A stretch of DNA of 64,000 nucleotides from Olleya sp. YS (GTDB lineage: Bacteria > Bacteroidota > Bacteroidia > Flavobacteriales > Flavobacteriaceae), in NCBI RefSeq assembly GCF_029760915.1, contig NZ_CP121685.1, forward strand, positions 470,001-534,000. Direction: 5' to 3'. Positions 1 through 64,000 of this stretch are shown piece by piece. Position 1 is the first letter of the stretch. Each line of letters begins with the position of its first letter. The notes under the pieces were generated by a model, which saw only the letters and a list, made by a program, of their open reading frames with translations, was not told the origin of the DNA and searched no databases. The position numbers were made by a program, and so were the translations under genes.

Positions 1-375
1 CATTGTCCAATATTCCTCACTGCTGCCTCCCGTAGGAGTCTGGTCCGTGTCTCAGTACCAGTGTGGGGGATCCCCCTCTCAGGGCCCCTACCTATCGTCG
101 CCATGGTGTGCCGTTACCACACCATCTAGCTAATAGGACGCATAGTCATCTCTTACCGTTACCTTTAATGTTATCTTGATGCCAAGTTAACATACCATAA
201 GGTATTAATCCAAATTTCTCTGGGCTATCCCTTAGTAAGAGGCAGATTCTATACGCGTTACGCACCCGTTCGCCGGTCGTCAGCAAGTGCAAGCACCTCT
301 GTTACCCCTCGACTTGCATGTGTTAAGCCTGCCGCTAGCGTTCATCCTGAGCCAGGATCAAACTCTTCATCGTTA
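1..375 (-). rRNA. rrs: 16S ribosomal RNA, 5' part
   Basis: The plus strand is the reverse complement of the first third of bacterial 16S rRNA. The 5' signature (AGAGTTTGATCCTGGCTCAG in sense) lies near 345-367 and the CTACGGGAGGCAGCAG region near 25-40. The gene is read leftwards and leaves the window, so only about 370 bases of its 5' end are present. The mature 5' end near 370-380 is approximate. Two promoters lie 170-340 bases upstream, so this is the front of an rRNA operon. Confidence 0.97.
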
Positions 376-545
376 AATTTTTAGTCTTGCGACTGTATCT
401 TAACAATTAAAAATCTAAAATACTCAAAATGGTTTATTCTTTTGTTTGAAAATAATCGTTTCCAATTATTCTCTTACGCTGTCAATTCAATATGTTTATG
501 AACTTTTTTATCGTGTACTTAAGTCGTTTATCTCTTAAGCGGGTG

Positions 546-576
546 CAAATATAATTCGCTTTTTTTTATCCCACAA
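546..576 (-). promoter_or_regulatory. rRNA operon promoter, proximal
   Basis: On the minus strand a TTG (574-576) is followed after 20 bases by TATATTTG (546-553), then CACCC. This matches the Bacteroidota primary-sigma consensus TTG-N(about 20)-TAnnTTTG. It points into the 16S gene and predicts a leader of about 165 nt. Confidence 0.75.
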
Positions 577-685
577 CTCTTTTTGAAAAAATATTTATAT
601 TTTTTTTTCGCTGTTGCTTTTCAATAAAATCCCTGTACATTTTTACCTATAACTCCATAACTTACATTACGTCGTTTTCGGGGTG

Positions 686-715
686 CAAATATAAAACCCT
701 TTTTTATTCCTACAA
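686..715 (-). promoter_or_regulatory. rRNA operon promoter, distal
   Basis: A second copy of the same arrangement: TTG (713-715), 19 bases, TATATTTG (686-693), then CACCCC. The GTTG-TAGGAATAAAAAAGGG spacer resembles the GTTG-TGGGATAAAAAAAAG spacer of the proximal promoter, so the two look like a tandem duplication about 140 bases apart. Confidence 0.72.
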
Positions 716-902
716 CCCTTTTTTGAATCTTTTTTTACTTTATTTTTTTTTAACCCTTCAACACCATTATTATCAATACTTTATAACCACCATTTTTTTG
801 CCTCTCATCTTATCTTAAGACTGCATTTAACCTCAAATAGTCCATATACAAACTAATCATCTGCATTAGGATTAAAACCGCGTTAGGGATTGGAATGACA
901 TC

Positions 903-936
903 CTTTTTTTTGCTGACATATATGGCAAAAAAAAAG
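903..936 (-). terminator. probable terminator of the porin gene
   Basis: CTTTTTTTTGC at 903-913 is complementary to GCAAAAAAAAAG at 925-936, an 11-bp stem with an 11-base loop, about 40 bases past the porin stop codon. The stem is mostly A:T, so its strength is uncertain. The rest of 376-975 holds the two rRNA promoters and the element at 949-970; I see no gene there. Confidence 0.4.
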
Positions 937-948
937 ATATAATGGAAA

Positions 949-970
949 GCCCGACCCCTTGGGGAAACGC
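949..970. repeat. small GC-rich palindromic element, copy 1
   Basis: GCCCGACCCCTTGGGGAAACGC contains the self-complementary core CCCCTTGGGG. A related copy (GCGCGACCCTTGGGTAATGCC) lies at 28572-28592. Both sit just downstream of minus-strand genes. Function unknown. Confidence 0.4.
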
Positions 971-975
971 TATTG

Positions 976-2946
976 TTATAAAAAGAAATTCCAGACTAAT
1001 CCAAAGCGGACTGTAAAATCACGAAAGGGATGGTTTGGTGCTGAATAATAATTACGCCCAGTGAAGGCTGCGTTAAAATGCTCTGCCTTAAGAAATATTC
1101 TTGTTTGTCTGATTTTGGCATTAACAAAGAAATCTAGTCTTGGAAAACCACCTAATTCTTGTTGATTTTGTGTGTAAAATTCTGACAGAAGTGGATCGTA
1201 ATCATCCATGTTATAGGTTGTAAAATAATTAAATATAATACCAGTTTGCAAAAACATAGCTTTTTTAAACACATGGTTGGAATAATATAACGTATTTCGA
1301 GTAACTAATTGAGGTACATTAAGTGTATTAGAATTATCTTGAACAGTTTGGTATAATATTGTATTATCCAATCTAAAGTTATTATATCGGATTTCTTTTT
1401 GAAGTTTTATTTTTAAGTAGGTAATAACATCATTATTTTGAAATGCTTTTACTGCTTCATTTTGATCTTTCGCAAAATACACATAGTCATTTACGGTACT
1501 TAAGTCCAATGTTAGGTTTGCATATTTATTAGATTGTAGTTTAAATATTAATTGTTGTGTCTTTATATTATTGAACTGATTACGCCAATTATAGTTTTTA
1601 TAATCACTTTGGTATAGTAAGGTGTTAAAGTCTGGCGCTGTAGAACTATGATTAATATTAGCTAAAACTGCTAGGTCTTTATTTAATTGATAGGATGCTG
1701 ATCCGGAAATATAATTGCCTTCAAATTCTCCAGAAACGTTTAATCCTACTTCTCCGTTTAGATTAAACCCTTTATAGTTTTTGTTGTATTTTCCTCCTAC
1801 AGATAATATATCTCCTTTTAATCTGTTTGGGATTACGGTTTGATTTATTAAGACTATCCTATTATAACCATAATTATAATTATTATGAGTTGCATTAAAT
1901 TGAAGATTACCAATTGTGGCATTACTATAATTTAATTGTAATTGGTTAGTAAATTGTTCTAACTCTGTTCTATCATTTATGTTTGAAGATTGAAAGGCTT
2001 CTCCAAAAAACTCTTTATTTGCAGATGTTTGATCATAGGTGTAAATTTTATCCTCTAACATCATTACATGTGCTAATTGTATTTTATTCGAGCTTATTGA
2101 GTCTTTAGGCCTAACTACATCATAACTTTGGTTTAAGTAAAACCGTTTTCCTAGCAATAGGTTTTCTGCATCTTCGAAATTAACCTCAAGCACACCTCTT
2201 TCTTTAAAATCATCATCTCCAGATTCAAAAAAGGGTATATTACTATCGACTAGTCCACCATTTTCTTGATTAAATATATCCTGAGAGGTAAAATGTGTAT
2301 TTACTATATACCTCCTATCTTTTGTCTTGTAACTTGCTCTAATCCTTAAATTTCCCGTACTAGTCAATGAGTTTTGATAAAACCCTAAAGATCTCATTCC
2401 TTTGTAACCAATTGATGCATTTAACTGTTTAGACGTGTTAGTTGTAAAAAATGCATCTAATTGTTGACCTTGAGTAAATGCGGTCTTAAAGTACAACTCT
2501 GTTAGAGGTGTTGGAACATGAAAAGAATTAATATCATCTGCATCCATATAATTAAAATGCTTAGCTTTTGCACCAAATCCAGGAATTAGATTAGAGTTTT
2601 CAAAATTATAAGTCAGGCTATTATAACTTTGACCAACATTAGCAAATGGCATTAAACCAAAATTATCACGCCTTAAATAATTAAACTTATACTCTTTATT
2701 AATAGTTAAGGTTGTATCTAAATACGTCGTATCTCTTTGTTTTGTAATAATTAAATAGTCTGTGATTTTTGCGTCTAAATTTTTAACCCCTTTACTTTTC
2801 AGAGTTCTTCCTTGACTTAAACTATCTTGCAAAACTTGGTCAGATTTATTTAAACTTGAAGTGGATTTTGATAATTTTCTGGGTGTTTGTGCAAAAGCTA
2901 CACCTGCAAAAGTTATTAAAAGAAGAGTGAAAATTATTTTTTTCAT
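976..2946 (-). CDS. putative porin (outer-membrane beta-barrel)
   Basis: A 656-residue protein with a clear signal peptide (residues 1-19, cut before Gln20), so it is exported. The body is rich in alternating polar/aromatic short strands (YNYGYNRIVLI, FNYFTTYNMDDYDP) and ends in aromatic residues (LVWNFFL), as integral outer-membrane barrels do. Length and composition fit the Bacteroidota putative porin family (Porin_10 type). The substrate cannot be read from sequence. The gene is monocistronic and divergent from rnhB. Confidence 0.75.
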   Translation of the reverse strand: MKKIIFTLLLITFAGVAFAQTPRKLSKSTSSLNKSDQVLQDSLSQGRTLKSKGVKNLDAKITDYLIITKQRDTTYLDTTLTINKEYKFNYLRRDNFGLMPFANVGQSYNSLTYNFENSNLIPGFGAKAKHFNYMDADDINSFHVPTPLTELYFKTAFTQGQQLDAFFTTNTSKQLNASIGYKGMRSLGFYQNSLTSTGNLRIRASYKTKDRRYIVNTHFTSQDIFNQENGGLVDSNIPFFESGDDDFKERGVLEVNFEDAENLLLGKRFYLNQSYDVVRPKDSISSNKIQLAHVMMLEDKIYTYDQTSANKEFFGEAFQSSNINDRTELEQFTNQLQLNYSNATIGNLQFNATHNNYNYGYNRIVLINQTVIPNRLKGDILSVGGKYNKNYKGFNLNGEVGLNVSGEFEGNYISGSASYQLNKDLAVLANINHSSTAPDFNTLLYQSDYKNYNWRNQFNNIKTQQLIFKLQSNKYANLTLDLSTVNDYVYFAKDQNEAVKAFQNNDVITYLKIKLQKEIRYNNFRLDNTILYQTVQDNSNTLNVPQLVTRNTLYYSNHVFKKAMFLQTGIIFNYFTTYNMDDYDPLLSEFYTQNQQELGGFPRLDFFVNAKIRQTRIFLKAEHFNAAFTGRNYYSAPNHPFRDFTVRFGLVWNFFL

Positions 2947-2999
2947 TAAATGGTAACTATTTTTAGACCTTTAATTTTAAGCTGAATCATTTATTTTGC

Positions 3000-3057
3000 C
3001 AAAAATAGCAAATATCTTTATGGTTTTAAGTTTTCTGTTAAGAAAGGCATAATTTTG
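3000..3057. promoter_or_regulatory. divergent promoter region, porin / rnhB
   Basis: Minus strand: TATTTTTG at 3000-3007, a full match to the -7 consensus, 54 bases before the porin start. Plus strand: TAATTTTG at 3050-3057, also a full match, 35 bases before rnhB. Neither has a convincing TTG at the expected distance, so both calls rest on the -7 box. Confidence 0.35.
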
Positions 3058-3091
3058 AAATACAATAACGTAAAAGCTTCTAATATATTTA

Positions 3092-3691
3092 ATGCTTAAA
3101 CTAAAACATTCTAATTATAATTTTGAATGCGGTACAGACGAAGCTGGTCGTGGTTGTCTTGCTGGACCTGTGACTGCTGCTGCAGTAATATTAAAACCGA
3201 ATTTTAAAAACGAATTTTTAAACGACTCAAAACTAATTAGCAAAAAAAAGCGTGATTTATTAAGACCAATTATTGAAGACGAAGCCTTATGCTTTGGGTT
3301 TGCACATGTGTTTCAAGAGGATATTGATAAGATTAACATTTTAAATGCCTCTATTTTAGCCATGCATAAATCTATTGAAACGCTAAGCAAAATTCCGGAG
3401 TTTATTATTGTTGATGGCAATAAGTTTAAACCCTATAGTAACATTCCTTATGAAACCATTATTAAAGGTGATGGCAAATACTTAAGTATAGCTGCTGCTT
3501 CTGTTTTAGCAAAAACTTACAGAGATGCGTATATGAATAAAATACATGAGGAATTCCCGATGTATAATTGGAAACAAAATAAAGGCTATCCTACTAAAGA
3601 ACATCGTGAAGCCATAAAAAAATACGGAATTACAAAATACCACAGAAAAAGCTTTAGACTATTACCTGAACAATTGACATTAGAACTCTAA
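3092..3691 (+). CDS. rnhB: ribonuclease HII
   Basis: Endonuclease that cuts the RNA strand of RNA/DNA hybrids and excises single ribonucleotides from DNA. The 199-residue length is usual. Visible motifs: [14 protein letters not shown] near the start (Asp16, Glu17), IVDGNK (Asp108) and AKTYRD (Asp145), which together give the DEDD metal-binding set. The ATG start is supported by the short N-terminus before the first motif. The next gene's promoter lies across its stop codon. Confidence 0.95.
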
Positions 3692-3704
3692 CTTATTATA
3701 TTTG
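3674..3704 (+). promoter_or_regulatory. promoter of the large lipoprotein gene
   Basis: TTG at 3674-3676, 20 bases, then TATATTTG at 3697-3704: a textbook Bacteroidota promoter overlapping the 3' end of rnhB. Transcription would start near 3711, which decides the start codon of the next gene. Confidence 0.7.
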
Positions 3705-3722
3705 CATAAACCCTCAGCCTTT

Positions 3723-6149
3723 ATGAAACACTTTTGGTATAGTTTCCTTTTTGTTTTATTTCTATTGTCTTGTAATTCTTCCTCTAAAAAAAATAACATA
3801 GACGATTTTATTTTTAGTGATTCGGATTTTGTTTTAAGCATTAACAATCTTGAAAACTTTAAAAGCAACACCACCAACAATCACTTTATAACACAATTGG
3901 CAAAAACTAATACTTTTAAAAATATCACCAAAAAACTACAGTTTTTAAATCACTTAAAAAGTAATGAACGTATCTACATCAACCTTTTTAAAGATGAAAA
4001 GGATAGTATTCAATTTAGTTTTGTAACACAAATTAAAGATTCAATATTTACTTTAGACAGTTTAAAACTGGATAGAGAAACCGTAAAATTAAAAGGGTTT
4101 ACTACTGAGAAGATTACCGATAATAATCAACCCTTGTTTATCACAAAAATAGGACGCATTATTGTTGGCGCCAGTAATAGCAAACATTTAGAACAATTAA
4201 TTAATTCTAAAAACAAAAGTACATTAGCAAAAACATTAATTGCAACGCAACAACAAGAGGCTTCCTTTTCTGTTTTAATCAACTCTAAAAGTCCTTTTAA
4301 ACAGTTATTTGATAATGAAGCATTAAATTATAAATCATTTACAGAATCTTTAACATTTGATGTTGAATTAACCCAAAACCAACTCATTTTAAATGGAATA
4401 ACCAAAGCAGCCGATAGTTTTAACAGCTTAATTAATGTGTTTAAAAATACGCGTCCGCAAGACAATCAATTAGCACAAATTGCACCTTCTAATAGTAACG
4501 GTTTTTTAAGTATAACGTTTAATAATTTTAGCATTTTTAAAACTAATTTAGATCAGTTTAGTAAAATAGATAGTACAGTAACACTAAACCCTCTGTTTGA
4601 TAATATTAAAGAATTTGGAGAAATCTACTTTAATAATAGCAACGCCATTATTTTAAATAGTTTAGATATTTATGCAACCAAAGAGTCTTTAATTAGCGAG
4701 CAGGAAAATGCTGAAACCTTTAGAGAGGTTTCTATCTATAATTTTTCAAATCCGACACTATTTGAAACATATTTATCACCTTTCATTCATTTGGATGAGG
4801 CTTCAAAATATTGCATTTTAGACAATTTTTTAGTGTTTTCTAATAGCACAGAAACTTTAGAAAACATTATTGTTAACTTTCAAAACCAAACCACTTTTGC
4901 GCATCGCGACTATTATCAAAACTTACAAACTAATTTAAGCGACCAAGCGTCTATATTACAAGTTTTAAATCCTGAAAAACTTCAAGATTTAGTAAAAACC
5001 AACTTAGACAGTAGCGCTAATTTTCAATTTAAAGATTACAAAACCAATGCGTTGCAGTTTGTTTACGATTCTAATTTTGCACATTTTAATGCAGTAATTC
5101 AGCAAAGCAAACAATCTAATAATGACAATTCAATTACAGAATTGTTTAATATTAAGCTTGATTATGATTTGTTAAACAATCCTCAGTTTGTGAAAAATCA
5201 TCGGACTAAACAACAAGATATTGCGGTACAGGATATAAGAAATACGTTATATATGATTTCTAATACAGGGAAAATATTATGGAAAAAACAACTTCATGGT
5301 CCTATTTTGGGTAATATAGAGCAAATTGACATGTATAAAAATGGACGTCTGCAATTGGCTTTTGCTACTCCAAAACGCGTGTATGTCTTAGACCGAAACG
5401 GAAACGATGTCAAACCCTTCCCAATGTCGTTTAATGATGAGATTACTCAACCACTTTCGGTTTTTGATTACGATAAAAAACGAAATTACCGTTTATTTGT
5501 AACACAAGGTAAAAACGTCTTATTATATGATGCTAAAGGAAAAACAGTTAAAGGGTTTAATTTTAAAGCTGCAAACGACGCACTAAACACACCACCAAAA
5601 CATATTAGAATTGGAAGAAAAGATTATTTAGTTTTTAAAACCGATAATAAAATTTACATATTGGACAGACGTGGTAAACCTAGAGTAAGACCAAAAACAA
5701 ACGTTGATTTTTCTAAACAACCTGTGTTTGAATACAATAATGGTTTTGCAACTACGACTAAAGATGGTGATTTAGTCCAAATAGATCAAAATGGTAATGC
5801 ATCAATAACTAACATCAATCTTACAGACAACCACACTATTGTATCTACAACCAAAACTATGGTTACGCAAAGTGATAATGTTTTTGATATAAAAGACAAT
5901 ACATTAGAATTAGATTTTGGAAACTACACACCTGTACAATTGTTTTTATTAAATAATAAAATTTACGTTGCTACAACCGACTTACAAACGCAGAAAGTTA
6001 TGTTATTTGATAGTAATGCCAAACCAATTGACAAATTTCCAGTGTATGGCACATCAACTATTGATTTAGGCAATATTGACAAAGACCTAAACTTAGAGTT
6101 TGTAACTAAAGGTGAGAATAATTCCATTTTAGTTTATAAAATAAATTAA
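3723..6149 (+). CDS. large lipoprotein with C-terminal propeller-like repeats
   Basis: An 808-residue protein. A possible TTG start at 3702 lies inside the -7 box of the promoter, so I choose the ATG at 3723, which gives a lipoprotein signal (FLLSC, lipidation Cys17). The N-terminal 450 residues have no motif I know. From about residue 490, short segments recur (ILWKKQLHGPILGNI, RVYVLDRNGNDVKPFP, KIYILDRRGKPRVRP, NKIYVAT), reminiscent of PQQ/WD-type beta-propeller blades. Probably at the cell envelope; function unknown. Confidence 0.7.
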   Translation: MKHFWYSFLFVLFLLSCNSSSKKNNIDDFIFSDSDFVLSINNLENFKSNTTNNHFITQLAKTNTFKNITKKLQFLNHLKSNERIYINLFKDEKDSIQFSFVTQIKDSIFTLDSLKLDRETVKLKGFTTEKITDNNQPLFITKIGRIIVGASNSKHLEQLINSKNKSTLAKTLIATQQQEASFSVLINSKSPFKQLFDNEALNYKSFTESLTFDVELTQNQLILNGITKAADSFNSLINVFKNTRPQDNQLAQIAPSNSNGFLSITFNNFSIFKTNLDQFSKIDSTVTLNPLFDNIKEFGEIYFNNSNAIILNSLDIYATKESLISEQENAETFREVSIYNFSNPTLFETYLSPFIHLDEASKYCILDNFLVFSNSTETLENIIVNFQNQTTFAHRDYYQNLQTNLSDQASILQVLNPEKLQDLVKTNLDSSANFQFKDYKTNALQFVYDSNFAHFNAVIQQSKQSNNDNSITELFNIKLDYDLLNNPQFVKNHRTKQQDIAVQDIRNTLYMISNTGKILWKKQLHGPILGNIEQIDMYKNGRLQLAFATPKRVYVLDRNGNDVKPFPMSFNDEITQPLSVFDYDKKRNYRLFVTQGKNVLLYDAKGKTVKGFNFKAANDALNTPPKHIRIGRKDYLVFKTDNKIYILDRRGKPRVRPKTNVDFSKQPVFEYNNGFATTTKDGDLVQIDQNGNASITNINLTDNHTIVSTTKTMVTQSDNVFDIKDNTLELDFGNYTPVQLFLLNNKIYVATTDLQTQKVMLFDSNAKPIDKFPVYGTSTIDLGNIDKDLNLEFVTKGENNSILVYKIN

Positions 6150-6155
6150 CCTAAA

Positions 6156-6184
6156 AGTTAACCTTTATTATTTTTTGACATTAA
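6156..6184 (+). promoter_or_regulatory. degenerate match to the ECF-type motif
   Basis: AGTTAACCTTTA (6156-6167), 10 bases, ACATTAA (6178-6184). It resembles the three perfect motifs at 11038-11066, 11112-11140 and 12099-12127 (TGTTAACCTTTT-N10-CTATTAA) with identical spacing: 10 of 12 and 5 of 7 matches. A second weak match (TGTTTTCCATGT, 9 bases, CTATTAG) lies at 6244-6271. Either could drive the lipoprotein gene at 6306. Confidence 0.35.
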
Positions 6185-6305
6185 TAATAAAATACAGTTT
6201 AACCAACCAACTGTACATTATTATTAACTAGTTATACAAATTATGTTTTCCATGTCTTAAAAAACTATTAGATTACATAGTTAAATAGCTATAAATCAAA
6301 AAATT

Positions 6306-6920
6306 ATGAAATTAAAACCAACTTTTATCATTGCATTTTGCTTACTTCTAACTGCATGTGCATGCGATAATGACGAAGACAACATTAAAACGGTTGCATT
6401 AACTGAAACTAACTATGTGTATGAAGGTGATTTATACATTTATGCGTTAGAAACAGAAAGACAAAATTTATTTGATTATCTAGAAAACCCTAATGACCCA
6501 AACTATAACGAAGAACAAGCAGCAATAGCAGAGCAGCGTATTGGTGAAATAAATGAAATTATTGAAAGCTCTACAACTGGAGCTATGATAGGTTTTCCAA
6601 TAATTCCTCCTCCTCCATTACCTCCTGTACCATGTATATGTTTTAGTGTATGGAATCAACTAGAGTTTTTAGTTTTAGATGATAGTATACTTGCAATTGA
6701 AGCTACAATTACAGACCAAAATCAAGAGGTACTTTTTTATGCAAACTCTCAAAGTGAGATGCTTAACGTATTAGAATTTCAAGACGGTTTTAAAGCTTTT
6801 AGATTTGAAGCACAGCAAGAAGGATATTTTGGTCCAGCAACTTTAACCATAAACAAGGTAGATCAATCAGAAACGCCAATTAGTTATTCGGTACCATTAT
6901 TAATTGGTGACGCACAATAA
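6306..6920 (+). CDS. small lipoprotein, function unknown
   Basis: A 204-residue protein with a lipoprotein signal peptide (LLLTAC, lipidation Cys18) followed by an acidic stretch (DNDEDN). A proline-rich loop (IPPPPLPPVPCICF) lies near residues 98-111. I recognise no family. It lies between weak matches to the local ECF motif and the TPR-CHAT gene, and a terminator hairpin follows it, so co-transcription with CHAT would need readthrough. Confidence 0.7.
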   Translation: MKLKPTFIIAFCLLLTACACDNDEDNIKTVALTETNYVYEGDLYIYALETERQNLFDYLENPNDPNYNEEQAAIAEQRIGEINEIIESSTTGAMIGFPIIPPPPLPPVPCICFSVWNQLEFLVLDDSILAIEATITDQNQEVLFYANSQSEMLNVLEFQDGFKAFRFEAQQEGYFGPATLTINKVDQSETPISYSVPLLIGDAQ

Positions 6921-6944
6921 AAAATTTAAATTTTATTTTTAACT

Positions 6945-6982
6945 TTAAGCCTAGATAAACAATTATTTAGGCTTAATTTTTT
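6945..6982 (+). terminator. terminator-like hairpin directly before the CHAT gene
   Basis: TTAAGCCTA (6945-6953) pairs with TAGGCTTAA (6968-6976), extended by ATAA/TTAT inside, and a T-rich run follows. The CHAT start codon lies at 6988, a few bases beyond. No consensus promoter is visible between hairpin and start. Confidence 0.6.
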
Positions 6983-6987
6983 GTTTT

Positions 6988-9750
6988 ATGGTTTTACTTT
7001 CTAAAAGATATTTGCCTTTTATTTTTTTATTTACAACTTGTATCCATTCGCATTTATTATCCCAAAACAAATCCTCTGTTCTAGATTCCTATTTTAACAA
7101 TCTTTACACTCATATGTATAGAAATGAGGATTCTACCCAATTTTACAAAAATAAGATTATTAAGGAGGCTACAGAGAAACAAGAATACGAATATCTTTTT
7201 TACGCTTATCTAATGAGCAATAAATCTGCTGCTGTTTTTAATAATTTAAAAGAGTTAGAAAATAATTTTAAAACACTGGATAGTCTATTTGACAGTAATA
7301 CTGACGCATTTAAAAATATCGCATCAATTACTCAAATAAAAAACTCTTATTTATACGACAAAGCAACCTATTTGTATAAGCTTAATAATTATGAAGAGGC
7401 TAAAAAAAAATTAAACCTGTTAATTGACAACACAGAACATATAGCAGATTCTTTATTAATAAAAAATGATATTGATCTTGTGTATGGTGCGTATAGCTTT
7501 TTAGCTAAAATACTTAGTAATACTGGTGAATTGGATGTAGCAAATCAATATTATGATAAAAACATCCGATTTATAAACAAAATTAATGATGCAAAAAAAG
7601 ATGAAAGATTAAGTTCTGTATACAGACTAAAAGGTGAAGTTTATAAAAAACTTAAAAAATATAAAGCTTCTAATTTATATCTAAAAAAAGCATTTAATTA
7701 CAGTGTTAGTAGCAATCTAAGTCAAAATGATATTATTAATGAAGCAAATACCATCGCAGAAAATTTTATTGCTTTAAAACAATATGATAGTGCGTTTTAT
7801 TACCTAGAGCAGATTAAGTCTTACGCAGACACTAATGCACCTTATGGTTTTTTGTATTACAATACCAAAGCGAAACTAGACGAAGCGATGGGCAACACCA
7901 ATACCGTTAAAGCCAATTATATAAACGCGCTTGACTTATTAAACAAAAAATGGAAAGGATTAAAGCACGTCGAAATAGCAAACACTTTACAATCCTACTC
8001 TAACTATCTGACTAACACTGGAAAATTTCAAGACGCATTAAAGCAAAACACTTTAGCTATACAGCAAGTGCAAGGTAGAGATGTTGTAAACTCTTCTATT
8101 AACCAAATAACTTTATTTAAATTATTAGAACAAAAAGGAAAAATTCAATTACGATTAAACTTGGTTGACTCTGTAATTAGCACCACCAAGCAAGCTGCAA
8201 AATTGTTAGATACTTTAAAACCTACATTTAAAAATAAATCTGACAAACTATTACTTATAGAAAATGCATATACACTATTTGAAAATGGATTGGACGCTAC
8301 CTACAGCAAATACAAATTAGATAAAAAACAGGCGATAGAGGATGCCTTTTTCTTTTTAGAAAAAAGTAAAAGCACCTTACTTCTAGAATCTTTATTAGGT
8401 GTTAAAGCTGAACATTTTAGTAATATCCCAAAAGATATTCTTGCTAGAGAACAAATCTATAAAATCAAAATAACCAATCTAGAAAAGCAAATAAACAGAC
8501 AACAAAATGATGCCATAAAAGATCAATTATTTGCTACAAAAACCAATTACAGACAATTTTTGGACACGCTTGAGACTAGTTATAAGGATTATTATAATTT
8601 AAAGTATGATACTTCTATACAAACATTAAGCGCCTTGCAAAATCAATTGCATAAAACAGAAGCGGTAGTCTCTTATTTTTATGGCAACCAAACTATATAT
8701 ACTTTAACAATTACTAACAATACTGTTCATTTTAATAAAATAGATGTGACCAAATCTTTGGATCAACTCATTAAAACTTTTCAAAGACAATTAAGTAATC
8801 CAAAGTCAGACCTCAAGCAACTACAGCTAAATGCTAATCAACTATATTCAATTCTTTTAGAACCAGGATTAAAAAACACACTATTAGACAGACTAACTAT
8901 TTTACCAGATGGTCTTCTAAACTATATTCCGTTTGAAGCTTTAATAAAAGATACTAATTATCTGGTAGAGGATTACAGTATTTCTTACATCAATTCTGCT
9001 ACTTTATTAAAAGAAATACAAACAAAAAAAGGACATAAAAATAATTTATTAGCATTTGCACCAGAGTTTGAAGGTAATGAGTTAAATTCTGACCTTAGAG
9101 CCAGTTTACAACCCTTACCACATAGTAAAACTGAAATACAAAACATCAATCAATACTATAACGGAACGCTTTACACAAATCAACAAGCTTCCCTTGATAA
9201 CTTTAAAACCAATGCTTCTAATTATGGAATAATCCACTTAGCAACACATGCTATTTTCGACGATACCAATCCTGAGTTTTCTTATCTAGCATTTGGAAAT
9301 CAAGAATCCGATTTACTTTACGTAGCCGACTTGTACAATCTTAACCTCAACGCTAATTTGGTAACACTCTCTGCATGCGAAAGTGGTATTGGCAATCTCA
9401 AACGTGGTGAAGGTTTACTGAGTTTAGCTAGAGGGTTTTATTTTAGTGGTGCACAAAGTATATCAAGCACGCTTTGGAAAATTAATGATGCGTCCTCTGC
9501 ATCGTTAATGTCCAATTTTTATGAAAACCTATCTAAAGGACATACTAAATCTAAAGCTTTGCAAGAAGCAAAAGTCAATTTTGTAAAATCTAATAAAGAC
9601 AATGCTTTATCACATCCTTACTACTGGTCTGGTTTTATTATTTCTGGACATACTGAAGCCTTAACAACAACTAATTATTGGCTTTGGATAGGTATAAGCT
9701 TGATTGGTGTATTGCTACTTTGGTTACTGTTTAGAAAGAAAACCTCTTAA
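6988..9750 (+). CDS. exported TPR-CHAT protease-like protein
   Basis: A 920-residue protein. Residues 1-25 form a signal peptide. About residues 110-450 are helical repeats of TPR type (YSFLAKILSNTGELDVANQYY, a run of related units). Residues about 550-890 form a CHAT (caspase-HetF) domain with the catalytic pair His754 in HLATHA and Cys797 in LSACESG. A single membrane segment (about 898-915) precedes a basic tail. CHAT enzymes are clan CD cysteine peptidases. The topology places TPR and CHAT domains outside the cytoplasm. It converges on the anti-sigma/sigma pair, sharing the stop-codon bases TTAA. Substrate unknown. Confidence 0.85.
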   Translation: MVLLSKRYLPFIFLFTTCIHSHLLSQNKSSVLDSYFNNLYTHMYRNEDSTQFYKNKIIKEATEKQEYEYLFYAYLMSNKSAAVFNNLKELENNFKTLDSLFDSNTDAFKNIASITQIKNSYLYDKATYLYKLNNYEEAKKKLNLLIDNTEHIADSLLIKNDIDLVYGAYSFLAKILSNTGELDVANQYYDKNIRFINKINDAKKDERLSSVYRLKGEVYKKLKKYKASNLYLKKAFNYSVSSNLSQNDIINEANTIAENFIALKQYDSAFYYLEQIKSYADTNAPYGFLYYNTKAKLDEAMGNTNTVKANYINALDLLNKKWKGLKHVEIANTLQSYSNYLTNTGKFQDALKQNTLAIQQVQGRDVVNSSINQITLFKLLEQKGKIQLRLNLVDSVISTTKQAAKLLDTLKPTFKNKSDKLLLIENAYTLFENGLDATYSKYKLDKKQAIEDAFFFLEKSKSTLLLESLLGVKAEHFSNIPKDILAREQIYKIKITNLEKQINRQQNDAIKDQLFATKTNYRQFLDTLETSYKDYYNLKYDTSIQTLSALQNQLHKTEAVVSYFYGNQTIYTLTITNNTVHFNKIDVTKSLDQLIKTFQRQLSNPKSDLKQLQLNANQLYSILLEPGLKNTLLDRLTILPDGLLNYIPFEALIKDTNYLVEDYSISYINSATLLKEIQTKKGHKNNLLAFAPEFEGNELNSDLRASLQPLPHSKTEIQNINQYYNGTLYTNQQASLDNFKTNASNYGIIHLATHAIFDDTNPEFSYLAFGNQESDLLYVADLYNLNLNANLVTLSACESGIGNLKRGEGLLSLARGFYFSGAQSISSTLWKINDASSASLMSNFYENLSKGHTKSKALQEAKVNFVKSNKDNALSHPYYWSGFIISGHTEALTTTNYWLWIGISLIGVLLLWLLFRKKTS

Positions 9751-10466
9751 TTTAAATGGTTAAGTAAGGCTTTAGCGTCTTCTTTTTTGAAGTTATATTT
9801 TGTAATTAAAGTTTTTAGATGTTTAATTGCTTCTGTTTCGTTTTCTTGCTTTAAGTTAATTAATGCAAGATACCAATGTGCTTCAGCTATGAAGGTTTTT
9901 TCATTATCAATTTCAGCTTTAAACAAGATTTTGGCTTCATCTAGTTGATCCAACCCTAAATGCGCTTGTGCTTTGTAAAAGTTAAAGTAAGGTTGCTCCT
10001 CTTCAATCGTATTAAATGTCTCTAAAGCTGTTTTATAATCTTGCGTTTCATAAGCCACAAAAGCATCACGCTCTTGACTGGTTGTATCTTCACCACGTGT
10101 TATGGTGTAGACTGTATTTGGATAATTAGTGAAGTTTTCATCATATAAAGCATTATAATTCACTCCAAAAAGCGCATCATAACCAAACCATCCAGCACCT
10201 AAAAACAACACAACAGACGCAGCAATACGCCAATTAAACCAACTAGAGCTGGTCTGTTCAGAATCTGCTATATTAACTTCAAAATCTTGTAATTTGGCTT
10301 TAAGAGCTTCAGATTTCTCTGCTTTTATGACTTGCTTTAAGTTATTCTCAAATTCAAATTGTGCTTTAAATTCAGCATCACTTTTTAATAATTCATTAAA
10401 TAACTCTTCCTGACTTGGTGTCAAGCTATTAGAAAAATATAGGTATAATAATTCGTCTTTATTCAT
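9747..10466 (-). CDS. membrane anti-sigma-like protein with periplasmic TPR domain
   Basis: A 239-residue protein. Residues 1-75 are a charged helical cytoplasmic segment. One membrane span lies at about 77-98 (IAASVVLFLGAGWFGY). Residues 130-239 are a TPR-like helical domain, predicted periplasmic. It starts 1 base after the sigma gene stop, the usual order of ECF sigma and cognate anti-sigma factor. The anti-sigma role is inferred from position and topology; I see no zinc-binding HCC motif. It converges on the TPR-CHAT gene with a 4-base overlap. Confidence 0.7.
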   Translation of the reverse strand: MNKDELLYLYFSNSLTPSQEELFNELLKSDAEFKAQFEFENNLKQVIKAEKSEALKAKLQDFEVNIADSEQTSSSWFNWRIAASVVLFLGAGWFGYDALFGVNYNALYDENFTNYPNTVYTITRGEDTTSQERDAFVAYETQDYKTALETFNTIEEEQPYFNFYKAQAHLGLDQLDEAKILFKAEIDNEKTFIAEAHWYLALINLKQENETEAIKHLKTLITKYNFKKEDAKALLNHLN

Positions 10467-10467
10467 G

Positions 10468-11037
10468 CTATAAGGGATTGCTATTAATACGTTGTTTTAG
10501 GGTTTTTAAACATCTAGACTTGGTGCTTTTTATAACATTTTCGCTGTTATAATTACCATATTCTAAAATATCTTTAATGGTAAATCCTCTGTAATAAAAT
10601 AAAGATAGTAACTCTTGACATTGCTTACCTAAGCCTGCAAAATGTTGTCTTAACAACTGCTGCTCATGCGTTAGGCTTGGCTCATCAACCTCTAAAGTTT
10701 CGACTAAATTATCATTATCCTTTACTAAGGACAAATCAAATTGACCACTTACTTTTTTATTGTTTTTCTTCATCTTATCAAAGATTAAGTACTTACCAAT
10801 ACTAAACAAATAAGTAGAAATACTGCTTGTAAACTGCTCTATCTTTCCGCTCATAACATTATTGTAAAACGCAATGTAAGCGTCTTGATAGACATCAATA
10901 ACATCCTCTTGATCTAGATTGTAACGTCTAGCAAAATTTATAAACTTCTCTCTGTTGTCTTCATATACTTGTTGAAGCGCTTTGTCAGAGCCTTGTTTTA
11001 AATCTTGAAGCGATAGTTCTACTTGGTTGTTTGACAT
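10468..11037 (-). CDS. ECF-type RNA polymerase sigma factor
   Basis: A 189-residue sigma-70 family protein. Region 2 is at about residues 25-95 (DQEDVIDVYQDAYIAFY, then TYLFSIGKYLIFDKMKK). Region 4 is at about 125-185 (LGKQCQELLSLFYYRGFTIKDI then helix-turn-helix NVIKSTKSRCLKTLK). The length suits ECF sigma factors. A putative -10 element (CTATTAA) abuts its ATG, so if the promoter is used the mRNA may be leaderless. It probably forms an operon with the anti-sigma-like gene downstream. Confidence 0.9.
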   Translation of the reverse strand: MSNNQVELSLQDLKQGSDKALQQVYEDNREKFINFARRYNLDQEDVIDVYQDAYIAFYNNVMSGKIEQFTSSISTYLFSIGKYLIFDKMKKNNKKVSGQFDLSLVKDNDNLVETLEVDEPSLTHEQQLLRQHFAGLGKQCQELLSLFYYRGFTIKDILEYGNYNSENVIKSTKSRCLKTLKQRINSNPL

Positions 11038-11066
11038 TTAATAGCTTTTGGATTAAAAGGTTAACA
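11038..11066 (-). promoter_or_regulatory. ECF-type promoter motif before the sigma gene
   Basis: Minus strand: TGTTAACCTTTT (11055-11066), 10 bases, CTATTAA (11038-11044), directly abutting the sigma start codon. The same 12-mer, the same 10-base spacer and the same 7-mer occur at 11112-11140 and 12099-12127. It suggests autoregulation. The short distance to the ATG implies a leaderless transcript, or else that the motif is an operator. Confidence 0.65.
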
Positions 11067-11111
11067 TGCATTAGCTAATTTAACTTTTTTTTAAACAAAA
11101 GAGAACCAAAG

Positions 11112-11140
11112 TGTTAACCTTTTTAAAATGAAACTATTAA
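11112..11140 (+). promoter_or_regulatory. ECF-type promoter motif before the DUF4412 gene
   Basis: TGTTAACCTTTT (11112-11123), 10 bases, CTATTAA (11134-11140), 27 bases before the start at 11167. It faces away from the copy at 11038-11066, so sigma gene and DUF4412 gene have a symmetrical divergent control region. Confidence 0.68.
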
Positions 11141-11166
11141 TAGTAAACCATTTAAAATTATTTACA

Positions 11167-11982
11167 ATGAAATCTATTAAAACACTTCTAATCCTTTTAA
11201 GTTTATGCTTTGCAACACAAGCAGATGCACAAATCTGGAAAAAACTAGGTAAAAAGGTTGAAAGAGCAGCCGAAAAAACCTTAGAGAAAAAAGTTGAAGA
11301 AAAAACCGAACGCGAAACCGAAAAAGCATTCGACTCTACCTTTAATAATTCTAAGAAAAACAAAAAAGCTAATCCGTTTAATGTATCTGGTTCAAAAGCA
11401 GAACCAGCTAGTAGTTATACATTCTCTCATAAATATGTTATGAAAATTGAAAGCGGTAAAAGAGCAGTCAATATCAATTACTACTTATCTGATTCTCAAG
11501 ATTATTTTGGCACCAGTATGCCAGAACAAGATCAAATGATTTCTGTCATGGATTTTAAAAGAAAATCACTATTCATGTTTATGAATACAAATGGCAGCAA
11601 AATGCTAATGTCAACAAAATTGGATTTTGAAGATTTGACTGACGATGCTATAGAAGAAACAGACGTTAGCGTTACAGCAACCGGAAAGACTAAAACTATT
11701 TTAGGTTATACATGCGAAGAGTTTAAAGTAGTCGGTAAAGATATGACTGGAACGGTTTGGATAGCACCAAACGCAGGTGTCAGTTTTGCCAAATCCTTTT
11801 ATAATGTTAAAGCCAAAAAAGGAGCTAGCCAATCTTGGATGAAAATGCTTAACGGTTTGACTATGGAAATGGATATGGTGGACACCTCAAAACGTAAACC
11901 ACAACGCATCAAAATGACCTGTATTGCACTGGATAAAACCACAACCACTATCCAAACCAACGACTATAAAAAAATGTTGTAA
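11167..11982 (+). CDS. secreted DUF4412-type protein
   Basis: A 271-residue protein. An ATG at 11128 is possible, but only the ATG at 11167 puts a signal peptide at the N-terminus (MKSIKTLLILLSLCFATQADA, cleaved about residue 21), and 11128 lies inside the promoter motif. After the signal comes a highly charged helix (residues 25-55, Lys/Glu-rich). The remainder (GKTKTILGYTCEEFKVVGKD, GTVWIAPNAGVSF) fits the DUF4412 family of Bacteroidota exported proteins, whose role is unknown. Putative target of the neighbouring sigma factor. Confidence 0.75.
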   Translation: MKSIKTLLILLSLCFATQADAQIWKKLGKKVERAAEKTLEKKVEEKTERETEKAFDSTFNNSKKNKKANPFNVSGSKAEPASSYTFSHKYVMKIESGKRAVNINYYLSDSQDYFGTSMPEQDQMISVMDFKRKSLFMFMNTNGSKMLMSTKLDFEDLTDDAIEETDVSVTATGKTKTILGYTCEEFKVVGKDMTGTVWIAPNAGVSFAKSFYNVKAKKGASQSWMKMLNGLTMEMDMVDTSKRKPQRIKMTCIALDKTTTTIQTNDYKKML

Positions 11983-12061
11983 ATATCATACTTTCGTTAT
12001 TATCATCTATTATCTCCCTATACATTAGTTAATGCATTTCATTTTTTAGGTTAGTTAGAAG

Positions 12062-12091
12062 AAGTCGAAACATAAGTTTTCGACTTTTTTT
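12062..12091 (+). terminator. rho-independent terminator
   Basis: AAGTCGAAA pairs with TTTCGACTT around a short loop, followed by a run of T. It ends the DUF4412 transcript just before the next ECF-type motif. Confidence 0.8.
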
Positions 12092-12098
12092 GTTTAGA

Positions 12099-12127
12099 TG
12101 TTAACCTTTTCATTTTAAAACTATTAA
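12099..12127 (+). promoter_or_regulatory. ECF-type promoter motif before lipoprotein gene
   Basis: TGTTAACCTTTT (12099-12110), 10 bases, CTATTAA (12121-12127), 42 bases before the start at 12169. The sequence around the two start codons (AACAATGAAATCT at 12169, TACAATGAAATCT at 11167) is also alike, so the control regions may be duplicates. Confidence 0.68.
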
Positions 12128-12168
12128 AAATAAAAACAAATACTATTAATCATTTAAAAACAAAAACA

Positions 12169-12828
12169 ATGAAATCTTTAATTTTAAAATCAAAATTCTA
12201 TTTAGTTATCCTAACGTTATTAGCTTTTATGTCATGTAGTGATGATGATATGTCAGAGCCACAAGTACAAGCTCCATCGGTGTCGTATTCTGCAACTACA
12301 TTGGATGCGATGTTCTTTACAGCTGGTAACTCTCCTGCTCCAACCTTAAACTGGAATGGTAATCAAGGTAGTTTTTATTTAGCCAATACAATTAACGGAT
12401 TAAATATTAATAGCACTACAGGTGTTTTAAATTGGACTCATGGATTACCAGCAGGTACACATGACGTTCAAGTTATTGCTGTTAATAGTGCAGGACAAAC
12501 AACAATAAACATGACCATTAATAATCCGCTTCAAGGTACATTTACTGGTACTTATGATAATACTTATTTCTTCGAAATAGAATTTATGGAAAACGGAACA
12601 CTGTTATTAAGTGCAGACGATGTCGTAAACCCATATACAGCAACAGGAACTTGGGCTATTAATGGATCTAACATTCAAGTAGATTATACATATGATCTTG
12701 GTGGCGATTATTCATTATCTGGACCTTTAACTCTTGGTACAAATGCAGTTTACTCTGGTGATTGGTTTTATGACCATGGAACAATATCCGGAAATGAAGG
12801 TGGTATTTTTGAAATAACTTTAAATTAA
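12169..12828 (+). CDS. lipoprotein with Ig-like domain
   Basis: A 219-residue protein with a lipoprotein signal (LAFMSC, lipidation Cys23) and an acidic start (DDD). Residues about 60-115 (GLNINSTTGVLNWTHGLPAGTHDVQVIAVNSAGQ in two parts) resemble putative Ig/cadherin-like sugar-binding-type domains. The C-terminal half (GTFTGTYDNTYFFEIEF, GTWAINGSNIQVDYTYD) looks like a small beta-sandwich. It carries its own ECF-type motif and a terminator, so it is probably monocistronic. Function unknown. Confidence 0.72.
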   Translation: MKSLILKSKFYLVILTLLAFMSCSDDDMSEPQVQAPSVSYSATTLDAMFFTAGNSPAPTLNWNGNQGSFYLANTINGLNINSTTGVLNWTHGLPAGTHDVQVIAVNSAGQTTINMTINNPLQGTFTGTYDNTYFFEIEFMENGTLLLSADDVVNPYTATGTWAINGSNIQVDYTYDLGGDYSLSGPLTLGTNAVYSGDWFYDHGTISGNEGGIFEITLN

Positions 12829-12849
12829 ACTTACCTAAATTAGTCTTTA

Positions 12850-12879
12850 AAAAACCGAAGCAAAGTCTTCGGTTTTTTT
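12850..12879 (+). terminator. rho-independent terminator
   Basis: AAAACCGAAG and CTTCGGTTTT form a 10-bp stem around a 6-base loop, followed by further T. It closes the lipoprotein gene. Confidence 0.85.
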
Positions 12880-12938
12880 GTGCTTTTTTTCTTCTTTATT
12901 TACTAACATTGTAAGTGTAAATAAATTTTATTTTTAAG

Positions 12939-13988
12939 ATGATTAATCGTAATAAAGCCTCTATTTTAAAATGTATTATCCACAAGGTTGGTAATAAACA
13001 TAACGACACTAAAAATGCATTTTCTGAAAAAGAAATCCATTTTGACGAAGCCAGTTACGAGCTGATGCTACCCTTTTTACTAAGACCATTTACAAGTTTA
13101 GTACAAAGTCACCGATTTAGCCATCATGCCAATATTGAGCTAAACGAAATTAATGCCTATACCAACCAAATTTTTGGAGATGATGATACTTTTGTTGATG
13201 TCTCAAAAAATATTGTCAAACACTTATACGAGCAATCTACCTCTGCACAAATAAAAACAGGAGATGTGATTGTTGCCTATTTTGATGGTGTAGAGTATAA
13301 TGAAATGGTGATTGATGCTATTGGTATTTTTAAAATTGAAAATAAGCTTAACTTTTTTCAAACCTATTTAGAAAATAACAGCTACGATGTGTTAGTCCAA
13401 AAAGGGATTAGTGCCAAAAAAGTAGATAAAGGCTGTTTAATTTTAAACACTGGAGATGCAGAAGGTAAAGTGGTACTAACGGTAGACAATAATAGTTACG
13501 ATGCTGCCTATTGGACCGATAAGTTTTTAAATATTAAGTATGCAGACGACCACAATAGCCATACCCAAAACTACTTAGAGTTGTGTAAAGAGTTTTCTAC
13601 AGAAGTCATTAAAACCACTTATGGTGCACAACAACGTGCCGATTTTTTAGCCAAAACCATAGATTTTTTTAAAGAGAACGAGGTAGTTAATATCGAGCGT
13701 TTTAAAGACGACATCTTTGAAGAAGACAAACATATAGACTTATTTGAAGCCTATAAAAAAGAGTTTGAAGCCGAACAAAACGTTTTAATTAGAAACCAGT
13801 TTGATGTATCTGACAGGGTGTTAAACAAAGAGAAAAAGAAAATTAAAACCGATATTAAACTAGACACCAACATCCAAATTAAATTAGATATTGATGCACC
13901 AGAAGCTGCCAGCGAGCATCTAGAACGTGGTTACGATGACGAGAAAAAAATGCACTACTATAAGGTGTTTTTTAATGTAGAAGGTTAG
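12939..13988 (+). CDS. nucleoid-associated protein (NdpA/YejK family)
   Basis: A 349-residue protein with the features of the 37-kDa nucleoid-associated family: an N-terminal ILKCIIHKVGNK segment, a Leu/Phe-rich block (LMLPFLLRPF) and a C-terminal YDDEKKMHYYKVFF segment. No signal peptide, so cytoplasmic. The E. coli member associates with the nucleoid; the exact role is unclear. Single gene, with the SMI1 cassette inserted after it. Confidence 0.8.
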   Translation: MINRNKASILKCIIHKVGNKHNDTKNAFSEKEIHFDEASYELMLPFLLRPFTSLVQSHRFSHHANIELNEINAYTNQIFGDDDTFVDVSKNIVKHLYEQSTSAQIKTGDVIVAYFDGVEYNEMVIDAIGIFKIENKLNFFQTYLENNSYDVLVQKGISAKKVDKGCLILNTGDAEGKVVLTVDNNSYDAAYWTDKFLNIKYADDHNSHTQNYLELCKEFSTEVIKTTYGAQQRADFLAKTIDFFKENEVVNIERFKDDIFEEDKHIDLFEAYKKEFEAEQNVLIRNQFDVSDRVLNKEKKKIKTDIKLDTNIQIKLDIDAPEAASEHLERGYDDEKKMHYYKVFFNVEG

Positions 13989-14030
13989 AACTATTTAAAG
14001 CGTTTTTGCAATTTGACTTTGTCGAAAAAA

Positions 14031-14045
14031 TCTACTAACTTCGAA
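14031..14045 (+). repeat. direct repeat, left side of SMI1 cassette
   Basis: TCTACTAACTTCGAA matches TCTACTAGGTTCGAA at 14891-14905 in 13 of 15 positions, and the SMI1/KNR4 gene lies between. This copy is followed by TAGTAGAAC, so it is also half of an inverted repeat. It looks like one border of an inserted segment. Confidence 0.45.
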
Positions 14046-14121
14046 TCTAGTAGAACTGCTGATATAAAACATTAAAACGATTTGATATCAACTTAACGTT
14101 GGCTAAAATTTTAACAACCGA

Positions 14122-14757
14122 ATGAATATCAAAGAAAAAATTGAGTTTTTTAAAATTAATCTAAAAGATAAATATGATGTCTTACCAACTGCAAAAAAAG
14201 AAGACTTACATAACTTTGAAAAGCATTACCAACTTAAATTACCTGAATACTATAAGTTTTTTGTTACAAACGTTGCCAATGGAATTATTTGCAATAAAAA
14301 ATATAATGGATATTGCGAAAATATAATCTCCGATTATGATTTCAAAGATCTTGATCAAATTGATGACACTTTTGAAAATCCATTTATAAAATTTCCACTT
14401 ACCAATCCTACATACGAATTACATGAAACTCAATATGACTATTTTGATGTAACCAACGGAACAATTTTTTTGAAAGGTACTGGATGTGGAAATGGTATCA
14501 GGTTAATAATTAAAGGAAAATCTTTTGGGCAAGTTTGGATAGATGAAGTTATGTCGAACGATGAAATATTTCCTGCCTTTTTAAATTCCAATATTGAAAA
14601 CAATTTTGAGAATTGGATTAACAATAGCTTGGATTACGACATAAACCAGAAATTGCGAGAAGCCAAAGAAAGGAAAGAGAGAATTGCAAATTATACTAAA
14701 ATAGCTGTGTGTTTAATTGCAATAATAGTAGTAATTACACTAATTATTGTAAGATAA
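14122..14757 (+). CDS. SMI1/KNR4 (SUKH) family protein with C-terminal membrane anchor
   Basis: A 211-residue protein. Residues 20-170 fit the SMI1/KNR4 or SUKH fold: a DLHNFEKHYQLKLPEYYKFFV start, the FDVTNGTIFLKGTGCGNG core and FENWINNSL end. Residues about 190-209 are one membrane span with basic residues before it, suggesting an inner-membrane protein with a cytoplasmic SUKH domain. SUKH proteins are often immunity proteins against contact-dependent or secreted toxins. No toxin gene is adjacent. It lies in a single-gene cassette. Confidence 0.75.
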   Translation: MNIKEKIEFFKINLKDKYDVLPTAKKEDLHNFEKHYQLKLPEYYKFFVTNVANGIICNKKYNGYCENIISDYDFKDLDQIDDTFENPFIKFPLTNPTYELHETQYDYFDVTNGTIFLKGTGCGNGIRLIIKGKSFGQVWIDEVMSNDEIFPAFLNSNIENNFENWINNSLDYDINQKLREAKERKERIANYTKIAVCLIAIIVVITLIIVR

Positions 14758-14760
14758 AAA

Positions 14761-14896
14761 AGTAGCCAACAACCTGTATAGATAATTGCTTGTTCTTTGT
14801 GTACTCGAAAAATCCTACGGATTTTCCTCTGGTTCGTTTCCTTTTGCTAACTTAGTTCTCACCAACGCAACAAACCATACACGAAGACGTTCTACT
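14761..14896 (+). repeat. cassette-type inverted-repeat site
   Basis: AGTAGCCAAC (14761-14770) pairs imperfectly with GTTCTACT (14889-14896), and GTAT (14776) with ATAC (14877). It contains ACCAACGCAAC, also found in the site at 43527-43667, and has the same layout: outer arms separated by about 100 bases. Confidence 0.5.
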
Positions 14897-14905
14897 AGGT
14901 TCGAA
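14891..14905 (+). repeat. direct repeat, right side of SMI1 cassette
   Basis: TCTACTAGGTTCGAA, partner of 14031-14045. It overlaps the outer arm of the inverted-repeat site, as expected if the site itself was the recombination point. Confidence 0.45.
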
Positions 14906-14923
14906 ACTGTAAAAAATTAAAAA

Positions 14924-14957
14924 AAAAAGCGATTTGAAGGTTCAAATCGCTTTTTTA
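14924..14957. terminator. bidirectional terminator
   Basis: AAAGCGATTTGAA and TTCAAATCGCTTT form a 13-bp stem with a 2-base loop, flanked by A-run and T-run. It mainly serves the minus-strand gene ending at 14973. Confidence 0.8.
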
Positions 14958-14972
14958 ATATCATCATAGAAA

Positions 14973-15314
14973 CTAGTCTGTTATCAGCTTTAGTTTAGTA
15001 ATGGTTAAGTACTCAACTTCTTCTTCATCACCTTCTTCGTTTTCGCCTATTTCTAAAGAGGCTTCATAAGTGATTGTAAAAGTTTTACCAATGTTTTCCT
15101 CAGCGTCTAAATCGAAGTTTTCAAATACGTCTTCACCTAAGTAATTAAATGCCATTTTTTCTTTACCGTCTTTAGTATTTACGGTAAAAATATAATTGGT
15201 ATCTACAACACCTTCATACACACCTGTTACAGTAGTTTGTGTTGGATTAGTTGTAAATGAGCTTAACGTTACACTTACTAGTGCTATTGCTAGTATTATT
15301 AGTTTTGATTTCAT
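14973..15314 (-). CDS. small exported protein, function unknown
   Basis: A 113-residue protein with a signal peptide (about 1-20, LIILAIALVSVTLSSF). The mature part is small, beta-rich and acidic (GENEEGDEEEVEYLTITKLK). I do not recognise the family. It is separated by about 160 bases from the polyamine operon upstream and has a strong terminator behind it. No consensus promoter is visible directly upstream. Confidence 0.65.
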   Translation of the reverse strand: MKSKLIILAIALVSVTLSSFTTNPTQTTVTGVYEGVVDTNYIFTVNTKDGKEKMAFNYLGEDVFENFDLDAEENIGKTFTITYEASLEIGENEEGDEEEVEYLTITKLKLITD

Positions 15315-15476
15315 AATCGTAAAGGTTTTAAAATAAATAGATTTTTGTGGTGTTTCCGGAAGTTTACCACCTCAAGTCCGAAACTGCTTTTAGTGTTGTA
15401 ACGGTTACAACAACGCGTGGTCAAATCTGTTTAATATACGTTTACTTTATGGGTTTAGGTGTCGTCATCTTAGGTG

Positions 15477-15803
15477 TTAAAAATCGTCGTCTTGCTCTTC
15501 AGACGGTTCTATTGGGTCTTGTACTGCTTCTGGATCGTCATCGTCAAAATCTTCATAATCGTCTTCGTCATAGTTTTCCATAGTTTTTACCAATTTAGTA
15601 CTAACTTTTACTAAATACTTGGTGTCTTCTGTAGTCACTTCTACTGCTTCGATTAATTCGTTTTTAGCATTTCTAAACTCGATGATGTGGTCTTCATCAT
15701 AACCATCAGGATATTTATCGACTAATAGTTTTAAAATTTCTGGTGTTAATTTTTTAAAATCAACAATGACGCGTTTTAAGTTGTCAGGTTTTTTCATTTT
15801 CAA
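15477..15803 (-). CDS. small acidic conserved protein
   Basis: A 108-residue soluble protein with a basic N-terminal half (KKPDNLKRVIVDFKKLTPEILKLLVDKYPDGY) and a very acidic tail (YDEDDYEDFDDDDPEA). It starts 4 bases after the end of the GNAT-nitrilase gene, so it is probably the last gene of the polyamine operon. A second in-frame ATG at 15797 would give a protein starting MKKPDN and is equally plausible. Function unknown; the acidic tail suggests binding of a basic partner or of cations. Confidence 0.65.
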   Translation of the reverse strand: MKMKKPDNLKRVIVDFKKLTPEILKLLVDKYPDGYDEDHIIEFRNAKNELIEAVEVTTEDTKYLVKVSTKLVKTMENYDEDDYEDFDDDDPEAVQDPIEPSEEQDDDF

Positions 15804-15807
15804 TAGT

Positions 15808-17343
15808 TTATTTTTTATTTACTCTAATAACATCGTAAAAATCTTTTCTTCGGTCTTTTAAGTTTTTAACTGCTCCAAATGTATGTAACTCGCGTAATAA
15901 ACTTAAATCTACGTCTGCTACTAAAATCATTTCGGTATTTGTGGTCGCTTCTGCTTTTATTCCATTACTTGGAAACGAAAAATCGCAAGGTGTAAACACA
16001 GCAGATTGTGCGTATTGGATGTCCATATTATTTACGTTTGGTAAGTTACCAACGCTTCCTGCAATAGCCACATAACATTCGTTTTCTATAGCTCTAGCTT
16101 GTGCACATAAACGCACACGAGAGTAGCCATTTTGTGTGTCTGTTAAAAATGGAACAAACAGGATGTCCATCCCTTCGTCTGATAATAAACGAGAGAGTTC
16201 TGGAAACTCGGAATCATAACAGATTAAAATCCCTATTTTACCTGCATCTGTTTGGAAGGTTTGTAGTTTATTACCTTTTTGCATACCCCAAACTTTAGCT
16301 TCGTCTGGAGTAACATGGATTTTTTCATAACGCTCTAAACTACCATCTCTGCGACATAAATAGCCAACATTATACAACTTATTATCAATGACTTCTGGCA
16401 TACTTCCAGTAATAATATTAATGTTGTATGATATGGATAATTGTTGCATTTTTTCGACAATCTCCTTGGTATAATTTGCTAATTCCCTAATCGCATCTGG
16501 CTCATGCAAATGGTTAAACTTAGCCATTAGAGGCGCATTAAAAAACTCTGGAAACAACGCAAAGTCTGAACGATAGGCAGCAACACTATCTACAAAATAC
16601 TCGACCTGTTGCATTAACTCTTCTAAGCTATGATACGTTCGCATTTGCCACTGTATAAGACCTAAGCGCACTACTGTTTTTACAGTGCTTGCTTTTTTAC
16701 TTTGCTTAGTATAATAAATATTATCCCATTCCATTAACACAGCATACTCGTTAGACGCTGTATCACCTTCCAAATAGCCTTTTATAACTCTTAAAGGGTG
16801 AAAGTCGTTAGAGATTTGAAAATTTAATACAGGATCATGGATTTCTTTGCGCTTAACTTTTTCTATGTATTCTTTAGGCGATAATTGGTCTTGATATTTA
16901 TGAAAATTTGGCATTCTACCACCAAAAACAATACCTTTTAAGTTTAATTCTTCGCAAACTTCTTTTCTGTAATCATAAAGACGTCTACCCAATCTTAATC
17001 CTCTGTATTCTGGTTTGATAAACACATCTATACCATATAACACATCACCATTAGGATCGTGATTTTTAAAATCGTCACCTTCTATAATATCTGCATAAGT
17101 ATGATTATCTTCTATCTTGTCGTAATTGACGATTAAAGACAAGGCGCATCCTGCGATATTACCATCAATTTTAATCACCACTTGACCTTTTGGGAAAATA
17201 GAGGTTAAACGCTCTATGTGATGCTTTTTCCAATACGTATTAAGCACACCACCATAAGACTCTAAAGTTGCCGATTTTAGCTCTTCATAATCACTTACGG
17301 TTAAGTATTTTAATTCGATATTTTCAATTTTCTGGTCTTCCAT
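15808..17343 (-). CDS. GNAT acetyltransferase - nitrilase fusion protein
   Basis: A 511-residue two-domain protein. Residues 10-210 are a GNAT domain with the acetyl-CoA loop EYRGLRLGRRLY (about 112-123). Residues 225-505 are a carbon-nitrogen hydrolase with the expected triad Glu266 (FPEFF), Lys341 (EKIHVTPDE) and Cys375 (ILICYDSEFPEL). The fusion family is known in Bacteroidota, but the substrate is not established. It overlaps the deoxyhypusine-synthase-like gene by one base, so an amidase or acylation step in polyamine metabolism is a reasonable inference. Confidence 0.85.
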   Translation of the reverse strand: MEDQKIENIELKYLTVSDYEELKSATLESYGGVLNTYWKKHHIERLTSIFPKGQVVIKIDGNIAGCALSLIVNYDKIEDNHTYADIIEGDDFKNHDPNGDVLYGIDVFIKPEYRGLRLGRRLYDYRKEVCEELNLKGIVFGGRMPNFHKYQDQLSPKEYIEKVKRKEIHDPVLNFQISNDFHPLRVIKGYLEGDTASNEYAVLMEWDNIYYTKQSKKASTVKTVVRLGLIQWQMRTYHSLEELMQQVEYFVDSVAAYRSDFALFPEFFNAPLMAKFNHLHEPDAIRELANYTKEIVEKMQQLSISYNINIITGSMPEVIDNKLYNVGYLCRRDGSLERYEKIHVTPDEAKVWGMQKGNKLQTFQTDAGKIGILICYDSEFPELSRLLSDEGMDILFVPFLTDTQNGYSRVRLCAQARAIENECYVAIAGSVGNLPNVNNMDIQYAQSAVFTPCDFSFPSNGIKAEATTNTEMILVADVDLSLLRELHTFGAVKNLKDRRKDFYDVIRVNKK

Positions 17344-18317
17344 TACAAACCTAAGATATAAGCAAAAATTAATGGTGCCACAATAGTTGCGTCACTTTCT
17401 ACAATAAACTTTGGTGTATCAATATCTAGTTTTCCCCAAGTAATTTTTTCGTTTGGAACTGCTCCAGAATACGACCCATAACTAGTAGTTGAATCACTAA
17501 TTTGACAGAAATAACTCCAAAATGGTGTGTCTGTACGTTCCATATCTTGGTATAGCATTGGCACAACACAAATTGGGAAGTCTCCTGCAATACCACCTCC
17601 AATTTGAAAGAATCCAATACCTTTTGCTGAATTTTCGGTATACCAATCTGCTAAAAAGGTCATGTATTCTATACCAGATTTCATGGTACTTGCTTTAAGT
17701 TCGCCTTTTAAAACATAACTCGCAAAAATATTTCCCATCGTGCTATCTTCCCAACCAGGACACACTATTGGTAGGTTTTTTTCTGCAGCAGCATACATCC
17801 ATGAGTCTTTTAAGTCTATTTCGTAATATTGCTCTAATACGCCTGACAACAACATTTTGTACATATACTCATGTGGTAAATAGCGTTCGCCTTTAGCTTC
17901 TGCATCTTTCCAGATTTTCTCGATATGTTGTTGTAAACGTCTAAACGCTTCCTCTTCTGGAATACACGTATCTGTCACACGATTTAGTCCTTTTTCTAAT
18001 AAGTCCCATTCTTCTTGAGGTGTTAAATCACGATAGTTTGGTACACGCTTGTAGTGCGAATGCGCCACTAAATTCATGATATCTTCCTCTAAGTTTGCTC
18101 CAGTACACGAAATAATATGTACTTTATCTTGTCGAATCATTTCTGCAAAACTTTTACCAAGTTCCGCAGTACTCATAGCACCTGCAAGTGACACTAACAT
18201 TTTAGCACCTTTATCTAATTGCGCTTCATACCCTTTAGCTGCATCTACTAAAGCTGCTGCATTAAAGTGTAAATAATGATGTTGTATAAATTGAGAAATT
18301 GGGCCTTTAGTACTCAT
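17343..18317 (-). CDS. deoxyhypusine-synthase-like protein, possible homospermidine synthase
   Basis: A 324-residue cytoplasmic protein of the deoxyhypusine synthase family. The catalytic lysine context is present (NEKITWGKLD, Lys296), as are glycine-rich NAD-binding segments (SLAGAMST, SCTGANLEED, GGGIAGDFP). Bacteria lack the eIF5A substrate, and members of this fold transfer the aminobutyl group of a polyamine to putrescine to give homospermidine. It follows arginine decarboxylase and agmatinase, which make putrescine, so homospermidine synthesis is the best inference. It overlaps speB by 11 bases. Confidence 0.85.
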   Translation of the reverse strand: MSTKGPISQFIQHHYLHFNAAALVDAAKGYEAQLDKGAKMLVSLAGAMSTAELGKSFAEMIRQDKVHIISCTGANLEEDIMNLVAHSHYKRVPNYRDLTPQEEWDLLEKGLNRVTDTCIPEEEAFRRLQQHIEKIWKDAEAKGERYLPHEYMYKMLLSGVLEQYYEIDLKDSWMYAAAEKNLPIVCPGWEDSTMGNIFASYVLKGELKASTMKSGIEYMTFLADWYTENSAKGIGFFQIGGGIAGDFPICVVPMLYQDMERTDTPFWSYFCQISDSTTSYGSYSGAVPNEKITWGKLDIDTPKFIVESDATIVAPLIFAYILGL

Positions 18318-19245
18318 CGTCTTCGTTAAATTTAGAACTGTTATTTTTTTGTTTTGTGCTATCGTAAGTATTGTCGTAATCGTCTTCTGCTACTTCATTT
18401 AAAAACTTATAACTTAGCATTTTATAGTATAATTTAGCAGCTAAAAAGTCTGAAGATTTATCAATTTTATTTGGACATAGCTCTACAATATCAAAACCAA
18501 CGACGTTTTTTTCCTCAAAAACTTGTTTTAAAAACTCTAAGGTTTCGTACCATAATAATCCACCAGGTTCTGGTGTTCCTGTACTTGGCATGATAGATGG
18601 ATCAAAAGCATCTAAATCTATAGTTATAAATACATTATCTGTCATTTGGTCTACTGCGCTATCCATCCAAGTATCATCCATTGCCATCTCATGAGCGAAG
18701 TATGTTTTTTCTTCGTCCATAACTGTTTTTTCTATAGCATCCATAGAGCGGATTCCCACTTGGATCAAATTGGTAGTCTGACTCGCTTCATATAACGCAC
18801 ACGCGTGATTGCAAATAGAACCTTCATACGTTTTACGCAAATCGGCATGTGCATCTAACTGTAAAACCGTTAGACTAGGAAACATCTCGTTAAATGCACG
18901 AATAGTACCTATAGATACAGAATGTTCACCTCCAAAAATAGTGACAAACTTATTTTTTTTGATATACTTTTTTGTGGCTTGGTGCACAGCATCAACCATT
19001 GCTTCTGGTGAAGTGTTTTCTGAAACAGCATCTGCTAAAAACACACCTTGTTTGTACACTTCGGTATCTGTTTCGATATCATACAACTCCATATTTGCAG
19101 ACGCATCTAAAAAGGCTTCAGGACCTTTATCTGCACCTTTTTGCCATGTACTTGTACCATCATATGGCACTGGAATTAAAACTACTTTTGCTTGTTCTAA
19201 TTTTGCTAATTCTTCTGGAATCCCAGCATATGTTTTAGTTTGCAT
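18307..19245 (-). CDS. speB: agmatinase
   Basis: Hydrolyses agmatine to putrescine and urea. A 312-residue ureohydrolase with the binuclear manganese ligands in GGEHS (His108), DAHAD (Asp131, His133, Asp135) and IDLDAFDP (Asp210, Asp212). The last 25 residues are an acidic, Asn/Ser-rich extension (DDYDNTYDSTKQKNNSS) beyond the usual fold. It overlaps both neighbours by 11 bases, so translational coupling is likely. Arginase is the alternative, but the arginine decarboxylase before it favours agmatine. Confidence 0.9.
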   Translation of the reverse strand: MQTKTYAGIPEELAKLEQAKVVLIPVPYDGTSTWQKGADKGPEAFLDASANMELYDIETDTEVYKQGVFLADAVSENTSPEAMVDAVHQATKKYIKKNKFVTIFGGEHSVSIGTIRAFNEMFPSLTVLQLDAHADLRKTYEGSICNHACALYEASQTTNLIQVGIRSMDAIEKTVMDEEKTYFAHEMAMDDTWMDSAVDQMTDNVFITIDLDAFDPSIMPSTGTPEPGGLLWYETLEFLKQVFEEKNVVGFDIVELCPNKIDKSSDFLAAKLYYKMLSYKFLNEVAEDDYDNTYDSTKQKNNSSKFNEDDEY

Positions 19246-20632
19246 AACCTAAAATTTTAAGTAAGTCTTCACTTTTTTGTTGTTCTTTAAATACTGTTTT
19301 TGTGATGTTGCCATCTTGGTCTTTATCTATTAATATATGTTTTGGACTAGGTATTAAACAGTGTTGCAACCCTCCAAATCCACCTATAGTTTCTTGATAA
19401 GCTCCTGTGTTAAAAAAGCCTATATACAATGGTTTATCTTTGTTATATTTTGGTAAATAAATCGCGTTCATGTGTTGCTCGCTATTATAATAATCGTCGC
19501 TATCACAAGTTAAACCACCTAATAAAACACGCTCATAACTATCGTTCCATCTGTTAATTGCTAACATGATAAAACGCTTGTTGATTGCCCAAGTATCTGG
19601 AAGTGTTGTTATAAAAGATGAGTTTATCATGTTCCATTTTTCACGATCGTTTTGTTGTTTTTGGTATAAGACCTCGTAAATTGCTCCTCCACTTTCGCCT
19701 ACCGTAAAACTTCCAAATTCAGTAAAAATGTTTGGGACGTCCACGTCCTCTTCGTCACAAGTTTGTTTGATTTGGTTGATGATTTCGTCTATCATATACT
19801 CGTAATCAAACTCAAAAGCTAACGAGTTTTTTATAGGAAATCCACCACCGATATTTAAACTGTCTAAACTTGGACAAATCTTTTTTAAGCTAGTGTACAC
19901 TTTCAAACATTTTAACAACTCATTCCAATAGTAAGCATTATCTCTAATTCCTGTATTGATAAAAAAGTGAAGCATTTTAAGCTCTACTTTTGGGTTGTCT
20001 TTAATTTGATTTTTATAAAAAGGGACAATATTTTTATACCCAATGCCTAATCTTGAGGTATAAAACTCAAATTTTGGTTCTTCTTCTGAAGCTATTCTGA
20101 TACCTACTTTAAATTTACCATCAATCTGATTTGAAAGTAAATCTATTTCTTCATAGTTATCTATTATAGGAATACAGTTTTTTTGTCCATTATTAATAAG
20201 CCTAGCAATGTTGGTTATGTACTGCTCACGTTTAAACCCATTACTAATAACAAAAGTCTCATTAGTTATTTTGCCTTCTTTTTTTAGGTTTTCTACTATA
20301 TCTATATCAAAAGCAGAAGACGTTTCTATATGGATATCGTTTTTTAAAGCTTCATTTAAAACATGTTTAAAATGTGAGCTTTTTGTGCAATAACAATAAT
20401 TGTATTTTCCATTGTAATCATGCTTTTTTATAGCGTCATTAAACCATGTTTTTGCACGTTGAATGTTATTTGATATTTGTGGTAAGTAGGTAAATTTTAA
20501 AGGCGCTCCATACGCTTCCACCAACTCCATTAAATCTATGTCATGAAACTGTAGTGTTTTATCCTCAAGCTTGAATTCTGGTTGAGGAAAATCAAAGGTT
20601 TGACTGATTAAGTCTATGTATTTTGTGTTCAT
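19235..20632 (-). CDS. speA: arginine decarboxylase (alanine-racemase fold)
   Basis: Converts arginine to agmatine, the first step of the operon. A 465-residue PLP enzyme of the Orn/DAP/Arg decarboxylase 2 family. The PLP lysine is in YCYCTKSSHFKH (Lys84), the glycine-rich phosphate site in NIGGGFPIKN, and the acceptor-site CDS motif in GGLTCDSDD. It is shorter than E. coli SpeA (about 630 residues), in the range of the short Bacteroidota form. It heads an operon with a leader of about 260 nt. Confidence 0.85.
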   Translation of the reverse strand: MNTKYIDLISQTFDFPQPEFKLEDKTLQFHDIDLMELVEAYGAPLKFTYLPQISNNIQRAKTWFNDAIKKHDYNGKYNYCYCTKSSHFKHVLNEALKNDIHIETSSAFDIDIVENLKKEGKITNETFVISNGFKREQYITNIARLINNGQKNCIPIIDNYEEIDLLSNQIDGKFKVGIRIASEEEPKFEFYTSRLGIGYKNIVPFYKNQIKDNPKVELKMLHFFINTGIRDNAYYWNELLKCLKVYTSLKKICPSLDSLNIGGGFPIKNSLAFEFDYEYMIDEIINQIKQTCDEEDVDVPNIFTEFGSFTVGESGGAIYEVLYQKQQNDREKWNMINSSFITTLPDTWAINKRFIMLAINRWNDSYERVLLGGLTCDSDDYYNSEQHMNAIYLPKYNKDKPLYIGFFNTGAYQETIGGFGGLQHCLIPSPKHILIDKDQDGNITKTVFKEQQKSEDLLKILGYAN

Positions 20633-20668
20633 TATTATTTTTAAAAATGTTGAAATTTAAATAAGAAA

Positions 20669-20928
20669 CAGCATGAAATAAGCTGCTAAAAACAAATAAT
20701 AATGTATTAATCAAATCTGGATTTTAAGGTCACAAGTAGGCACAAAGCCATACTGATGCTGACTAGCATATATTGAAGTAAAAGCGGAAGTTAGCTTTAA
20801 AATTCGGTCGCTTAATCTGTAAGCTGCTTTTGAATATGACTTCCTAATTTTCAAAAGCCCGAACGTAGAAACAGAGTTCAAAGTGTTCAGCTAAATACAT
20901 TACAAATGAACTACTTTTTTTTGAATTC
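20669..20928 (-). promoter_or_regulatory. structured 5' leader of the speA operon
   Basis: Minus strand. A near-consensus promoter TTTG-N18-TTCATTTG would start transcription near 20896. The first half folds as a compact three-way junction: P1 20859-20863 with 20803-20807, P2 (9 bp, GCTTTTGAA/TTCAAAAGC) 20850-20858 with 20826-20834, and P3 20820-20824 with 20810-20814. The P2 loop carries GGAAGT (20839-20844), complementary to ACTTCC (20786-20791): a 6-bp pseudoknot. Further hairpins follow at 20756-20769, 20735-20754 and 20669-20690. I know no Rfam family with this layout. Confidence 0.5.
20844..20900 (-). CDS. possible upstream peptide in the speA leader
   Basis: An 18-codon ORF starting with ATG at 20900, next to the predicted transcription start. 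It includes LCFYVRAFEN and stops with TAG inside the loop of hairpin P2. A ribosome reaching the stop would open P2 and the pseudoknot. There is one arginine codon and no strong amino-acid bias, so this may be chance. Confidence 0.25.
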   Translation of the reverse strand: MYLAEHFELCFYVRAFEN

Positions 20929-21003
20929 CAAACTTTTTTTTAAAAAAATTTAATGTTTTTGAAAAAAAATTTCAATCGCCTAATTGTCAAGTGTTTAAAA
21001 TGA

Positions 21004-21042
21004 AAAAAAGCGTCTCTATTTACAAATAAATACAAACGCTTT
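21004..21042 (-). terminator. terminator of the second ECF operon
   Basis: Minus strand: AAAGCGT pairs with ACGCTTT, with inner pairs TATTTA/TAAATA, followed by a T run. It lies about 20 bases after the stop of the barrel protein gene. Confidence 0.65.
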
Positions 21043-21062
21043 AAAGACAACTAAATGATTGA

Positions 21063-22109
21063 CTAATCCATATCAAGTCTAATTCCCAATGATATATTGT
21101 TTTGTTCTACAGCTTGGTTTTTAAATATTGGTGATAAATCATATTTAGCGTATAGACTTAAATCTCCTACTCCAATATAGGCACTTAAACCATAAACAAA
21201 AGTGTTGGTGTTGTATCCACTCTTTATTTTTTGCTTAACACGCTCTCCATCGTCTTCATACACTAACTTTTGTTGAGATCTTAATGCAACTCCAGCGTAA
21301 CCGCCTATTCCTATTTTGAATTTATCATGATTAAAGTAACGTACTCGTCCATCTTTATATTCTTTTTTGTTCCATGGACCAAATTCAAAATGAATAGGCA
21401 CGACCAAATTTGTAGTTCTAAATTTAGCTTTTTTTAAGTCGGTTGGAAACGTTTCTAATGTGGTGCTATTATTATTTTGCTGAAAAAACTGATTATCTTT
21501 AATATCTAATTTATTCCATTGAAATGAAAATCCGTATTTAAAACGTAGTGCATTAGAATTTTCAAACACTCTAGTATTCCATAACCAACCTAGCTCTACA
21601 AAACCAGATCCACCTAATTTATAAGGTGAGTCGTCCAAGCTAACACCATCAATAATAGCGTTATTAAAACCCATTGCAAAAACTAATTGATTTCCTGTTC
21701 TTACATCTTGTTTTGGAGGATTACCACTAGTTTTCACACCTAAAATCTCTCTATCTCCTTCGCCAATTTTAATGGACACCACATTTTTTGAGTCTTCACC
21801 AAACTCATCCTTGTTTCGCTTCATAAACTCCATTCTATTAGCTGCAATTGCAATCCGGTTTTCGATATTTAATGCTCGTTTTTCTGCAGCGTTTTGTTTT
21901 AATTGTTCGGCTTCGTCAAATGTAATTTTATCATCTTCTAATCTATCGTTAATCGCTTCAATTTCTAACTTTAAAGCATCACGTTCATCTGTTTTAATTT
22001 GTTCTTTAATGACTTCTAACTCTGTATTAGTGTTGTTTTCTTGTGCACTGACTTGAGATACTACAATTAAAAAAATTAAATACGCTAAATGTTTTGTAAT
22101 GGTTTGCAT
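21063..22109 (-). CDS. exported coiled-coil / outer-membrane beta-barrel protein
   Basis: A 348-residue protein with a signal peptide (about 1-22). Residues 25-100 are a charged helical, coiled-coil-like stretch (KEQIKTDERDALKLEIEAINDRLED). The rest reads as a barrel of the PorT/outer-membrane type (GFVELGWLWNTRVF, FKIGIGGYAGVALRS, GDLSLYAKYDLSPIF) and ends in a typical strand (NISLGIRLDMD). It is the third gene after an ECF sigma factor and its anti-sigma, so an envelope-stress function is plausible. I know no specific family. Confidence 0.7.
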   Translation of the reverse strand: MQTITKHLAYLIFLIVVSQVSAQENNTNTELEVIKEQIKTDERDALKLEIEAINDRLEDDKITFDEAEQLKQNAAEKRALNIENRIAIAANRMEFMKRNKDEFGEDSKNVVSIKIGEGDREILGVKTSGNPPKQDVRTGNQLVFAMGFNNAIIDGVSLDDSPYKLGGSGFVELGWLWNTRVFENSNALRFKYGFSFQWNKLDIKDNQFFQQNNNSTTLETFPTDLKKAKFRTTNLVVPIHFEFGPWNKKEYKDGRVRYFNHDKFKIGIGGYAGVALRSQQKLVYEDDGERVKQKIKSGYNTNTFVYGLSAYIGVGDLSLYAKYDLSPIFKNQAVEQNNISLGIRLDMD

Positions 22110-22132
22110 AACTGTTTGTTTTTTAATGATTA

Positions 22133-22663
22133 TTAATAATTACGCTCGGCTACTGTAGATTTTAAAGTTTCATAGCCTGATTTTACAGCATGAAACAATC
22201 TGTTTTTTAGAGATTTTTCGGATTTTATCTCGACTTCTTCCAGCAACGCATTGGCGTCTATTTTTTCTACTTGATATTGATTATTATTAGCTTTAACCTC
22301 TGAGTAAGCTTCCTCTAACAGTAAAGTAGCTTCTTTAGTAGTTATGTTTTGGTCTGCAACTGTAGTGTTAGTTACTTCTTCTTTTAGAGGAATCACAACC
22401 TTTTTATTTTGAATACTTGAAGTTTCTTTTATAGAAGGGTTTATATTCTGATTTGATTGCTCTACCACTTTTGTAGTTGCTAATAAAGGTGTCTTTTTTA
22501 CAATTGTTTTTGCCTCTTCTATTTGCTCTTCATTTTTTATTTCAACAATCGGCTTATTTTCAATTGTATTTGAATTATTAGGTATTAAAGTATCCTGTTT
22601 AACCTCGTTTACTATGGATTGGATTACTATTATTTTTAGATATGTAAATAGCCAAACACACAC
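22133..22663 (-). pseudogene. C-terminal part of frameshifted anti-sigma-like gene
   Basis: A reading frame of up to 176 codons beginning at a GTG. The first 15 or so residues are an out-of-frame reading of the membrane span of the preceding ORF. From about residue 17 (IVNEVKQDTLIPNNSN) it looks like the natural continuation of that ORF: a Glu/Lys/Val-rich periplasmic-type tail. The junction near 22613-22625 needs a +1 shift. Either the gene is broken, it is read by frameshifting, or the sequence has a one-base error. Confidence 0.55.
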
Positions 22664-22826
22664 CTAAAAAAGTAGCAGCAATCCCTAACCACCAGAAAGT
22701 GTATTTTGATTTAGTTTGTTGTGTTTGCAATGCTGTATCTAATTGGCTCCAAGCCTTTTGGCTGGGTGCAATTGTACGACCCTCTAAGGTATCTTTTAAT
22801 TGCTTTTCAAATTTATTTGGTGCCAT
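22599..22826 (-). pseudogene. N-terminal part of frameshifted anti-sigma-like gene
   Basis: 75 codons from ATG at 22826 (MAPNKFEKQLKDTLEGRTIAPS). This start overlaps the sigma gene by 14 bases, typical of coupling. Residues 1-43 are cytoplasmic, with one membrane span at about 44-63 (WWLGIAATFLGVCLAIYI), then a premature stop shortly after IYISKNNSNPI. Position and topology fit an ECF anti-sigma factor. The missing tail continues in another frame at 22133-22663. Confidence 0.6.
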
Positions 22827-23373
22827 ATTCTTTAGTATTAATTTTTTTAATATTGTCTTGCAAAAGCTTTCTAGCTTTAAATAACTGCGATTTTGATGTC
22901 CCTTCACTAATGTTTAAAAGTGTAGCAATTTCTGCATGCTTATAACCTTCTATCGCATACATAACAAACACCATTTTATAACCTTCAGGTAAATTATCTA
23001 TTAACTCTTGTAATTGAGCAACATCATACTGTTGAGAGGTCTCGTCTTGGATATCTACATGTTCATACTCTTCATAAACAAATTGAACACTTTTTTTCTG
23101 TCTTAAAAAAGAAATAGCTTCTCTAACCATAATACGTCTTATCCATCCTTCAAAACTACCTTCCTGTCTGTAACTTTTTAAATTAGTAAACACCTTTAAA
23201 AAACCGTTTAACATAGCTTCTTCTGCGTGATGTATATCTTTTATATAATAACGACAAACACTTAGCATCTTAGGTGCGTGCAATTCAAATAATACGTGTT
23301 GAGCCTCACGATTATTTTGAGTTGCTTTTTTTATAAGCTTAGTTTCGTTATTAAATAAAGTAACAACTTTCAC
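22813..23373 (-). CDS. ECF-type RNA polymerase sigma factor
   Basis: A 186-residue sigma-70 family protein. Region 2 spans about 20-95 (HHAEEAMLNGFLKVFTNLKSY, GWIRRIMVREAISFLR). Region 4 spans about 120-175 (LPEGYKMVFVMYAIEGYKHAEIA, then LNISEGTSKSQLFKARKLL). This is the common Bacteroidota ECF type. It is followed by an overlapping anti-sigma-like gene and a barrel protein. An ECF-type promoter directly upstream suggests autoregulation. Confidence 0.92.
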   Translation of the reverse strand: MKVVTLFNNETKLIKKATQNNREAQHVLFELHAPKMLSVCRYYIKDIHHAEEAMLNGFLKVFTNLKSYRQEGSFEGWIRRIMVREAISFLRQKKSVQFVYEEYEHVDIQDETSQQYDVAQLQELIDNLPEGYKMVFVMYAIEGYKHAEIATLLNISEGTSKSQLFKARKLLQDNIKKINTKEYGTK

Positions 23374-23407
23374 AATGTTGGTGTTTAGTTTGGTGTTCTA
23401 TTTATAA

Positions 23408-23435
23408 AGACGTAAAAGTTTTACAAAAGGTTGCC
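23408..23435 (-). promoter_or_regulatory. ECF-type promoter of the second sigma operon
   Basis: Minus strand: GGCAACCTTTT (23425-23435), 12 bases, CGTCT (23408-23412). The AACCTTTT core is the same as in the three motifs around 11038-12127, and the downstream element occupies the same register. ECF promoters commonly have an AAC-containing -35 and a CGTC -10. The sigma start is 35 bases downstream. Confidence 0.6.
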
Positions 23436-23451
23436 TTAAGATGAAAAAAAG

Positions 23452-24429
23452 TTATTTTTTTCTTTCAATGACGTAATTAACCATTAACTCTAAAGACGTT
23501 TTATAATCAGATTCTGGGTAGTGTTTAAGTAGTTGAAGTGCTTCTTTTTGGAAACTTTTCATTTTTGAAACTGCGTAATCCAAGCCTCCATTTTGCTTTA
23601 CAAAATCAATGACTTGATTAACTCTTTTTTTGTCTTTGTTATGATTTTTAATAGAGTTGATTATCCAGTTTTTATCTTTTTTGGAGCTGTTATTAAGGAC
23701 GTAAATTAGAGGTAGTGTCATTTTTTGCTCTTTAATATCAATACCAGTTGGTTTACCAATACGTTGGGTACCGTAATCAAATAAATCGTCTTTAATTTGA
23801 AACGCCATTCCTATTAATTCTCCAAACTTACGCATACTTTCTACCTCAACCGAGTTGGGTTTGACAGATGCAGCACCTAAGCTACAACACGCAGCAATTA
23901 GTGTTGCTGTTTTTTGGCGGATGATATCATAATACACGTCTTCTGTAATATCTAATTTACGTGCTTTTTCTATTTGAAGCAACTCGCCTTCGCTCATTTC
24001 TCTTACAGCTATCGAGATTATTTTAAGTAAGTCAAAATCGTTATTATCTATAGATAACAGCAAACCTTTAGAGAGTAAAAAATCACCAATTAAAACCGCT
24101 ATTTTATTTTTCCATAAAGCGTTTATTGAGAAAAAACCACGACGTTTATTACTATCGTCAACCACATCATCATGGACTAAGGTAGCAGTATGAATTAGCT
24201 CTATGACAGATGCACCTCTGTAAGTACGCTCACTGACCTCGCCATTAGATACCATTTTAGCCACCAAAAACACAAACATAGGTCGCATTTGTTTTCCTTT
24301 ACGGTTAACAATATAGTAGGTAATTCTATTTAAAAGAGCAACTTTAGAAGACATAGAAAGTCTAAACTTTTGTTCAAAAAGTTCCATTTCAAAAGCTATT
24401 GGCTGTTTTATTTGTTCGGTTATTTTCAA
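23452..24429 (-). CDS. polyprenyl diphosphate synthase
   Basis: A 325-residue trans-prenyltransferase that elongates allylic diphosphates with isopentenyl diphosphate, probably for the menaquinone side chain. The first Asp-rich motif is DDVVDD (Asp87 onward) and the second is in FQIKDDLFDYG. The length fits octaprenyl/nonaprenyl synthases (IspB-like). Chain length cannot be told. Upstream, TAGGTTTG at 24444-24451 (minus strand) is a consensus -7 box. The preceding stretch to 24518 is a divergent promoter region. Confidence 0.9.
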   Translation of the reverse strand: MKITEQIKQPIAFEMELFEQKFRLSMSSKVALLNRITYYIVNRKGKQMRPMFVFLVAKMVSNGEVSERTYRGASVIELIHTATLVHDDVVDDSNKRRGFFSINALWKNKIAVLIGDFLLSKGLLLSIDNNDFDLLKIISIAVREMSEGELLQIEKARKLDITEDVYYDIIRQKTATLIAACCSLGAASVKPNSVEVESMRKFGELIGMAFQIKDDLFDYGTQRIGKPTGIDIKEQKMTLPLIYVLNNSSKKDKNWIINSIKNHNKDKKRVNQVIDFVKQNGGLDYAVSKMKSFQKEALQLLKHYPESDYKTSLELMVNYVIERKK

Positions 24430-24518
24430 AAAAGTGCTTTTAACAAACCTAATAAAAAATAAGAAACTTTATTGTCAAGATTACAATAATTACTAATTTT
24501 ATTACAAAAGCTATAAAA

Positions 24519-25796
24519 ATGAAAAACTACATCTACTTACTCTTAATTTGCTCTTTATTTAATTGTAGCAAAGAGGAAGAACCACAAAACTTTATACTCC
24601 CTCAACCTTCAGTTTCTTTAACTTCTAACATTGAAGTGTATAATGAAAATCTGTTGGAAAATAGTTTGGTTTTAGCAGTAGAAAATGGAGGAAACACTTC
24701 TTATTTACTTAATAAAGAAGGAGAACGTGTTTTTGAATGGAATTTTGACACAAGGCTTGGTAATGATTTAGAAATTATTGAAGGTGGTAAACTTTTAGGT
24801 ATGTTTAAAGTAAATGCACCAGAAATTAGTTTTGGAGGTGCTGGTGGTACAATTAAAATTTTAAACCCTAATTCCTCTGTAGATTGGCAATATACTTACG
24901 CTTCAGAAAACTACATAGCACATCATGATGTAGAGCTACTACCTAACGGAAATCTATTATTTATGGCTTGGGAAAAAGTTGAACCATTAACAGCACAATC
25001 AAATGGCGTAAATGTAACTGAAGCTATATATCCAGAAACCTTAATTGAAATTAATCCCGATAGCAATCAAATTGTTTGGAAATGGAATAGTTTTGATCAT
25101 ATCGTACAAGATTTAGACTCAACAAAACTTAATTATGGAGTAATCAATGATAACCCAAATCTTATAGATATAAATTATAATAGTGTAGCCCAAGGAGGAG
25201 ACATCATGCATGCAAATGGTATAGATTATGACGAAACCGAAGATATTATCTACCTAAGCGTAAATGATTATAGTGAAATTTGGGTGATAGATCACAGTAC
25301 TACAACACTTGAAGCAGCTTCCAATACTGGAGGCAACTATAATAAAGGAGGCGATTTAATATACAGATTTGGTAACCCAGAAGCCTATAATAATGTTGGT
25401 GATAGATTATTTTATAATAATCATTTTCCTAATTTAATAGAAAAAGAAGTCCCTGGTAAAGATAACATGTTAGTCTTTGTTAATAGAGACAATAATCAAA
25501 CACAATCTGCAGTGTATGAATTAGAGCTACCAGCCACCTTTAATTTGATTCCAAATACGAATAACGAACCTAACATAGTCTGGCAATTTACAGATACAGA
25601 AATGTATTCTAAAATCATTTCTGGAGCAGTAAGATTGCCAAATGGAAATACTCTTATCTGTGAAGGTGATTATGGTTTTTGGGAAATTACAGCAGGTGGA
25701 GAGATTGCTTGGAAATATAACGGTATGGGAGTTTCGCTTTGGAGGTGTTATAATTACAACACTGAAGATGAGTTGCTTGACGACTTAATGCTGTGA
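24519..25796 (+). CDS. arylsulfotransferase-like lipoprotein
   Basis: A 425-residue protein with a lipoprotein signal (SLFNC, lipidation Cys16). The mature part reads like the propeller of arylsulfate sulfotransferases: WNFDTRLGNDLEI, YIAHHDVELLPNGNLLFMAWE, IVWKWNSFDHIV, HANGIDYDETEDIIYLSVND, GAVRLPNGNTLICEGDYG. The HHDVELLPNGN and HANG motifs match the histidine-bearing blades of that family. Actual sulfotransfer has not been shown for such lipoproteins. It may be transcribed with the T9SS gene 54 bases downstream. Confidence 0.75.
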   Translation: MKNYIYLLLICSLFNCSKEEEPQNFILPQPSVSLTSNIEVYNENLLENSLVLAVENGGNTSYLLNKEGERVFEWNFDTRLGNDLEIIEGGKLLGMFKVNAPEISFGGAGGTIKILNPNSSVDWQYTYASENYIAHHDVELLPNGNLLFMAWEKVEPLTAQSNGVNVTEAIYPETLIEINPDSNQIVWKWNSFDHIVQDLDSTKLNYGVINDNPNLIDINYNSVAQGGDIMHANGIDYDETEDIIYLSVNDYSEIWVIDHSTTTLEAASNTGGNYNKGGDLIYRFGNPEAYNNVGDRLFYNNHFPNLIEKEVPGKDNMLVFVNRDNNQTQSAVYELELPATFNLIPNTNNEPNIVWQFTDTEMYSKIISGAVRLPNGNTLICEGDYGFWEITAGGEIAWKYNGMGVSLWRCYNYNTEDELLDDLML

Positions 25797-25850
25797 TTTT
25801 AAAAAAAAAATTGTATATTAATTCGCTATTAATTTTAATCCACCCTCAAT

Positions 25851-27194
25851 ATGAAAAAAATTACTTTTTTAATTATCTTTTGTTTGACCGCAACCACATG
25901 GATGTATAGTCAATGTACTACTATTACTGGTGGTAACTACGGTAATCTCGTTGTTGCTAACGATGGAAGTGCAGAACAAATTGCTATTGATAACTGGCCA
26001 AATGCAGAATATTCAGCAATTGAAGGTTTAATACCAGGAAATACGTATACAGTTACAGGTACTAACACAACTAGTATATATATTACAATCGCAGAAATTG
26101 ACTGGGCAAATCCAATGCTTGGTGGTACAGTATTAGTACATGGCCCATCGTCTGTATCGTTTACTGCAACTACTACCGATGTAATAATACATTGGCATTT
26201 AGATGCTCTTTGTTCTACTCAAGCTAGTGACAACACTTTAACAACAATACAATGTACTAGTGCTACTTGTAGCTGTACAGCAACTTCATCTCCTGGTGCT
26301 CCAACCGGACCAACTCCAGGAAATATGGCTATTGATATTCCAATAGATGCCACAGATCCAGCAAACTTACTTATTACTCCTTTTTCATGGGTAGATGGAG
26401 CTGGTGATCCTGCAACTAGCTATACTTTAAGTTTAGGTGTAACTCCAACAGGAGACGATATAGGATCAATTAGTGGTGCAACTAATGGTAATGGAATTAA
26501 TTATACTTGGGATTACAATACTACTTATTATTGGAAAGTTAATGCTATAAATTGCTTTGGTTCTGATGAGAGTGCTGTATGGAGTTTTACAACAACTTCA
26601 TGTACTGCTACTGCTGCACCAGATGCGGTAACAACACCTACTCCTTCTGATGGAGCAATTGATGTTCCAATTGACGCAACGGATCCAGCTAATTTATTAA
26701 TAACACCTTTTTCTTGGGTGGATGCAGCAACAGGTGATCCAGCAACTTCTTACACCTTAAGTCTTGGAACAACTCCAACAGGAGACGATATTGGCACAAT
26801 CGATCCAGCAACTAATGGTAACGGTATTGTATATACTTGGGCTTACAGTACAACCTACTATTGGTACGTTACTGGTGTGAATTGTGTAGGTAGTGCTCCA
26901 GGTGCTATTTATAGTTTTACAACTGAAGCTGATCCCGCTCTATCTATAGATGAGTTTGATGCTAACACATTTAGTATTTATCCTAATCCTGCCAAAAATG
27001 AAATTAGTATAAAAACTGATATAAGTTTTGATTCGGTTGCGATATACAATCAATTGGGACAACGTGTATTACAATTAAATAGTGATAAATTAATAGATAA
27101 TACTATTAATATTAGCGACTTAAATAGTGGTATCTTTTTCATGAAGATTAAGTCTAATGATAAAGAACAAACCATTAAATTTATTAAAGAGTAA
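25851..27194 (+). CDS. T9SS type A cargo protein with tandem fibronectin-like modules
   Basis: A 447-residue protein with a signal peptide (1-20). Residues 20-135 are a beta-rich N-terminal domain with paired cysteines. Two copies of a module of about 108 residues follow (about 155-250 and 262-358), each with PIDATDPANLLITPFSWVD and TYYW motifs, resembling fibronectin type III. The last 70 residues are a type IX secretion sorting domain (FSIYPNPAKNEISI to FIKE). It is thus predicted to be secreted or attached to the surface. Binding partner unknown. Confidence 0.85.
   Translation: MKKITFLIIFCLTATTWMYSQCTTITGGNYGNLVVANDGSAEQIAIDNWPNAEYSAIEGLIPGNTYTVTGTNTTSIYITIAEIDWANPMLGGTVLVHGPSSVSFTATTTDVIIHWHLDALCSTQASDNTLTTIQCTSATCSCTATSSPGAPTGPTPGNMAIDIPIDATDPANLLITPFSWVDGAGDPATSYTLSLGVTPTGDDIGSISGATNGNGINYTWDYNTTYYWKVNAINCFGSDESAVWSFTTTSCTATAAPDAVTTPTPSDGAIDVPIDATDPANLLITPFSWVDAATGDPATSYTLSLGTTPTGDDIGTIDPATNGNGIVYTWAYSTTYYWYVTGVNCVGSAPGAIYSFTTEADPALSIDEFDANTFSIYPNPAKNEISIKTDISFDSVAIYNQLGQRVLQLNSDKLIDNTINISDLNSGIFFMKIKSNDKEQTIKFIKE
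26300..26930 (+). repeat. tandem coding repeat, two modules of about 325 bases
   Basis: Two consecutive segments of the gene encode nearly the same module; the second starts about 325 bases after the first. The DNA has diverged mostly at synonymous positions (ATTGATATTCCAATAGATGC versus ATTGATGTTCCAATTGACGC), so the copies are old or recoded, not a recent duplication. Confidence 0.7.
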
Positions 27195-27211
27195 CCAACA
27201 TTATTAAAACC

Positions 27212-27250
27212 AAAAAGCGACTTCTAAAATTTTTTAAAAGTCGCTTTTTT
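27212..27250. terminator. bidirectional terminator
   Basis: AAAAAGCGACTT and AAGTCGCTTTTTT pair around a 14-base A/T loop, between the convergent T9SS gene and rlmN. Confidence 0.8.
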
Positions 27251-27269
27251 TATTAAATTATTTAAATAT

Positions 27270-28310
27270 TTATCCTTTATTCGCTAACTGTCCACAAGCT
27301 GCATCTATATCTTTTCCTCGACTACGTCTAACGGTTACAGTAATGTTATTAGCTTCTAACACTTGTTGATACATATCAATTGCTTCAGATTTAGCTTGTT
27401 GAAACTGTCCATCGTCAATAGGATTATATTCAATAAGATTGACCTTACTAGGTGCAAATTTGCAAAACTGCACTAAAGCATCAACATCTTTACGTTTGTC
27501 ATTAATACCTTCCCAAACAACATACTCGTAAGTTATTCTATTTTTAGTTTTTTCGTACCAATAGACTAATGCTTCTCGCAATGATGCTAAAGGAAATGTT
27601 GCATTAAATGGCATGATGGACGTTCTAACCTCATCTATTGCAGAATGCAACGATACTGCTAGTTTAAACTTTACGTTATCATCTGCCATTTTTTTAATCA
27701 TCTTTGGTACGCCTGAAGTAGAGACTACAATACGTCTTGGTGACATGCCTAACCCTTCTGGTGAGGTAATTTTGTCTATAGCTTTAAGTACGTTATTGTA
27801 ATTCATAAGTGGTTCTCCCATACCCATAAACACAATATTACTTAGCGGTCTGTCAAAATATAGTCTGCTTTCTCTATCTATTGCAACAACTTGGTCGTAA
27901 ATCTCATCTGGATTTAAATTACGCATGCGTTTTAATCGTGCTGTTGCACAAAATTTACAGTCTAAACTACAACCCACTTGACTAGACACACAAGCTGTTG
28001 TTCTGGTTTTGGTTGGAATTAAAACGGACTCGACAATTAAATCGTCATGTAATCGTACCGCATTTTTTACAGTACCATCACTACTACGTTGCATGACATC
28101 TACTTTAATGTGGTTTATCACAAAATTGTCCTCTAGCATTTGACGTGTCTCTTTAGAGATATTGGTCATATCATCAAAAGTATGCGCACCTTTATTCCAC
28201 AACCATTCATAAACTTGATTGCCTCTAAAAGCTTTGTCACCTTCTTTTTCAAAAAAGTCTCTAAGTTGCTCTTTGGTTAATGCTCGTATGTCTTTTTTCT
28301 TAATGTCCAT
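27270..28310 (-). CDS. rlmN: 23S rRNA (adenine2503-C2)-methyltransferase
   Basis: Radical-SAM enzyme that methylates A2503 of 23S rRNA and A37 of some tRNAs. The CX3CX2C iron-sulfur motif is seen in GCSLDCKFCAT, and the methyl-carrying C-terminal cysteine in DIDAACGQLA. I choose ATG at 28310 (MDIKKKDIRAL), not the in-frame ATG at 28352, because the -7 box TATTTTTG lies between them at 28317-28324 and homologs begin near this methionine. That gives 346 residues and a leaderless or nearly leaderless mRNA. Confidence 0.92.
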   Translation of the reverse strand: MDIKKKDIRALTKEQLRDFFEKEGDKAFRGNQVYEWLWNKGAHTFDDMTNISKETRQMLEDNFVINHIKVDVMQRSSDGTVKNAVRLHDDLIVESVLIPTKTRTTACVSSQVGCSLDCKFCATARLKRMRNLNPDEIYDQVVAIDRESRLYFDRPLSNIVFMGMGEPLMNYNNVLKAIDKITSPEGLGMSPRRIVVSTSGVPKMIKKMADDNVKFKLAVSLHSAIDEVRTSIMPFNATFPLASLREALVYWYEKTKNRITYEYVVWEGINDKRKDVDALVQFCKFAPSKVNLIEYNPIDDGQFQQAKSEAIDMYQQVLEANNITVTVRRSRGKDIDAACGQLANKG

Positions 28311-28316
28311 TAGGTG

Positions 28317-28324
28317 CAAAAATA
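28317..28324 (-). promoter_or_regulatory. -7 box of the rlmN promoter
   Basis: Minus strand: TATTTTTG, then CACCTA, then ATG. The expected transcription start coincides with the start codon. A TTTG at 28350-28353 is a possible -33 element, but with a long spacer of about 25 bases. Confidence 0.5.
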
Positions 28325-28571
28325 GTGAAAAATCCTCCCTTAATCCCTCCAAAGGAGGGAAACTATTACTAATAAAATGGTTAAACTAAAACTATAATTT
28401 TAGCCAGAACCTTCGGTTAGTGCACTTTGAAAATCTAAGTATAACACATTAGCGATTGAGGTATTTGTCGAAGCTCTTTTAGTGTTGTTGCGTATATGCA
28501 ACACAAAAAAGCGACTACCAAAATACTTGTATTCACGAATTCTTTAATTTAAAATATGCTCCATGAGTAAA

Positions 28572-28592
28572 GCGCGACCCTTGGGTAATGCC
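28572..28592. repeat. small GC-rich palindromic element, copy 2
   Basis: GCGCGACCCTTGGGTAATGCC, related to GCCCGACCCCTTGGGGAAACGC at 949-970. The remainder of 28353-28639 holds a 6-bp palindrome (TGTTGC/GCAACA, 28487-28505), the GGAGGG/CCCTCC inverted repeat near 28345-28360, and no gene. Confidence 0.4.
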
Positions 28593-28593
28593 A

Positions 28594-28620
28594 TAAAAAA
28601 AGCCTCTATAAAGAGGCTTA
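28594..28620 (-). terminator. terminator of queA
   Basis: Minus strand: AAGCCTC TTTAT AGAGGCTT followed by seven T, 20 bases after the queA stop. Confidence 0.85.
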
Positions 28621-28639
28621 GTACTATATATTAATGTTA

Positions 28640-29689
28640 TTAGATAATTAACATCGCGTCACCATAGCTGTAAAATTTGTACTTTTCTTTTACTGCTTCA
28701 TCGTATGCTTTTTTAATAAAATCGTGACCTGCAAATGCTGAAACCATCATTAACAACGTAGATTTTGGTGTATGGAAGTTAGTAATCATAGCATTGGCAA
28801 TACTAAAGTCATAAGGTGGGAAAATAAATTTATTAGTCCATCCTTCTACTTCGTTTAACGTTCCGCTAGAGGACACAGAACTTTCTATTGCACGCATTGC
28901 TGTAGTCCCGACAGCACATATACGACGCTTTTCTTTTTGAGCTTTGTTAATGGTTTCTACAGCTTTTGCTTCTATTTTAAGCTCTTCGCTATCCATTTTA
29001 TGTTTTGATAAATCTTCTACTTCTACAGGGTTAAAAGTTCCTAATCCTACGTGAAGTGTCACTTCAGCAAAATCTACACCTTTAATTTCTAAACGCTTTA
29101 ATAGGTGTTTAGAGAAGTGTAATCCTGCAGTTGGTGCTGCAACTGCACCTTCGTTTTTAGCATAGATAGTTTGGTAACGCTCTTCATCTTCTGGTTCTAC
29201 CTCTCTTTTAATATATTTTGGTAAAGGTGTTTCTCCTAACTCTTGTAATTTAATTCTAAATTCTTGGTAAGAGCCATCATATAGAAAACGTAATGTACGT
29301 CCTCTAGAAGTTGTGTTATCAATAACTTCTGCAACTAAAGTTTCGTCTTCTCCAAAATATAATTTATTACCAATACGTATTTTACGCGCTGGATCTACTA
29401 ACACATCCCAAAGACGTTGTTCTTGATTAAGCTCTCTTAATAAAAACACTTCTATTCTTGCTCCTGTTTTTTCTTTATTACCAAATAAACGTGCAGGAAA
29501 TACTTTAGTATTATTTAGTATCATCACATCTTTTTCATCAAAATAATCGATGATGTCCTTAAACATTTTGTGTTCTATCGTTTGCTCTTTGCGGTTTAAT
29601 ACCATTAAACGAGACTCGTCTCTGTTTTCTGCTGGATATTCTGCTAAAAGCTCTTCTGGTAATTCAAAATTGAAGTGTGATAATTTCAT
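28640..29689 (-). CDS. queA: tRNA preQ1(34) S-adenosylmethionine ribosyltransferase-isomerase
   Basis: Transfers and isomerises the ribosyl part of SAM to preQ1 at tRNA position 34, giving epoxyqueuosine. 349 residues, the usual length. Visible family segments: [20 protein letters not shown] at the start, [30 protein letters not shown], and the C-terminal [18 protein letters not shown]. It lies downstream of aroA on the same strand but has its own strong promoter. Confidence 0.95.
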
Positions 29690-29721
29690 TTATATAAAAA
29701 CGTGTTTAATTAACAAAGTTG

Positions 29722-29753
29722 CAAATATACAATCTGGAGATAGGCGTTGTCAA
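29722..29753 (-). promoter_or_regulatory. promoter of queA
   Basis: Minus strand: TTGAC (TTG at 29751-29753), 21 bases, TATATTTG (29722-29729), 33 bases before the queA start. Confidence 0.65.
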
Positions 29754-29774
29754 GTAAATGGGCAATTATTATTT

Positions 29775-31010
29775 TTAAATACAAAATTTAAACCCTAATT
29801 GGTCCAAATCGTCCCAAAATGTTGGGTAGGATTTTGACACCACTTTATAATCTTGAATGATAATGGGCACTTTTAATGCTAATGGTGCAAACGCCATAGC
29901 CATTCTGTGGTCATTGTAAGTTTCTATAATCACATTTTGGTTTATATTATCTGAGGCTTCAAGAGTTAGACTATTATCTGTTATTGTTACTGTTCCTCCT
30001 AATTTTTCAATTTCGGTTTTAAGCGCGACTAAACGGTCTGTTTCTTTAATCTTTAAAGTATGTAAGCCTGTTAAATGACACTTTAAACCTAAAGCAAATG
30101 CAGTAACTGCAATAGTTTGTGCAATATCTGGTGCATTTGCTAAATCAAAATTGATTACAGTATTTGGAGATGTATTATTGTTTTTTTGAAGTAAAATCGT
30201 ATCCATTTCAAAAGTTGTTGATACATCAAATGACTTATATAAATCAGCTAAAACAGAATCACCTTGTAGGCTATTGTTTTTGTAAGAGGACAACTTAATT
30301 TGTGTTCCAACTTCTGACAATGCAATTATACTATAAAAGTATGATGCAGAGGACCAGTCAGACTCTACTGTTAATTGCTGGCTGCTTGCTTTTAATGGTT
30401 TGTTGTTAGGTAAAACGGTTATAAGATTATTTTCAAATGTTGTTTTGACACCAATGTCTTCTAATAAGCTAAGCGTCATTTTTATGTAAGGCACAGATGT
30501 TATTTTACCTTCTAGTGTCAATTCTAAACCATTTTTAAGTTTTGAGGCTATTAATAGTAATGCCGAAATATATTGGCTACTCACATTAGCTTTTAGGGTA
30601 ACTTTATGTTTAGTAAGTGTTTTTCCATTAATTAGTAATGGTGGAAACCCTTTGTGTTCTTTATAGGTAATATCTGCACCTAATTGATTTAAAGCATCAA
30701 CTAGAATAGCTATTGGACGCTCTTTCATGCGTTGCGATCCTGTTAACTCAATAGATCTTCCTTCTTGTGTTGAAAAAAACGCAGTTAAAAACCGCATTGC
30801 GGTTCCTGCATGGTGAATGTCAATAACATCACTTGTAGATGTCAATGCTTTGGCCATTAACACAGAATCATCACTATTGGATAGGTTTTTAATGCTTATT
30901 TCTGGAAATAAAGCTTGCAGTAATAACAATCTGTTGGACTCGCTTTTAGATCCCGTTATTTGGATTGCAGATTGTTTATATATGGTTGATTTTTGGAGGT
31001 GTAGTTTCAT
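29775..31010 (-). CDS. aroA: 3-phosphoshikimate 1-carboxyvinyltransferase (EPSP synthase)
   Basis: Joins shikimate 3-phosphate and phosphoenolpyruvate in the shikimate pathway. 411 residues, slightly shorter than E. coli AroA. Motifs: SKSESNRLLLL (substrate loop), HAGTAMRFLTA (HAGTAM where most enzymes have NAGTAM), RMKERPI, KETDRL and TYNDHRMAMAFAP near the C-terminus. The Phe/Tyr operon at 37621-41643 uses the same pathway. It follows the MazG-like gene by about 40 bases, in which a short palindromic repeat lies. Confidence 0.93.
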   Translation of the reverse strand: MKLHLQKSTIYKQSAIQITGSKSESNRLLLLQALFPEISIKNLSNSDDSVLMAKALTSTSDVIDIHHAGTAMRFLTAFFSTQEGRSIELTGSQRMKERPIAILVDALNQLGADITYKEHKGFPPLLINGKTLTKHKVTLKANVSSQYISALLLIASKLKNGLELTLEGKITSVPYIKMTLSLLEDIGVKTTFENNLITVLPNNKPLKASSQQLTVESDWSSASYFYSIIALSEVGTQIKLSSYKNNSLQGDSVLADLYKSFDVSTTFEMDTILLQKNNNTSPNTVINFDLANAPDIAQTIAVTAFALGLKCHLTGLHTLKIKETDRLVALKTEIEKLGGTVTITDNSLTLEASDNINQNVIIETYNDHRMAMAFAPLALKVPIIIQDYKVVSKSYPTFWDDLDQLGFKFCI

Positions 31011-31016
31011 TTAAAA

Positions 31017-31042
31017 GACGTTTCGACTGCGCTCAACGTGAC
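31017..31042. repeat. short dispersed repeat-like sequence
   Basis: ACGTTTCGACTGCGCTCAACGTGACA contains inverted ACGTT/AACGT ends around an internal TGCGCT. It lies between aroA and the MazG-like gene and resembles small dispersed repeats often seen between flavobacterial genes. Only one copy is present in the window. Confidence 0.35.
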
Positions 31043-31050
31043 ATAAAGGG

Positions 31051-31377
31051 TTATTTAAGTTTTTGATTGTTTTGGTGTCTGTCGTGATCGCGTTTGGTTT
31101 TTATATCTAACTTTTTATCAAACGCGTCTTGTAGATCTATTCCTGTTTGATTAGCTAAACATAGCACAACAAACATAACATCTGCTAACTCTTCGCCTAA
31201 ATCTTTGTTTTTGTCCGATTCTTTCTCGCTTTGCTCACCATAACGTCTTGCAATAATACGTGCTACTTCACCTACTTCTTCTGTAAGTTGTGCCATATTT
31301 GTTAGCTCGTTAAAATAACGTACACCATGGTTTTTTATCCAGTTATCAACGTCTAGTTGTGCGTTTTTAATGTCCAT
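31051..31377 (-). CDS. MazG-like nucleotide pyrophosphohydrolase
   Basis: A 108-residue all-alpha NTP pyrophosphatase. The metal-binding pattern EExxE...ExxD is visible in QLTEEVGEVARIIA and LGEELADVMFVVL. Such proteins hydrolyse NTPs or dNTPs to monophosphates, often for nucleotide-pool cleaning. It lies 3 bases after the DUF3857 gene and is probably co-transcribed with it and with aroA. Substrate not readable. Confidence 0.88.
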   Translation of the reverse strand: MDIKNAQLDVDNWIKNHGVRYFNELTNMAQLTEEVGEVARIIARRYGEQSEKESDKNKDLGEELADVMFVVLCLANQTGIDLQDAFDKKLDIKTKRDHDRHQNNQKLK

Positions 31378-31380
31378 AAT

Positions 31381-33429
31381 TTAAACTTTTTTAAGCACTA
31401 TTTTTTCTGAATTTTTCTCTACCATCATTTGATAAAACTTTTTAAAGTTTTGATAATCTGCTGGCATAATTATAGTGTTATTAATGTTTAAATTTACTAT
31501 TAATTGAATATTATTTCCTGTTTGTTTAATTAAATATGAAAAGCTGGCAGATCCGCTATTAAAATCCAAAGCAGTATTTTCTGGAATAGTTTCTACTTGA
31601 TAACCTTCAGGAATTGCAATAACAATGGTATGCTTATCTGATATTGGACAAATAAAATCTATTGGATAGTTTCTGGATTCTTGCGTAAATGGATTTTCTT
31701 CTTGACCCAAAAAGATTAATGGAGAAATATAGATGTTATCACCTATTTTTTCGGCTGCAGTCTCAAAAATATAATCATAAGATTGTGACACTGGCTTAGT
31801 TGCTAGTTTAGCATTTTTTACTTCTAAGTTACTTACGGTAAGTCCAGGATTGTCATTCTCTAAATTAAGAACTAAATTATCATTGGATTTATTGGCATTA
31901 CTATTTCTGTATCTGTATGCTTGATAATTAGTTAATACCCTTCTGGCTTTGCCTTCTGCAGATAGGTCTTCATTTAATTTTACATTAGCAAATACAATCT
32001 CTTTTGACACAATATTAGGATTAAGGTTGACCCAAGTAGAGCTACCATCTTCACGTATTAAACGTCCTTGCCAATTGATTGCAGTAATAGGTAATACATC
32101 AGGTTTTGAAAACTGCTGTGTAGCATCCAATAACATTAATTTACCCTCTTGTTCTACTGCACAGATTACGTAATTAAATCCTGATCGTGTTGGAAAAAAC
32201 GGAACACCATTATCTCTTGTGCTAATTAAAACTGGATTAGCATTAATATTAGCATGTCTTAACATTGCTGTTAGCATTAAATTTATATCACCAACATTAC
32301 CTACGCCTTCATTGTATGCCTTTTTAACACCATTTTCTGAAGTAAAACCTACATAATCATTCCATTTAACTTTATTTTTAACATGATCAAAAATGAGCTG
32401 TATTTTTTCTGAATGACTTTTAGCATTGGATACCAATGCATCAACATCTTCTTCGAAATAACTCTTATTATCTAGTTGTCCACCAAAATCATCACTTTTA
32501 TATATAGTCTCAGTCACCTTATCCCAAGTTGTTGAAAAATCTTTAACATTATTATCTGGACCTTTATAAAAAGCATACTCAAAAGCTACTGTTGCTCTGT
32601 AGTTATCTATATTACCTGTAAAGGGTTCGTCTAATAAAGCAGGTACATTATTTTCTAATATTGTTACTATATTTTCAGAAAAAGAAAATTTAGAAGTATT
32701 AATATATTTAGTATTCTTAGTTCCACCTCCTGTTAAGCTTCCTGAATTTTGTGTGCTATTTGAACCTCTATTCCTTGAGGATATCTCTTCTGTTCTGTTT
32801 TTTTTAGACTCGCTAATATTAGGTATAAATGAAGATCTTGGATTGACCACTTTATTGTAATTAAAATACTCTGGTGTTACAATCTCAACTTCTAAAATAT
32901 TGATAGGTATATCATATTGTAACACTACATCATCTATTGATAAAAAAGGCGATTTTATAGTATATTCAAACTCTACAATGCATCCTTCTGCTAATGATGG
33001 CATAGTAAACGTAGCTCTTTTCCAGTATTTATTAGTATCCTCATCATACACCTTGTCTTTATCAAGTTTAAATTTTTGAATCTTACCGTTAACTAAAGTA
33101 TAAGTGTAACCTTTTAGGTTTGTTATCTTTTCTCGTTTAGAGTTATTTTCGTTGTACAATTTTATTCTTTTAGTTGCCCAATCATAACCTTCTTTATTGT
33201 AAATTTTTATACGTTCGTGTACATTAATTTCTTGCGTAAAGCCTTCTTTTTGATAAAAAGGAAACGTTGTGCGTTGTTTTTTGAATAAAACAACTGCGTT
33301 AACCTCTGGGCTTTCTGGATGTACTTTTTCTTCTAATTCTTTCTTACTAACCTTTCCAAACTTAAAATCTTGAGCATTGGAAACAATAGTAATAAGTAAT
33401 AGTGATAGTAGTAATAGTGATTTTTTCAT
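31381..33429 (-). CDS. DUF3857/transglutaminase-like protein without catalytic cysteine
   Basis: A 682-residue exported protein (signal peptide 1-19). It has an N-terminal DUF3857-type beta domain, a transglutaminase-like core (HVKNKVKWNDYVGF, DATQQFSKPD) and a C-terminal beta domain. At the position where the upstream paralog has GYGDCKGLSN, this one has GVGNVGDINL, so the catalytic cysteine is missing. It is probably a structural or binding version. It follows its paralog by 4 bases. Role unknown. Confidence 0.78.
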   Translation of the reverse strand: MKKSLLLLSLLLITIVSNAQDFKFGKVSKKELEEKVHPESPEVNAVVLFKKQRTTFPFYQKEGFTQEINVHERIKIYNKEGYDWATKRIKLYNENNSKREKITNLKGYTYTLVNGKIQKFKLDKDKVYDEDTNKYWKRATFTMPSLAEGCIVEFEYTIKSPFLSIDDVVLQYDIPINILEVEIVTPEYFNYNKVVNPRSSFIPNISESKKNRTEEISSRNRGSNSTQNSGSLTGGGTKNTKYINTSKFSFSENIVTILENNVPALLDEPFTGNIDNYRATVAFEYAFYKGPDNNVKDFSTTWDKVTETIYKSDDFGGQLDNKSYFEEDVDALVSNAKSHSEKIQLIFDHVKNKVKWNDYVGFTSENGVKKAYNEGVGNVGDINLMLTAMLRHANINANPVLISTRDNGVPFFPTRSGFNYVICAVEQEGKLMLLDATQQFSKPDVLPITAINWQGRLIREDGSSTWVNLNPNIVSKEIVFANVKLNEDLSAEGKARRVLTNYQAYRYRNSNANKSNDNLVLNLENDNPGLTVSNLEVKNAKLATKPVSQSYDYIFETAAEKIGDNIYISPLIFLGQEENPFTQESRNYPIDFICPISDKHTIVIAIPEGYQVETIPENTALDFNSGSASFSYLIKQTGNNIQLIVNLNINNTIIMPADYQNFKKFYQMMVEKNSEKIVLKKV

Positions 33430-33433
33430 AAAA

Positions 33434-35338
33434 TTAATTGGTTATTTGTAATACGATTTTTGACTTGTCATGTTTAACTACATCTAGTCTAAATTTTCTA
33501 AAATCTATATAGTCTTCTTTTAAAAACTGTCCTTTATTGATTATTATTTTTCGGTAAAACTCTAAAGTGTTGTCGTCTATTTTTTTTATCAAAAAGTGGT
33601 ATTCTCCAAATTTGTTTTTAATAACTACATCGTCTTGTAGTGCTTCTACCTTAACGTTGTCTGGAAGTATGATTTTGTATTGGTCTATATCAATAAATCC
33701 TCTATCAATTTCAAATGGTAATTTTCTATTAGGATATCTTGGTGGTGCTTTAGTGAATTTATTAAACACATTTGGCTGAAATAACAGTCTCTTACCTGCT
33801 TTAGTCGCATATCTGTCTGACTGCAATTTTAATTGTTCTTCAAAAACAATTTCCTCTTTGTCATTAACAAAGCTCATATTATTGATTTTAAGACTATTTA
33901 TATCAGAAAAATAGTCTTTGTAGTATAGCTTGTTTTCTTTTTCTGTTTGAGTTTCAAATCTACTGTACTTGCCATATTGCGTGCCTTTCGATTTGATATT
34001 TAATTGAGCGGTAAAGCCTCCTGAAGCGTTTAAATGTATTGTGGCTTCACTGTTTTGGGTATTTTCTTCTTTGGTGTATATTTTGGTGTGAACAATTTCT
34101 CCACCAGTTGGTGTTACAATTAGCACGTCTCTATCATCCGTGAAATTAGCATTATAACCAAAAGGTGTGGTTTGATTAGTACATTCTAGTGTGATATAGT
34201 TTTCATTATCTGGAATAGTCAAAATAGCATGATTACCTTGTAATGAAGAGAAAGTTGCATCAATATTCTTTATATCAGAACCTCCATATACAATAGTATA
34301 GTAAGACTTTACACCAACCTCATCTAATAACGCTTTGGTATAATTAGACAACCCTTTACAGTCTCCATATCCTAATCTATCTACATCACTTGCTAACATT
34401 GGCTTCCAACCACCAATTCCGACTTGTACGCTTATATAACGTGTTTTGTTTTGCATAAAATTATAGATAATTTTTGCCTTTTCTAAGTCTGTTTTAGCGT
34501 CACTAGTTAATGCTTTAATCTCTGTTTTTACAGTTTCTGGAAGTGCTTGGGTACCATCAATTAGTTTATCACTCATCCATTTACCAAAAGTATTCCAGTC
34601 GGCATTCTCTCCTTCTACACCTAACATATTAAATTGCTTAAGTGCAAATTTTACAGATGGTGCAAAATTTGGGAAAGACGGACTGTAAGCTTCTCTTTTT
34701 ATAGCTTTTAAATTATGAGCTTTAAATTGAAAATCTGTAGGGTCTTTAATATTGTATTCTTCTAAATTATTAGCCTTATAAACTAATTCTATGTCTGTTA
34801 GATTTTGAATATGGTATGAAGCATCTTCTACACTTACATAATAATTATCTATAGGGTACCATTGTGGAATAAAAGCTGTATTTGTAGATATGGTTTCTAA
34901 ATTAAAAACAACAGTATAAGGATAAGAATTTGGTGTATGGTCTAGATACTTAGCTCTGTTATCATTAAAAATAGAGAAGCCATCAGCTACACTAACGTCT
35001 AAAAAATCTCTTTTTTTGTAGGTTTTTATTTCTTTTCCAAAAGCATTGTAAACAATTGCTTCAAGTGTTTTTATGGATTTTGAATCATCATAATATACTA
35101 CTGCTCCTATGTGTCTTTGACCAGACTCATTAAAAACAGTAACCACTCGTTTTTCTTTAAAAATTAATTGGTCTTTAGCTTCTATTATGACATCTATTTT
35201 GCTCGATCTTATAACAGCATTAGCATTGTCTTTTAAATCTGAATCAATTAAGATGGATTGAAAATTGTCCTGAGCAAGTAGGTTTGGCGATAGAAAAAGT
35301 ATAAGAATGATACTTTTTAAAAGTATTTTTATTGACAT
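33434..35338 (-). CDS. DUF3857/transglutaminase-like protein
   Basis: A 634-residue exported protein (signal peptide 1-22). Domain order: DUF3857-type domain (about 50-230), transglutaminase core (about 270-390) with the Cys of GYGDCKGLSNYTKALL and a downstream His in GNHAILTI, then a C-terminal beta domain. The catalytic residues are thus present. Bacteroidota carry such pairs in their envelope; substrates are unknown. First gene of a likely operon with its cysteine-less paralog, the MazG-like gene and aroA. Confidence 0.8.
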   Translation of the reverse strand: MSIKILLKSIILILFLSPNLLAQDNFQSILIDSDLKDNANAVIRSSKIDVIIEAKDQLIFKEKRVVTVFNESGQRHIGAVVYYDDSKSIKTLEAIVYNAFGKEIKTYKKRDFLDVSVADGFSIFNDNRAKYLDHTPNSYPYTVVFNLETISTNTAFIPQWYPIDNYYVSVEDASYHIQNLTDIELVYKANNLEEYNIKDPTDFQFKAHNLKAIKREAYSPSFPNFAPSVKFALKQFNMLGVEGENADWNTFGKWMSDKLIDGTQALPETVKTEIKALTSDAKTDLEKAKIIYNFMQNKTRYISVQVGIGGWKPMLASDVDRLGYGDCKGLSNYTKALLDEVGVKSYYTIVYGGSDIKNIDATFSSLQGNHAILTIPDNENYITLECTNQTTPFGYNANFTDDRDVLIVTPTGGEIVHTKIYTKEENTQNSEATIHLNASGGFTAQLNIKSKGTQYGKYSRFETQTEKENKLYYKDYFSDINSLKINNMSFVNDKEEIVFEEQLKLQSDRYATKAGKRLLFQPNVFNKFTKAPPRYPNRKLPFEIDRGFIDIDQYKIILPDNVKVEALQDDVVIKNKFGEYHFLIKKIDDNTLEFYRKIIINKGQFLKEDYIDFRKFRLDVVKHDKSKIVLQITN

Positions 35339-35408
35339 TAAATTTAATTAAAATCTAATATATAAAAATTGTAGGAAAAGTAAAAAGTGTTTCTTTAATT
35401 ATTGTTAT

Positions 35409-35861
35409 TTACTCTTTATTTTTAGAATCTATTATAATGGTTACAGGTCCATCATTTAACAACTCCACTTTCATATCTGCACCAAATTTTCCTGTTTGTA
35501 TTGGTTTATCTAAAGTGGTTTCAAACTGCGATACAAATTGATTGTACAATGGGATAGCCACATTGGGTTTGGCAGCTTTTATGTAACTAGGTCTGTTTCC
35601 TTTTTTTGTACTTGCATGTAACGTAAATTGACTTACTACAATAACGTCTCCGTTAATATCTAATAACGACTTATTCATCACTTCATTGTCATCATTAAAA
35701 ATGCGACAATTAGTTATTTTATTGACTAGCCAATTAATATCTTCTGTGGTGTCCTCTTCAACAATCCCTAATAAAACTAATAACCCGTTTTTGATATTAG
35801 CGACTACTTTTTGATCAATAGTTACACTAGCTTTTGATACTCTTTGGATAACTGCTTTCAT
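35409..35861 (-). CDS. dtd: D-aminoacyl-tRNA deacylase
   Basis: Removes D-amino acids (and glycine from tRNA-Ala) misloaded on tRNA. 150 residues, the usual length. Hallmarks are SQFTLHA (catalytic Thr region) and the Gly-cisPro-type motif in NDGPVT near the C-terminus. It abuts rsgA directly (rsgA ends at 35862), so the two form an operon of translation quality genes. Confidence 0.95.
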   Translation of the reverse strand: MKAVIQRVSKASVTIDQKVVANIKNGLLVLLGIVEEDTTEDINWLVNKITNCRIFNDDNEVMNKSLLDINGDVIVVSQFTLHASTKKGNRPSYIKAAKPNVAIPLYNQFVSQFETTLDKPIQTGKFGADMKVELLNDGPVTIIIDSKNKE

Positions 35862-36812
35862 TTACTCTTGATTCCAGTTATCTGTTCTGTAATGCTCTTC
35901 GTCTCCTTCAATAATTTGCACATAGCTTCTGTATCTTGAAGCAGCTACCTCATCATTTTCTAGTGCTTCTTTAACTGCACATTTAGGCTCTTCTATATGT
36001 AAGCAATTGTTAAATTTACAATCTTGTTTTAGCTTAAAAAACTCTGGAAAATAATCGCTTATTTCTTCTTTTTCCATATCTACTACACCAAATCCTTTTA
36101 TTCCTGGTGTATCTATAATCTTTGCATCAAAACTTAAGTCAAACATCTCAGCAAATGTTGTAGTATGTTGTCCTTGCATATGCTGCATAGAAATTTCTTT
36201 AGTTTTTAAATCTAAACTTGGCTCTATCGCATTAACTAAAGTTGATTTTCCAACACCAGAATGTCCAGTAAACATGCTTACTTTACCTTCCATTACCGAT
36301 TTTACTTTATCAATATTTTTTCCTGTTATTGCAGAAATACCAATACACTCATAACCTATTTGACGATAAATGTGTGCTAAATACCTAACTTCATCCAGCA
36401 TCTCTTGACTATAAGTATCAATTTTATTGAATAATAAAATCGCTTTTATGTCATAGGCTTCTGCAGTTACTAAAAACCGATCTATAAAACTGGTAAACGT
36501 TGGCGGATTATCTATAGTAACTAACAGAAATACTTGGTCTATATTAGACGCAATGATATGAGTTTGTTTAGACAGATTTACAGACTTGCGGACAATGTAA
36601 TTTTGTCTGTCATGAATTTTATTAATCACACCAGTTTCTTGATCTGATTTGGTGTCTAGTTCAAACTCGACAAAATCGCCAACAGCAATAGGATTGGTGC
36701 TTTTAATATCTTTTAGTCTAAATTTTCCTTTTATTCTGCACTCGTAAGTTTGACCTAATTCGGTCTTTACGGTGTACCAGCTTCCTGTAGATTTATAAAC
36801 GCGTCCTGTCAT
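35862..36812 (-). CDS. rsgA: ribosome small subunit-dependent GTPase A
   Basis: Circularly permuted GTPase that acts in 30S subunit maturation. Order of elements: OB-like N-terminal domain, G4 (FNKID), G1 (GHSGVGKSTLVN), G3 (DTPG), then the zinc site CKFNNCLHIEEPKC. I choose ATG at 36812 (MTGRVYKSTGSWYTV, 316 residues) over the ATG at 36839, because homologs begin there and a near-consensus -7 box (TTATTTTG, about 36829-36836) covers the upstream option. Confidence 0.93.
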   Translation of the reverse strand: MTGRVYKSTGSWYTVKTELGQTYECRIKGKFRLKDIKSTNPIAVGDFVEFELDTKSDQETGVINKIHDRQNYIVRKSVNLSKQTHIIASNIDQVFLLVTIDNPPTFTSFIDRFLVTAEAYDIKAILLFNKIDTYSQEMLDEVRYLAHIYRQIGYECIGISAITGKNIDKVKSVMEGKVSMFTGHSGVGKSTLVNAIEPSLDLKTKEISMQHMQGQHTTTFAEMFDLSFDAKIIDTPGIKGFGVVDMEKEEISDYFPEFFKLKQDCKFNNCLHIEEPKCAVKEALENDEVAASRYRSYVQIIEGDEEHYRTDNWNQE

Positions 36813-36857
36813 TAATTTAAATAAGCTACAAAATAACAATATTTAAATTAAAATAAC

Positions 36858-37487
36858 TTAACCTCTAATTGCTTTTTTAGCTGGTAATACTTGATTATCT
36901 GCAATAATATTGATAATATAAATTCCTGAATTGAATGTTGATAAATCCAAACTCAATTTTTTATTTACATTTTGAAAGGAATTCGACATCAGTATTTGAC
37001 CAGCTAAATTAGTTACCTGAATTTGTACAGTTTTATAATCTTTAAGTAGTTTAATATTGAAAACCCCTGAAGATGACGGGTTTGGGTAAACAGTAGAATA
37101 TTTAATCTTTGATTCATAGATTATAGTAGATACTGCAACGCTATACGCACCACAACAAATTTTTCTACATAATCCATACCCAATTATTTCTACCTCATCT
37201 AAATGGTTATCAAATTCAAGCAAGACATCAATAGTCTTTTGATTTTCTACTTTTATTTCTTTAGTACCAAATCCTAAATAAGAAATTGCAAGGGTATCAT
37301 TTGGTTTTACTTCTATTTCAAAATCCCCATTTAAGTCACTTACGGTTCCTTTTTTTGTGCCTTTAATGATAATATTTGCTTCACTTAGCACACCTAATTC
37401 ATCTGAGACGTTTCCTGTGATTTTAGATTGTGCTTTTACTTGAATTGACAACAGTAATATCAATACAATAAGTAGTTGATGTTTCAT
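36858..37487 (-). CDS. T9SS protein with carboxypeptidase-regulatory-like domain
   Basis: A 209-residue protein with a signal peptide (1-19). Residues 22-95 match the CarboxypepD_reg-like/CNA-B type domain found at the start of TonB receptors (ITGNVSDELGVLSEANIIIKG, GTVSDLNGDFEIEVKPNDTLAISYLGFGTKEI). Residues about 135-205 are a type A sorting domain (STVYPNPSSSGVFNIKLL to LPAKKAIRG). The short middle has four cysteines or neighbours (GYGLCRKICCGAYS). A -7 box TAGTTTTG lies at 37514-37521 on the minus strand. Function unknown. Confidence 0.78.
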   Translation of the reverse strand: MKHQLLIVLILLLSIQVKAQSKITGNVSDELGVLSEANIIIKGTKKGTVSDLNGDFEIEVKPNDTLAISYLGFGTKEIKVENQKTIDVLLEFDNHLDEVEIIGYGLCRKICCGAYSVAVSTIIYESKIKYSTVYPNPSSSGVFNIKLLKDYKTVQIQVTNLAGQILMSNSFQNVNKKLSLDLSTFNSGIYIINIIADNQVLPAKKAIRG

Positions 37488-37585
37488 TATTTTTAGTTTT
37501 TATGGTTATAACCCAAAACTAAACAACTAAAACAGAGCATAAAACCAATACTGAGTGAATGCTACTTTTGACTGAGTGAAAGCAT

Positions 37586-37617
37586 AAAAAAAGCCACTTT
37601 TTTAAAGTGGCTTTTTT
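37586..37617 (-). terminator. terminator of the Phe/Tyr operon
   Basis: AAAAAGCCACTTT and AAAGTGGCTTTTTT form a stem of about 13 bp, 4 bases after the stop of the DAHP synthase gene. Confidence 0.85.
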
Positions 37618-37620
37618 ATA

Positions 37621-38703
37621 TTAACTTTTTATAATTTTCTCTTGGTGGTTAATCGACTCTTGGTGAATAGCTTTAAACAGTTTTAAAATAAACTCTTCAC
37701 TCAACCCTTTTTGCTCACCTTCTAAAACCATTTTGCCTAAAATCTCGTTCCAACGTTTGCTTTGTAAAACTGCTACGTTTTTTTGCTTTTTTAGTGCGCC
37801 AATTCCGTCTGCAACCTTCATACGTTTTCCTAATAACTCGATAACTTGATTATCTACCACATCTATTTGCGCTCTTAGATTAGCCAACTCGTTATTGTAT
37901 TCTGCTTCAGGATCTGTTTCTTTTCTAATCTTTAAATCCTTCATCATTTGGATTAAAGTTGTAGGTGTCACTTGTTGCGCAGCATCACTCCATGCATTGT
38001 CTGGATCTGTATGTGTCTCAATCATTAATCCATCAAAGTTTAAGTCTAATGCAGTTTGTGATACATCAAATACCATATCGCGTTTACCTGTAATGTGAGA
38101 TGGATCATTTATTAAAGGTAAGTCTGGAAATCTGTTTTGAAACTCGATTGCTAATTGCCACTCTGGTATGTTTCTGTATTTAGATTTTTCGTAAGTAGAA
38201 AATCCTCTGTGGATAGCTCCTAGGTTTTTAATTCCAGCAGTATATAAACGCTCTATACCACCTAACCATAATGCTAAATCTGGATTAACTGGGTTTTTAA
38301 CTAGAACAATTTTATCTGTTCCTGCTAATGCATCTGCCAACTCTTGCATAATAAACGGACTAACCGTTGAGCGTGCTCCTATCCAAAGTAAATCCACATC
38401 GTTTTCTAATGCTAACTTAACATGTGCAGTATTTGCTACTTCCGTACAGGTTTTCATACCTGTTTCTTCTTTTACTTTTTTAAGCCATTTTAAACCTAAA
38501 GCACCAACACCTTCAAAATTTCCTGGTCTGGTACGTGGTTTCCATATTCCAGCTCTGTAATAACTAACGTCTGTATCTTTAAGCTCGTGAGCAATTTTTA
38601 ATACTTGTTCTTCAGTCTCTGCACTACATGGTCCTGCAATTACCAATGGATGGTCCAACTTCATATCATCCAACCAGTTTCTCATTTCTTTTTTGTTTTC
38701 CAT
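37621..38703 (-). CDS. bifunctional DAHP synthase / chorismate mutase
   Basis: Residues 1-260 are a DAHP synthase (PLVIAGPCSAETEEQ, RAGIWKPRTRPGNFEGVG, LWIGARSTVSPF, NDPSHITGKRD), the entry step of the shikimate pathway. Residues 270-360 are an AroQ-type chorismate mutase (LANLRAQIDVVDNQVIELLGKRMKVADGIG). The fused mutase often gives feedback control by prephenate or aromatic amino acids. It is the last gene of the Phe/Tyr operon, 122 bases after tyrA; that gap has no clear promoter. Confidence 0.93.
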   Translation of the reverse strand: MENKKEMRNWLDDMKLDHPLVIAGPCSAETEEQVLKIAHELKDTDVSYYRAGIWKPRTRPGNFEGVGALGLKWLKKVKEETGMKTCTEVANTAHVKLALENDVDLLWIGARSTVSPFIMQELADALAGTDKIVLVKNPVNPDLALWLGGIERLYTAGIKNLGAIHRGFSTYEKSKYRNIPEWQLAIEFQNRFPDLPLINDPSHITGKRDMVFDVSQTALDLNFDGLMIETHTDPDNAWSDAAQQVTPTTLIQMMKDLKIRKETDPEAEYNNELANLRAQIDVVDNQVIELLGKRMKVADGIGALKKQKNVAVLQSKRWNEILGKMVLEGEQKGLSEEFILKLFKAIHQESINHQEKIIKS

Positions 38704-38825
38704 AATTTTTAATTTTTAGAAAAAAGAACCAAGAGTATAGAATCAAGACTTGTTAAAGTTTCAATTCTTATTTGATGTTACCCCTCATCATATTCTTTGC
38801 TTTGTATTCTCTTTTCTTTTTTTTG

Positions 38826-39680
38826 TTATTGTATTCCGTTTAATATTTGTTTAATGTAATTAGTGTCTTTCATTTCGTTATAAACGCCTTCAAAATCGTC
38901 GTTTTCTATAAGCGTTTTAAAATGAGTTAAATTGGCAATATAATCTTCTAAAGTATCTACTACATTGGCTTTATTTTGTTTAAAAATAGGAGTCCACATC
39001 GCTGGACTACTTTTTGCTAACCTTACTGTACTCTCAAAACCCGAACCAGCCATATCAAAAATATCACGTTCGTTTTTTTCTTTTTCGATGACTGTTTTTC
39101 CTAGCATAAATGCACTAATGTGTGATAAATGCGATACATATGCAATATGCTTGTCATGAGATTCTGGATTCATGTAACGCATACGCATACCCAAATCGTT
39201 AAACAGATTAACTGCTTTTTCCTGCAATTTGAATGCTGTTTTTTCTACTTCGCAAATAATATTTGTTTTATACTGAAACAAATCTTTGATTGCTGCTTTT
39301 GGTCCAGAAAACTCGGTTCCAGCAATAGGATGCATTGCTAAAAAATTACGACGTTTTGGATGATTCTCTACCGCTTTGCATATATCTGCTTTGGTTGATC
39401 CAACATCTGCTACTAAAGCAAAGTCTGTAATAGTGTCTAAAATTTTAGGTAACAATTGTACTGAAGCATCCACAGGAATTGCTAATATCACTAAATCTGC
39501 TTGATCTAAATCGTCTAATGTCGCTTTTTCATCAATGACACCTAACTCTAAAGCTTGATTTAAATGGTCTTCAGATTGGTCTATACCAAAAACTTTAACG
39601 CCTTGACGTTTATGCTTAATGTCTAAAGCTAAACTGCCACCAATTAATCCAACACCTATGATGTATATATTTTGTATCAT
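38826..39680 (-). CDS. tyrA: prephenate dehydrogenase
   Basis: Oxidatively decarboxylates prephenate to 4-hydroxyphenylpyruvate for tyrosine. 284 residues with an N-terminal dinucleotide fold (IIGVGLIGGSLALDIK) and the AMHPIAGTEFSGP substrate segment. There is no C-terminal ACT domain, so Tyr inhibition by that route is not expected. It overlaps the aminotransferase gene by 4 bases. Confidence 0.93.
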   Translation of the reverse strand: MIQNIYIIGVGLIGGSLALDIKHKRQGVKVFGIDQSEDHLNQALELGVIDEKATLDDLDQADLVILAIPVDASVQLLPKILDTITDFALVADVGSTKADICKAVENHPKRRNFLAMHPIAGTEFSGPKAAIKDLFQYKTNIICEVEKTAFKLQEKAVNLFNDLGMRMRYMNPESHDKHIAYVSHLSHISAFMLGKTVIEKEKNERDIFDMAGSGFESTVRLAKSSPAMWTPIFKQNKANVVDTLEDYIANLTHFKTLIENDDFEGVYNEMKDTNYIKQILNGIQ

Positions 39681-40816
39681 ACTCTTGCTATTGCTTCTTC
39701 AATATCTTCTTCGGATGCACATAATGAAAACCTTACATAACCTTCACCTTGTGTTCCAAATATAATTCCTGGTGTTATAAACACACTTTTTTCTATTAAT
39801 AATGCATCTATAAAAGCTTCTGAAGTCTCTCCTTCAGGCACTTTTGCCCACACAAATAATCCTGATGCTTCTTTACTAAATGTACAATTTAGTTTCGTGG
39901 CTAATTGCCAAACCAGTTGTCTTCTTTTTTCATAAATACTATTAAGGCTAGAATACCATAGTTTAGAACATTTTAAAGCTTCAATAGCACCTTTTTGAAT
40001 TCCGTAAAACATTCCAGAATCCATGTTACTTTTCACTTTTAAAATGGCTTGAATATGTTGACTACTTCCTAAAACCATTCCTACTCGCCAACCTGCCATG
40101 TTAAAAGTTTTGCTTAACGAATTAAGCTCTAAACAAACCTCTTTAGCTCCTTTTACGCTTAAAATACTTAAAGGCGTTTCATTTAAAATAAAGCTATACG
40201 GATTATCATTAACCAATAATATATCGTGCTTTTTAGCAAATGCAACCAACTGCTCAAAATCTGATCTTGTCGCTTTGGCACCTGTTGGCATATGCGGATA
40301 ACTAATCCACATAAGTTTGACCTTGCTTAAATCTTGTTGTTCAAGCTCTGCTATATTTGGCAACCAATTATTACTACTATCTAAATTATAAGTTATAGGA
40401 TTAGCTTGCACTAATTTAGTGACTGCTGCATAGGTTGGGTAGCCAGGATTTGGAATTAACACACCATCTCCTTGATTTAAAAAAGCTAAAGATATATGCA
40501 TGATACCTTCCTTACTTCCCATTAAAGGTAACACCTCTGCATCAGGATTGATGTGTGTGTAATAGTGTTCTTTATAAAAATCTGCAATTGCTTGACGCAA
40601 CTCTGGTAAGCCTTGATAGCTTTGGTATTTATGTGCTGTAGGATGTGTTATACTCTCAGTTAGTGCTTTAACCACCTGACTTGGTGGTTGCAAATCTGGA
40701 CTACCTATCCCTAAGTTAATTATAGGTTTACCTGCTGCTTGTAAAGCATAGACTTCTTTTAACTTTTTAGAAAAGTAATATTCTTGTACGCTATGTAATC
40801 TGTCTGCTACCTCCAT
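39677..40816 (-). CDS. class I/II aminotransferase, probably aromatic
   Basis: A 379-residue PLP aminotransferase. The PLP lysine is in LNSLSKTFNMAGWRVG. Other motifs are LNLGIGSPDLQPP and NDNPYSFIL. Between prephenate dehydratase and prephenate dehydrogenase, its likely job is the last step, transamination of phenylpyruvate and hydroxyphenylpyruvate. Aspartate or LL-diaminopimelate substrates cannot be excluded from sequence. It overlaps pheA by one base and tyrA by four. Confidence 0.85.
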   Translation of the reverse strand: MEVADRLHSVQEYYFSKKLKEVYALQAAGKPIINLGIGSPDLQPPSQVVKALTESITHPTAHKYQSYQGLPELRQAIADFYKEHYYTHINPDAEVLPLMGSKEGIMHISLAFLNQGDGVLIPNPGYPTYAAVTKLVQANPITYNLDSSNNWLPNIAELEQQDLSKVKLMWISYPHMPTGAKATRSDFEQLVAFAKKHDILLVNDNPYSFILNETPLSILSVKGAKEVCLELNSLSKTFNMAGWRVGMVLGSSQHIQAILKVKSNMDSGMFYGIQKGAIEALKCSKLWYSSLNSIYEKRRQLVWQLATKLNCTFSKEASGLFVWAKVPEGETSEAFIDALLIEKSVFITPGIIFGTQGEGYVRFSLCASEEDIEEAIARV

Positions 40817-41643
40817 TATAGTTTAGCATTTTTATATTCTCCAATCACTTTAAAATGGGTTGCCATAATATCCATAATAGATTTCGCTTTTTTAAAATCC
40901 TGATAATTCTTAAACGTGACATCTACAAAAAAAGCGTATTTCCAAGGAGTTTCAATAATTGGCAAGGATTGTATCTTAGTTAGATTTAGCTTACAGTCAC
41001 TCATTACATTTAATATGGTGGCTAAGCTTCCTCTTTTATGGTCTAATTCAAATTTTATTGAAGCTTTGTTAATGTCCTGTTCTGGTATTTCAGAATTTTT
41101 TTGTTTAACAACAACAAAACGTGTCTCGTTATGTTTAATGGTTTGTATGCTTTCCGCTAAAATAGTCAGCTCAAAAATCTCTGCTGCTAATGTACTAGCA
41201 ATTGCTGCTACGTTTGGTAACTGGTTGTTTTTGATACGTTCTGCAACCTCAGCAGTATCTTTATCTTCAATTAATTTGATGTATGGATATTGCTTAAAAA
41301 AATCTTTGCATTGTAACAACGCCATAGGATGTGAGTAGACTTCTTTAATATCTTTTATACTCTGATTTGGCAACGCCATTAAATTGTGCTGAATATCTAA
41401 ATAATACTCTCCGACGATATGTAAATTATTGTTATCAATTAGTGCATAATTGGGTATGATAGAACCTGCTATCGAGTTTTCTATAGCCACAATTGCTGCG
41501 TCAGATTGTTTAGACAAGACACTGTCTATGGTTTGGTCAAAGGACAAAAACGGAAACACCTTTATGTCTGTCTCAAAATAATGTTGAGACACAATGTGGT
41601 GAAACGACCCTTTAATACCTTGTATGGCTACTGATGTTATCAA
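40816..41643 (-). CDS. pheA: prephenate dehydratase
   Basis: Converts prephenate to phenylpyruvate. 275 residues: a dehydratase domain (VAIQGIKGSFHHIVSQHYF, VAIENSIAGSI, NETRFVVV with the TRF catalytic motif) and a C-terminal ACT domain from about 190 (SIKFELDHKRGSLATILNV). The Phe-binding ESRP motif of E. coli is IQSLP here. It is the first structural gene of the operon and lies behind a leader peptide and attenuator (41665-41819). Confidence 0.94.
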   Translation of the reverse strand: MITSVAIQGIKGSFHHIVSQHYFETDIKVFPFLSFDQTIDSVLSKQSDAAIVAIENSIAGSIIPNYALIDNNNLHIVGEYYLDIQHNLMALPNQSIKDIKEVYSHPMALLQCKDFFKQYPYIKLIEDKDTAEVAERIKNNQLPNVAAIASTLAAEIFELTILAESIQTIKHNETRFVVVKQKNSEIPEQDINKASIKFELDHKRGSLATILNVMSDCKLNLTKIQSLPIIETPWKYAFFVDVTFKNYQDFKKAKSIMDIMATHFKVIGEYKNAKL

Positions 41644-41664
41644 TGGTTTGCTTTAAAATTTTTA

Positions 41665-41698
41665 TAAAAAAAAGTCTCGATAATTATCGAGACTTTTT
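41665..41698 (-). terminator. attenuator terminator of the pheA operon
   Basis: Minus strand: AGTCTCGATAA/TTATCGAGACT, a perfect 11-bp palindrome (41673-41694), followed by eight T (41665-41672), 22 bases before the pheA start. Its 5' arm (GTCTCG, 41688-41693) is complementary to CGAGAC (41731-41736) in the leader-peptide coding sequence, which can act as antiterminator. Confidence 0.82.
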
Positions 41699-41717
41699 AA
41701 ATACATATCCTGTTAAA

Positions 41718-41795
41718 TTACATACATAACGTCTCGTTCTTTTTGTTAAAAAAGAAATAGTACCAGTTATAATATGCTGTGTTTATTTTGCTCAT
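41718..41795 (-). CDS. leader peptide of the pheA operon
   Basis: A 25-codon ORF, ATG at 41795, TAA at 41718-41720. It encodes the run AYYNWYYFFFN: four Tyr, three Phe and one Trp within nine residues. Stalling there at low Phe or Tyr would leave CGAGAC (41731-41736) free to pair with the terminator arm. A ribosome that reaches the stop covers it. The stop is 24 bases before the terminator. This is the classical translation-attenuation layout, directly in front of the Phe/Tyr operon. Confidence 0.85.
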   Translation of the reverse strand: MSKINTAYYNWYYFFFNKKNETLCM

Positions 41796-41811
41796 GTTTG
41801 AAATACTGATG

Positions 41812-41840
41812 CTAAAGTAAATAATAAATTGACAAATCAA
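41812..41840 (-). promoter_or_regulatory. promoter of the pheA operon
   Basis: Minus strand: TTG, 18 bases, TACTTTAG (41812-41819; consensus TAnnTTTG with one mismatch). The predicted start near 41805 leaves about 10 nt before the leader-peptide ATG. Confidence 0.5.
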
Positions 41841-41861
41841 AATACTAAGTCTCTATTTTTG
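41829..41861 (+). promoter_or_regulatory. promoter of gldA
   Basis: TTGAC (TTG 41829-41831), 22 bases, TATTTTTG (41854-41861). A second TATTTTTG at 41922-41929, nearer the gene, lacks a TTG partner. The region is divergent with the pheA promoter and overlaps it. Confidence 0.5.
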
Positions 41862-41945
41862 TAGTTTTTAAGAAAGATTTAAAGATTTACCATTAAACTA
41901 TGGAATAAATTACAGAATGTCTATTTTTGAATACAAATTTTATCC

Positions 41946-42839
41946 ATGTCAATTAAAGTTGAAAATATCACAAAAGTTTATGGTCAACAAAAGGCTTTAA
42001 ACAATGTTTCTTTTAAAATCAATCGTCCAGAAATTGTTGGTTTTTTAGGTCCAAATGGTGCTGGAAAATCGACGATGATGAAAATTTTAACCACTTACAT
42101 CCAACCTACAGAAGGACAAGCCCAAGTTAATGGACATGATATTATCACTCAAACCCAAAAGGTACAACAAAGTGTAGGGTATTTACCAGAGCACAACCCA
42201 TTGTATTTAGAGCAATACGTTAGAGAATATTTAGTCTTTAATGCAAGTGTCTATAAAGTTGATAAAGCTAGAGTTGAAGAAGTGATTGCCTTAACAGGAT
42301 TAACACCAGAAGCACATAAAACTATAGGTCAACTCTCCAAGGGTTATCGTCAACGTGTTGGGTTAGCCAATGCGTTATTGCATGATCCAGAAGTCTTGAT
42401 TCTGGACGAGCCTACTACAGGTTTAGACCCAAACCAATTAATAGACATTAGACAGTTAATTAAAAACTTAGGCAAAGACAAAACCGTGTTTTTATCGACA
42501 CACATCATGCAAGAGGTAGAAGCTATGTGCGATCGTGTTATTATTATTAATAAAGGCGAAATTGTTGCCAATAAAAAACTACAAGAATTACGCGATGGTC
42601 AGGAGCAAATTGTTGTTGTCGAGTTTGATTACCGAGTAGAAGATGCTTTTTTACTAAAGTTACCACACGTTAAAAGCGTTAAAAACACACATGATTTTAT
42701 ATACGAAATCACCTTTTCTACCACAGAAGACATGCGTAGTCATGTGTTTGATTTTGCACATGATAACGAGTTGAAAATCTTACAATTGAACCAGAAAAAT
42801 GCGAGTTTAGAAAGTTTGTTTAGAGAATTGACTGCTTAA
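41946..42839 (+). CDS. gldA: gliding-motility ABC transporter ATP-binding protein
   Basis: A 297-residue ATPase. Walker A GPNGAGKS (35-42), signature LSKGYRQRVG, Walker B VLILDEPTTGLD and switch His in FLSTHIMQE are all present. Sequence and length fit GldA, which with GldF and GldG is needed for gliding in flavobacteria. The partners are not in the window, as is common. Other ATPases of the same subfamily are possible but less likely. Confidence 0.85.
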   Translation: MSIKVENITKVYGQQKALNNVSFKINRPEIVGFLGPNGAGKSTMMKILTTYIQPTEGQAQVNGHDIITQTQKVQQSVGYLPEHNPLYLEQYVREYLVFNASVYKVDKARVEEVIALTGLTPEAHKTIGQLSKGYRQRVGLANALLHDPEVLILDEPTTGLDPNQLIDIRQLIKNLGKDKTVFLSTHIMQEVEAMCDRVIIINKGEIVANKKLQELRDGQEQIVVVEFDYRVEDAFLLKLPHVKSVKNTHDFIYEITFSTTEDMRSHVFDFAHDNELKILQLNQKNASLESLFRELTA

Positions 42840-42953
42840 TTATTATATTTAGTTACTGTAATTGATGCATCTATTAGTTATAGGATGTCAATAATTAAAA
42901 TTACTATAACCTGAACTATTTACGGGATATGGTTAATAAAAGTTATTTTATAA

Positions 42954-42970
42954 CGAGTTGTAGCCAATTA
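42954..42970 (+). repeat. cassette boundary arm, left end of array
   Basis: CGAGTTGTAGCCAATTA, 14 bases before the ATG of the first cassette gene. It matches the right arms at 43640-43667 (CACGTTGTAGCCAATTT) and 44359-44379 (CACGTTGTGCCTAATTT). Confidence 0.5.
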
Positions 42971-42984
42971 GAAAACTCACGCAA

Positions 42985-43521
42985 ATGACACAAGAAATAT
43001 ATCAGAAAGCTATAAAGTTTGCTGGAGAAAAACATAAAAATCAAAAAGTACCTGGAACAGATGCGAACTATTTGTTACATATTTCAAATGTTGCAATGGA
43101 AATCATTTTAGCTCACAAAGAAAATGAAGATTTTGATATAAATTATGCAATACAATTAGCTCTTCTTCACGATACTTTAGAAGATACCAAAACTGAATTT
43201 AAAGAACTAAAGGAACAATTTGGAGAAAAAGTAGCTTTGGGAATTCAAGCTTTGACCAAAAACGACAATCTGACTTCTAAAAAAGAGAAAATGACAGATA
43301 GTTTAAACCGAATTAATGAATTAGAAAATGAAGTTGGAATGGTTAAACTAGCGGACAGAATTACTAACCTTCAAGAACCACCAAAGTTTTGGGGAAAAGA
43401 AAAAATTTTGAATTACCTGAATGAAGCCAAATTGATTAACGAGATGCTAAAAAATAAAAATGAATATCTGAATACAAGATTACAAGCTAAAATAGTTGAA
43501 TACAAAAAATACACTGAATAA
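42985..43521 (+). CDS. HD-domain hydrolase, SpoT/MESH1-like
   Basis: A 178-residue stand-alone protein with the metal and active-site pattern of the alarmone hydrolase domain: YLLHISNVA, ALLHDTLEDT and VKLADRITNL. RelA/SpoT hydrolase domains and MESH1 share it. It has no synthetase or regulatory domain. The likely activity is hydrolysis of (p)ppGpp or a related nucleotide, but HD proteins vary. It is the first gene of a cassette array, so it may be mobile and unrelated to gldA. Confidence 0.75.
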   Translation: MTQEIYQKAIKFAGEKHKNQKVPGTDANYLLHISNVAMEIILAHKENEDFDINYAIQLALLHDTLEDTKTEFKELKEQFGEKVALGIQALTKNDNLTSKKEKMTDSLNRINELENEVGMVKLADRITNLQEPPKFWGKEKILNYLNEAKLINEMLKNKNEYLNTRLQAKIVEYKKYTE

Positions 43522-43526
43522 ATAAC

Positions 43527-43667
43527 TGGCAACAACAACGTGTATAATGCATAGCTTGTACTGTGATTATTCGGAAAAAGTATCTACTCCTCCTCTGTTC
43601 TAGTTTCTTTTACTAAATTTAACCTAACCAACGCAACGACATTATACACAAACACGTTGTAGCCAAT
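43527..43667 (+). repeat. cassette-type inverted-repeat site
   Basis: Left arm 43527-43550 (TGGCAACAACAACGTGTATAATGC) and right arm 43640-43667 (ATTATACACAAACACGTTGTAGCC) are imperfect inverted repeats of about 24 bases with about 90 bases between. It lies 5 bases after one stop codon and 7 before the next ATG. Confidence 0.65.
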
Positions 43668-43674
43668 TTAAGAA

Positions 43675-44235
43675 ATGACCGAACTAATAAACAATTTAAT
43701 TAATCATCATTTTTGTATAAGAGGGAAAACTAAAGAAGAAATTTTAGAATGCCTGAATATTGAATTTCAAGAGCAGATAATTTTTGACGCTGACTTTGAC
43801 TGGGAATTTCTATCTGCCGAAAATGTTGAAAATAAAAAAAGATTTATCTTATTTGACTCAATAAATGATTGGGCTTATTTGAGATGGAATATATGGGACT
43901 TTGAAGTAACAAAAAAGTTAGTATCGAAAATTTCTAAAGAATTAAATACCGAAGTCAATTATTTTTTCATAGACCCATGGATTTTTACATTAAGATGGAT
44001 TATTGCAAAGAACGGTAAAGTAACAAGAATTTATTACGAATATCAAGATGTAATAATTGAGCAATCGGGTGAACTTGAACTCGAGAAAGAAATCCGAAAA
44101 AAAATTAAAAAAAGAGATGGTGAAAATGAGTTTTGGGAAGATAAATATTGGGACTTGTACGAAAAAATGAATCCACCAATAACCATACTGAATGAAAAAA
44201 CAGAAGTTAGCGCTGTTATTGGCGAATTGAAATAA
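43675..44235 (+). CDS. cassette-borne protein of unknown function
   Basis: A 186-residue protein, acidic and aromatic-rich (NDWAYLRWNIWDFEVTKKL, FIDPWIFTLRWIIAKNGKVTRIYYEYQDV). No signal peptide or membrane span, so probably cytoplasmic. I do not recognise it; the Trp-rich alternating strands are in the style of small immunity proteins. It fills its cassette almost entirely. Confidence 0.65.
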   Translation: MTELINNLINHHFCIRGKTKEEILECLNIEFQEQIIFDADFDWEFLSAENVENKKRFILFDSINDWAYLRWNIWDFEVTKKLVSKISKELNTEVNYFFIDPWIFTLRWIIAKNGKVTRIYYEYQDVIIEQSGELELEKEIRKKIKKRDGENEFWEDKYWDLYEKMNPPITILNEKTEVSAVIGELK

Positions 44236-44239
44236 AAAC

Positions 44240-44379
44240 TGGCTACAACACTGTATATAATTTATTACTAGTTCTAGCCTACCTACGAAAATTTTCGCAG
44301 ATTTTCTATTCGCTTTTTATTTGCTAATTTTAGTGCTTAAACACGCTACTAACCAATTCCAAACACGTTGTGCCTAATT
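44240..44379 (+). repeat. cassette-type inverted-repeat site
   Basis: Left arm 44240-44260 (TGGCTACAACACTGTATATAA), right arm 44359-44379 (CCAAACACGTTGTGCCTAATT). The outer GGC.ACAAC/GTTGT.GCC pairing is kept, while the middle differs from the site at 43527-43667. Confidence 0.6.
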
Positions 44380-44385
44380 TGAAAA

Positions 44386-44862
44386 ATGAAAATATTTCCA
44401 ACAAAAGAACTGAAATTTAAGCTTATCGATGACCAAGCAGAAACGTTGAATCGACTAAATCGGAGAACTGAAAAGTCTGAAAATCTGACTTCTTCGCAAA
44501 CCGACAAATCTTTTCGTGGAATTATAAACGGAAATGAATTTAAGATTATATCTTCTGCAATTGGGAAAGGAGCATTTTGTGTAATGACTGGAACAATTGA
44601 ATCTGACAAAGGAAACGTGAAAGTAGAAATCCATAAAGTTTTTCGGATTTTATTAAGCGTTATTCTTTGCTTTCCAATTATTGCAATTATAATAGCAATA
44701 TTGACTGGAAAAGAAGAACCTAATCCTATTTTTATATTAGTAGCAATCGGACAAATTTTAATAATCAGATACGGATTTATTGGACTTGCTTTTAAGTTTC
44801 TATCAAAAGAAAGTCTGAATAGATTACGTGATGTAATTGACTTTGAATGGATAAAAAACTAG
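44386..44862 (+). CDS. cassette-borne membrane protein of unknown function
   Basis: A 158-residue protein. Residues 1-85 are soluble. Two membrane segments follow at about 88-108 (ILLSVILCFPIIAIIIAILTG) and 115-135 (PIFILVAIGQILIIRYGFIGL), with a short tail. No signal peptide. I do not recognise it. It lies 6 bases after its left site arm and is followed by a partial site (44860-44883), so it is the last cassette. Confidence 0.65.
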   Translation: MKIFPTKELKFKLIDDQAETLNRLNRRTEKSENLTSSQTDKSFRGIINGNEFKIISSAIGKGAFCVMTGTIESDKGNVKVEIHKVFRILLSVILCFPIIAIIIAILTGKEEPNPIFILVAIGQILIIRYGFIGLAFKFLSKESLNRLRDVIDFEWIKN

Positions 44863-44883
44863 GCACAAAGTTTAGTATATAAC
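44860..44883 (+). repeat. cassette boundary arm, right end of array
   Basis: TAGGCACAAAGTTTAGTATATAAC, overlapping the stop codon of the last cassette gene. It corresponds to the left arms at 43527 and 44240 but has no right arm after it. Confidence 0.45.
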
Positions 44884-44923
44884 AAATAAAATCTAATAAG
44901 ATTCCTACCTACCAAGGAATAAT

Positions 44924-45667
44924 TTACTCAAAAATTACACGTCCATCAAACTGCTCTGTAATATCAATACTTAACGGTGTATTAACAGCAATAACGTCTC
45001 CTGTACTTACTAAATTAGCAGTTAGGCTTAACTGTGGATTAACGATAATATCATTACTTCCACGATGAAAAATTGTAACATGTTGCGCGATAAGGTGTCT
45101 GCCTTCAAAACGTCCATCTCCAGATGCATGACTAATTTTTAAGTTGTCTACAATTCCAGAAATGGTGTTAGTGGTTAAATTGTTAATGACCACTAATAAA
45201 TCTGTACAATTGACTTCGACATTAAAATTACCAACGTTATAAAAATCTCCAGAATCGTCTTCGGATAGTAGTCTTAAATTTTCAAAATTTAAAATACCTA
45301 TACTGTGGATGTCTAAGGTACTACTGTTTCTAATTTCGGTAAGGTTTGGTGTAGTTACGTACACTTTGGTGATTCCGTAATCTCTGGTTAGGTTGCAGGT
45401 ATTATTGTCTTTTAACAACAGTCTATCGTCTTCGACTATTATTTCTATATCATCCATTAAAAATTCGCCTGTTTCAACTACAACACTTTGTGTGACACCT
45501 TGAGTGACAAATAATTCGACATTTTTAAAACTAGTAATTTTAGTAAACTCAGGTACAACCACTTCCTGCTGAATAATATCTCCTGCATTTTGGAAGCAGT
45601 CTGGAGCGTTACTAGAATTGCATCCAAATAATAATATAAAAAATACTATGTAAATACTGTTTTTCAT
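44924..45667 (-). CDS. GIN-domain (DUF2807) lipoprotein
   Basis: A 247-residue lipoprotein (signal LLFGC, lipidation Cys16). The mature part is a right-handed beta-helix type GIN/DUF2807 domain, with repeating short strands (KNVELFVTQG, VYVTTPNLTEIRNSSTLDI, LKISHASGDGRF, AQHVTIFHRGSNDI). It presumably faces the periplasm or surface. It follows the lipid A deacylase-like gene, from which a palindromic repeat at 45682-45701 separates it. Function unknown. Confidence 0.8.
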   Translation of the reverse strand: MKNSIYIVFFILLFGCNSSNAPDCFQNAGDIIQQEVVVPEFTKITSFKNVELFVTQGVTQSVVVETGEFLMDDIEIIVEDDRLLLKDNNTCNLTRDYGITKVYVTTPNLTEIRNSSTLDIHSIGILNFENLRLLSEDDSGDFYNVGNFNVEVNCTDLLVVINNLTTNTISGIVDNLKISHASGDGRFEGRHLIAQHVTIFHRGSNDIIVNPQLSLTANLVSTGDVIAVNTPLSIDITEQFDGRVIFE

Positions 45668-45681
45668 AATTTTTATATTGT

Positions 45682-45701
45682 GGATTCCTGCTTTCGCAGG
45701 A
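45682..45701. repeat. palindromic repeat-like hairpin
   Basis: ATTCCTGC TTTC GCAGGAAT, an 8-bp stem with a 4-base loop between two minus-strand genes. It looks like the REP-type hairpins found between genes of many bacteria. One copy in this window. Confidence 0.45.
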
Positions 45702-45719
45702 ATGACAATGTTGTAATCT

Positions 45720-46811
45720 TTAAAGTCTTATTCCTAAACCTAATTCTACTGCTTCAGCTTTTGCACCATGAGATTTAAGGGTTAATGCGCCAAACCATTT
45801 GTTACTAAAATAACGTTTTAATCCAATTCTGTTATACACACGTCCTTCAAAATCAAACGGATAATACACGTAATATCCTAATTGTGTAATTAACGAAGTC
45901 TTACTAATAAATAATTCGTGACCAACAAATACACCAACACGTTTATAATCCTCGTCTCCAGACACATTATCTAACGGAAACGCTACCGATTTGTACCTAA
46001 TATGTGTCTTTAAAAAATTAGAGAAAAACACATCTGTACCTAACTGTATAGCACTTTTATGGTTTAAACGTTTGTCTGCATAAGCTGACAGAATGTAAAA
46101 CGCGTACTGACCAGAATCTATAATATCACTCTCGTTAACTCCTGTTCTAAAGGCTAGGTTATATTTGATGTTTTCGGTGAATTTGTCATCGACATGTGTG
46201 ATATATTCTAGCGTGTGGTCTGCATCTAAATTATAAGTAACACCTAAATTAAACGTGATGCTGTTTATAGAACTATTAGGTGCTTTAACATTGGCATTGG
46301 AATAATGGATTAAAGACAATCCGGTTTGCAGTCCAAAACCATTAAACAGATTTTCCTTTTTATAATTAAGCATTAAGTAGGTACTACTTAATAATCTAGT
46401 CCCAAATGCATTGTTGCGGTAATTATCAACTTTATCGTATGGATTGGTATTATAGGCTAAACCTTGACCAATTCTAAACATAAGATTGCGTTTAAAAAAG
46501 TAGAAATTATAGTGTGCATACACACCTAAATTATCGCCTAAAAACTGGTTTTTTAAATCTTGATATATAAAAGAGACACCATAATCTGGATAATTATATC
46601 GGCTTTCCCAAGCTTGATTACCAAAGGTTTTTTGATTATAACTTACAATAAATCCTGTTGGATGACCAGTAATTAAATGAGAGATATCACTATTGTGCTC
46701 TGTGATATTACCATAGAAAACGTTAGCATCTAGAGTGTAAGATGTCTTTTCGTTTTGCGCTTGTACACACAATATGAAAAATAAAATACAGACTGTAATT
46801 ATCGACCTCAT
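45720..46811 (-). CDS. acyloxyacyl hydrolase / lipid A deacylase-like barrel
   Basis: A 363-residue protein with a signal peptide (1-18) and outer-membrane barrel pattern. It resembles the PagL-like lipid A 3-O-deacylases: a central GLSLIHYSNANVKAPNSSINSITFNLG segment holds the His-Ser pair and conserved Asn of the family. It would remove an acyl chain from lipid A in the outer membrane. The -7 box TACTTTTG at 46829-46836 (minus) suggests its own promoter. Confidence 0.75.
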   Translation of the reverse strand: MRSIITVCILFFILCVQAQNEKTSYTLDANVFYGNITEHNSDISHLITGHPTGFIVSYNQKTFGNQAWESRYNYPDYGVSFIYQDLKNQFLGDNLGVYAHYNFYFFKRNLMFRIGQGLAYNTNPYDKVDNYRNNAFGTRLLSSTYLMLNYKKENLFNGFGLQTGLSLIHYSNANVKAPNSSINSITFNLGVTYNLDADHTLEYITHVDDKFTENIKYNLAFRTGVNESDIIDSGQYAFYILSAYADKRLNHKSAIQLGTDVFFSNFLKTHIRYKSVAFPLDNVSGDEDYKRVGVFVGHELFISKTSLITQLGYYVYYPFDFEGRVYNRIGLKRYFSNKWFGALTLKSHGAKAEAVELGLGIRL

Positions 46812-46845
46812 TAAAATTAGTTAGGTCGCAAAAGTAATAGTTTTA

Positions 46846-47865
46846 TCAAGAAACTTGACGCACTAGCGTATTAAAATCGTGCTTTTTTTCATAGCTTTCA
46901 ATTTCAAAAATTGGGTGTAACAGTTTTGAAAGCTGATCATATTCTATTAAAAAAGCATCGTGACCATGGATGGATTTTATTTCGCCAATAGTCACGTTTT
47001 GCTTTACAGATTTTAAATCGATATAGGTTTCCCAGTTTTCTTCAGCTTTAAAAAATAAATCACTGTTAATGGTTATAATATGAATGGACGAATTTATTTT
47101 TGAAGCCACTTCTTTAAACGAGCCTCTACCCTTTGTAATATCAATGGTTCGTAACACTTGATTCATTACCTTATAAGCCGATAATTGAAAGCGATTACTT
47201 AATTGGTTGCCATGATAATTTAACCAACTTTCTACTTCAAACAACGTATCAGATTGTTGCGTTCTTTGAAACTTTCTAGTCAACGATTCTGGTGTACGAT
47301 ATAAGGTCATAGCATGCATCCTAGCATCTTCTAAAGGTTGGCTAGAATGATTTAAAATAGCATCTTGGATATGACAATTAGCAATTAACCAATCGGTTGC
47401 TTTCCAATCGGTTGCAATTGGAATGACATGTTGTATTAAATTTGGTTGTAAGACCGCTAATTCCCAAGCAATTCCGCCTCCAACAGAACCTCCAATAACT
47501 GCAAAAAGCTTATTGATTAATAGCTGATTTAATCCTTCTACAAAAATTTGGGCTATGCTACTAGCAGTAAAATCTTTATAGTTGTCAATCAAATGGTCCT
47601 CTGTATTATCAAATCCGTTTCCTGGAATATTAAATGCCAAAATAGTATAGTGTTGTGTATCTATACATTTATTATCTCCAATTAAATCAGACCACCAACC
47701 ATCAGCTCCTACAACATTAGAATTTCCTGTCAAAGCATGATTAACTAAAACAATTGGTGCTGTATGTAATGGTTTACCAAATACTTGATAAGACAGTTTG
47801 ATATCAACTGTCTTACCATTTTGGAGGTTGTAATTGGTAATGTTTATATATTTTAAATGTTGCAT
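46846..47865 (-). CDS. metX: homoserine O-acetyltransferase family protein
   Basis: A 339-residue alpha/beta hydrolase fold enzyme. The nucleophile elbow is GGSVGGGIAWE, and the catalytic Asp/His are in NSDLFF and GHDAFLIEYDQL. It activates homoserine with acetyl-CoA for sulfhydrylation by MetY, the gene before it. Succinyl specificity cannot be excluded from sequence. It lies 80 bases after metY with a strong hairpin between; both are presumably under the SAM-I riboswitch. Confidence 0.88.
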   Translation of the reverse strand: MQHLKYINITNYNLQNGKTVDIKLSYQVFGKPLHTAPIVLVNHALTGNSNVVGADGWWSDLIGDNKCIDTQHYTILAFNIPGNGFDNTEDHLIDNYKDFTASSIAQIFVEGLNQLLINKLFAVIGGSVGGGIAWELAVLQPNLIQHVIPIATDWKATDWLIANCHIQDAILNHSSQPLEDARMHAMTLYRTPESLTRKFQRTQQSDTLFEVESWLNYHGNQLSNRFQLSAYKVMNQVLRTIDITKGRGSFKEVASKINSSIHIITINSDLFFKAEENWETYIDLKSVKQNVTIGEIKSIHGHDAFLIEYDQLSKLLHPIFEIESYEKKHDFNTLVRQVS

Positions 47866-47883
47866 TTTAAAAATTTTGAAATA

Positions 47884-47919
47884 AGCTTCACATTAAAATG
47901 GCTTTTAAAATGTGAAGCT
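47884..47919 (-). other. intercistronic hairpin between metY and metX
   Basis: AGCTTCACATT (47884-47894) and AATGTGAAGCT (47909-47919) form an 11-bp stem with further A:T pairs inside. No T run follows on the minus strand, so it is more likely a processing or stability element than a terminator. Confidence 0.55.
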
Positions 47920-47945
47920 ATTTCGGTTAAATAACTAAAATCAAA

Positions 47946-49238
47946 TTATATTAAAACTGTTTTTTTAACAACTGCAAATGCGTCTTTTAAATCGGCTTTT
48001 AAATCGTCGACGTTCTCAATCCCAACAGACAACCTTATTAAGTCTTTGGTCACACCTGTAGTTTCTTGTGCGTCATCACTTAATTGTTGATGTGTTGTAC
48101 TTGCAGGATGAATAATTAATGATTTTGTATCACCAATATTGGCTAACAATGAAAATAGCTTTGTTGTGTCTGCTATAGTTTTTGCAGATTCATAACCACC
48201 TTCTACACCAAAAGTGACGATTCCACTTTGTCCTTTTGGTAAGTATTTTTTAGCTAAATGGTTATACTTACTATTGTCTAAACCTGGATAATTCACCCAA
48301 GTCACTTCAGGTTGTTGTTGTAACCATTTTGCTAATTCTAAAGCATTTTGAGAATGTTTTAAAATTCGTAATTCTAAAGTTTCTAAACCTTGAATAATTT
48401 GAAATGCATTAAACGGACTTAAAGCACCACCATAATCACGTAAGCCTTCAATTCTTATTTTTGCAATAAAAGCTGCTGGACCAATAGCTTCGCTATATAC
48501 CAAACCATGATAACCTGCTGATGGTTCTGTAAATTCTGGGAATTTGCCATTTGTCCAATCAAAAGTTCCTGCATCTACGATGATGCCTCCAAGTGAGGTT
48601 CCGTTACCATTAATATATTTTGTTAGTGAATGGATAACAATATTTGCTCCATACTCAATTGGATTTAACAGATATGGTGTCGCTACTGTATTGTCTACTA
48701 TTAGTGGAACTTTGTGTGCTTTAGCTTCTTTTGAAATAGCTTCAATATCTAAAACATCTAATTTTGGATTCCCTAAAGATTCTACAAATATAGCACGTGT
48801 ATTTTGTTGTGCAGCTTTACTAAAATTCTCCGGATTGGAAGGGTCAACAAACGTAGTTGTAATCCCATGTCTTGGAAGCGTAACGCTAAGTAAATTATAT
48901 GTTCCTCCATATAAACTGCTAGATGCAACAATATGGTCACCTGCTTTTAACAATGTTAGTAAGGTCGTGCTAATAGCAGCTGTCCCAGAAGCTGTTGCTA
49001 CTGCTGCAATACCACCTTCTAAAGCAGCAATACGTTGCTCTAAAATATCGTTAGTAGGATTGTTTAATCTAGTGTAAATAAATCCTGGAACCGACAAGTT
49101 AAAACGTCCAGCTGCATCATCTGAATCATCAAAAACGTATGCTGTAGATTGATAAATTGGCACTGCTCTAGTTCCTCCAGTTTGTGCTGTGTCGTGTCCT
49201 GCATGCAACGCTTGGGTTGCAAATTTTTGTGTACTCAT
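47946..49238 (-). CDS. metY: O-acetylhomoserine sulfhydrylase
   Basis: Makes homocysteine from O-acetylhomoserine and sulfide. 430 residues, a Cys/Met metabolism PLP enzyme. The PLP lysine is in HSLTKYINGNGTSLGG. Further motifs: ATQALHAGHDTAQ at the start, ASSSLYGGTYNL, and VRLSVGIENVDDL-type end (LIRLSVGIENVDDLKADL). The length above 420 with this N-terminus favours MetY over cystathionine synthase. A SAM-I riboswitch lies 158 bases upstream. Confidence 0.93.
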   Translation of the reverse strand: MSTQKFATQALHAGHDTAQTGGTRAVPIYQSTAYVFDDSDDAAGRFNLSVPGFIYTRLNNPTNDILEQRIAALEGGIAAVATASGTAAISTTLLTLLKAGDHIVASSSLYGGTYNLLSVTLPRHGITTTFVDPSNPENFSKAAQQNTRAIFVESLGNPKLDVLDIEAISKEAKAHKVPLIVDNTVATPYLLNPIEYGANIVIHSLTKYINGNGTSLGGIIVDAGTFDWTNGKFPEFTEPSAGYHGLVYSEAIGPAAFIAKIRIEGLRDYGGALSPFNAFQIIQGLETLELRILKHSQNALELAKWLQQQPEVTWVNYPGLDNSKYNHLAKKYLPKGQSGIVTFGVEGGYESAKTIADTTKLFSLLANIGDTKSLIIHPASTTHQQLSDDAQETTGVTKDLIRLSVGIENVDDLKADLKDAFAVVKKTVLI

Positions 49239-49395
49239 TTTTCTAGTTTTTTGAGTTAATAAATTAAACCAAAAGCCAAAGAAGCCTCTTATGAAGCGTA
49301 CTTAATAGAAAAATGTTATAAGAAATTAACCTAATTACAGATGAGTAATTACGTGTGAGTTATCTATCTGAATGCGCAAAAAATATCTTGCGTTT

Positions 49396-49480
49396 TCAAG
49401 TAGAATGTAGCACCTTCTTAGTATGTCTAAGGGTTGCTAAGGCTTCAAAGGGTCTAATCCCTCCACCTTTCTTGATAACA
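49396..49480 (-). ncRNA. SAM-I (S-box) riboswitch
   Basis: Minus strand. The sequence shows the SAM-I core in order: TCAAGAAAGGTGGAGGGA, GACCC, TTTGAAGCC, TTAGCAACC, AAGGTGCTACATTCTAC. The closing stem P1 is TCAAG with CTTGA. It binds SAM and lowers expression of metY and metX. The 157 nt to the start contain a CGCAA/TTGCG hairpin at about 49375-49392 but no clear U-tract terminator, so control of translation is possible. The rest of 49239-49670 shows no gene. Confidence 0.92.
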
Positions 49481-49670
49481 TTTCAGTAAGTTTTTGAACT
49501 TTGTGAATACAAATATTGCAAAATATATTTTTTACAAACAAGTAAAACCAATTATTTTTCTGAATTTTTATGATAAAAGTAAATAAATAGAATAATAGTT
49601 GGATTTTGATAATTAAACAAAATAATTTTCGGAATTACTTGAATAAACTTTAGGTGTCATCATTTGTTTT

Positions 49671-52250
49671 TTATGCTGAATTTCGGCTTGCATTGATATT
49701 TCCGAATAAAGATCTTGTTACCAATTTTTCATACACTGCAATTAGGTCTGTATCCTTAGTTTCTTCCTTCTCTAATTCTTGAATCTGTTTTAAGGCATAT
49801 TGCTGAATAGTTAATAATGGCAATACTATGGATTCCCTAACTCTAATAGATGCCTTTCCAGAGGGTTCTTCTTGCATTAACTCGTCATAACCAGTAAGCT
49901 TTAATATAAGACGCTTTGAAGTTTTATATTCATTATAAATAACATTCCAAAACTCACCATATTCTGGATCATCACTCATATATTTGGTTAAATCAAAAAA
50001 CGATTTTGATAAGGACATCATACTGTTTTCAATCAAGGTTTTAAAGAAACTTGACGTTTTAAATAGTCTTTGAGCCTTTTCAAACTCGCCTGCATCTTCA
50101 TAATATTTTAAGGCTGTGCCAACACCAAAAAACCCTGGTACATTTTGTTTTAATTGACTCCAAGATCCTACAAATGGAATAGCTCTCAGGTCTTCAAACA
50201 CCAAACCTTCTGCTTTACCACGTTTAGATGGTCGACTTCCAATATTGGTTTTAGCATAATATTTTAACGTGCTCATATGCTCTAAATATGAAATAAACTT
50301 AGGATGACTTTTAAAATCTACATACGCTTGATAACTAAGCTTCGCTAAATTATCCATCACCACTCGGTTTTCTGGGACCATACGCAAATCTGCATCACTT
50401 AAACTATTATGGATACCAGAACTAATTAATTGTTCTAGGTTATATTGTGAGGAATCTAACGTCCCAAAATTAGAACTAATGGTTTGTCCTTGAATAGTCA
50501 ACTGAACTTCTTTATCTTCAATTGTTGGACCTAAAGAGGCGTAAAAATTATGTGTTTTTCCTCCACCTCTTGCTGGTGGTCCACCACGTCCATCAAAGAA
50601 AATAACTGTGACGTCATATTTTCTAGAGATAGCAGTCAAGCGTTCTTTAGCCTTATAAATTGCCCAATTAGCCATTAAATATCCACCATCTTTTGTACCA
50701 TCACTAAAGCCCAACATAATAGTTTGTCTGTTACCACGTTTTTTTAAATGCGCAGCATATGCTGGATTGGTATATAAGTCTTCCATGACTTTATGCGACA
50801 CTTCAAGATCTGTAATAGTTTCAAATAATGGTCCAATATCAACTGTTAAATCATCTTGAAATGCAACCAATTTTAGCATTGCAAACAATTGCATAACATT
50901 TAGCGTTGTTTGATTATTACTAATGATGTATCTATTTGCAGCGCGTTCGCCATTTGTACTTTGAATAGTTTTTATGGCTTCCATAGTACGTAGAGCTTTT
51001 AAAGTTTCTTCGTCTTTTATTAATGACAAATCCACTTTTCCTTTTACTTTAGATAAGATGTCAACTTGCTCTTTTTCGTTTAAATCTTGATAATTTTTTG
51101 GAAAAATAGTACTTCCGCTATCAATCATTACATTAACCATATCCGTGAAAACTTTATGGTGTGCTCGACTATCTTGTCTGATATCTAATGTAGAAAAATG
51201 AAATCCAAAAAGATGAACTTTATTTATTAAGCTATTAATCTCAGTAACATATAATGATTGATGTTTATCGATAATAATTTTTTTGATATTTTCTAATTCT
51301 GAAACAAAACTGTCTAAAGTTAAATTTGAAGGTTCGTGTAAAACTATTTTATACAACTGCGTTTCTAGTGCAACTATCTTATCTTCTACATCAACAAAGG
51401 TTAGTTTTCTTCTTAAATTTCTAGCATCGCGATAATAGTTTTTTATAATTGTTTCTCTTAATCTTTTGGCAACTTTTAAAGTTATTTCAGGTGTTACAAA
51501 GGGGTTTCCATCTCTATCTCCTCCTGGCCAAAAGCCAATGTTGATAATATCATTATCTATATGTTGTCCTTCAAAAATGTTTTGTTGAATGTAATCATAA
51601 ATCTTCCCAAAAGACTTATAAAACACATTCTCTAAATACCAGATTAAACTTACAGCTTCATCATAAGGTGTTGGCTTTTTGTGTTTAAAAAAAGGGGTTT
51701 TTCCTAGTTGAGCTAATAAATCGTTAATACGTAGTAAATCGTTTTCTTTAAGTGCTTCTGTCAAATCAGTAATAATGCCCAAAACTGAACCAGGATAAAA
51801 TTGTGTTGGATGTGCAGTAAGCACAATTCTTACCTTAAACTCTTCTAAATACTGACGCAATTTATCGAGTTTTCCATCTGCAGTAGCGCTTTCTTTTAAA
51901 CTACGAAGCGTACCAATACCATCCATATTATTAACAACTGGAAATGCAGCATCTTCAATAGCATCAAACAATACTACTTGTCTTTCTATATATTGAATAA
52001 AACGAAACAGTAAATCTATTTTACTTTTGTCAGATCGTCTGGCTTGATATTTTTTAAAGAAGGTATCTACAATAACTGTTGGATTATCTCCATTATCAAA
52101 TCCTTTTTTACAAGTTTCATGAAACAAAGGAAGCAAGACACCTGTTTTTGTTATCGTATCAAAAGGAAGTGTCATAAAAATACCATTATAAATCTGGTAT
52201 TTTGATAATACATTTTGATTAAAACGAGTTAGTTTAGGCTGTAAAGGCAT
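49671..52250 (-). CDS. ppc: phosphoenolpyruvate carboxylase
   Basis: Forms oxaloacetate from phosphoenolpyruvate and bicarbonate. 859 residues, close to the usual 880. Catalytic segments: VLTAHPTQFYPGS (His of TAHPT), GFWPGGDRDGNP, FHFSTLDIRQDSRAHH, GFSDGTKDGGYL and the glycine-rich loop FFDGRGGPPARGGG. Monocistronic and divergent from metK. No consensus -7 box is obvious directly before it. Confidence 0.95.
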   Translation of the reverse strand: MPLQPKLTRFNQNVLSKYQIYNGIFMTLPFDTITKTGVLLPLFHETCKKGFDNGDNPTVIVDTFFKKYQARRSDKSKIDLLFRFIQYIERQVVLFDAIEDAAFPVVNNMDGIGTLRSLKESATADGKLDKLRQYLEEFKVRIVLTAHPTQFYPGSVLGIITDLTEALKENDLLRINDLLAQLGKTPFFKHKKPTPYDEAVSLIWYLENVFYKSFGKIYDYIQQNIFEGQHIDNDIINIGFWPGGDRDGNPFVTPEITLKVAKRLRETIIKNYYRDARNLRRKLTFVDVEDKIVALETQLYKIVLHEPSNLTLDSFVSELENIKKIIIDKHQSLYVTEINSLINKVHLFGFHFSTLDIRQDSRAHHKVFTDMVNVMIDSGSTIFPKNYQDLNEKEQVDILSKVKGKVDLSLIKDEETLKALRTMEAIKTIQSTNGERAANRYIISNNQTTLNVMQLFAMLKLVAFQDDLTVDIGPLFETITDLEVSHKVMEDLYTNPAYAAHLKKRGNRQTIMLGFSDGTKDGGYLMANWAIYKAKERLTAISRKYDVTVIFFDGRGGPPARGGGKTHNFYASLGPTIEDKEVQLTIQGQTISSNFGTLDSSQYNLEQLISSGIHNSLSDADLRMVPENRVVMDNLAKLSYQAYVDFKSHPKFISYLEHMSTLKYYAKTNIGSRPSKRGKAEGLVFEDLRAIPFVGSWSQLKQNVPGFFGVGTALKYYEDAGEFEKAQRLFKTSSFFKTLIENSMMSLSKSFFDLTKYMSDDPEYGEFWNVIYNEYKTSKRLILKLTGYDELMQEEPSGKASIRVRESIVLPLLTIQQYALKQIQELEKEETKDTDLIAVYEKLVTRSLFGNINASRNSA

Positions 52251-52470
52251 AACAATTTATAGTTTATATAAGCTATAAAGTTAATGAACAATCTTTTAGT
52301 AAAAGTATGAAGCTAAAGATTTTACGAATTGTTATACTAAATCGTTTTCTTAATAAGAATTACATAATTTAAAAGTCAAATTTTGATTTTAATGAATCAA
52401 AAAAAATCTTATGATTTATACTTTTTACTTTTTTTAACTCAAAGTCGCTTTTATAACTACTTTATTTTCT

Positions 52471-52478
52471 TATTTTTG
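52471..52478 (+). promoter_or_regulatory. -7 box of the metK promoter
   Basis: TATTTTTG, a full consensus match, 13 bases before the structured leader. No clear TTG lies at the right distance. Confidence 0.45.
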
Positions 52479-52490
52479 TCGCTCGAAAAA

Positions 52491-52600
52491 TTAAGAGGAC
52501 GGATTTGACTGATTGCAACCTCTGAAGCAGAAAACATCTAGCTGAAACAAAAATGCTAAAGGCAGTGCAAACTTCCTTAGACGTTGTCGTCAAATCTCAA
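52491..52600 (+). promoter_or_regulatory. structured leader of metK, candidate riboswitch
   Basis: GATTTGAC (52502-52509) pairs with GTCAAATC (52589-52596) and encloses TTGCA (52513-52517) with TGCAA (52566-52570), and TAGC (52539-52542) with GCTA (52555-52558). GAGG (52495) can pair alternatively with CCTC (52519). The GCAACC...GTGC order is faintly like the SAM-I core, but the GGAGGGA and GACCC parts are absent. Located before SAM synthetase, SAM is the obvious candidate ligand. Nothing else is visible in 52251-52622 apart from the promoter. Confidence 0.5.
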
Positions 52601-52622
52601 CATAACAATATAATTTAAAATA

Positions 52623-53876
52623 ATGGCGTATTTATTTACATCAGAAAGTGTGTCTGAAGGACATCCAGACAAAGTTGCAGATCAAATTAGTGATGCACTA
52701 ATCGATAATTTTTTAGCGTTTGACAAAGACAGTAAGGTAGCTTGTGAGACCCTTGTCACTACTGGACAGGTTGTTTTAGCTGGCGAAGTAAAATCTAACA
52801 CCTATTTAGACGTTCAAAAAATTGCGAGAGATACCATAAACAAAATTGGTTATACAAAAAGCGAATATATGTTTGATGGAAATTCTTGTGGTGTATTCAG
52901 TGCTATTCATGAGCAGTCGGACGATATTAATCGTGGAGTAGACAGAGCCAGTAAAGAAGAACAAGGTGCAGGTGACCAAGGAATGATGTTTGGATATGCT
53001 ACTAGAGAGACTGAAAACTTCATGCCACTTGCTTTAGATTTATCTCATAAAATCTTATTAGAATTAGCAGAATTACGTCGTGAGAATAAAGACATTACTT
53101 ACCTTAGACCAGATTCTAAAAGTCAGGTTACTATAGAGTATAGTGATGATAATGTCCCACAACGTATTGATGCAATTGTAGTTTCTACTCAACATGACGA
53201 TTTTGATGCAGAAGAAAACATGCTTGCAAAAATCAAAAAAGATATAGTAGAGATTTTGATACCAAGAGTGGTTGCTAAATTACCTGAAACTATTAAATCG
53301 TTATTTAACGATAATATCACTTACCATATTAACCCAACAGGAAAATTTGTTATTGGTGGACCACATGGTGATACTGGGTTGACTGGTCGTAAAATTATTG
53401 TAGATACTTATGGCGGAAAAGGTGCCCATGGTGGTGGTGCGTTTTCTGGAAAAGACCCAAGTAAAGTAGATAGAAGTGCTGCGTATGCTACTAGACATAT
53501 TGCAAAAAATTTAGTTGCTGCAGGTGTTTGTGATGAAATACTAGTACAAGTCTCTTACGCAATTGGTGTGGTTGAACCTATGGGAATATTTGTAGATACT
53601 TATGGGACTTGCCCATTTAATATGACCGATGGTGAAATTGCAGAAAAAGTTTCTAAAGTCTTTGATATGCGACCAGCATCTATTGAAGCGCGTTTAAAAT
53701 TACGCAATCCAATGTACAGCGAAACAGCTGCTTATGGACACATGGGACGTAAAAACGAAACAGTAACAAAAACGTTTTCTCAACCTAATGGTGAGGATGT
53801 AACACTAGACGTTGAGCTATTTACGTGGGAAAAATTAGACTACGTTGATAAAGTAAAAGCTGAATTTGGCTTATAA
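52623..53876 (+). CDS. metK: S-adenosylmethionine synthase
   Basis: Makes SAM from methionine and ATP. 417 residues. Motifs: [30 protein letters not shown] (adenine loop) and [19 protein letters not shown] (phosphate-binding P-loop). The ATG follows a leader of about 140 nt with stable pairing. A terminator follows 20 bases after the stop. Confidence 0.97.
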
Positions 53877-53896
53877 CTTTCAATTATACTTACAAA

Positions 53897-53929
53897 AAAC
53901 CCGAAACGTATAAGATTCGGGTTTTTTTT
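53897..53929. terminator. bidirectional terminator, metK / rsmG
   Basis: AAACCCGAA (53897-53905) pairs with TTCGGGTTT (53916-53924), loop of 10 bases, then further T. It lies between convergent genes. Confidence 0.88.
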
Positions 53930-53932
53930 ATA

Positions 53933-54562
53933 TTATGATTTCCATTTAATAGGTAAATGGACTACTTTTTTTGTTTCAAAAAAATCTTCTTTGTAAAAAT
54001 CAGATATATTATAGATGGTTGTGGTTTTATAATCTTGTAATTCTTCTGTTAAATCACCTCCTTTAAGATATAAAATACCATTTTTTAATTCGTTTTGCTG
54101 TTTTTTAGCCACTTTGCCTTTAATCCAATGTACAAAAGTTGGCATTGCTGCAACTGCACGACTAATAATAAAATCATAGGTTTCTTTAATCTCCTCTACG
54201 CGACTGTGTGTGACTTTTACGTTTTCTAAACCTAAACCAGCTACAACTTCTCGTACCACATTTAATTTTTTATTGATACTATCTACTAAATGAAAGTTAC
54301 AATCTGGGAATAAAATAGCTAATGGTATTCCTGGAAAACCTCCACCAGTACCAACATCCATCATAGAGCTACCTGCTTTAAATTGGATAACTTTAGCAAT
54401 TGCTAGAGAATGTAGGACGTGACGTAAATATAACTCGTCTATATCTTTTCTTGACACAACATTAATTTTCAAGTTCCAATCCTTGTACAAATTTTCTAGT
54501 TTTTTAAACTGTTCTATTTGTAAAGGTGTTAAATCAGGGAAATACTTTAAAATCAGCTCCAT
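53933..54562 (-). CDS. rsmG: 16S rRNA (guanine527-N7)-methyltransferase
   Basis: Methylates G527 of 16S rRNA in the 530 loop. 209 residues. The SAM motif is MDVGTGGGFPGIPLAI, preceded by NVVSRKDIDELYLRHVLHSLA, typical of GidB/RsmG. Minus-strand TATTTTTG at 54582-54589 is a consensus -7 box about 20 bases before the start. Confidence 0.95.
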   Translation of the reverse strand: MELILKYFPDLTPLQIEQFKKLENLYKDWNLKINVVSRKDIDELYLRHVLHSLAIAKVIQFKAGSSMMDVGTGGGFPGIPLAILFPDCNFHLVDSINKKLNVVREVVAGLGLENVKVTHSRVEEIKETYDFIISRAVAAMPTFVHWIKGKVAKKQQNELKNGILYLKGGDLTEELQDYKTTTIYNISDFYKEDFFETKKVVHLPIKWKS

Positions 54563-54697
54563 AGTTGATATTAATTTTCGGCAAAAATATACATTTTAAC
54601 ACAAAAAAGGGAGCTTCTGTTTTAGTTAATTAATTATCTTTACGCCACATATGAAATTTCGCTATTTTGCGTTATCATAACAAAATTAATAGTATCA

Positions 54698-55801
54698 ATG
54701 ACAAAGCAAACACTATCGTTTTCAAGAAAAGACTCTGCAAAATTCTTTAGAACATTAAATAAACGTGTAAACGATTACTTTAAAGATAACAACATAAAGC
54801 GTACAGGTGATTGGCGCATATGGTTAAAAACCATAATTATGTTCACTATATTTTTAGCACCTTACTTTTTAATCATGAGCCTTGATCTACCTGGTTGGGC
54901 ACAATTACTTTTAACTGTAGTTATGGGAATTGGTATGGCAGGTGTCGGTATGAATGTGATGCATGATGGTAATCACGGTTCTTTTTCTAATAAAGAATGG
55001 ATTAATCGTTTAATGGGAAGTAGTATATACATTTTAGCAGGAAATGCTTACAACTGGAAAGTTCAACACAATGTGTTACACCATACTTACACAAATATTC
55101 ATGGACATGATGAAGATTTAGAAGCTGGAAGAATTTTACGTTTTTCTAAACATTCAGAATGGAAAAAACATCACAAATTCCAACATTACTATTCTGTGTT
55201 ACTATACGGTTTACTAACAATAAATTGGGCCATTACAACAGATTTTCAGCAAATGAAACGTTATATGAAACGTAAATTAGCTTATGGTAAATTACCCAAT
55301 CCAATAGTAAATTGGAGTAAGTTGGTAATTTCAAAGATTATCTATGTATCTATTTGGATAATAATTCCAATATTATTTTTTGACTTAGCATGGTGGAAAA
55401 TTTTACTAGGCTTTTTTATTATGCATTACACTGCTGGTTTAATTTTAAGTGTTGTGTTTCAATTAGCACACGTTATGGATGAAGCTGAAATGCCATTACC
55501 AGAAAAAGATGGTACCATGAAAAATACTTGGGCCATTCACCAGTTAAAAACAACTGTAAATTTTGGTGCAAAAAGCAAAATTATTAATTGGTTTACTGGT
55601 GGATTAAACCATCAAGTAGAACATCATATTTTTCCGCATATTAGTCACATTCACTACGGAAAAATAGCAGAGATAGTAAAATCTACCGCTAAAGAATTTA
55701 ATTTACCATACAACGAATATAAAACCACACGTAAAGCTATTGCTGCTCATTTTAAATATTTAAAAGAAATGGGAATGAAGCCAGCAACGCTACAAGCCTA
55801 A
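54698..55801 (+). CDS. membrane fatty acid desaturase
   Basis: A 367-residue membrane protein with the three histidine boxes of acyl-lipid/acyl-CoA desaturases: HDGNHGS, HNVLHHTY and HQVEHHIFPH. Four hydrophobic segments in two pairs surround them. It would introduce a double bond into membrane fatty acids using di-iron and oxygen. The HQVEH box is the form seen in front-end desaturases, but there is no cytochrome b5 domain, so the regiospecificity is open. It may be co-transcribed with the aminotransferase 4 bases downstream. Confidence 0.88.
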   Translation: MTKQTLSFSRKDSAKFFRTLNKRVNDYFKDNNIKRTGDWRIWLKTIIMFTIFLAPYFLIMSLDLPGWAQLLLTVVMGIGMAGVGMNVMHDGNHGSFSNKEWINRLMGSSIYILAGNAYNWKVQHNVLHHTYTNIHGHDEDLEAGRILRFSKHSEWKKHHKFQHYYSVLLYGLLTINWAITTDFQQMKRYMKRKLAYGKLPNPIVNWSKLVISKIIYVSIWIIIPILFFDLAWWKILLGFFIMHYTAGLILSVVFQLAHVMDEAEMPLPEKDGTMKNTWAIHQLKTTVNFGAKSKIINWFTGGLNHQVEHHIFPHISHIHYGKIAEIVKSTAKEFNLPYNEYKTTRKAIAAHFKYLKEMGMKPATLQA

Positions 55802-55805
55802 TTAC

Positions 55806-56996
55806 ATGAGCCAACCACTTTCTGACCGTATTTTAAACATGTCTACTTCTGCGACTTTAGCTATGGCTGCCAAAGCTAGAGAGTTAAGAGGAGAAGGTAA
55901 AGACATTATTGGATTAAGCCTAGGAGAACCAGATTTTAACACTCCTGACTTTATAAAAGACGCAGCTATCCAAGCTATAAACGACAATTATAACTCGTAC
56001 ACACCTGTAGATGGATATGTCGAGTTAAAAGAGGCTATTATCACTAAATTTAAACGCGATAATAACTTAACATATACGCTTCCTCAAATTGTGGTTTCTA
56101 CTGGAGCTAAACAAAGCCTAGCTAATGTTGCTGGTGTTTTGTTAAATAAAGGAGACGAGGTTATTTTACCTTGTCCATATTGGGTTAGTTACTCTGATAT
56201 AGTAAAACTAAGTGAAGGAGTTCCTGTTGAAGTAAAAACGACTATTGAAACAGATTTTAAAATGACGCCTGCACAACTAGAAGCAGCCATCACACCTAAA
56301 ACTAAAATGATTTGGTTTAGTTCACCTTGCAACCCAAGTGGTTCTTTATACAGTAAAGCAGAATTAGAAGGCTTGGCTAAAGTATTGGAAAATCACCCAG
56401 ACATTTATGTGGTTTCAGATGAGATTTATGAGCACATTAACTACACAGGAAAACCACACGCAAGTATGGCTCAAATGCCTAGCATGTATGATCGTACCAT
56501 TACAGTTAATGGTGTATCCAAAGCTTTTGCTATGACAGGTTGGCGAATTGGATATATTGGTGCTCCAGACTGGATTGCTCGTGCTTGTAACAAAATGCAA
56601 GGTCAAATTACAAGTGGTGCTAATTGTATTGCACAACGTGCTGTAATTACTGCTTTAAATGCTGATGCTAGTGTTGTAGACTATATGATTGACGAGTTTA
56701 AAGTACGTCGTGATTTAGTCCTCAAATTATTAAATGATGTAGACGGATTTAAAACCAACACACCTGAAGGTGCCTTTTATGTATTTCCAAATGTGACACA
56801 CTTTTTTGGTAAAACCTTAAGAGGAAAAACTATTAATAATGCTACAGATTTCTCTTTATATTTATTAGAAGAAGCTTTAGTAGCAACAGTAACTGGTGAT
56901 GCTTTTGGTAATCCTGATTGTATTAGAATAAGTTATGCAGCTTCTCAAGACAATATTATTGAAGCTATCAAGCGAATAAAAGAAGCTGTTAGCTAA
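55806..56996 (+). CDS. aspartate aminotransferase-type PLP enzyme
   Basis: A 396-residue class I aminotransferase. It starts with LSDRILNMSTSATLAMAAKARELR and GLSLGEPDFNTPDF, typical of the AspB/aspartate-prephenate subgroup. PLP lysine in VNGVSKAFAMTGWRIGY. The likely reaction is aspartate/2-oxoglutarate transamination, possibly also prephenate. It starts 4 bases after the desaturase stop. Confidence 0.88.
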   Translation: MSQPLSDRILNMSTSATLAMAAKARELRGEGKDIIGLSLGEPDFNTPDFIKDAAIQAINDNYNSYTPVDGYVELKEAIITKFKRDNNLTYTLPQIVVSTGAKQSLANVAGVLLNKGDEVILPCPYWVSYSDIVKLSEGVPVEVKTTIETDFKMTPAQLEAAITPKTKMIWFSSPCNPSGSLYSKAELEGLAKVLENHPDIYVVSDEIYEHINYTGKPHASMAQMPSMYDRTITVNGVSKAFAMTGWRIGYIGAPDWIARACNKMQGQITSGANCIAQRAVITALNADASVVDYMIDEFKVRRDLVLKLLNDVDGFKTNTPEGAFYVFPNVTHFFGKTLRGKTINNATDFSLYLLEEALVATVTGDAFGNPDCIRISYAASQDNIIEAIKRIKEAVS

Positions 56997-57016
56997 TAAA
57001 CATCTTAATTAAATAC

Positions 57017-57050
57017 AAAAAAAGTCTCAGTTTAAAATTGAGACTTTTTT
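57017..57050. terminator. bidirectional terminator
   Basis: AAAGTCTCA and TGAGACTTT around an A/T loop with flanking A and T runs. It ends the aminotransferase gene and reaches the stop of the small membrane protein gene. Confidence 0.82.
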
Positions 57051-57312
57051 AATTTAAGATATTATTTAACCAGATTAATAGACAAATAAATAAAATAATA
57101 AAGACTATAAATCTTTTATAAAAGCGCTGATTATTTTCTTTTTTTAGTCGTTTTCTTAAATTGTCTTGGTATTCTGTATTTAAGACCATATGATCATACT
57201 TCTCATTTGTAACTTTTTTAAATTTTCCTGAGATATGGACAAACTTCTTCCTTTTAGGATTTTTCAATAAATCTCTATTATTTTTAAGTACACCATGAGG
57301 AGAACCATACAT
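57049..57312 (-). CDS. small basic membrane protein
   Basis: An 87-residue protein: residues 1-65 are very basic (NPKRKKFVHISGKFKKV, LRKRLKKENNQRFYKR) and residues 67-83 form one membrane span (FIVFIILFICLLIWL). A tail-anchored inner-membrane protein with a nucleic-acid or lipid-binding cytoplasmic part is plausible. I do not recognise a family. The shared terminator behind it supports a real gene. Confidence 0.55.
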   Translation of the reverse strand: MYGSPHGVLKNNRDLLKNPKRKKFVHISGKFKKVTNEKYDHMVLNTEYQDNLRKRLKKENNQRFYKRFIVFIILFICLLIWLNNILN

Positions 57313-57478
57313 AATTTAAAATATATTAAAGGTTAAACAAAAGCTTCTAAATATATGTAGTGCAATTATTAAAAATGTTACAAGAACACTATTTAACATT
57401 GTTCTAATATTAACTTTTAAAATACACAACCTAAATACAATATTCTTAATTTAGTAGACTAAAAAATGAAATTGTCTA

Positions 57479-60178
57479 TTGAAATTGTTTAATCCTAAAT
57501 ACTATATACAAGTTATTGTTATAACTATGTTTTGTTTTGTTACTAAAGCACAAAATGAAACTAACCATTGGTATTTTGGTAATTATTCTGGAATCGATTT
57601 TAACAATGGGCAATTCACCACATTAAGTGATGGAAGCATGTCTACTCCTGCTGGTTGCGCAAGTATATCAGATAGTAATGGTGATTTATTATTCTACACC
57701 AATGGTCAAACCGTATGGAATAAAAACCACGAGGTTATGACTAATGGTAATGATTTAAATGCAGAGATTGAAAACAACCAATCTTGCATTATCATTCCTG
57801 ATCCTAGTGATATAAATAATTACTATATCCTGACCACAAGAATTAACCCAGATTATGGAGGTGTTTTTTATTCTAAAGTAGTCTTTAATGCTCAAAACCC
57901 TTTAGGGTTTATTTTTACCAAAAATAATAGAATCACAACTACTTCTACCGAAAGGATAACTGCAGTATATTCGCCAGAAACCAATTCTTACAAAGCAGTT
58001 GGATTGGGTAAAGTAGGTGGTTCTTCAGAACCAACATTTAATGCTCTATTTGTTATAAACGTTGGCACTTTAGGCACTGCGCCTTTAAATAATATAACTT
58101 TAGAGAATACTATAACGCTTCAAGAAACTTACTATACTACTCTTGGTCCAATTAAATTTTCTCCAAATGGACAATTAATAGCTATTGGTGATAGTAGCAG
58201 CAGCTCTAGTGTATATATTTATGATTTTAATCCACTTACAAATAGCGCATCTTATCAACAAAGCTTTAATGCTGGTTATATTTTCAATCCTATTCCAGTT
58301 GAAGGACTAGAGTTTTCTGCAGATTCTGAATACCTTTATATCACTGGTAATTTATTTGGTACAGCTTATCTTCATCAATATATTGTCAATTCTTCAGCAT
58401 CATTTAACGAGAAAATATTATTAGCCACTTCACAATCAATTAATTTTGGAGCTTTACAATTGGCAAGTGACTCAAAAATTTATATGGCTAATTATGCTAC
58501 AGATTCGCCTTATCATTTAAATACTTTAGGTGTCATACATAGTCCAGAAGATCCTGATGATATTAACTTTGAACCTTCAAGTATTACGCTAGTAAACTCT
58601 GCTAGCACCAAAGGATTACCCAATTTTGTAACCTCTTATTTTAGAAATAGAATTATTGCAAAAGACGATTGTTTTTATGAAACCATAGATTTCTCATTAG
58701 ATGCTTATGGACCAATAACAAGCGCTAACTGGGAATTTGGTGATGGCAATACTGCTACTGGATTAAACCCATCACATCAATACACACAATCGGGAACGTA
58801 TATAGTAAGAGCTGTAATTACTGTTGGGACGAATCAAATAGAACTTTTCAAAAAAATTAAAGCTCATCCAGTTGCGACCATGACAGATGGTTACACATTA
58901 TCTCAATGCGATATTGATAACGATGGAATATCAAATTTTAACTTAACAGAAGCTTATAACGGTTTAGAAAATGGTGTTAGGGATAATTATCAATATCAAT
59001 TTTATGAAACGCAATTAGATGCAGATAATGACACTAACCCAATTACTAATCCAGAATTTTACACTAACACCTCTAATCCGCAAGAACTATTTTTAAATAT
59101 CACTAATGAATTTGGTTGTGTAAATATAGATTCATTTTATATTGAAGTGCAAAGTCAAGACTTAGTGGTTTTAGACCCTTATATTGTTTGTGAGGATTCT
59201 AATGATATTTATGGTGACTATATTGGACGATTTAATTTAGCAGATAAAATAGAAGAATTAAGCACGTATTTTAATCTTGCTGATGACGAATATATAAGAT
59301 TTCATAGCACTTTAGAAGATGCATTATCAAACACAAACCCGTTGTATTTTGAATATGACACAATAAGTACAACCCTTTGGATAATTGTTAGAAAAACTAA
59401 TGGTGACTGTGGTATAATTGCGTCTATGGAATTACAAGTAAATCAACCCATAGAATTTGATATTGAAGACAGCTATCAACTATGCATGCTACAACCTAAC
59501 CCTGTTTTAGATGGAGGAGTATCCAATGATTCATGGAAATGGCAAGACACTACATCTGGTGCAATACTATCTACACAACGATTTTATGAATTATCAAATC
59601 CAGGAACCTATCAACTTACTGTTACAAAATTAGAAAATGGATTACTGTGTACAAAGTCAAAAGTATTTAACGTATTAGCACCTGTTTTACCAACTTTTGA
59701 AGTAATTGAAATTGATGGCACCAACCTATATATTTCAATCAATGGAAATAGTCAGTATGAGTTTTCATTAAATAATCAAAATTTCTTTGGACAAAATACA
59801 GCATACACATTTTACGATGTAGAACCAGGAATTATTGAGATTTTTGTGAGAGATGTTAATGACTGTGAGCAATCTATACAAACGGAAGTGTCTTTTATAT
59901 ATTACCCAAAATTTTTCACTCCAAACGATGATAATAAGAATGATAAATGGTCTGTTTTTGGTGTCAACGACAACCTATATAAGAAAGCAGAGGTTACAAT
60001 TTTTGATAGGTTTGGTAAAAAACTATATGGTTTTACATTAAAAACTATCCATCGAGGTTGGGATGGTATGTATAATAACGTTCCATTACCAAATTCTGAC
60101 TATTGGTTTAAAGTTACACTAGTAGATCAAAACGATCAAGTCATTGAAAGTTCAGGACATTTTACTTTAAAACGTTAG
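57479..60178 (+). CDS. T9SS type B (gliding-motility C-terminal domain) protein
   Basis: An 899-residue exported protein. The frame opens with TTG at 57479 (MKLFNPKYYIQ with a signal peptide ending near residue 24). The nearest ATG, 13 bases upstream, is out of frame, in an imperfect repeat (TGAAATTG twice). A propeller-like N-terminal half (residues 30-390) is followed by a PKD domain (about 418-460, WEFGDGNTATGLNPSHQYTQSG), cysteine-containing beta domains, and a type B sorting domain in the last 85 residues (FFTPNDDNKNDKWSVFG). Probably a surface or secreted adhesin; ligand unknown. Confidence 0.82.
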   Translation: MKLFNPKYYIQVIVITMFCFVTKAQNETNHWYFGNYSGIDFNNGQFTTLSDGSMSTPAGCASISDSNGDLLFYTNGQTVWNKNHEVMTNGNDLNAEIENNQSCIIIPDPSDINNYYILTTRINPDYGGVFYSKVVFNAQNPLGFIFTKNNRITTTSTERITAVYSPETNSYKAVGLGKVGGSSEPTFNALFVINVGTLGTAPLNNITLENTITLQETYYTTLGPIKFSPNGQLIAIGDSSSSSSVYIYDFNPLTNSASYQQSFNAGYIFNPIPVEGLEFSADSEYLYITGNLFGTAYLHQYIVNSSASFNEKILLATSQSINFGALQLASDSKIYMANYATDSPYHLNTLGVIHSPEDPDDINFEPSSITLVNSASTKGLPNFVTSYFRNRIIAKDDCFYETIDFSLDAYGPITSANWEFGDGNTATGLNPSHQYTQSGTYIVRAVITVGTNQIELFKKIKAHPVATMTDGYTLSQCDIDNDGISNFNLTEAYNGLENGVRDNYQYQFYETQLDADNDTNPITNPEFYTNTSNPQELFLNITNEFGCVNIDSFYIEVQSQDLVVLDPYIVCEDSNDIYGDYIGRFNLADKIEELSTYFNLADDEYIRFHSTLEDALSNTNPLYFEYDTISTTLWIIVRKTNGDCGIIASMELQVNQPIEFDIEDSYQLCMLQPNPVLDGGVSNDSWKWQDTTSGAILSTQRFYELSNPGTYQLTVTKLENGLLCTKSKVFNVLAPVLPTFEVIEIDGTNLYISINGNSQYEFSLNNQNFFGQNTAYTFYDVEPGIIEIFVRDVNDCEQSIQTEVSFIYYPKFFTPNDDNKNDKWSVFGVNDNLYKKAEVTIFDRFGKKLYGFTLKTIHRGWDGMYNNVPLPNSDYWFKVTLVDQNDQVIESSGHFTLKR

Positions 60179-60184
60179 TTTTTT

Positions 60185-61690
60185 TTATCTATTACGCCAA
60201 AAGAAAGGTGTAAGCAAAATCAATACAGTAAACAATTCTAAACGACCAATTAGCATTAAAAATGCAGACCACCATTTACCAATTGGTGGTAAAGACGCGT
60301 AATTATTAACTGGTCCAAAATCTCCTAAAGCAGGTCCTACATTACCTAAACTAGAAGCTGCAATACCAACTGAAGATTCAAAATCAATTTGCATCATCGA
60401 AAAACCCAATGAGCCAATTATAAAGGCAATCATGTACAAAATAAAAAACCCTAGAATATTAAATACAATGTCTCCAGATACTGCTCTTTTATTATAACGG
60501 ACTGGTAATATGGCATTGGGATGCAGCGTACGTTTAAATTCTAAAAATCCATTTTTAATTAACAGTAAATGACGTACTACTTTAACTCCTCCAGACGTAC
60601 TTCCAGCAGAACCACCCAAAAACATTAATCCAAAAAAGAACACTACTAAAAATGGAGTCCACAACGTATAATCTGCAGTGACAAAACCAGTTGTAGTTAT
60701 AATTGCTAGTACTTGAAATAATCCATGTCTAAAAGCACTTTCGCCTTCACCTAAAACTTGTGGATGTGCAATACTTGAAACTGATACATCAGCTCTAAAA
60801 TAGATTAATATAGCAGCAACTAAGGTGAAAATAGCGATAAACTTAAAGTATAATTTAAACTCTTCGTCTTTTATAATTTTTTGTACTTTTCCTTTAAAAG
60901 CAAAATAACTAAGTACAAAGTTGGTACCTGCTAAAAACATAAAAACAATAATAATATACTGTATCATTGGTCTATCATTCCAAAACGCAATACTGGCATT
61001 TTTAGTAGAAAATCCTCCAGTAGACAAAGTACTCATAGAATGATTAATCGCGTCAAAAAATGACATTCCTGCGATATTAAGTAAAATTGTTTCTGCAGCA
61101 GTATACCCAAAATAGATTAACCATAAGCGCTTAGCTGTATCTGTAATACGAGGATGTAATTTATCTGCATTTGGTCCTGGTGCTTCAGCAGCAAATAGCT
61201 GCATACCTCCAATACCTAAAAGCGGAAGAATAGCCACAGCCAATACAATTATTCCCATACCTCCAATCCAATGGGTTAAGCTTCGCCAAAATAAAACACC
61301 ATTAGGCAAGATTTCAATATCATTTAAAATAGAAGCTCCTGTGGTTGTAAAACCTGACATAGTTTCAAAAAAGGCGTCCGTAAAATTAGGTATGCTACCA
61401 GTTGCCAAATAAGGTATCGCGCCTGACAAAGACATGACTATCCATCCAAAAGCTACAACAATGTAACCTTCGCGTTTGTTCATCTCTTTGTTGTGGTTAC
61501 GATGATGCAACATTCCAAACAATCCAAAAATTAGCACACCCAAACCAGACAAAAGTAATTGTAAGGTCACACCGTCTTGATACAACAAGCTTACTAAAGC
61601 TGATAGCAAAATAAAACCACCATTAAAGACTAGTAGTAGTCCAAAAAAGTATAATATAATTTTGTAATTAAGACGCAGTCTTTTTCCCAT
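60185..61690 (-). CDS. trkH: Trk-type potassium uptake protein, membrane subunit
   Basis: A 501-residue integral membrane protein of the TrkH/KtrB superfamily. The four pore loops with filter glycines are visible (SGFTTTGASI, MSTLSTGGFSTKN, ITTTGFVTADY, ASSLGNVGPALGD). It forms the potassium channel gated by TrkA, whose gene overlaps its start by one base. It ends 6 bases from the convergent T9SS gene without a visible terminator. Confidence 0.94.
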   Translation of the reverse strand: MGKRLRLNYKIILYFFGLLLVFNGGFILLSALVSLLYQDGVTLQLLLSGLGVLIFGLFGMLHHRNHNKEMNKREGYIVVAFGWIVMSLSGAIPYLATGSIPNFTDAFFETMSGFTTTGASILNDIEILPNGVLFWRSLTHWIGGMGIIVLAVAILPLLGIGGMQLFAAEAPGPNADKLHPRITDTAKRLWLIYFGYTAAETILLNIAGMSFFDAINHSMSTLSTGGFSTKNASIAFWNDRPMIQYIIIVFMFLAGTNFVLSYFAFKGKVQKIIKDEEFKLYFKFIAIFTLVAAILIYFRADVSVSSIAHPQVLGEGESAFRHGLFQVLAIITTTGFVTADYTLWTPFLVVFFFGLMFLGGSAGSTSGGVKVVRHLLLIKNGFLEFKRTLHPNAILPVRYNKRAVSGDIVFNILGFFILYMIAFIIGSLGFSMMQIDFESSVGIAASSLGNVGPALGDFGPVNNYASLPPIGKWWSAFLMLIGRLELFTVLILLTPFFWRNR

Positions 61691-63039
61691 TATAAAAATA
61701 GTTTTTCAACCTCTTTAATAGATCGAGGTAAACAGCATACTACTATATAATCTCCTTCTTCTACTCTAAAATCTCCAAGTGCAATTAAACCTTCTTCATT
61801 TCTTATAACGCCTCCAACAATTGCAGAACGTGGAAACTCAACTTCTTTAATTAGTCGGTTACAAATTTTAGACGTTGCTTTTACTTTAAACTCTAACAAC
61901 TCTGCATTCATGTTGTTTAGTTTAGTCATAGCCACTACTTCTCCTTTACGGATGTATCTAAAAATATTGTTTGCTGCTAATAACTTTTTATTAATTAGTG
62001 TATCAATACCTATAGATTGTGACAACTCAAAATAGTCCATATTTTCTACCAGAGCTATCGTTTTTTTTACACCTTTGGATTTTGCCATTAGGCAAGACAT
62101 AATATTAGTTTCAGAATTACCTGTAACCGAAATAAATGCATCCATTTCGCTAATACTTTCTTCTTCCAAAAGCTCTACATTACGACCATCGCCATTAATA
62201 ACTAACACATTTGGCAAATCGTCTGCGAGATCAAAAGCTATATCTTTATTACTTTCTACAAGTTTAACATTAAAGCTACCTGCAGATAAGTCTCTTGCTG
62301 TTTTAAACCCAATTTTACTACCACCTAAAATCATGACATCTTTGATTGGTGTATTGGATTTTCCTGTCATTTTACACAATTCATCGTCACCACCTTCGCT
62401 AGTTACAAAAACCACATGATCGCCTTCTCTAAACTCGGTATCACCTCTTGGAATGATTGTGTATTGCGTCCCAAATCGCTGAATAGCAATAGGTACAAAA
62501 TGAATTTCTGAAAACAATTGAGCAGCTTCTTTAACCGTTTTACCAACAAAACTTGCAGTTCTTGACAAACTTAGACTCACCATAGTTAAAGCACCACCTT
62601 CAAACTCGTAACTATCTTTAAAGGCAGATTGATTAAGTAGTAATTCTATCTCTGATGCTGCTAAACTTTCAGGAGAAATTAACTCGTCTATACCAAATCT
62701 AGTAAAACCAACTTCATCCTTATGTGTAATAAATTCTGTATTAGATATTCTAGCAATAGTTCGTTTTGCACCCAACTGTTTAGCCAAAACACATACGGTA
62801 ATATTAGTCGTCTCAGATGCAGTGACACCAATTAGTAAATCTGCCGAATCTATTCTAGCATCTTTTAAGACACTAATAGACGTAGCATCACCTTTTATGA
62901 CCTTAATATCTAAATGGTTTTCTGCGTAGGTAAGACTGTCTCTATCAGTATCAATAAGTGTAATTTCTTGAGACTCGTAAGACAATAATTTTGCTAAATG
63001 AAATCCAACTTCACCAGCTCCAGCAATAATTATTTTCAT
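61690..63039 (-). CDS. trkA: Trk potassium transporter, NAD-binding regulatory subunit
   Basis: A cytoplasmic protein of two RCK halves, each with a dinucleotide fold (MKIIIAGAGEVGFHLAKLL and DVMILGGSKIGFKTARDLS) and a C-terminal TrkA_C domain. ATG at 63039 is chosen (449 residues) because the fold begins there and the -7 box at 63064-63071 covers the 63066 alternative. It regulates TrkH by NAD(H) or ATP. One-base overlap with trkH. Confidence 0.94.
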   Translation of the reverse strand: MKIIIAGAGEVGFHLAKLLSYESQEITLIDTDRDSLTYAENHLDIKVIKGDATSISVLKDARIDSADLLIGVTASETTNITVCVLAKQLGAKRTIARISNTEFITHKDEVGFTRFGIDELISPESLAASEIELLLNQSAFKDSYEFEGGALTMVSLSLSRTASFVGKTVKEAAQLFSEIHFVPIAIQRFGTQYTIIPRGDTEFREGDHVVFVTSEGGDDELCKMTGKSNTPIKDVMILGGSKIGFKTARDLSAGSFNVKLVESNKDIAFDLADDLPNVLVINGDGRNVELLEEESISEMDAFISVTGNSETNIMSCLMAKSKGVKKTIALVENMDYFELSQSIGIDTLINKKLLAANNIFRYIRKGEVVAMTKLNNMNAELLEFKVKATSKICNRLIKEVEFPRSAIVGGVIRNEEGLIALGDFRVEEGDYIVVCCLPRSIKEVEKLFL

Positions 63040-63063
63040 ATATCTTTTTAAGTAAAGGGAGTA

Positions 63064-63096
63064 CAAAGATAATTAATTTAAAGATTTAAGTCTCAA
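63064..63096 (-). promoter_or_regulatory. promoter of trkA-trkH
   Basis: Minus strand: TTGAG (TTG 63094-63096), 22 bases, TATCTTTG (63064-63071). It predicts a start near 63057 and excludes the longer trkA start. Confidence 0.6.
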
Positions 63097-63138
63097 TTAT
63101 TTATTCTTTTGAAGTTTTACAGACTATACTTAATGCAT

Positions 63139-63146
63139 TATCTTTG
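63139..63146 (+). promoter_or_regulatory. -7 box of the ubiE promoter
   Basis: TATCTTTG, full consensus, 15 bases before the TTG start at 63161. No TTG at the ideal distance upstream. It implies a very short leader. Confidence 0.5.
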
Positions 63147-63160
63147 CAAAAAAATTGATT

Positions 63161-63886
63161 TTGACAAAAGTAAATCCTTACAAGAATAGCGACTTGGGTA
63201 AAAAAGAGCAGGTAACCAAAATGTTTGATACCATTTCTAAAGAATATGATGGTTTAAACAGAGTTATCTCTTTTGGAATAGATATTAAATGGCGAAAAAA
63301 AGTTGTTGATTTAGTCAAAGCCACTCAACCTAAAAACATTTTAGATATAGCTACTGGAACTGGTGATTTAGCAATTAATTTAGCTGAAACAAGTGCTGAA
63401 AAAATAGTAGGCTTAGATATTAGTAGTGGTATGCTTGAGGTTGGAAAGCAAAAAATTAAAGCTAAAAATCTAGATAGCAAAATTGAAATGATTATTGGTG
63501 ATTCCGAGAATATGCCTTTTGATGACAATACGTTTGATGCTATTACTGTTGCGTTTGGCATCCGTAATTTTGAAACTTTAGAAAAAGGATTAAAAGATAT
63601 TTTACGTGTACTTAAACCTGGTGGTATTTTTGTAATACTAGAGACTTCCGTACCTACTAAATTCCCTTTTAAACAAGGGTATCAATTTCATTCTAAAGTT
63701 ATTTTACCAACAGTTGGTAAATTATTTTCTAAGGACAAAACTGCTTATAAATATTTAAGCGAAAGTGCTAACGTTTTTCCTTATGGAGAGGCACTAAACA
63801 ATATTTTACGTAATATTGGGTTTATAAATGTTACAGATATGCCTCAAACATTTGGTGTAGCTACAATTTACAAAGCATCAAAATAA
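63161..63886 (+). CDS. ubiE: demethylmenaquinone methyltransferase
   Basis: SAM-dependent methyltransferase of menaquinone synthesis. Motifs: [18 protein letters not shown] (motif I), [41 protein letters not shown], typical of UbiE/MenG. No ATG lies before the conserved start; TTG at 63161 ([15 protein letters not shown], 241 residues) or TTG at 63155 are candidates, and the first fits homologs better. The porT-like gene follows after 2 bases, an order common in this family. Confidence 0.92.
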
Positions 63887-63888
63887 TA

Positions 63889-64000
63889 ATGAATACAAAA
63901 CATATTTACCTAATACTATTTGCGTTATGTTTTACAACTGCTTCTCAAGCGCAACTATTTTCTAAAGAAAAAGTAAAAAACTTAGAATCCGTTGATAAAG
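63889..64000 (+). CDS. porT: PorT-like outer-membrane protein, 5' end
   Basis: The first 37 codons are in the window: a signal peptide (ILFALCFTTASQA) followed by QLFSKEKVKNLESVDK. Position after ubiE and this mature N-terminus fit PorT, a component of the type IX secretion and gliding machinery. The rest lies outside the window, so the call depends on context. Confidence 0.65.
   Translation, partial: MNTKHIYLILFALCFTTASQAQLFSKEKVKNLESVDK

Follow-up and report, generated by a model that had tools for sequence, protein, structure and literature searches.

A putative tyrosine/phenylalanine leader-peptide attenuator upstream of the pheA operon in Olleya sp. YS and many other Bacteroidia

The DNA analyzed here, hereafter called the window, is a stretch of 64,000 nucleotides from the Olleya sp. 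YS genome (G000:C1:470001-534000). The nearest named relative is Olleya aquimaris, whose pheA is 98% identical (among the best 80 of the 245 loci of the pheA match search). The minus strand carries, from 41643 to 37621, an operon for aromatic amino acid synthesis. Its first gene is pheA, encoding prephenate dehydratase (40816..41643; Pfam PDT, 4.3e-56), followed by genes for a class I/II aminotransferase (39677..40816; Pfam), for prephenate dehydrogenase, tyrA (38826..39680; Pfam PDH_N and PDH_C), and for a DAHP synthase fused to a type II chorismate mutase (37621..38703; Pfam). The upstream neighbour, an ABC transporter gene (41946-42839, plus strand; Pfam), is divergent, so that a hairpin in the pheA leader has no transcript from that side to end.

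The intergenic region upstream of pheA contains, on the minus strand, a promoter-like site, a short open reading frame (ORF), and a terminator. The promoter-like site, found as a sequence pattern, spans 41841-41812 and consists of TTTG (41841-41838), an 18-nt spacer, and TACTTTAG (41819-41812), which we take to be of the TTTG/TAnnTTTG kind typical of Bacteroidota. An earlier reading, made from the sequence only, had rightly pointed to such a site, although the end it gave, 41819, is only the first base of TACTTTAG. It had also proposed a 25-codon aromatic ORF between this site and the hairpin, ahead of pheA, and this ORF is indeed present in the ORF list, from the ATG at 41795 to the TAA at 41718, with the peptide MSKINTAYYNWYYFFFNKKNETLCM. 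Eight of its codons (8, 9, and 11-16; run at 41774-41748) encode Tyr, Phe, or Trp.

Four pairing strands can be placed on this leader. Strand 1, GCAUAUUAUAAC (41766..41777, codons A7-N10), pairs with the 3' flank of strand 2, GUUAUGUAUGU (41720..41730), a segment that in part also pairs within the antiterminator; this stem 1:2 belongs to the minimum-energy structure predicted for the complete leader and is found in the duplex calculation, but for the window's leader taken alone it gives p >= 0.05 when the strand-1 region is shuffled. The core of strand 2, CGAGAC (41731..41736), lies within the ORF and pairs with strand 3, with p 0.02 against dinucleotide shuffles for the same leader. The core of strand 3, GTCTCG (41688..41693), is supported by fold and alignment and serves both as the 5' arm of the terminator and as the 3' arm of the antiterminator; the complementarity between these two hexamers, reported in the sequence-only reading, was confirmed. 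The intrinsic terminator 3:4 (41666..41698; -14.9 kcal/mol) had been described as an 11-bp palindrome with eight U; the eight T were found (41673-41666), and the stem is actually a perfect one of 13 bp with a 4-nt AATT loop and CGAGAC at 41679-41674 on its 3' side. The hairpin ends 22 nt before pheA. No Rfam family, including Bacteroid-trp (RF01692), matches the window's pheA leader at the gathering score. With E allowed up to 10, a search of 301 bases covering the leader gave 18 matches, all of them under the cut-off and none of them an amino-acid leader.

The upstream regions of pheA relatives were pooled from the best 80 of 245 contig-search loci, from the genus (10 genomes), order (146), and class (119) samples, and from 20 regions taken by place. 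The pool of 165 loci gave 160 distinct regions after five identical ones were dropped, and is dominated by Flavobacteriaceae. A leader was called by rule when an ATG ORF of 10-45 codons with at least five aromatic residues in 10 codons was followed by a U-tailed hairpin within 90 nt. The terminator part of the rule was relaxed during the survey, because the AT-rich stems of Flavobacterium failed its first version, and shuffled regions were scored on the ORF criterion only. An aromatic leader with a terminator was found by this rule in 136 of the 160 distinct regions, which supports the proposed amino-acid attenuator layout. Inspection by eye shows an aromatic leader with a U-tailed stem in two more loci, L141 and L144, which failed both terminator rules; these two belong to the 24 regions that are not rule-positive, together with L025 (truncated), L120, L121, L125, L131-L133, L136, L146-L148, L150, L152, L153, and L158-L165. 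At the stricter level of at least seven aromatic residues in 10 codons of an ATG ORF of 10-45 codons, 133/160 real regions scored, vs 3/480 dinucleotide shuffles. All 136 rule-positive leaders contain both Tyr and Phe, and 82 also contain Trp. A promoter-like pair lies at most 80 nt 5' of the leader ATG in 106/136 leaders, vs 1/136 shuffled regions, for a pattern that had been loosened to fit these sequences.

Translation of the leader was assessed in alignment A1, whose 63 rows were thinned from the L001-L093 leaders by excluding sequences more than 93% alike or with peptides longer than 30 aa. Ahead of strand 2, each of the 46 internal gaps measures 3 or 6 nt, and the start codons are offset from one another by whole codons; in the non-coding stretch, most gaps (339/343) are of 1-2 nt. 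In pairwise comparisons, which are not independent of each other, 1631 of the 1894 changed aromatic codons remain aromatic. Both the in-frame gaps and the exchange of one aromatic residue for another support the predicted translation of the leader. On a rival reading, the ORF would make a hydrophobic micropeptide with a function of its own, or else a nascent-chain arrest peptide, and peptide arrest and not slow decoding would control the terminator. The motif YFFF and its adjacent residues are strongly conserved in Flavobacteriaceae, and synonymous codon differences in the run (958) are fewer than non-synonymous ones (2738, in the same non-independent pairs), both of which speak for such a peptide; part of the non-synonymous excess comes from Tyr/Phe exchanges, which alter the second base. 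Nevertheless, Tyr, Phe, and Trp replace one another, the sequence outside the run varies between families, and the stop codon stands directly behind the run in several loci (e.g., L016, L057, and L072). Peptide-based control is, on this evidence, very unlikely, and slow decoding of the aromatic codons is the reading retained below.

The pairing between strands 2 and 3 was examined at two depths. In Flavobacteriaceae, the aromatic run and the CGAGAC/GTCTCG pairing are kept, as the sequence-only reading had anticipated for close relatives. The covariation it had hoped to see there is slight: the 2:3 core shows only changes to G-U, bar the outermost pair, which is lost in 8/63 rows of A1. The observed number of further pair types was reached by 169/500 shuffles and that of pairs changed on both sides by 44/500. 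In genera further away, the two arms have changed jointly: the terminator arm differs (CAATCCTG, AAGCCTC, AGTCCCG, GACCGC, and others), and the segment in the ORF is altered to match.

This joint change was quantified with 33 representatives less than 70% alike. When partners were swapped between them over the whole, unselected spacer, own partners gave a mean of -14.2 kcal/mol vs -8.9 for swapped ones (z -11.0, 0/20000). The result held for swaps limited to leaders of like G+C (z -8.0, 0/20000) and for an ungapped score (z 11.4, 0/20000); choosing the start of strand 2 by its pairing gives z -11.6, a value biased upwards by that choice. Taken individually, 113 of the 136 leaders have a 2:3 pairing beyond dinucleotide shuffles (p < 0.05), and the other 23 include the representatives L017, L122, L135, and L139. 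The own partner is the sole best one in just 8/33 representatives, a modest ranking that is due to many lineages sharing GGGA/TCCC cores. When the leaders were folded from strand 2 through strand 3, strand 2 paired with strand 3 over its full length in 31/33 representatives, the exceptions being L122 (3/6) and L155 (7/8), although these counts are again biased upwards, as the start was chosen by pairing.

The sequence-only reading did not include a protector stem, and the comparison over representatives supports adding a predicted one. In this stem, 1:2, codons that precede the aromatic run or lie inside it pair with strand 2 and the flank 3' of it. With partners swapped among the 33 representatives over unselected spacers, own pairs reached a mean of -18.8 vs -13.1 kcal/mol (z -10.2, 0/20000), and G+C-matched swaps gave z -7.9 (0/20000). 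Individually, the stem goes beyond shuffles (p < 0.05) in 21/33 representatives, the window's own leader being among the 12 others, and the own partner is the sole best one in just 7/33. Within Flavobacteriaceae, standard pairs of 1:2 and 3:4 fill 90.6% of A1 cells vs 26-48% for partners slid by 1-3 columns, a comparison favoured by the fact that these structures, like the 2:3 structure counted in A1, were taken from a single row, L033, and drawn on the MAFFT alignment; the 1:2 register is shifted by about 2 nt in Olleya, which lowers the 1:2 column counts. For 1:2 and 3:4 in A1, the observed number of pairs changed on both sides was reached by 89/500 shuffles. A further candidate, a local hairpin between U-rich Phe codons and the purine-rich spacer, was seen in many representatives and was rejected, as a synonymous-codon control backs it in 1/33.

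The geometry of the leaders is narrow. Over 136 leaders, the first nucleotide of the last aromatic codon lies a median of 14 nt from strand 2 (range 6-19), and, relative to where strand 2 starts, the stop codon is placed between -9 and +20 nt in 126/136 and further away in 10. A ribosome covers about 12 nt beyond its A-site codon. With this footprint, a ribosome stalled in the run would just free strand 2, and one at the stop codon would cover strand 2 in most leaders. The same regularity bears on another reading, that an RNA-binding protein or a small-molecule aptamer picks between antiterminator and terminator, with translation of the ORF being incidental. Taken alone, the alternative stems would fit protein- or ligand-controlled attenuation equally. 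Nevertheless, what rule-positive leaders have in common is an aromatic-rich ORF at a narrow distance (6-19 nt) from strand 2 and with in-frame gaps only, and no Rfam family matches at cut-off, which makes such control very unlikely. That a plain terminator merely stands near pheA with a chance ORF, without any regulation, as the little core covariation of the closest relatives alone might suggest, has a practically negligible probability given the scarcity of such aromatic runs in shuffled regions, the 0/20000 outcomes of both partner-swap tests, and the divergent upstream neighbour, which leaves the hairpin no upstream transcript to end.

The features of the trp/phe class of attenuators are, thus, found together here: a short ORF rich in codons for the products of the operon; a predicted intrinsic terminator between this ORF and the first gene; an exclusive antiterminator 2:3 that uses the 5' arm of the terminator, with covariation; and, over the representatives, a protector stem 1:2 whose strand 1 belongs to the ORF. 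Judged from sequence comparisons, the pheA leader is very probably a ribosome-mediated transcription attenuator of the trp/phe type, sensing charged tRNA-Tyr, tRNA-Phe, and often tRNA-Trp together. Transcription would start a few nucleotides 5' of the leader ATG, as the promoter-like site suggests, and a ribosome would translate the leader while RNA polymerase moves ahead. When aromatic amino acids are plentiful, the ribosome would reach the stop codon and cover strand 2, so that terminator 3:4 forms. When the leader is not translated, stem 1:2, which covaries over the representatives, would hold the strand 2 region and 3:4 would form again. A stall at a Tyr, Phe, or Trp codon would open strand 1 and leave strand 2 free to form the covarying pairing 2:3, allowing readthrough into the pheA operon. 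The single mixed-codon run would then act as an OR gate over the aromatic amino acids, which would suit this operon because it holds the first step of the shared pathway.

The distribution of the element was followed outwards from the window. In the order sample, a pheA match was obtained in 28 genomes of the window's family, the own genome included, and all 28 have the element. In other families of the order, it is present in f2 (2/2), f3 (1/1), f8 (2/2 examined, of three with a match), and f14 (3/3), and it was not seen in f11 (0/1), in f15 (600-kb genomes, 0/4 examined), or in f4 (0/10 examined), where eight of the 10 examined genomes have a pheA at just 27-31% identity. In the class outside the order, pheA was found in 28 genomes with a protein query that was insensitive, just 33 of all 119 genomes of the class sample having given a match. 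The element accompanies it in 21/28, 17 by rule, two by a second rule (L185 and L186), and two by eye (L141 and L144); three further class genomes (L219-L221) carry it as well. The seven class loci in which it was not seen are L120, L121, L125, L131-L133, and L136, of which L125 and L131-L133 make up one family, f25. In L120 and L121, pheA sits behind another gene, which in L120 is an overlapping 419-aa ORF, aroA-like by eye. The best reading is that many Bacteroidia have this putative attenuator and that some lineages lack it.

Several loci of this survey deserve mention in their own right. Tandem aromatic leaders precede pheA in L186 (G247), L219 (G297), and L144 (G204); both copies of L186 and of L219 come with a terminator of their own and a matching strand 2 (p 0.015-0.04 vs mono-nucleotide shuffles), and the L144 copies were assigned by eye. 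In L150 (G084, a 600-kb genome), an aromatic ORF, MNRTPYYYYFFIELVNRFMEEYSI, lies before pheA with no terminator by rule; genome reduction may have left an attenuator in decay there. Of the 77 Pfam PDT loci from outside the class, 41 were examined, and just one, L234 (G279, of the same phylum and another class), shows an aromatic leader (MKNNYYTGFGFYYFYLTRPSCRD) and a terminator before pheA, its 2:3 pairing not being significant (p 0.13). Two other loci outside the class, L223 and L224, have weak non-ATG ORFs.

Attenuation in Bacteroidota, described as little studied in the sequence-only reading, is a less empty field than this suggests. The Bacteroid-trp motif (RF01692) is listed for Bacteroidetes in the motif table of PMC2864571 (2010). 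Like the pheA leader, it is a Bacteroidetes leader RNA before an aromatic amino-acid operon; unlike it, its run has Trp codons only and its sequence is another one, in keeping with the lack of an RF01692 match for the pheA leader. A 2021 transcriptome of F. psychrophilum (PMC9723704) reports structured 5' elements upstream of pheA and hisG that have no Rfam hits and are shared with other genera of Flavobacteriaceae, the pheA element being conserved; it also reports strong clues that amino-acid operons are preceded by leader-peptide attenuators. For the pheA element, its section on 5' cis-regulatory RNAs names neither a peptide nor a pairing, and describes no covariation and no reach past Flavobacteriaceae. 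Excerpts of PMC7366714 describe short ORFs in long 5' UTRs of B. thetaiotaomicron as being reminiscent of leader peptides. The authors of PMC2965389 (2010) state that, prior to their own case in Firmicutes, they knew of no leader peptide demonstrated beyond Proteobacteria and Actinobacteria. In the open-licence PMC literature, searched by title and abstract start, no description of a Tyr/Phe leader attenuator of Bacteroidia was found, which is weak evidence of absence.

The general kind of element is, thus, already known, and the pheA element was partly seen in 2021 (PMC9723704). What appears to be new here is its reach beyond Flavobacteriaceae, the covariation of three stems, the Tyr codons, and the tandem copies. 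The classical enterobacterial pheA and trp attenuators share with it a leader ORF with product codons, the stems 1:2, 2:3, and 3:4, and a U-tailed terminator. The enterobacterial pheA leader senses Phe only. In contrast, Tyr and Phe occur together in all 136 leaders found here, and Trp in 82, in hosts that lack Shine-Dalgarno initiation (PMC6847099, PMC9976891). The sensing of several amino acids of one pathway by one leader run, as proposed here, is also found in ilvGMEDA and thrABC, for other amino acids and in another phylum. Two ORF-coupled attenuators in series, comparable to those of L186, L219, and, by eye, L144, occur in Salmonella mgtCBR (as excerpted from PMC3641672), with other signals, whereas both copies here carry aromatic runs.

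The bolder parts of the interpretation are the pooled Tyr/Phe/Trp sensor, the reach of the element with its probable age, and the tandem copies. On balance, and with modest confidence, we favour the broad proposition that an old attenuator gates aromatic synthesis in much of Bacteroidia, far from Flavobacteriaceae too, as a pooled Tyr/Phe (often Trp) sensor that works without Shine-Dalgarno initiation and has been doubled in series in some lineages. The Tyr/Phe mix points to such a pooled aromatic sensor, lacking in the Phe-specific enterobacterial leader. Ribosome-mediated attenuation requires the ribosome and the polymerase to be in step. If the proposition is true, these leaders would offer a natural, ready-made reporter making transcription-translation coupling testable in Bacteroidota, without Shine-Dalgarno use. 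It would also supply a regulatory annotation of the pheA operon for many genomes and a candidate Rfam family.

Other leaders occur in the same Olleya genome. Before a trpE-like gene lies a Trp-run ORF, MNATLNHTWWWNSRKSTFVN, with a terminator, which matches Bacteroid-trp RF01692 (60.5 bits vs a cut-off of 49). A simple scan gave no good 2:3 pairing for this trp leader (5 bp), which indicates that the scan misses some pairings. Before hisG (L172, G000:C1:2721000-2722700), a His-run leader, MNFIQSHHHHFHICTQAN, is followed by a terminator, with no Rfam match at gathering; leader and terminator arm share a 7-bp match, a candidate pairing. Given the his and trp leaders, the pheA leader is probably one member of a set in Olleya. 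A Thr/Ile-rich ORF, MKKTHTIFTSIMTITLLG, lies shortly before the aspartokinase-homoserine dehydrogenase gene (L174, G000:C1:2562866-2566000), where the simple scan found no terminator, and the same scan of the own genome showed no leader before ilvD. Covariance model R1, run over the whole own genome, gave 17 matches at E up to 10, the pheA leader scoring 105 bits. The next match (47.6 bits, G000:C1:624828-624946) lies near the 3' end of an ORF that is lspA-like by eye. The ORF list of this locus contains no aromatic leader, and the match was read as a terminator, as were the weaker ones. Within the window itself, Rfam also places a SAM riboswitch (RF00162, 73 bits) at 49357-49481 on the minus strand, upstream of a gene for a Cys/Met metabolism PLP enzyme (47946-49238; Pfam PF01053).
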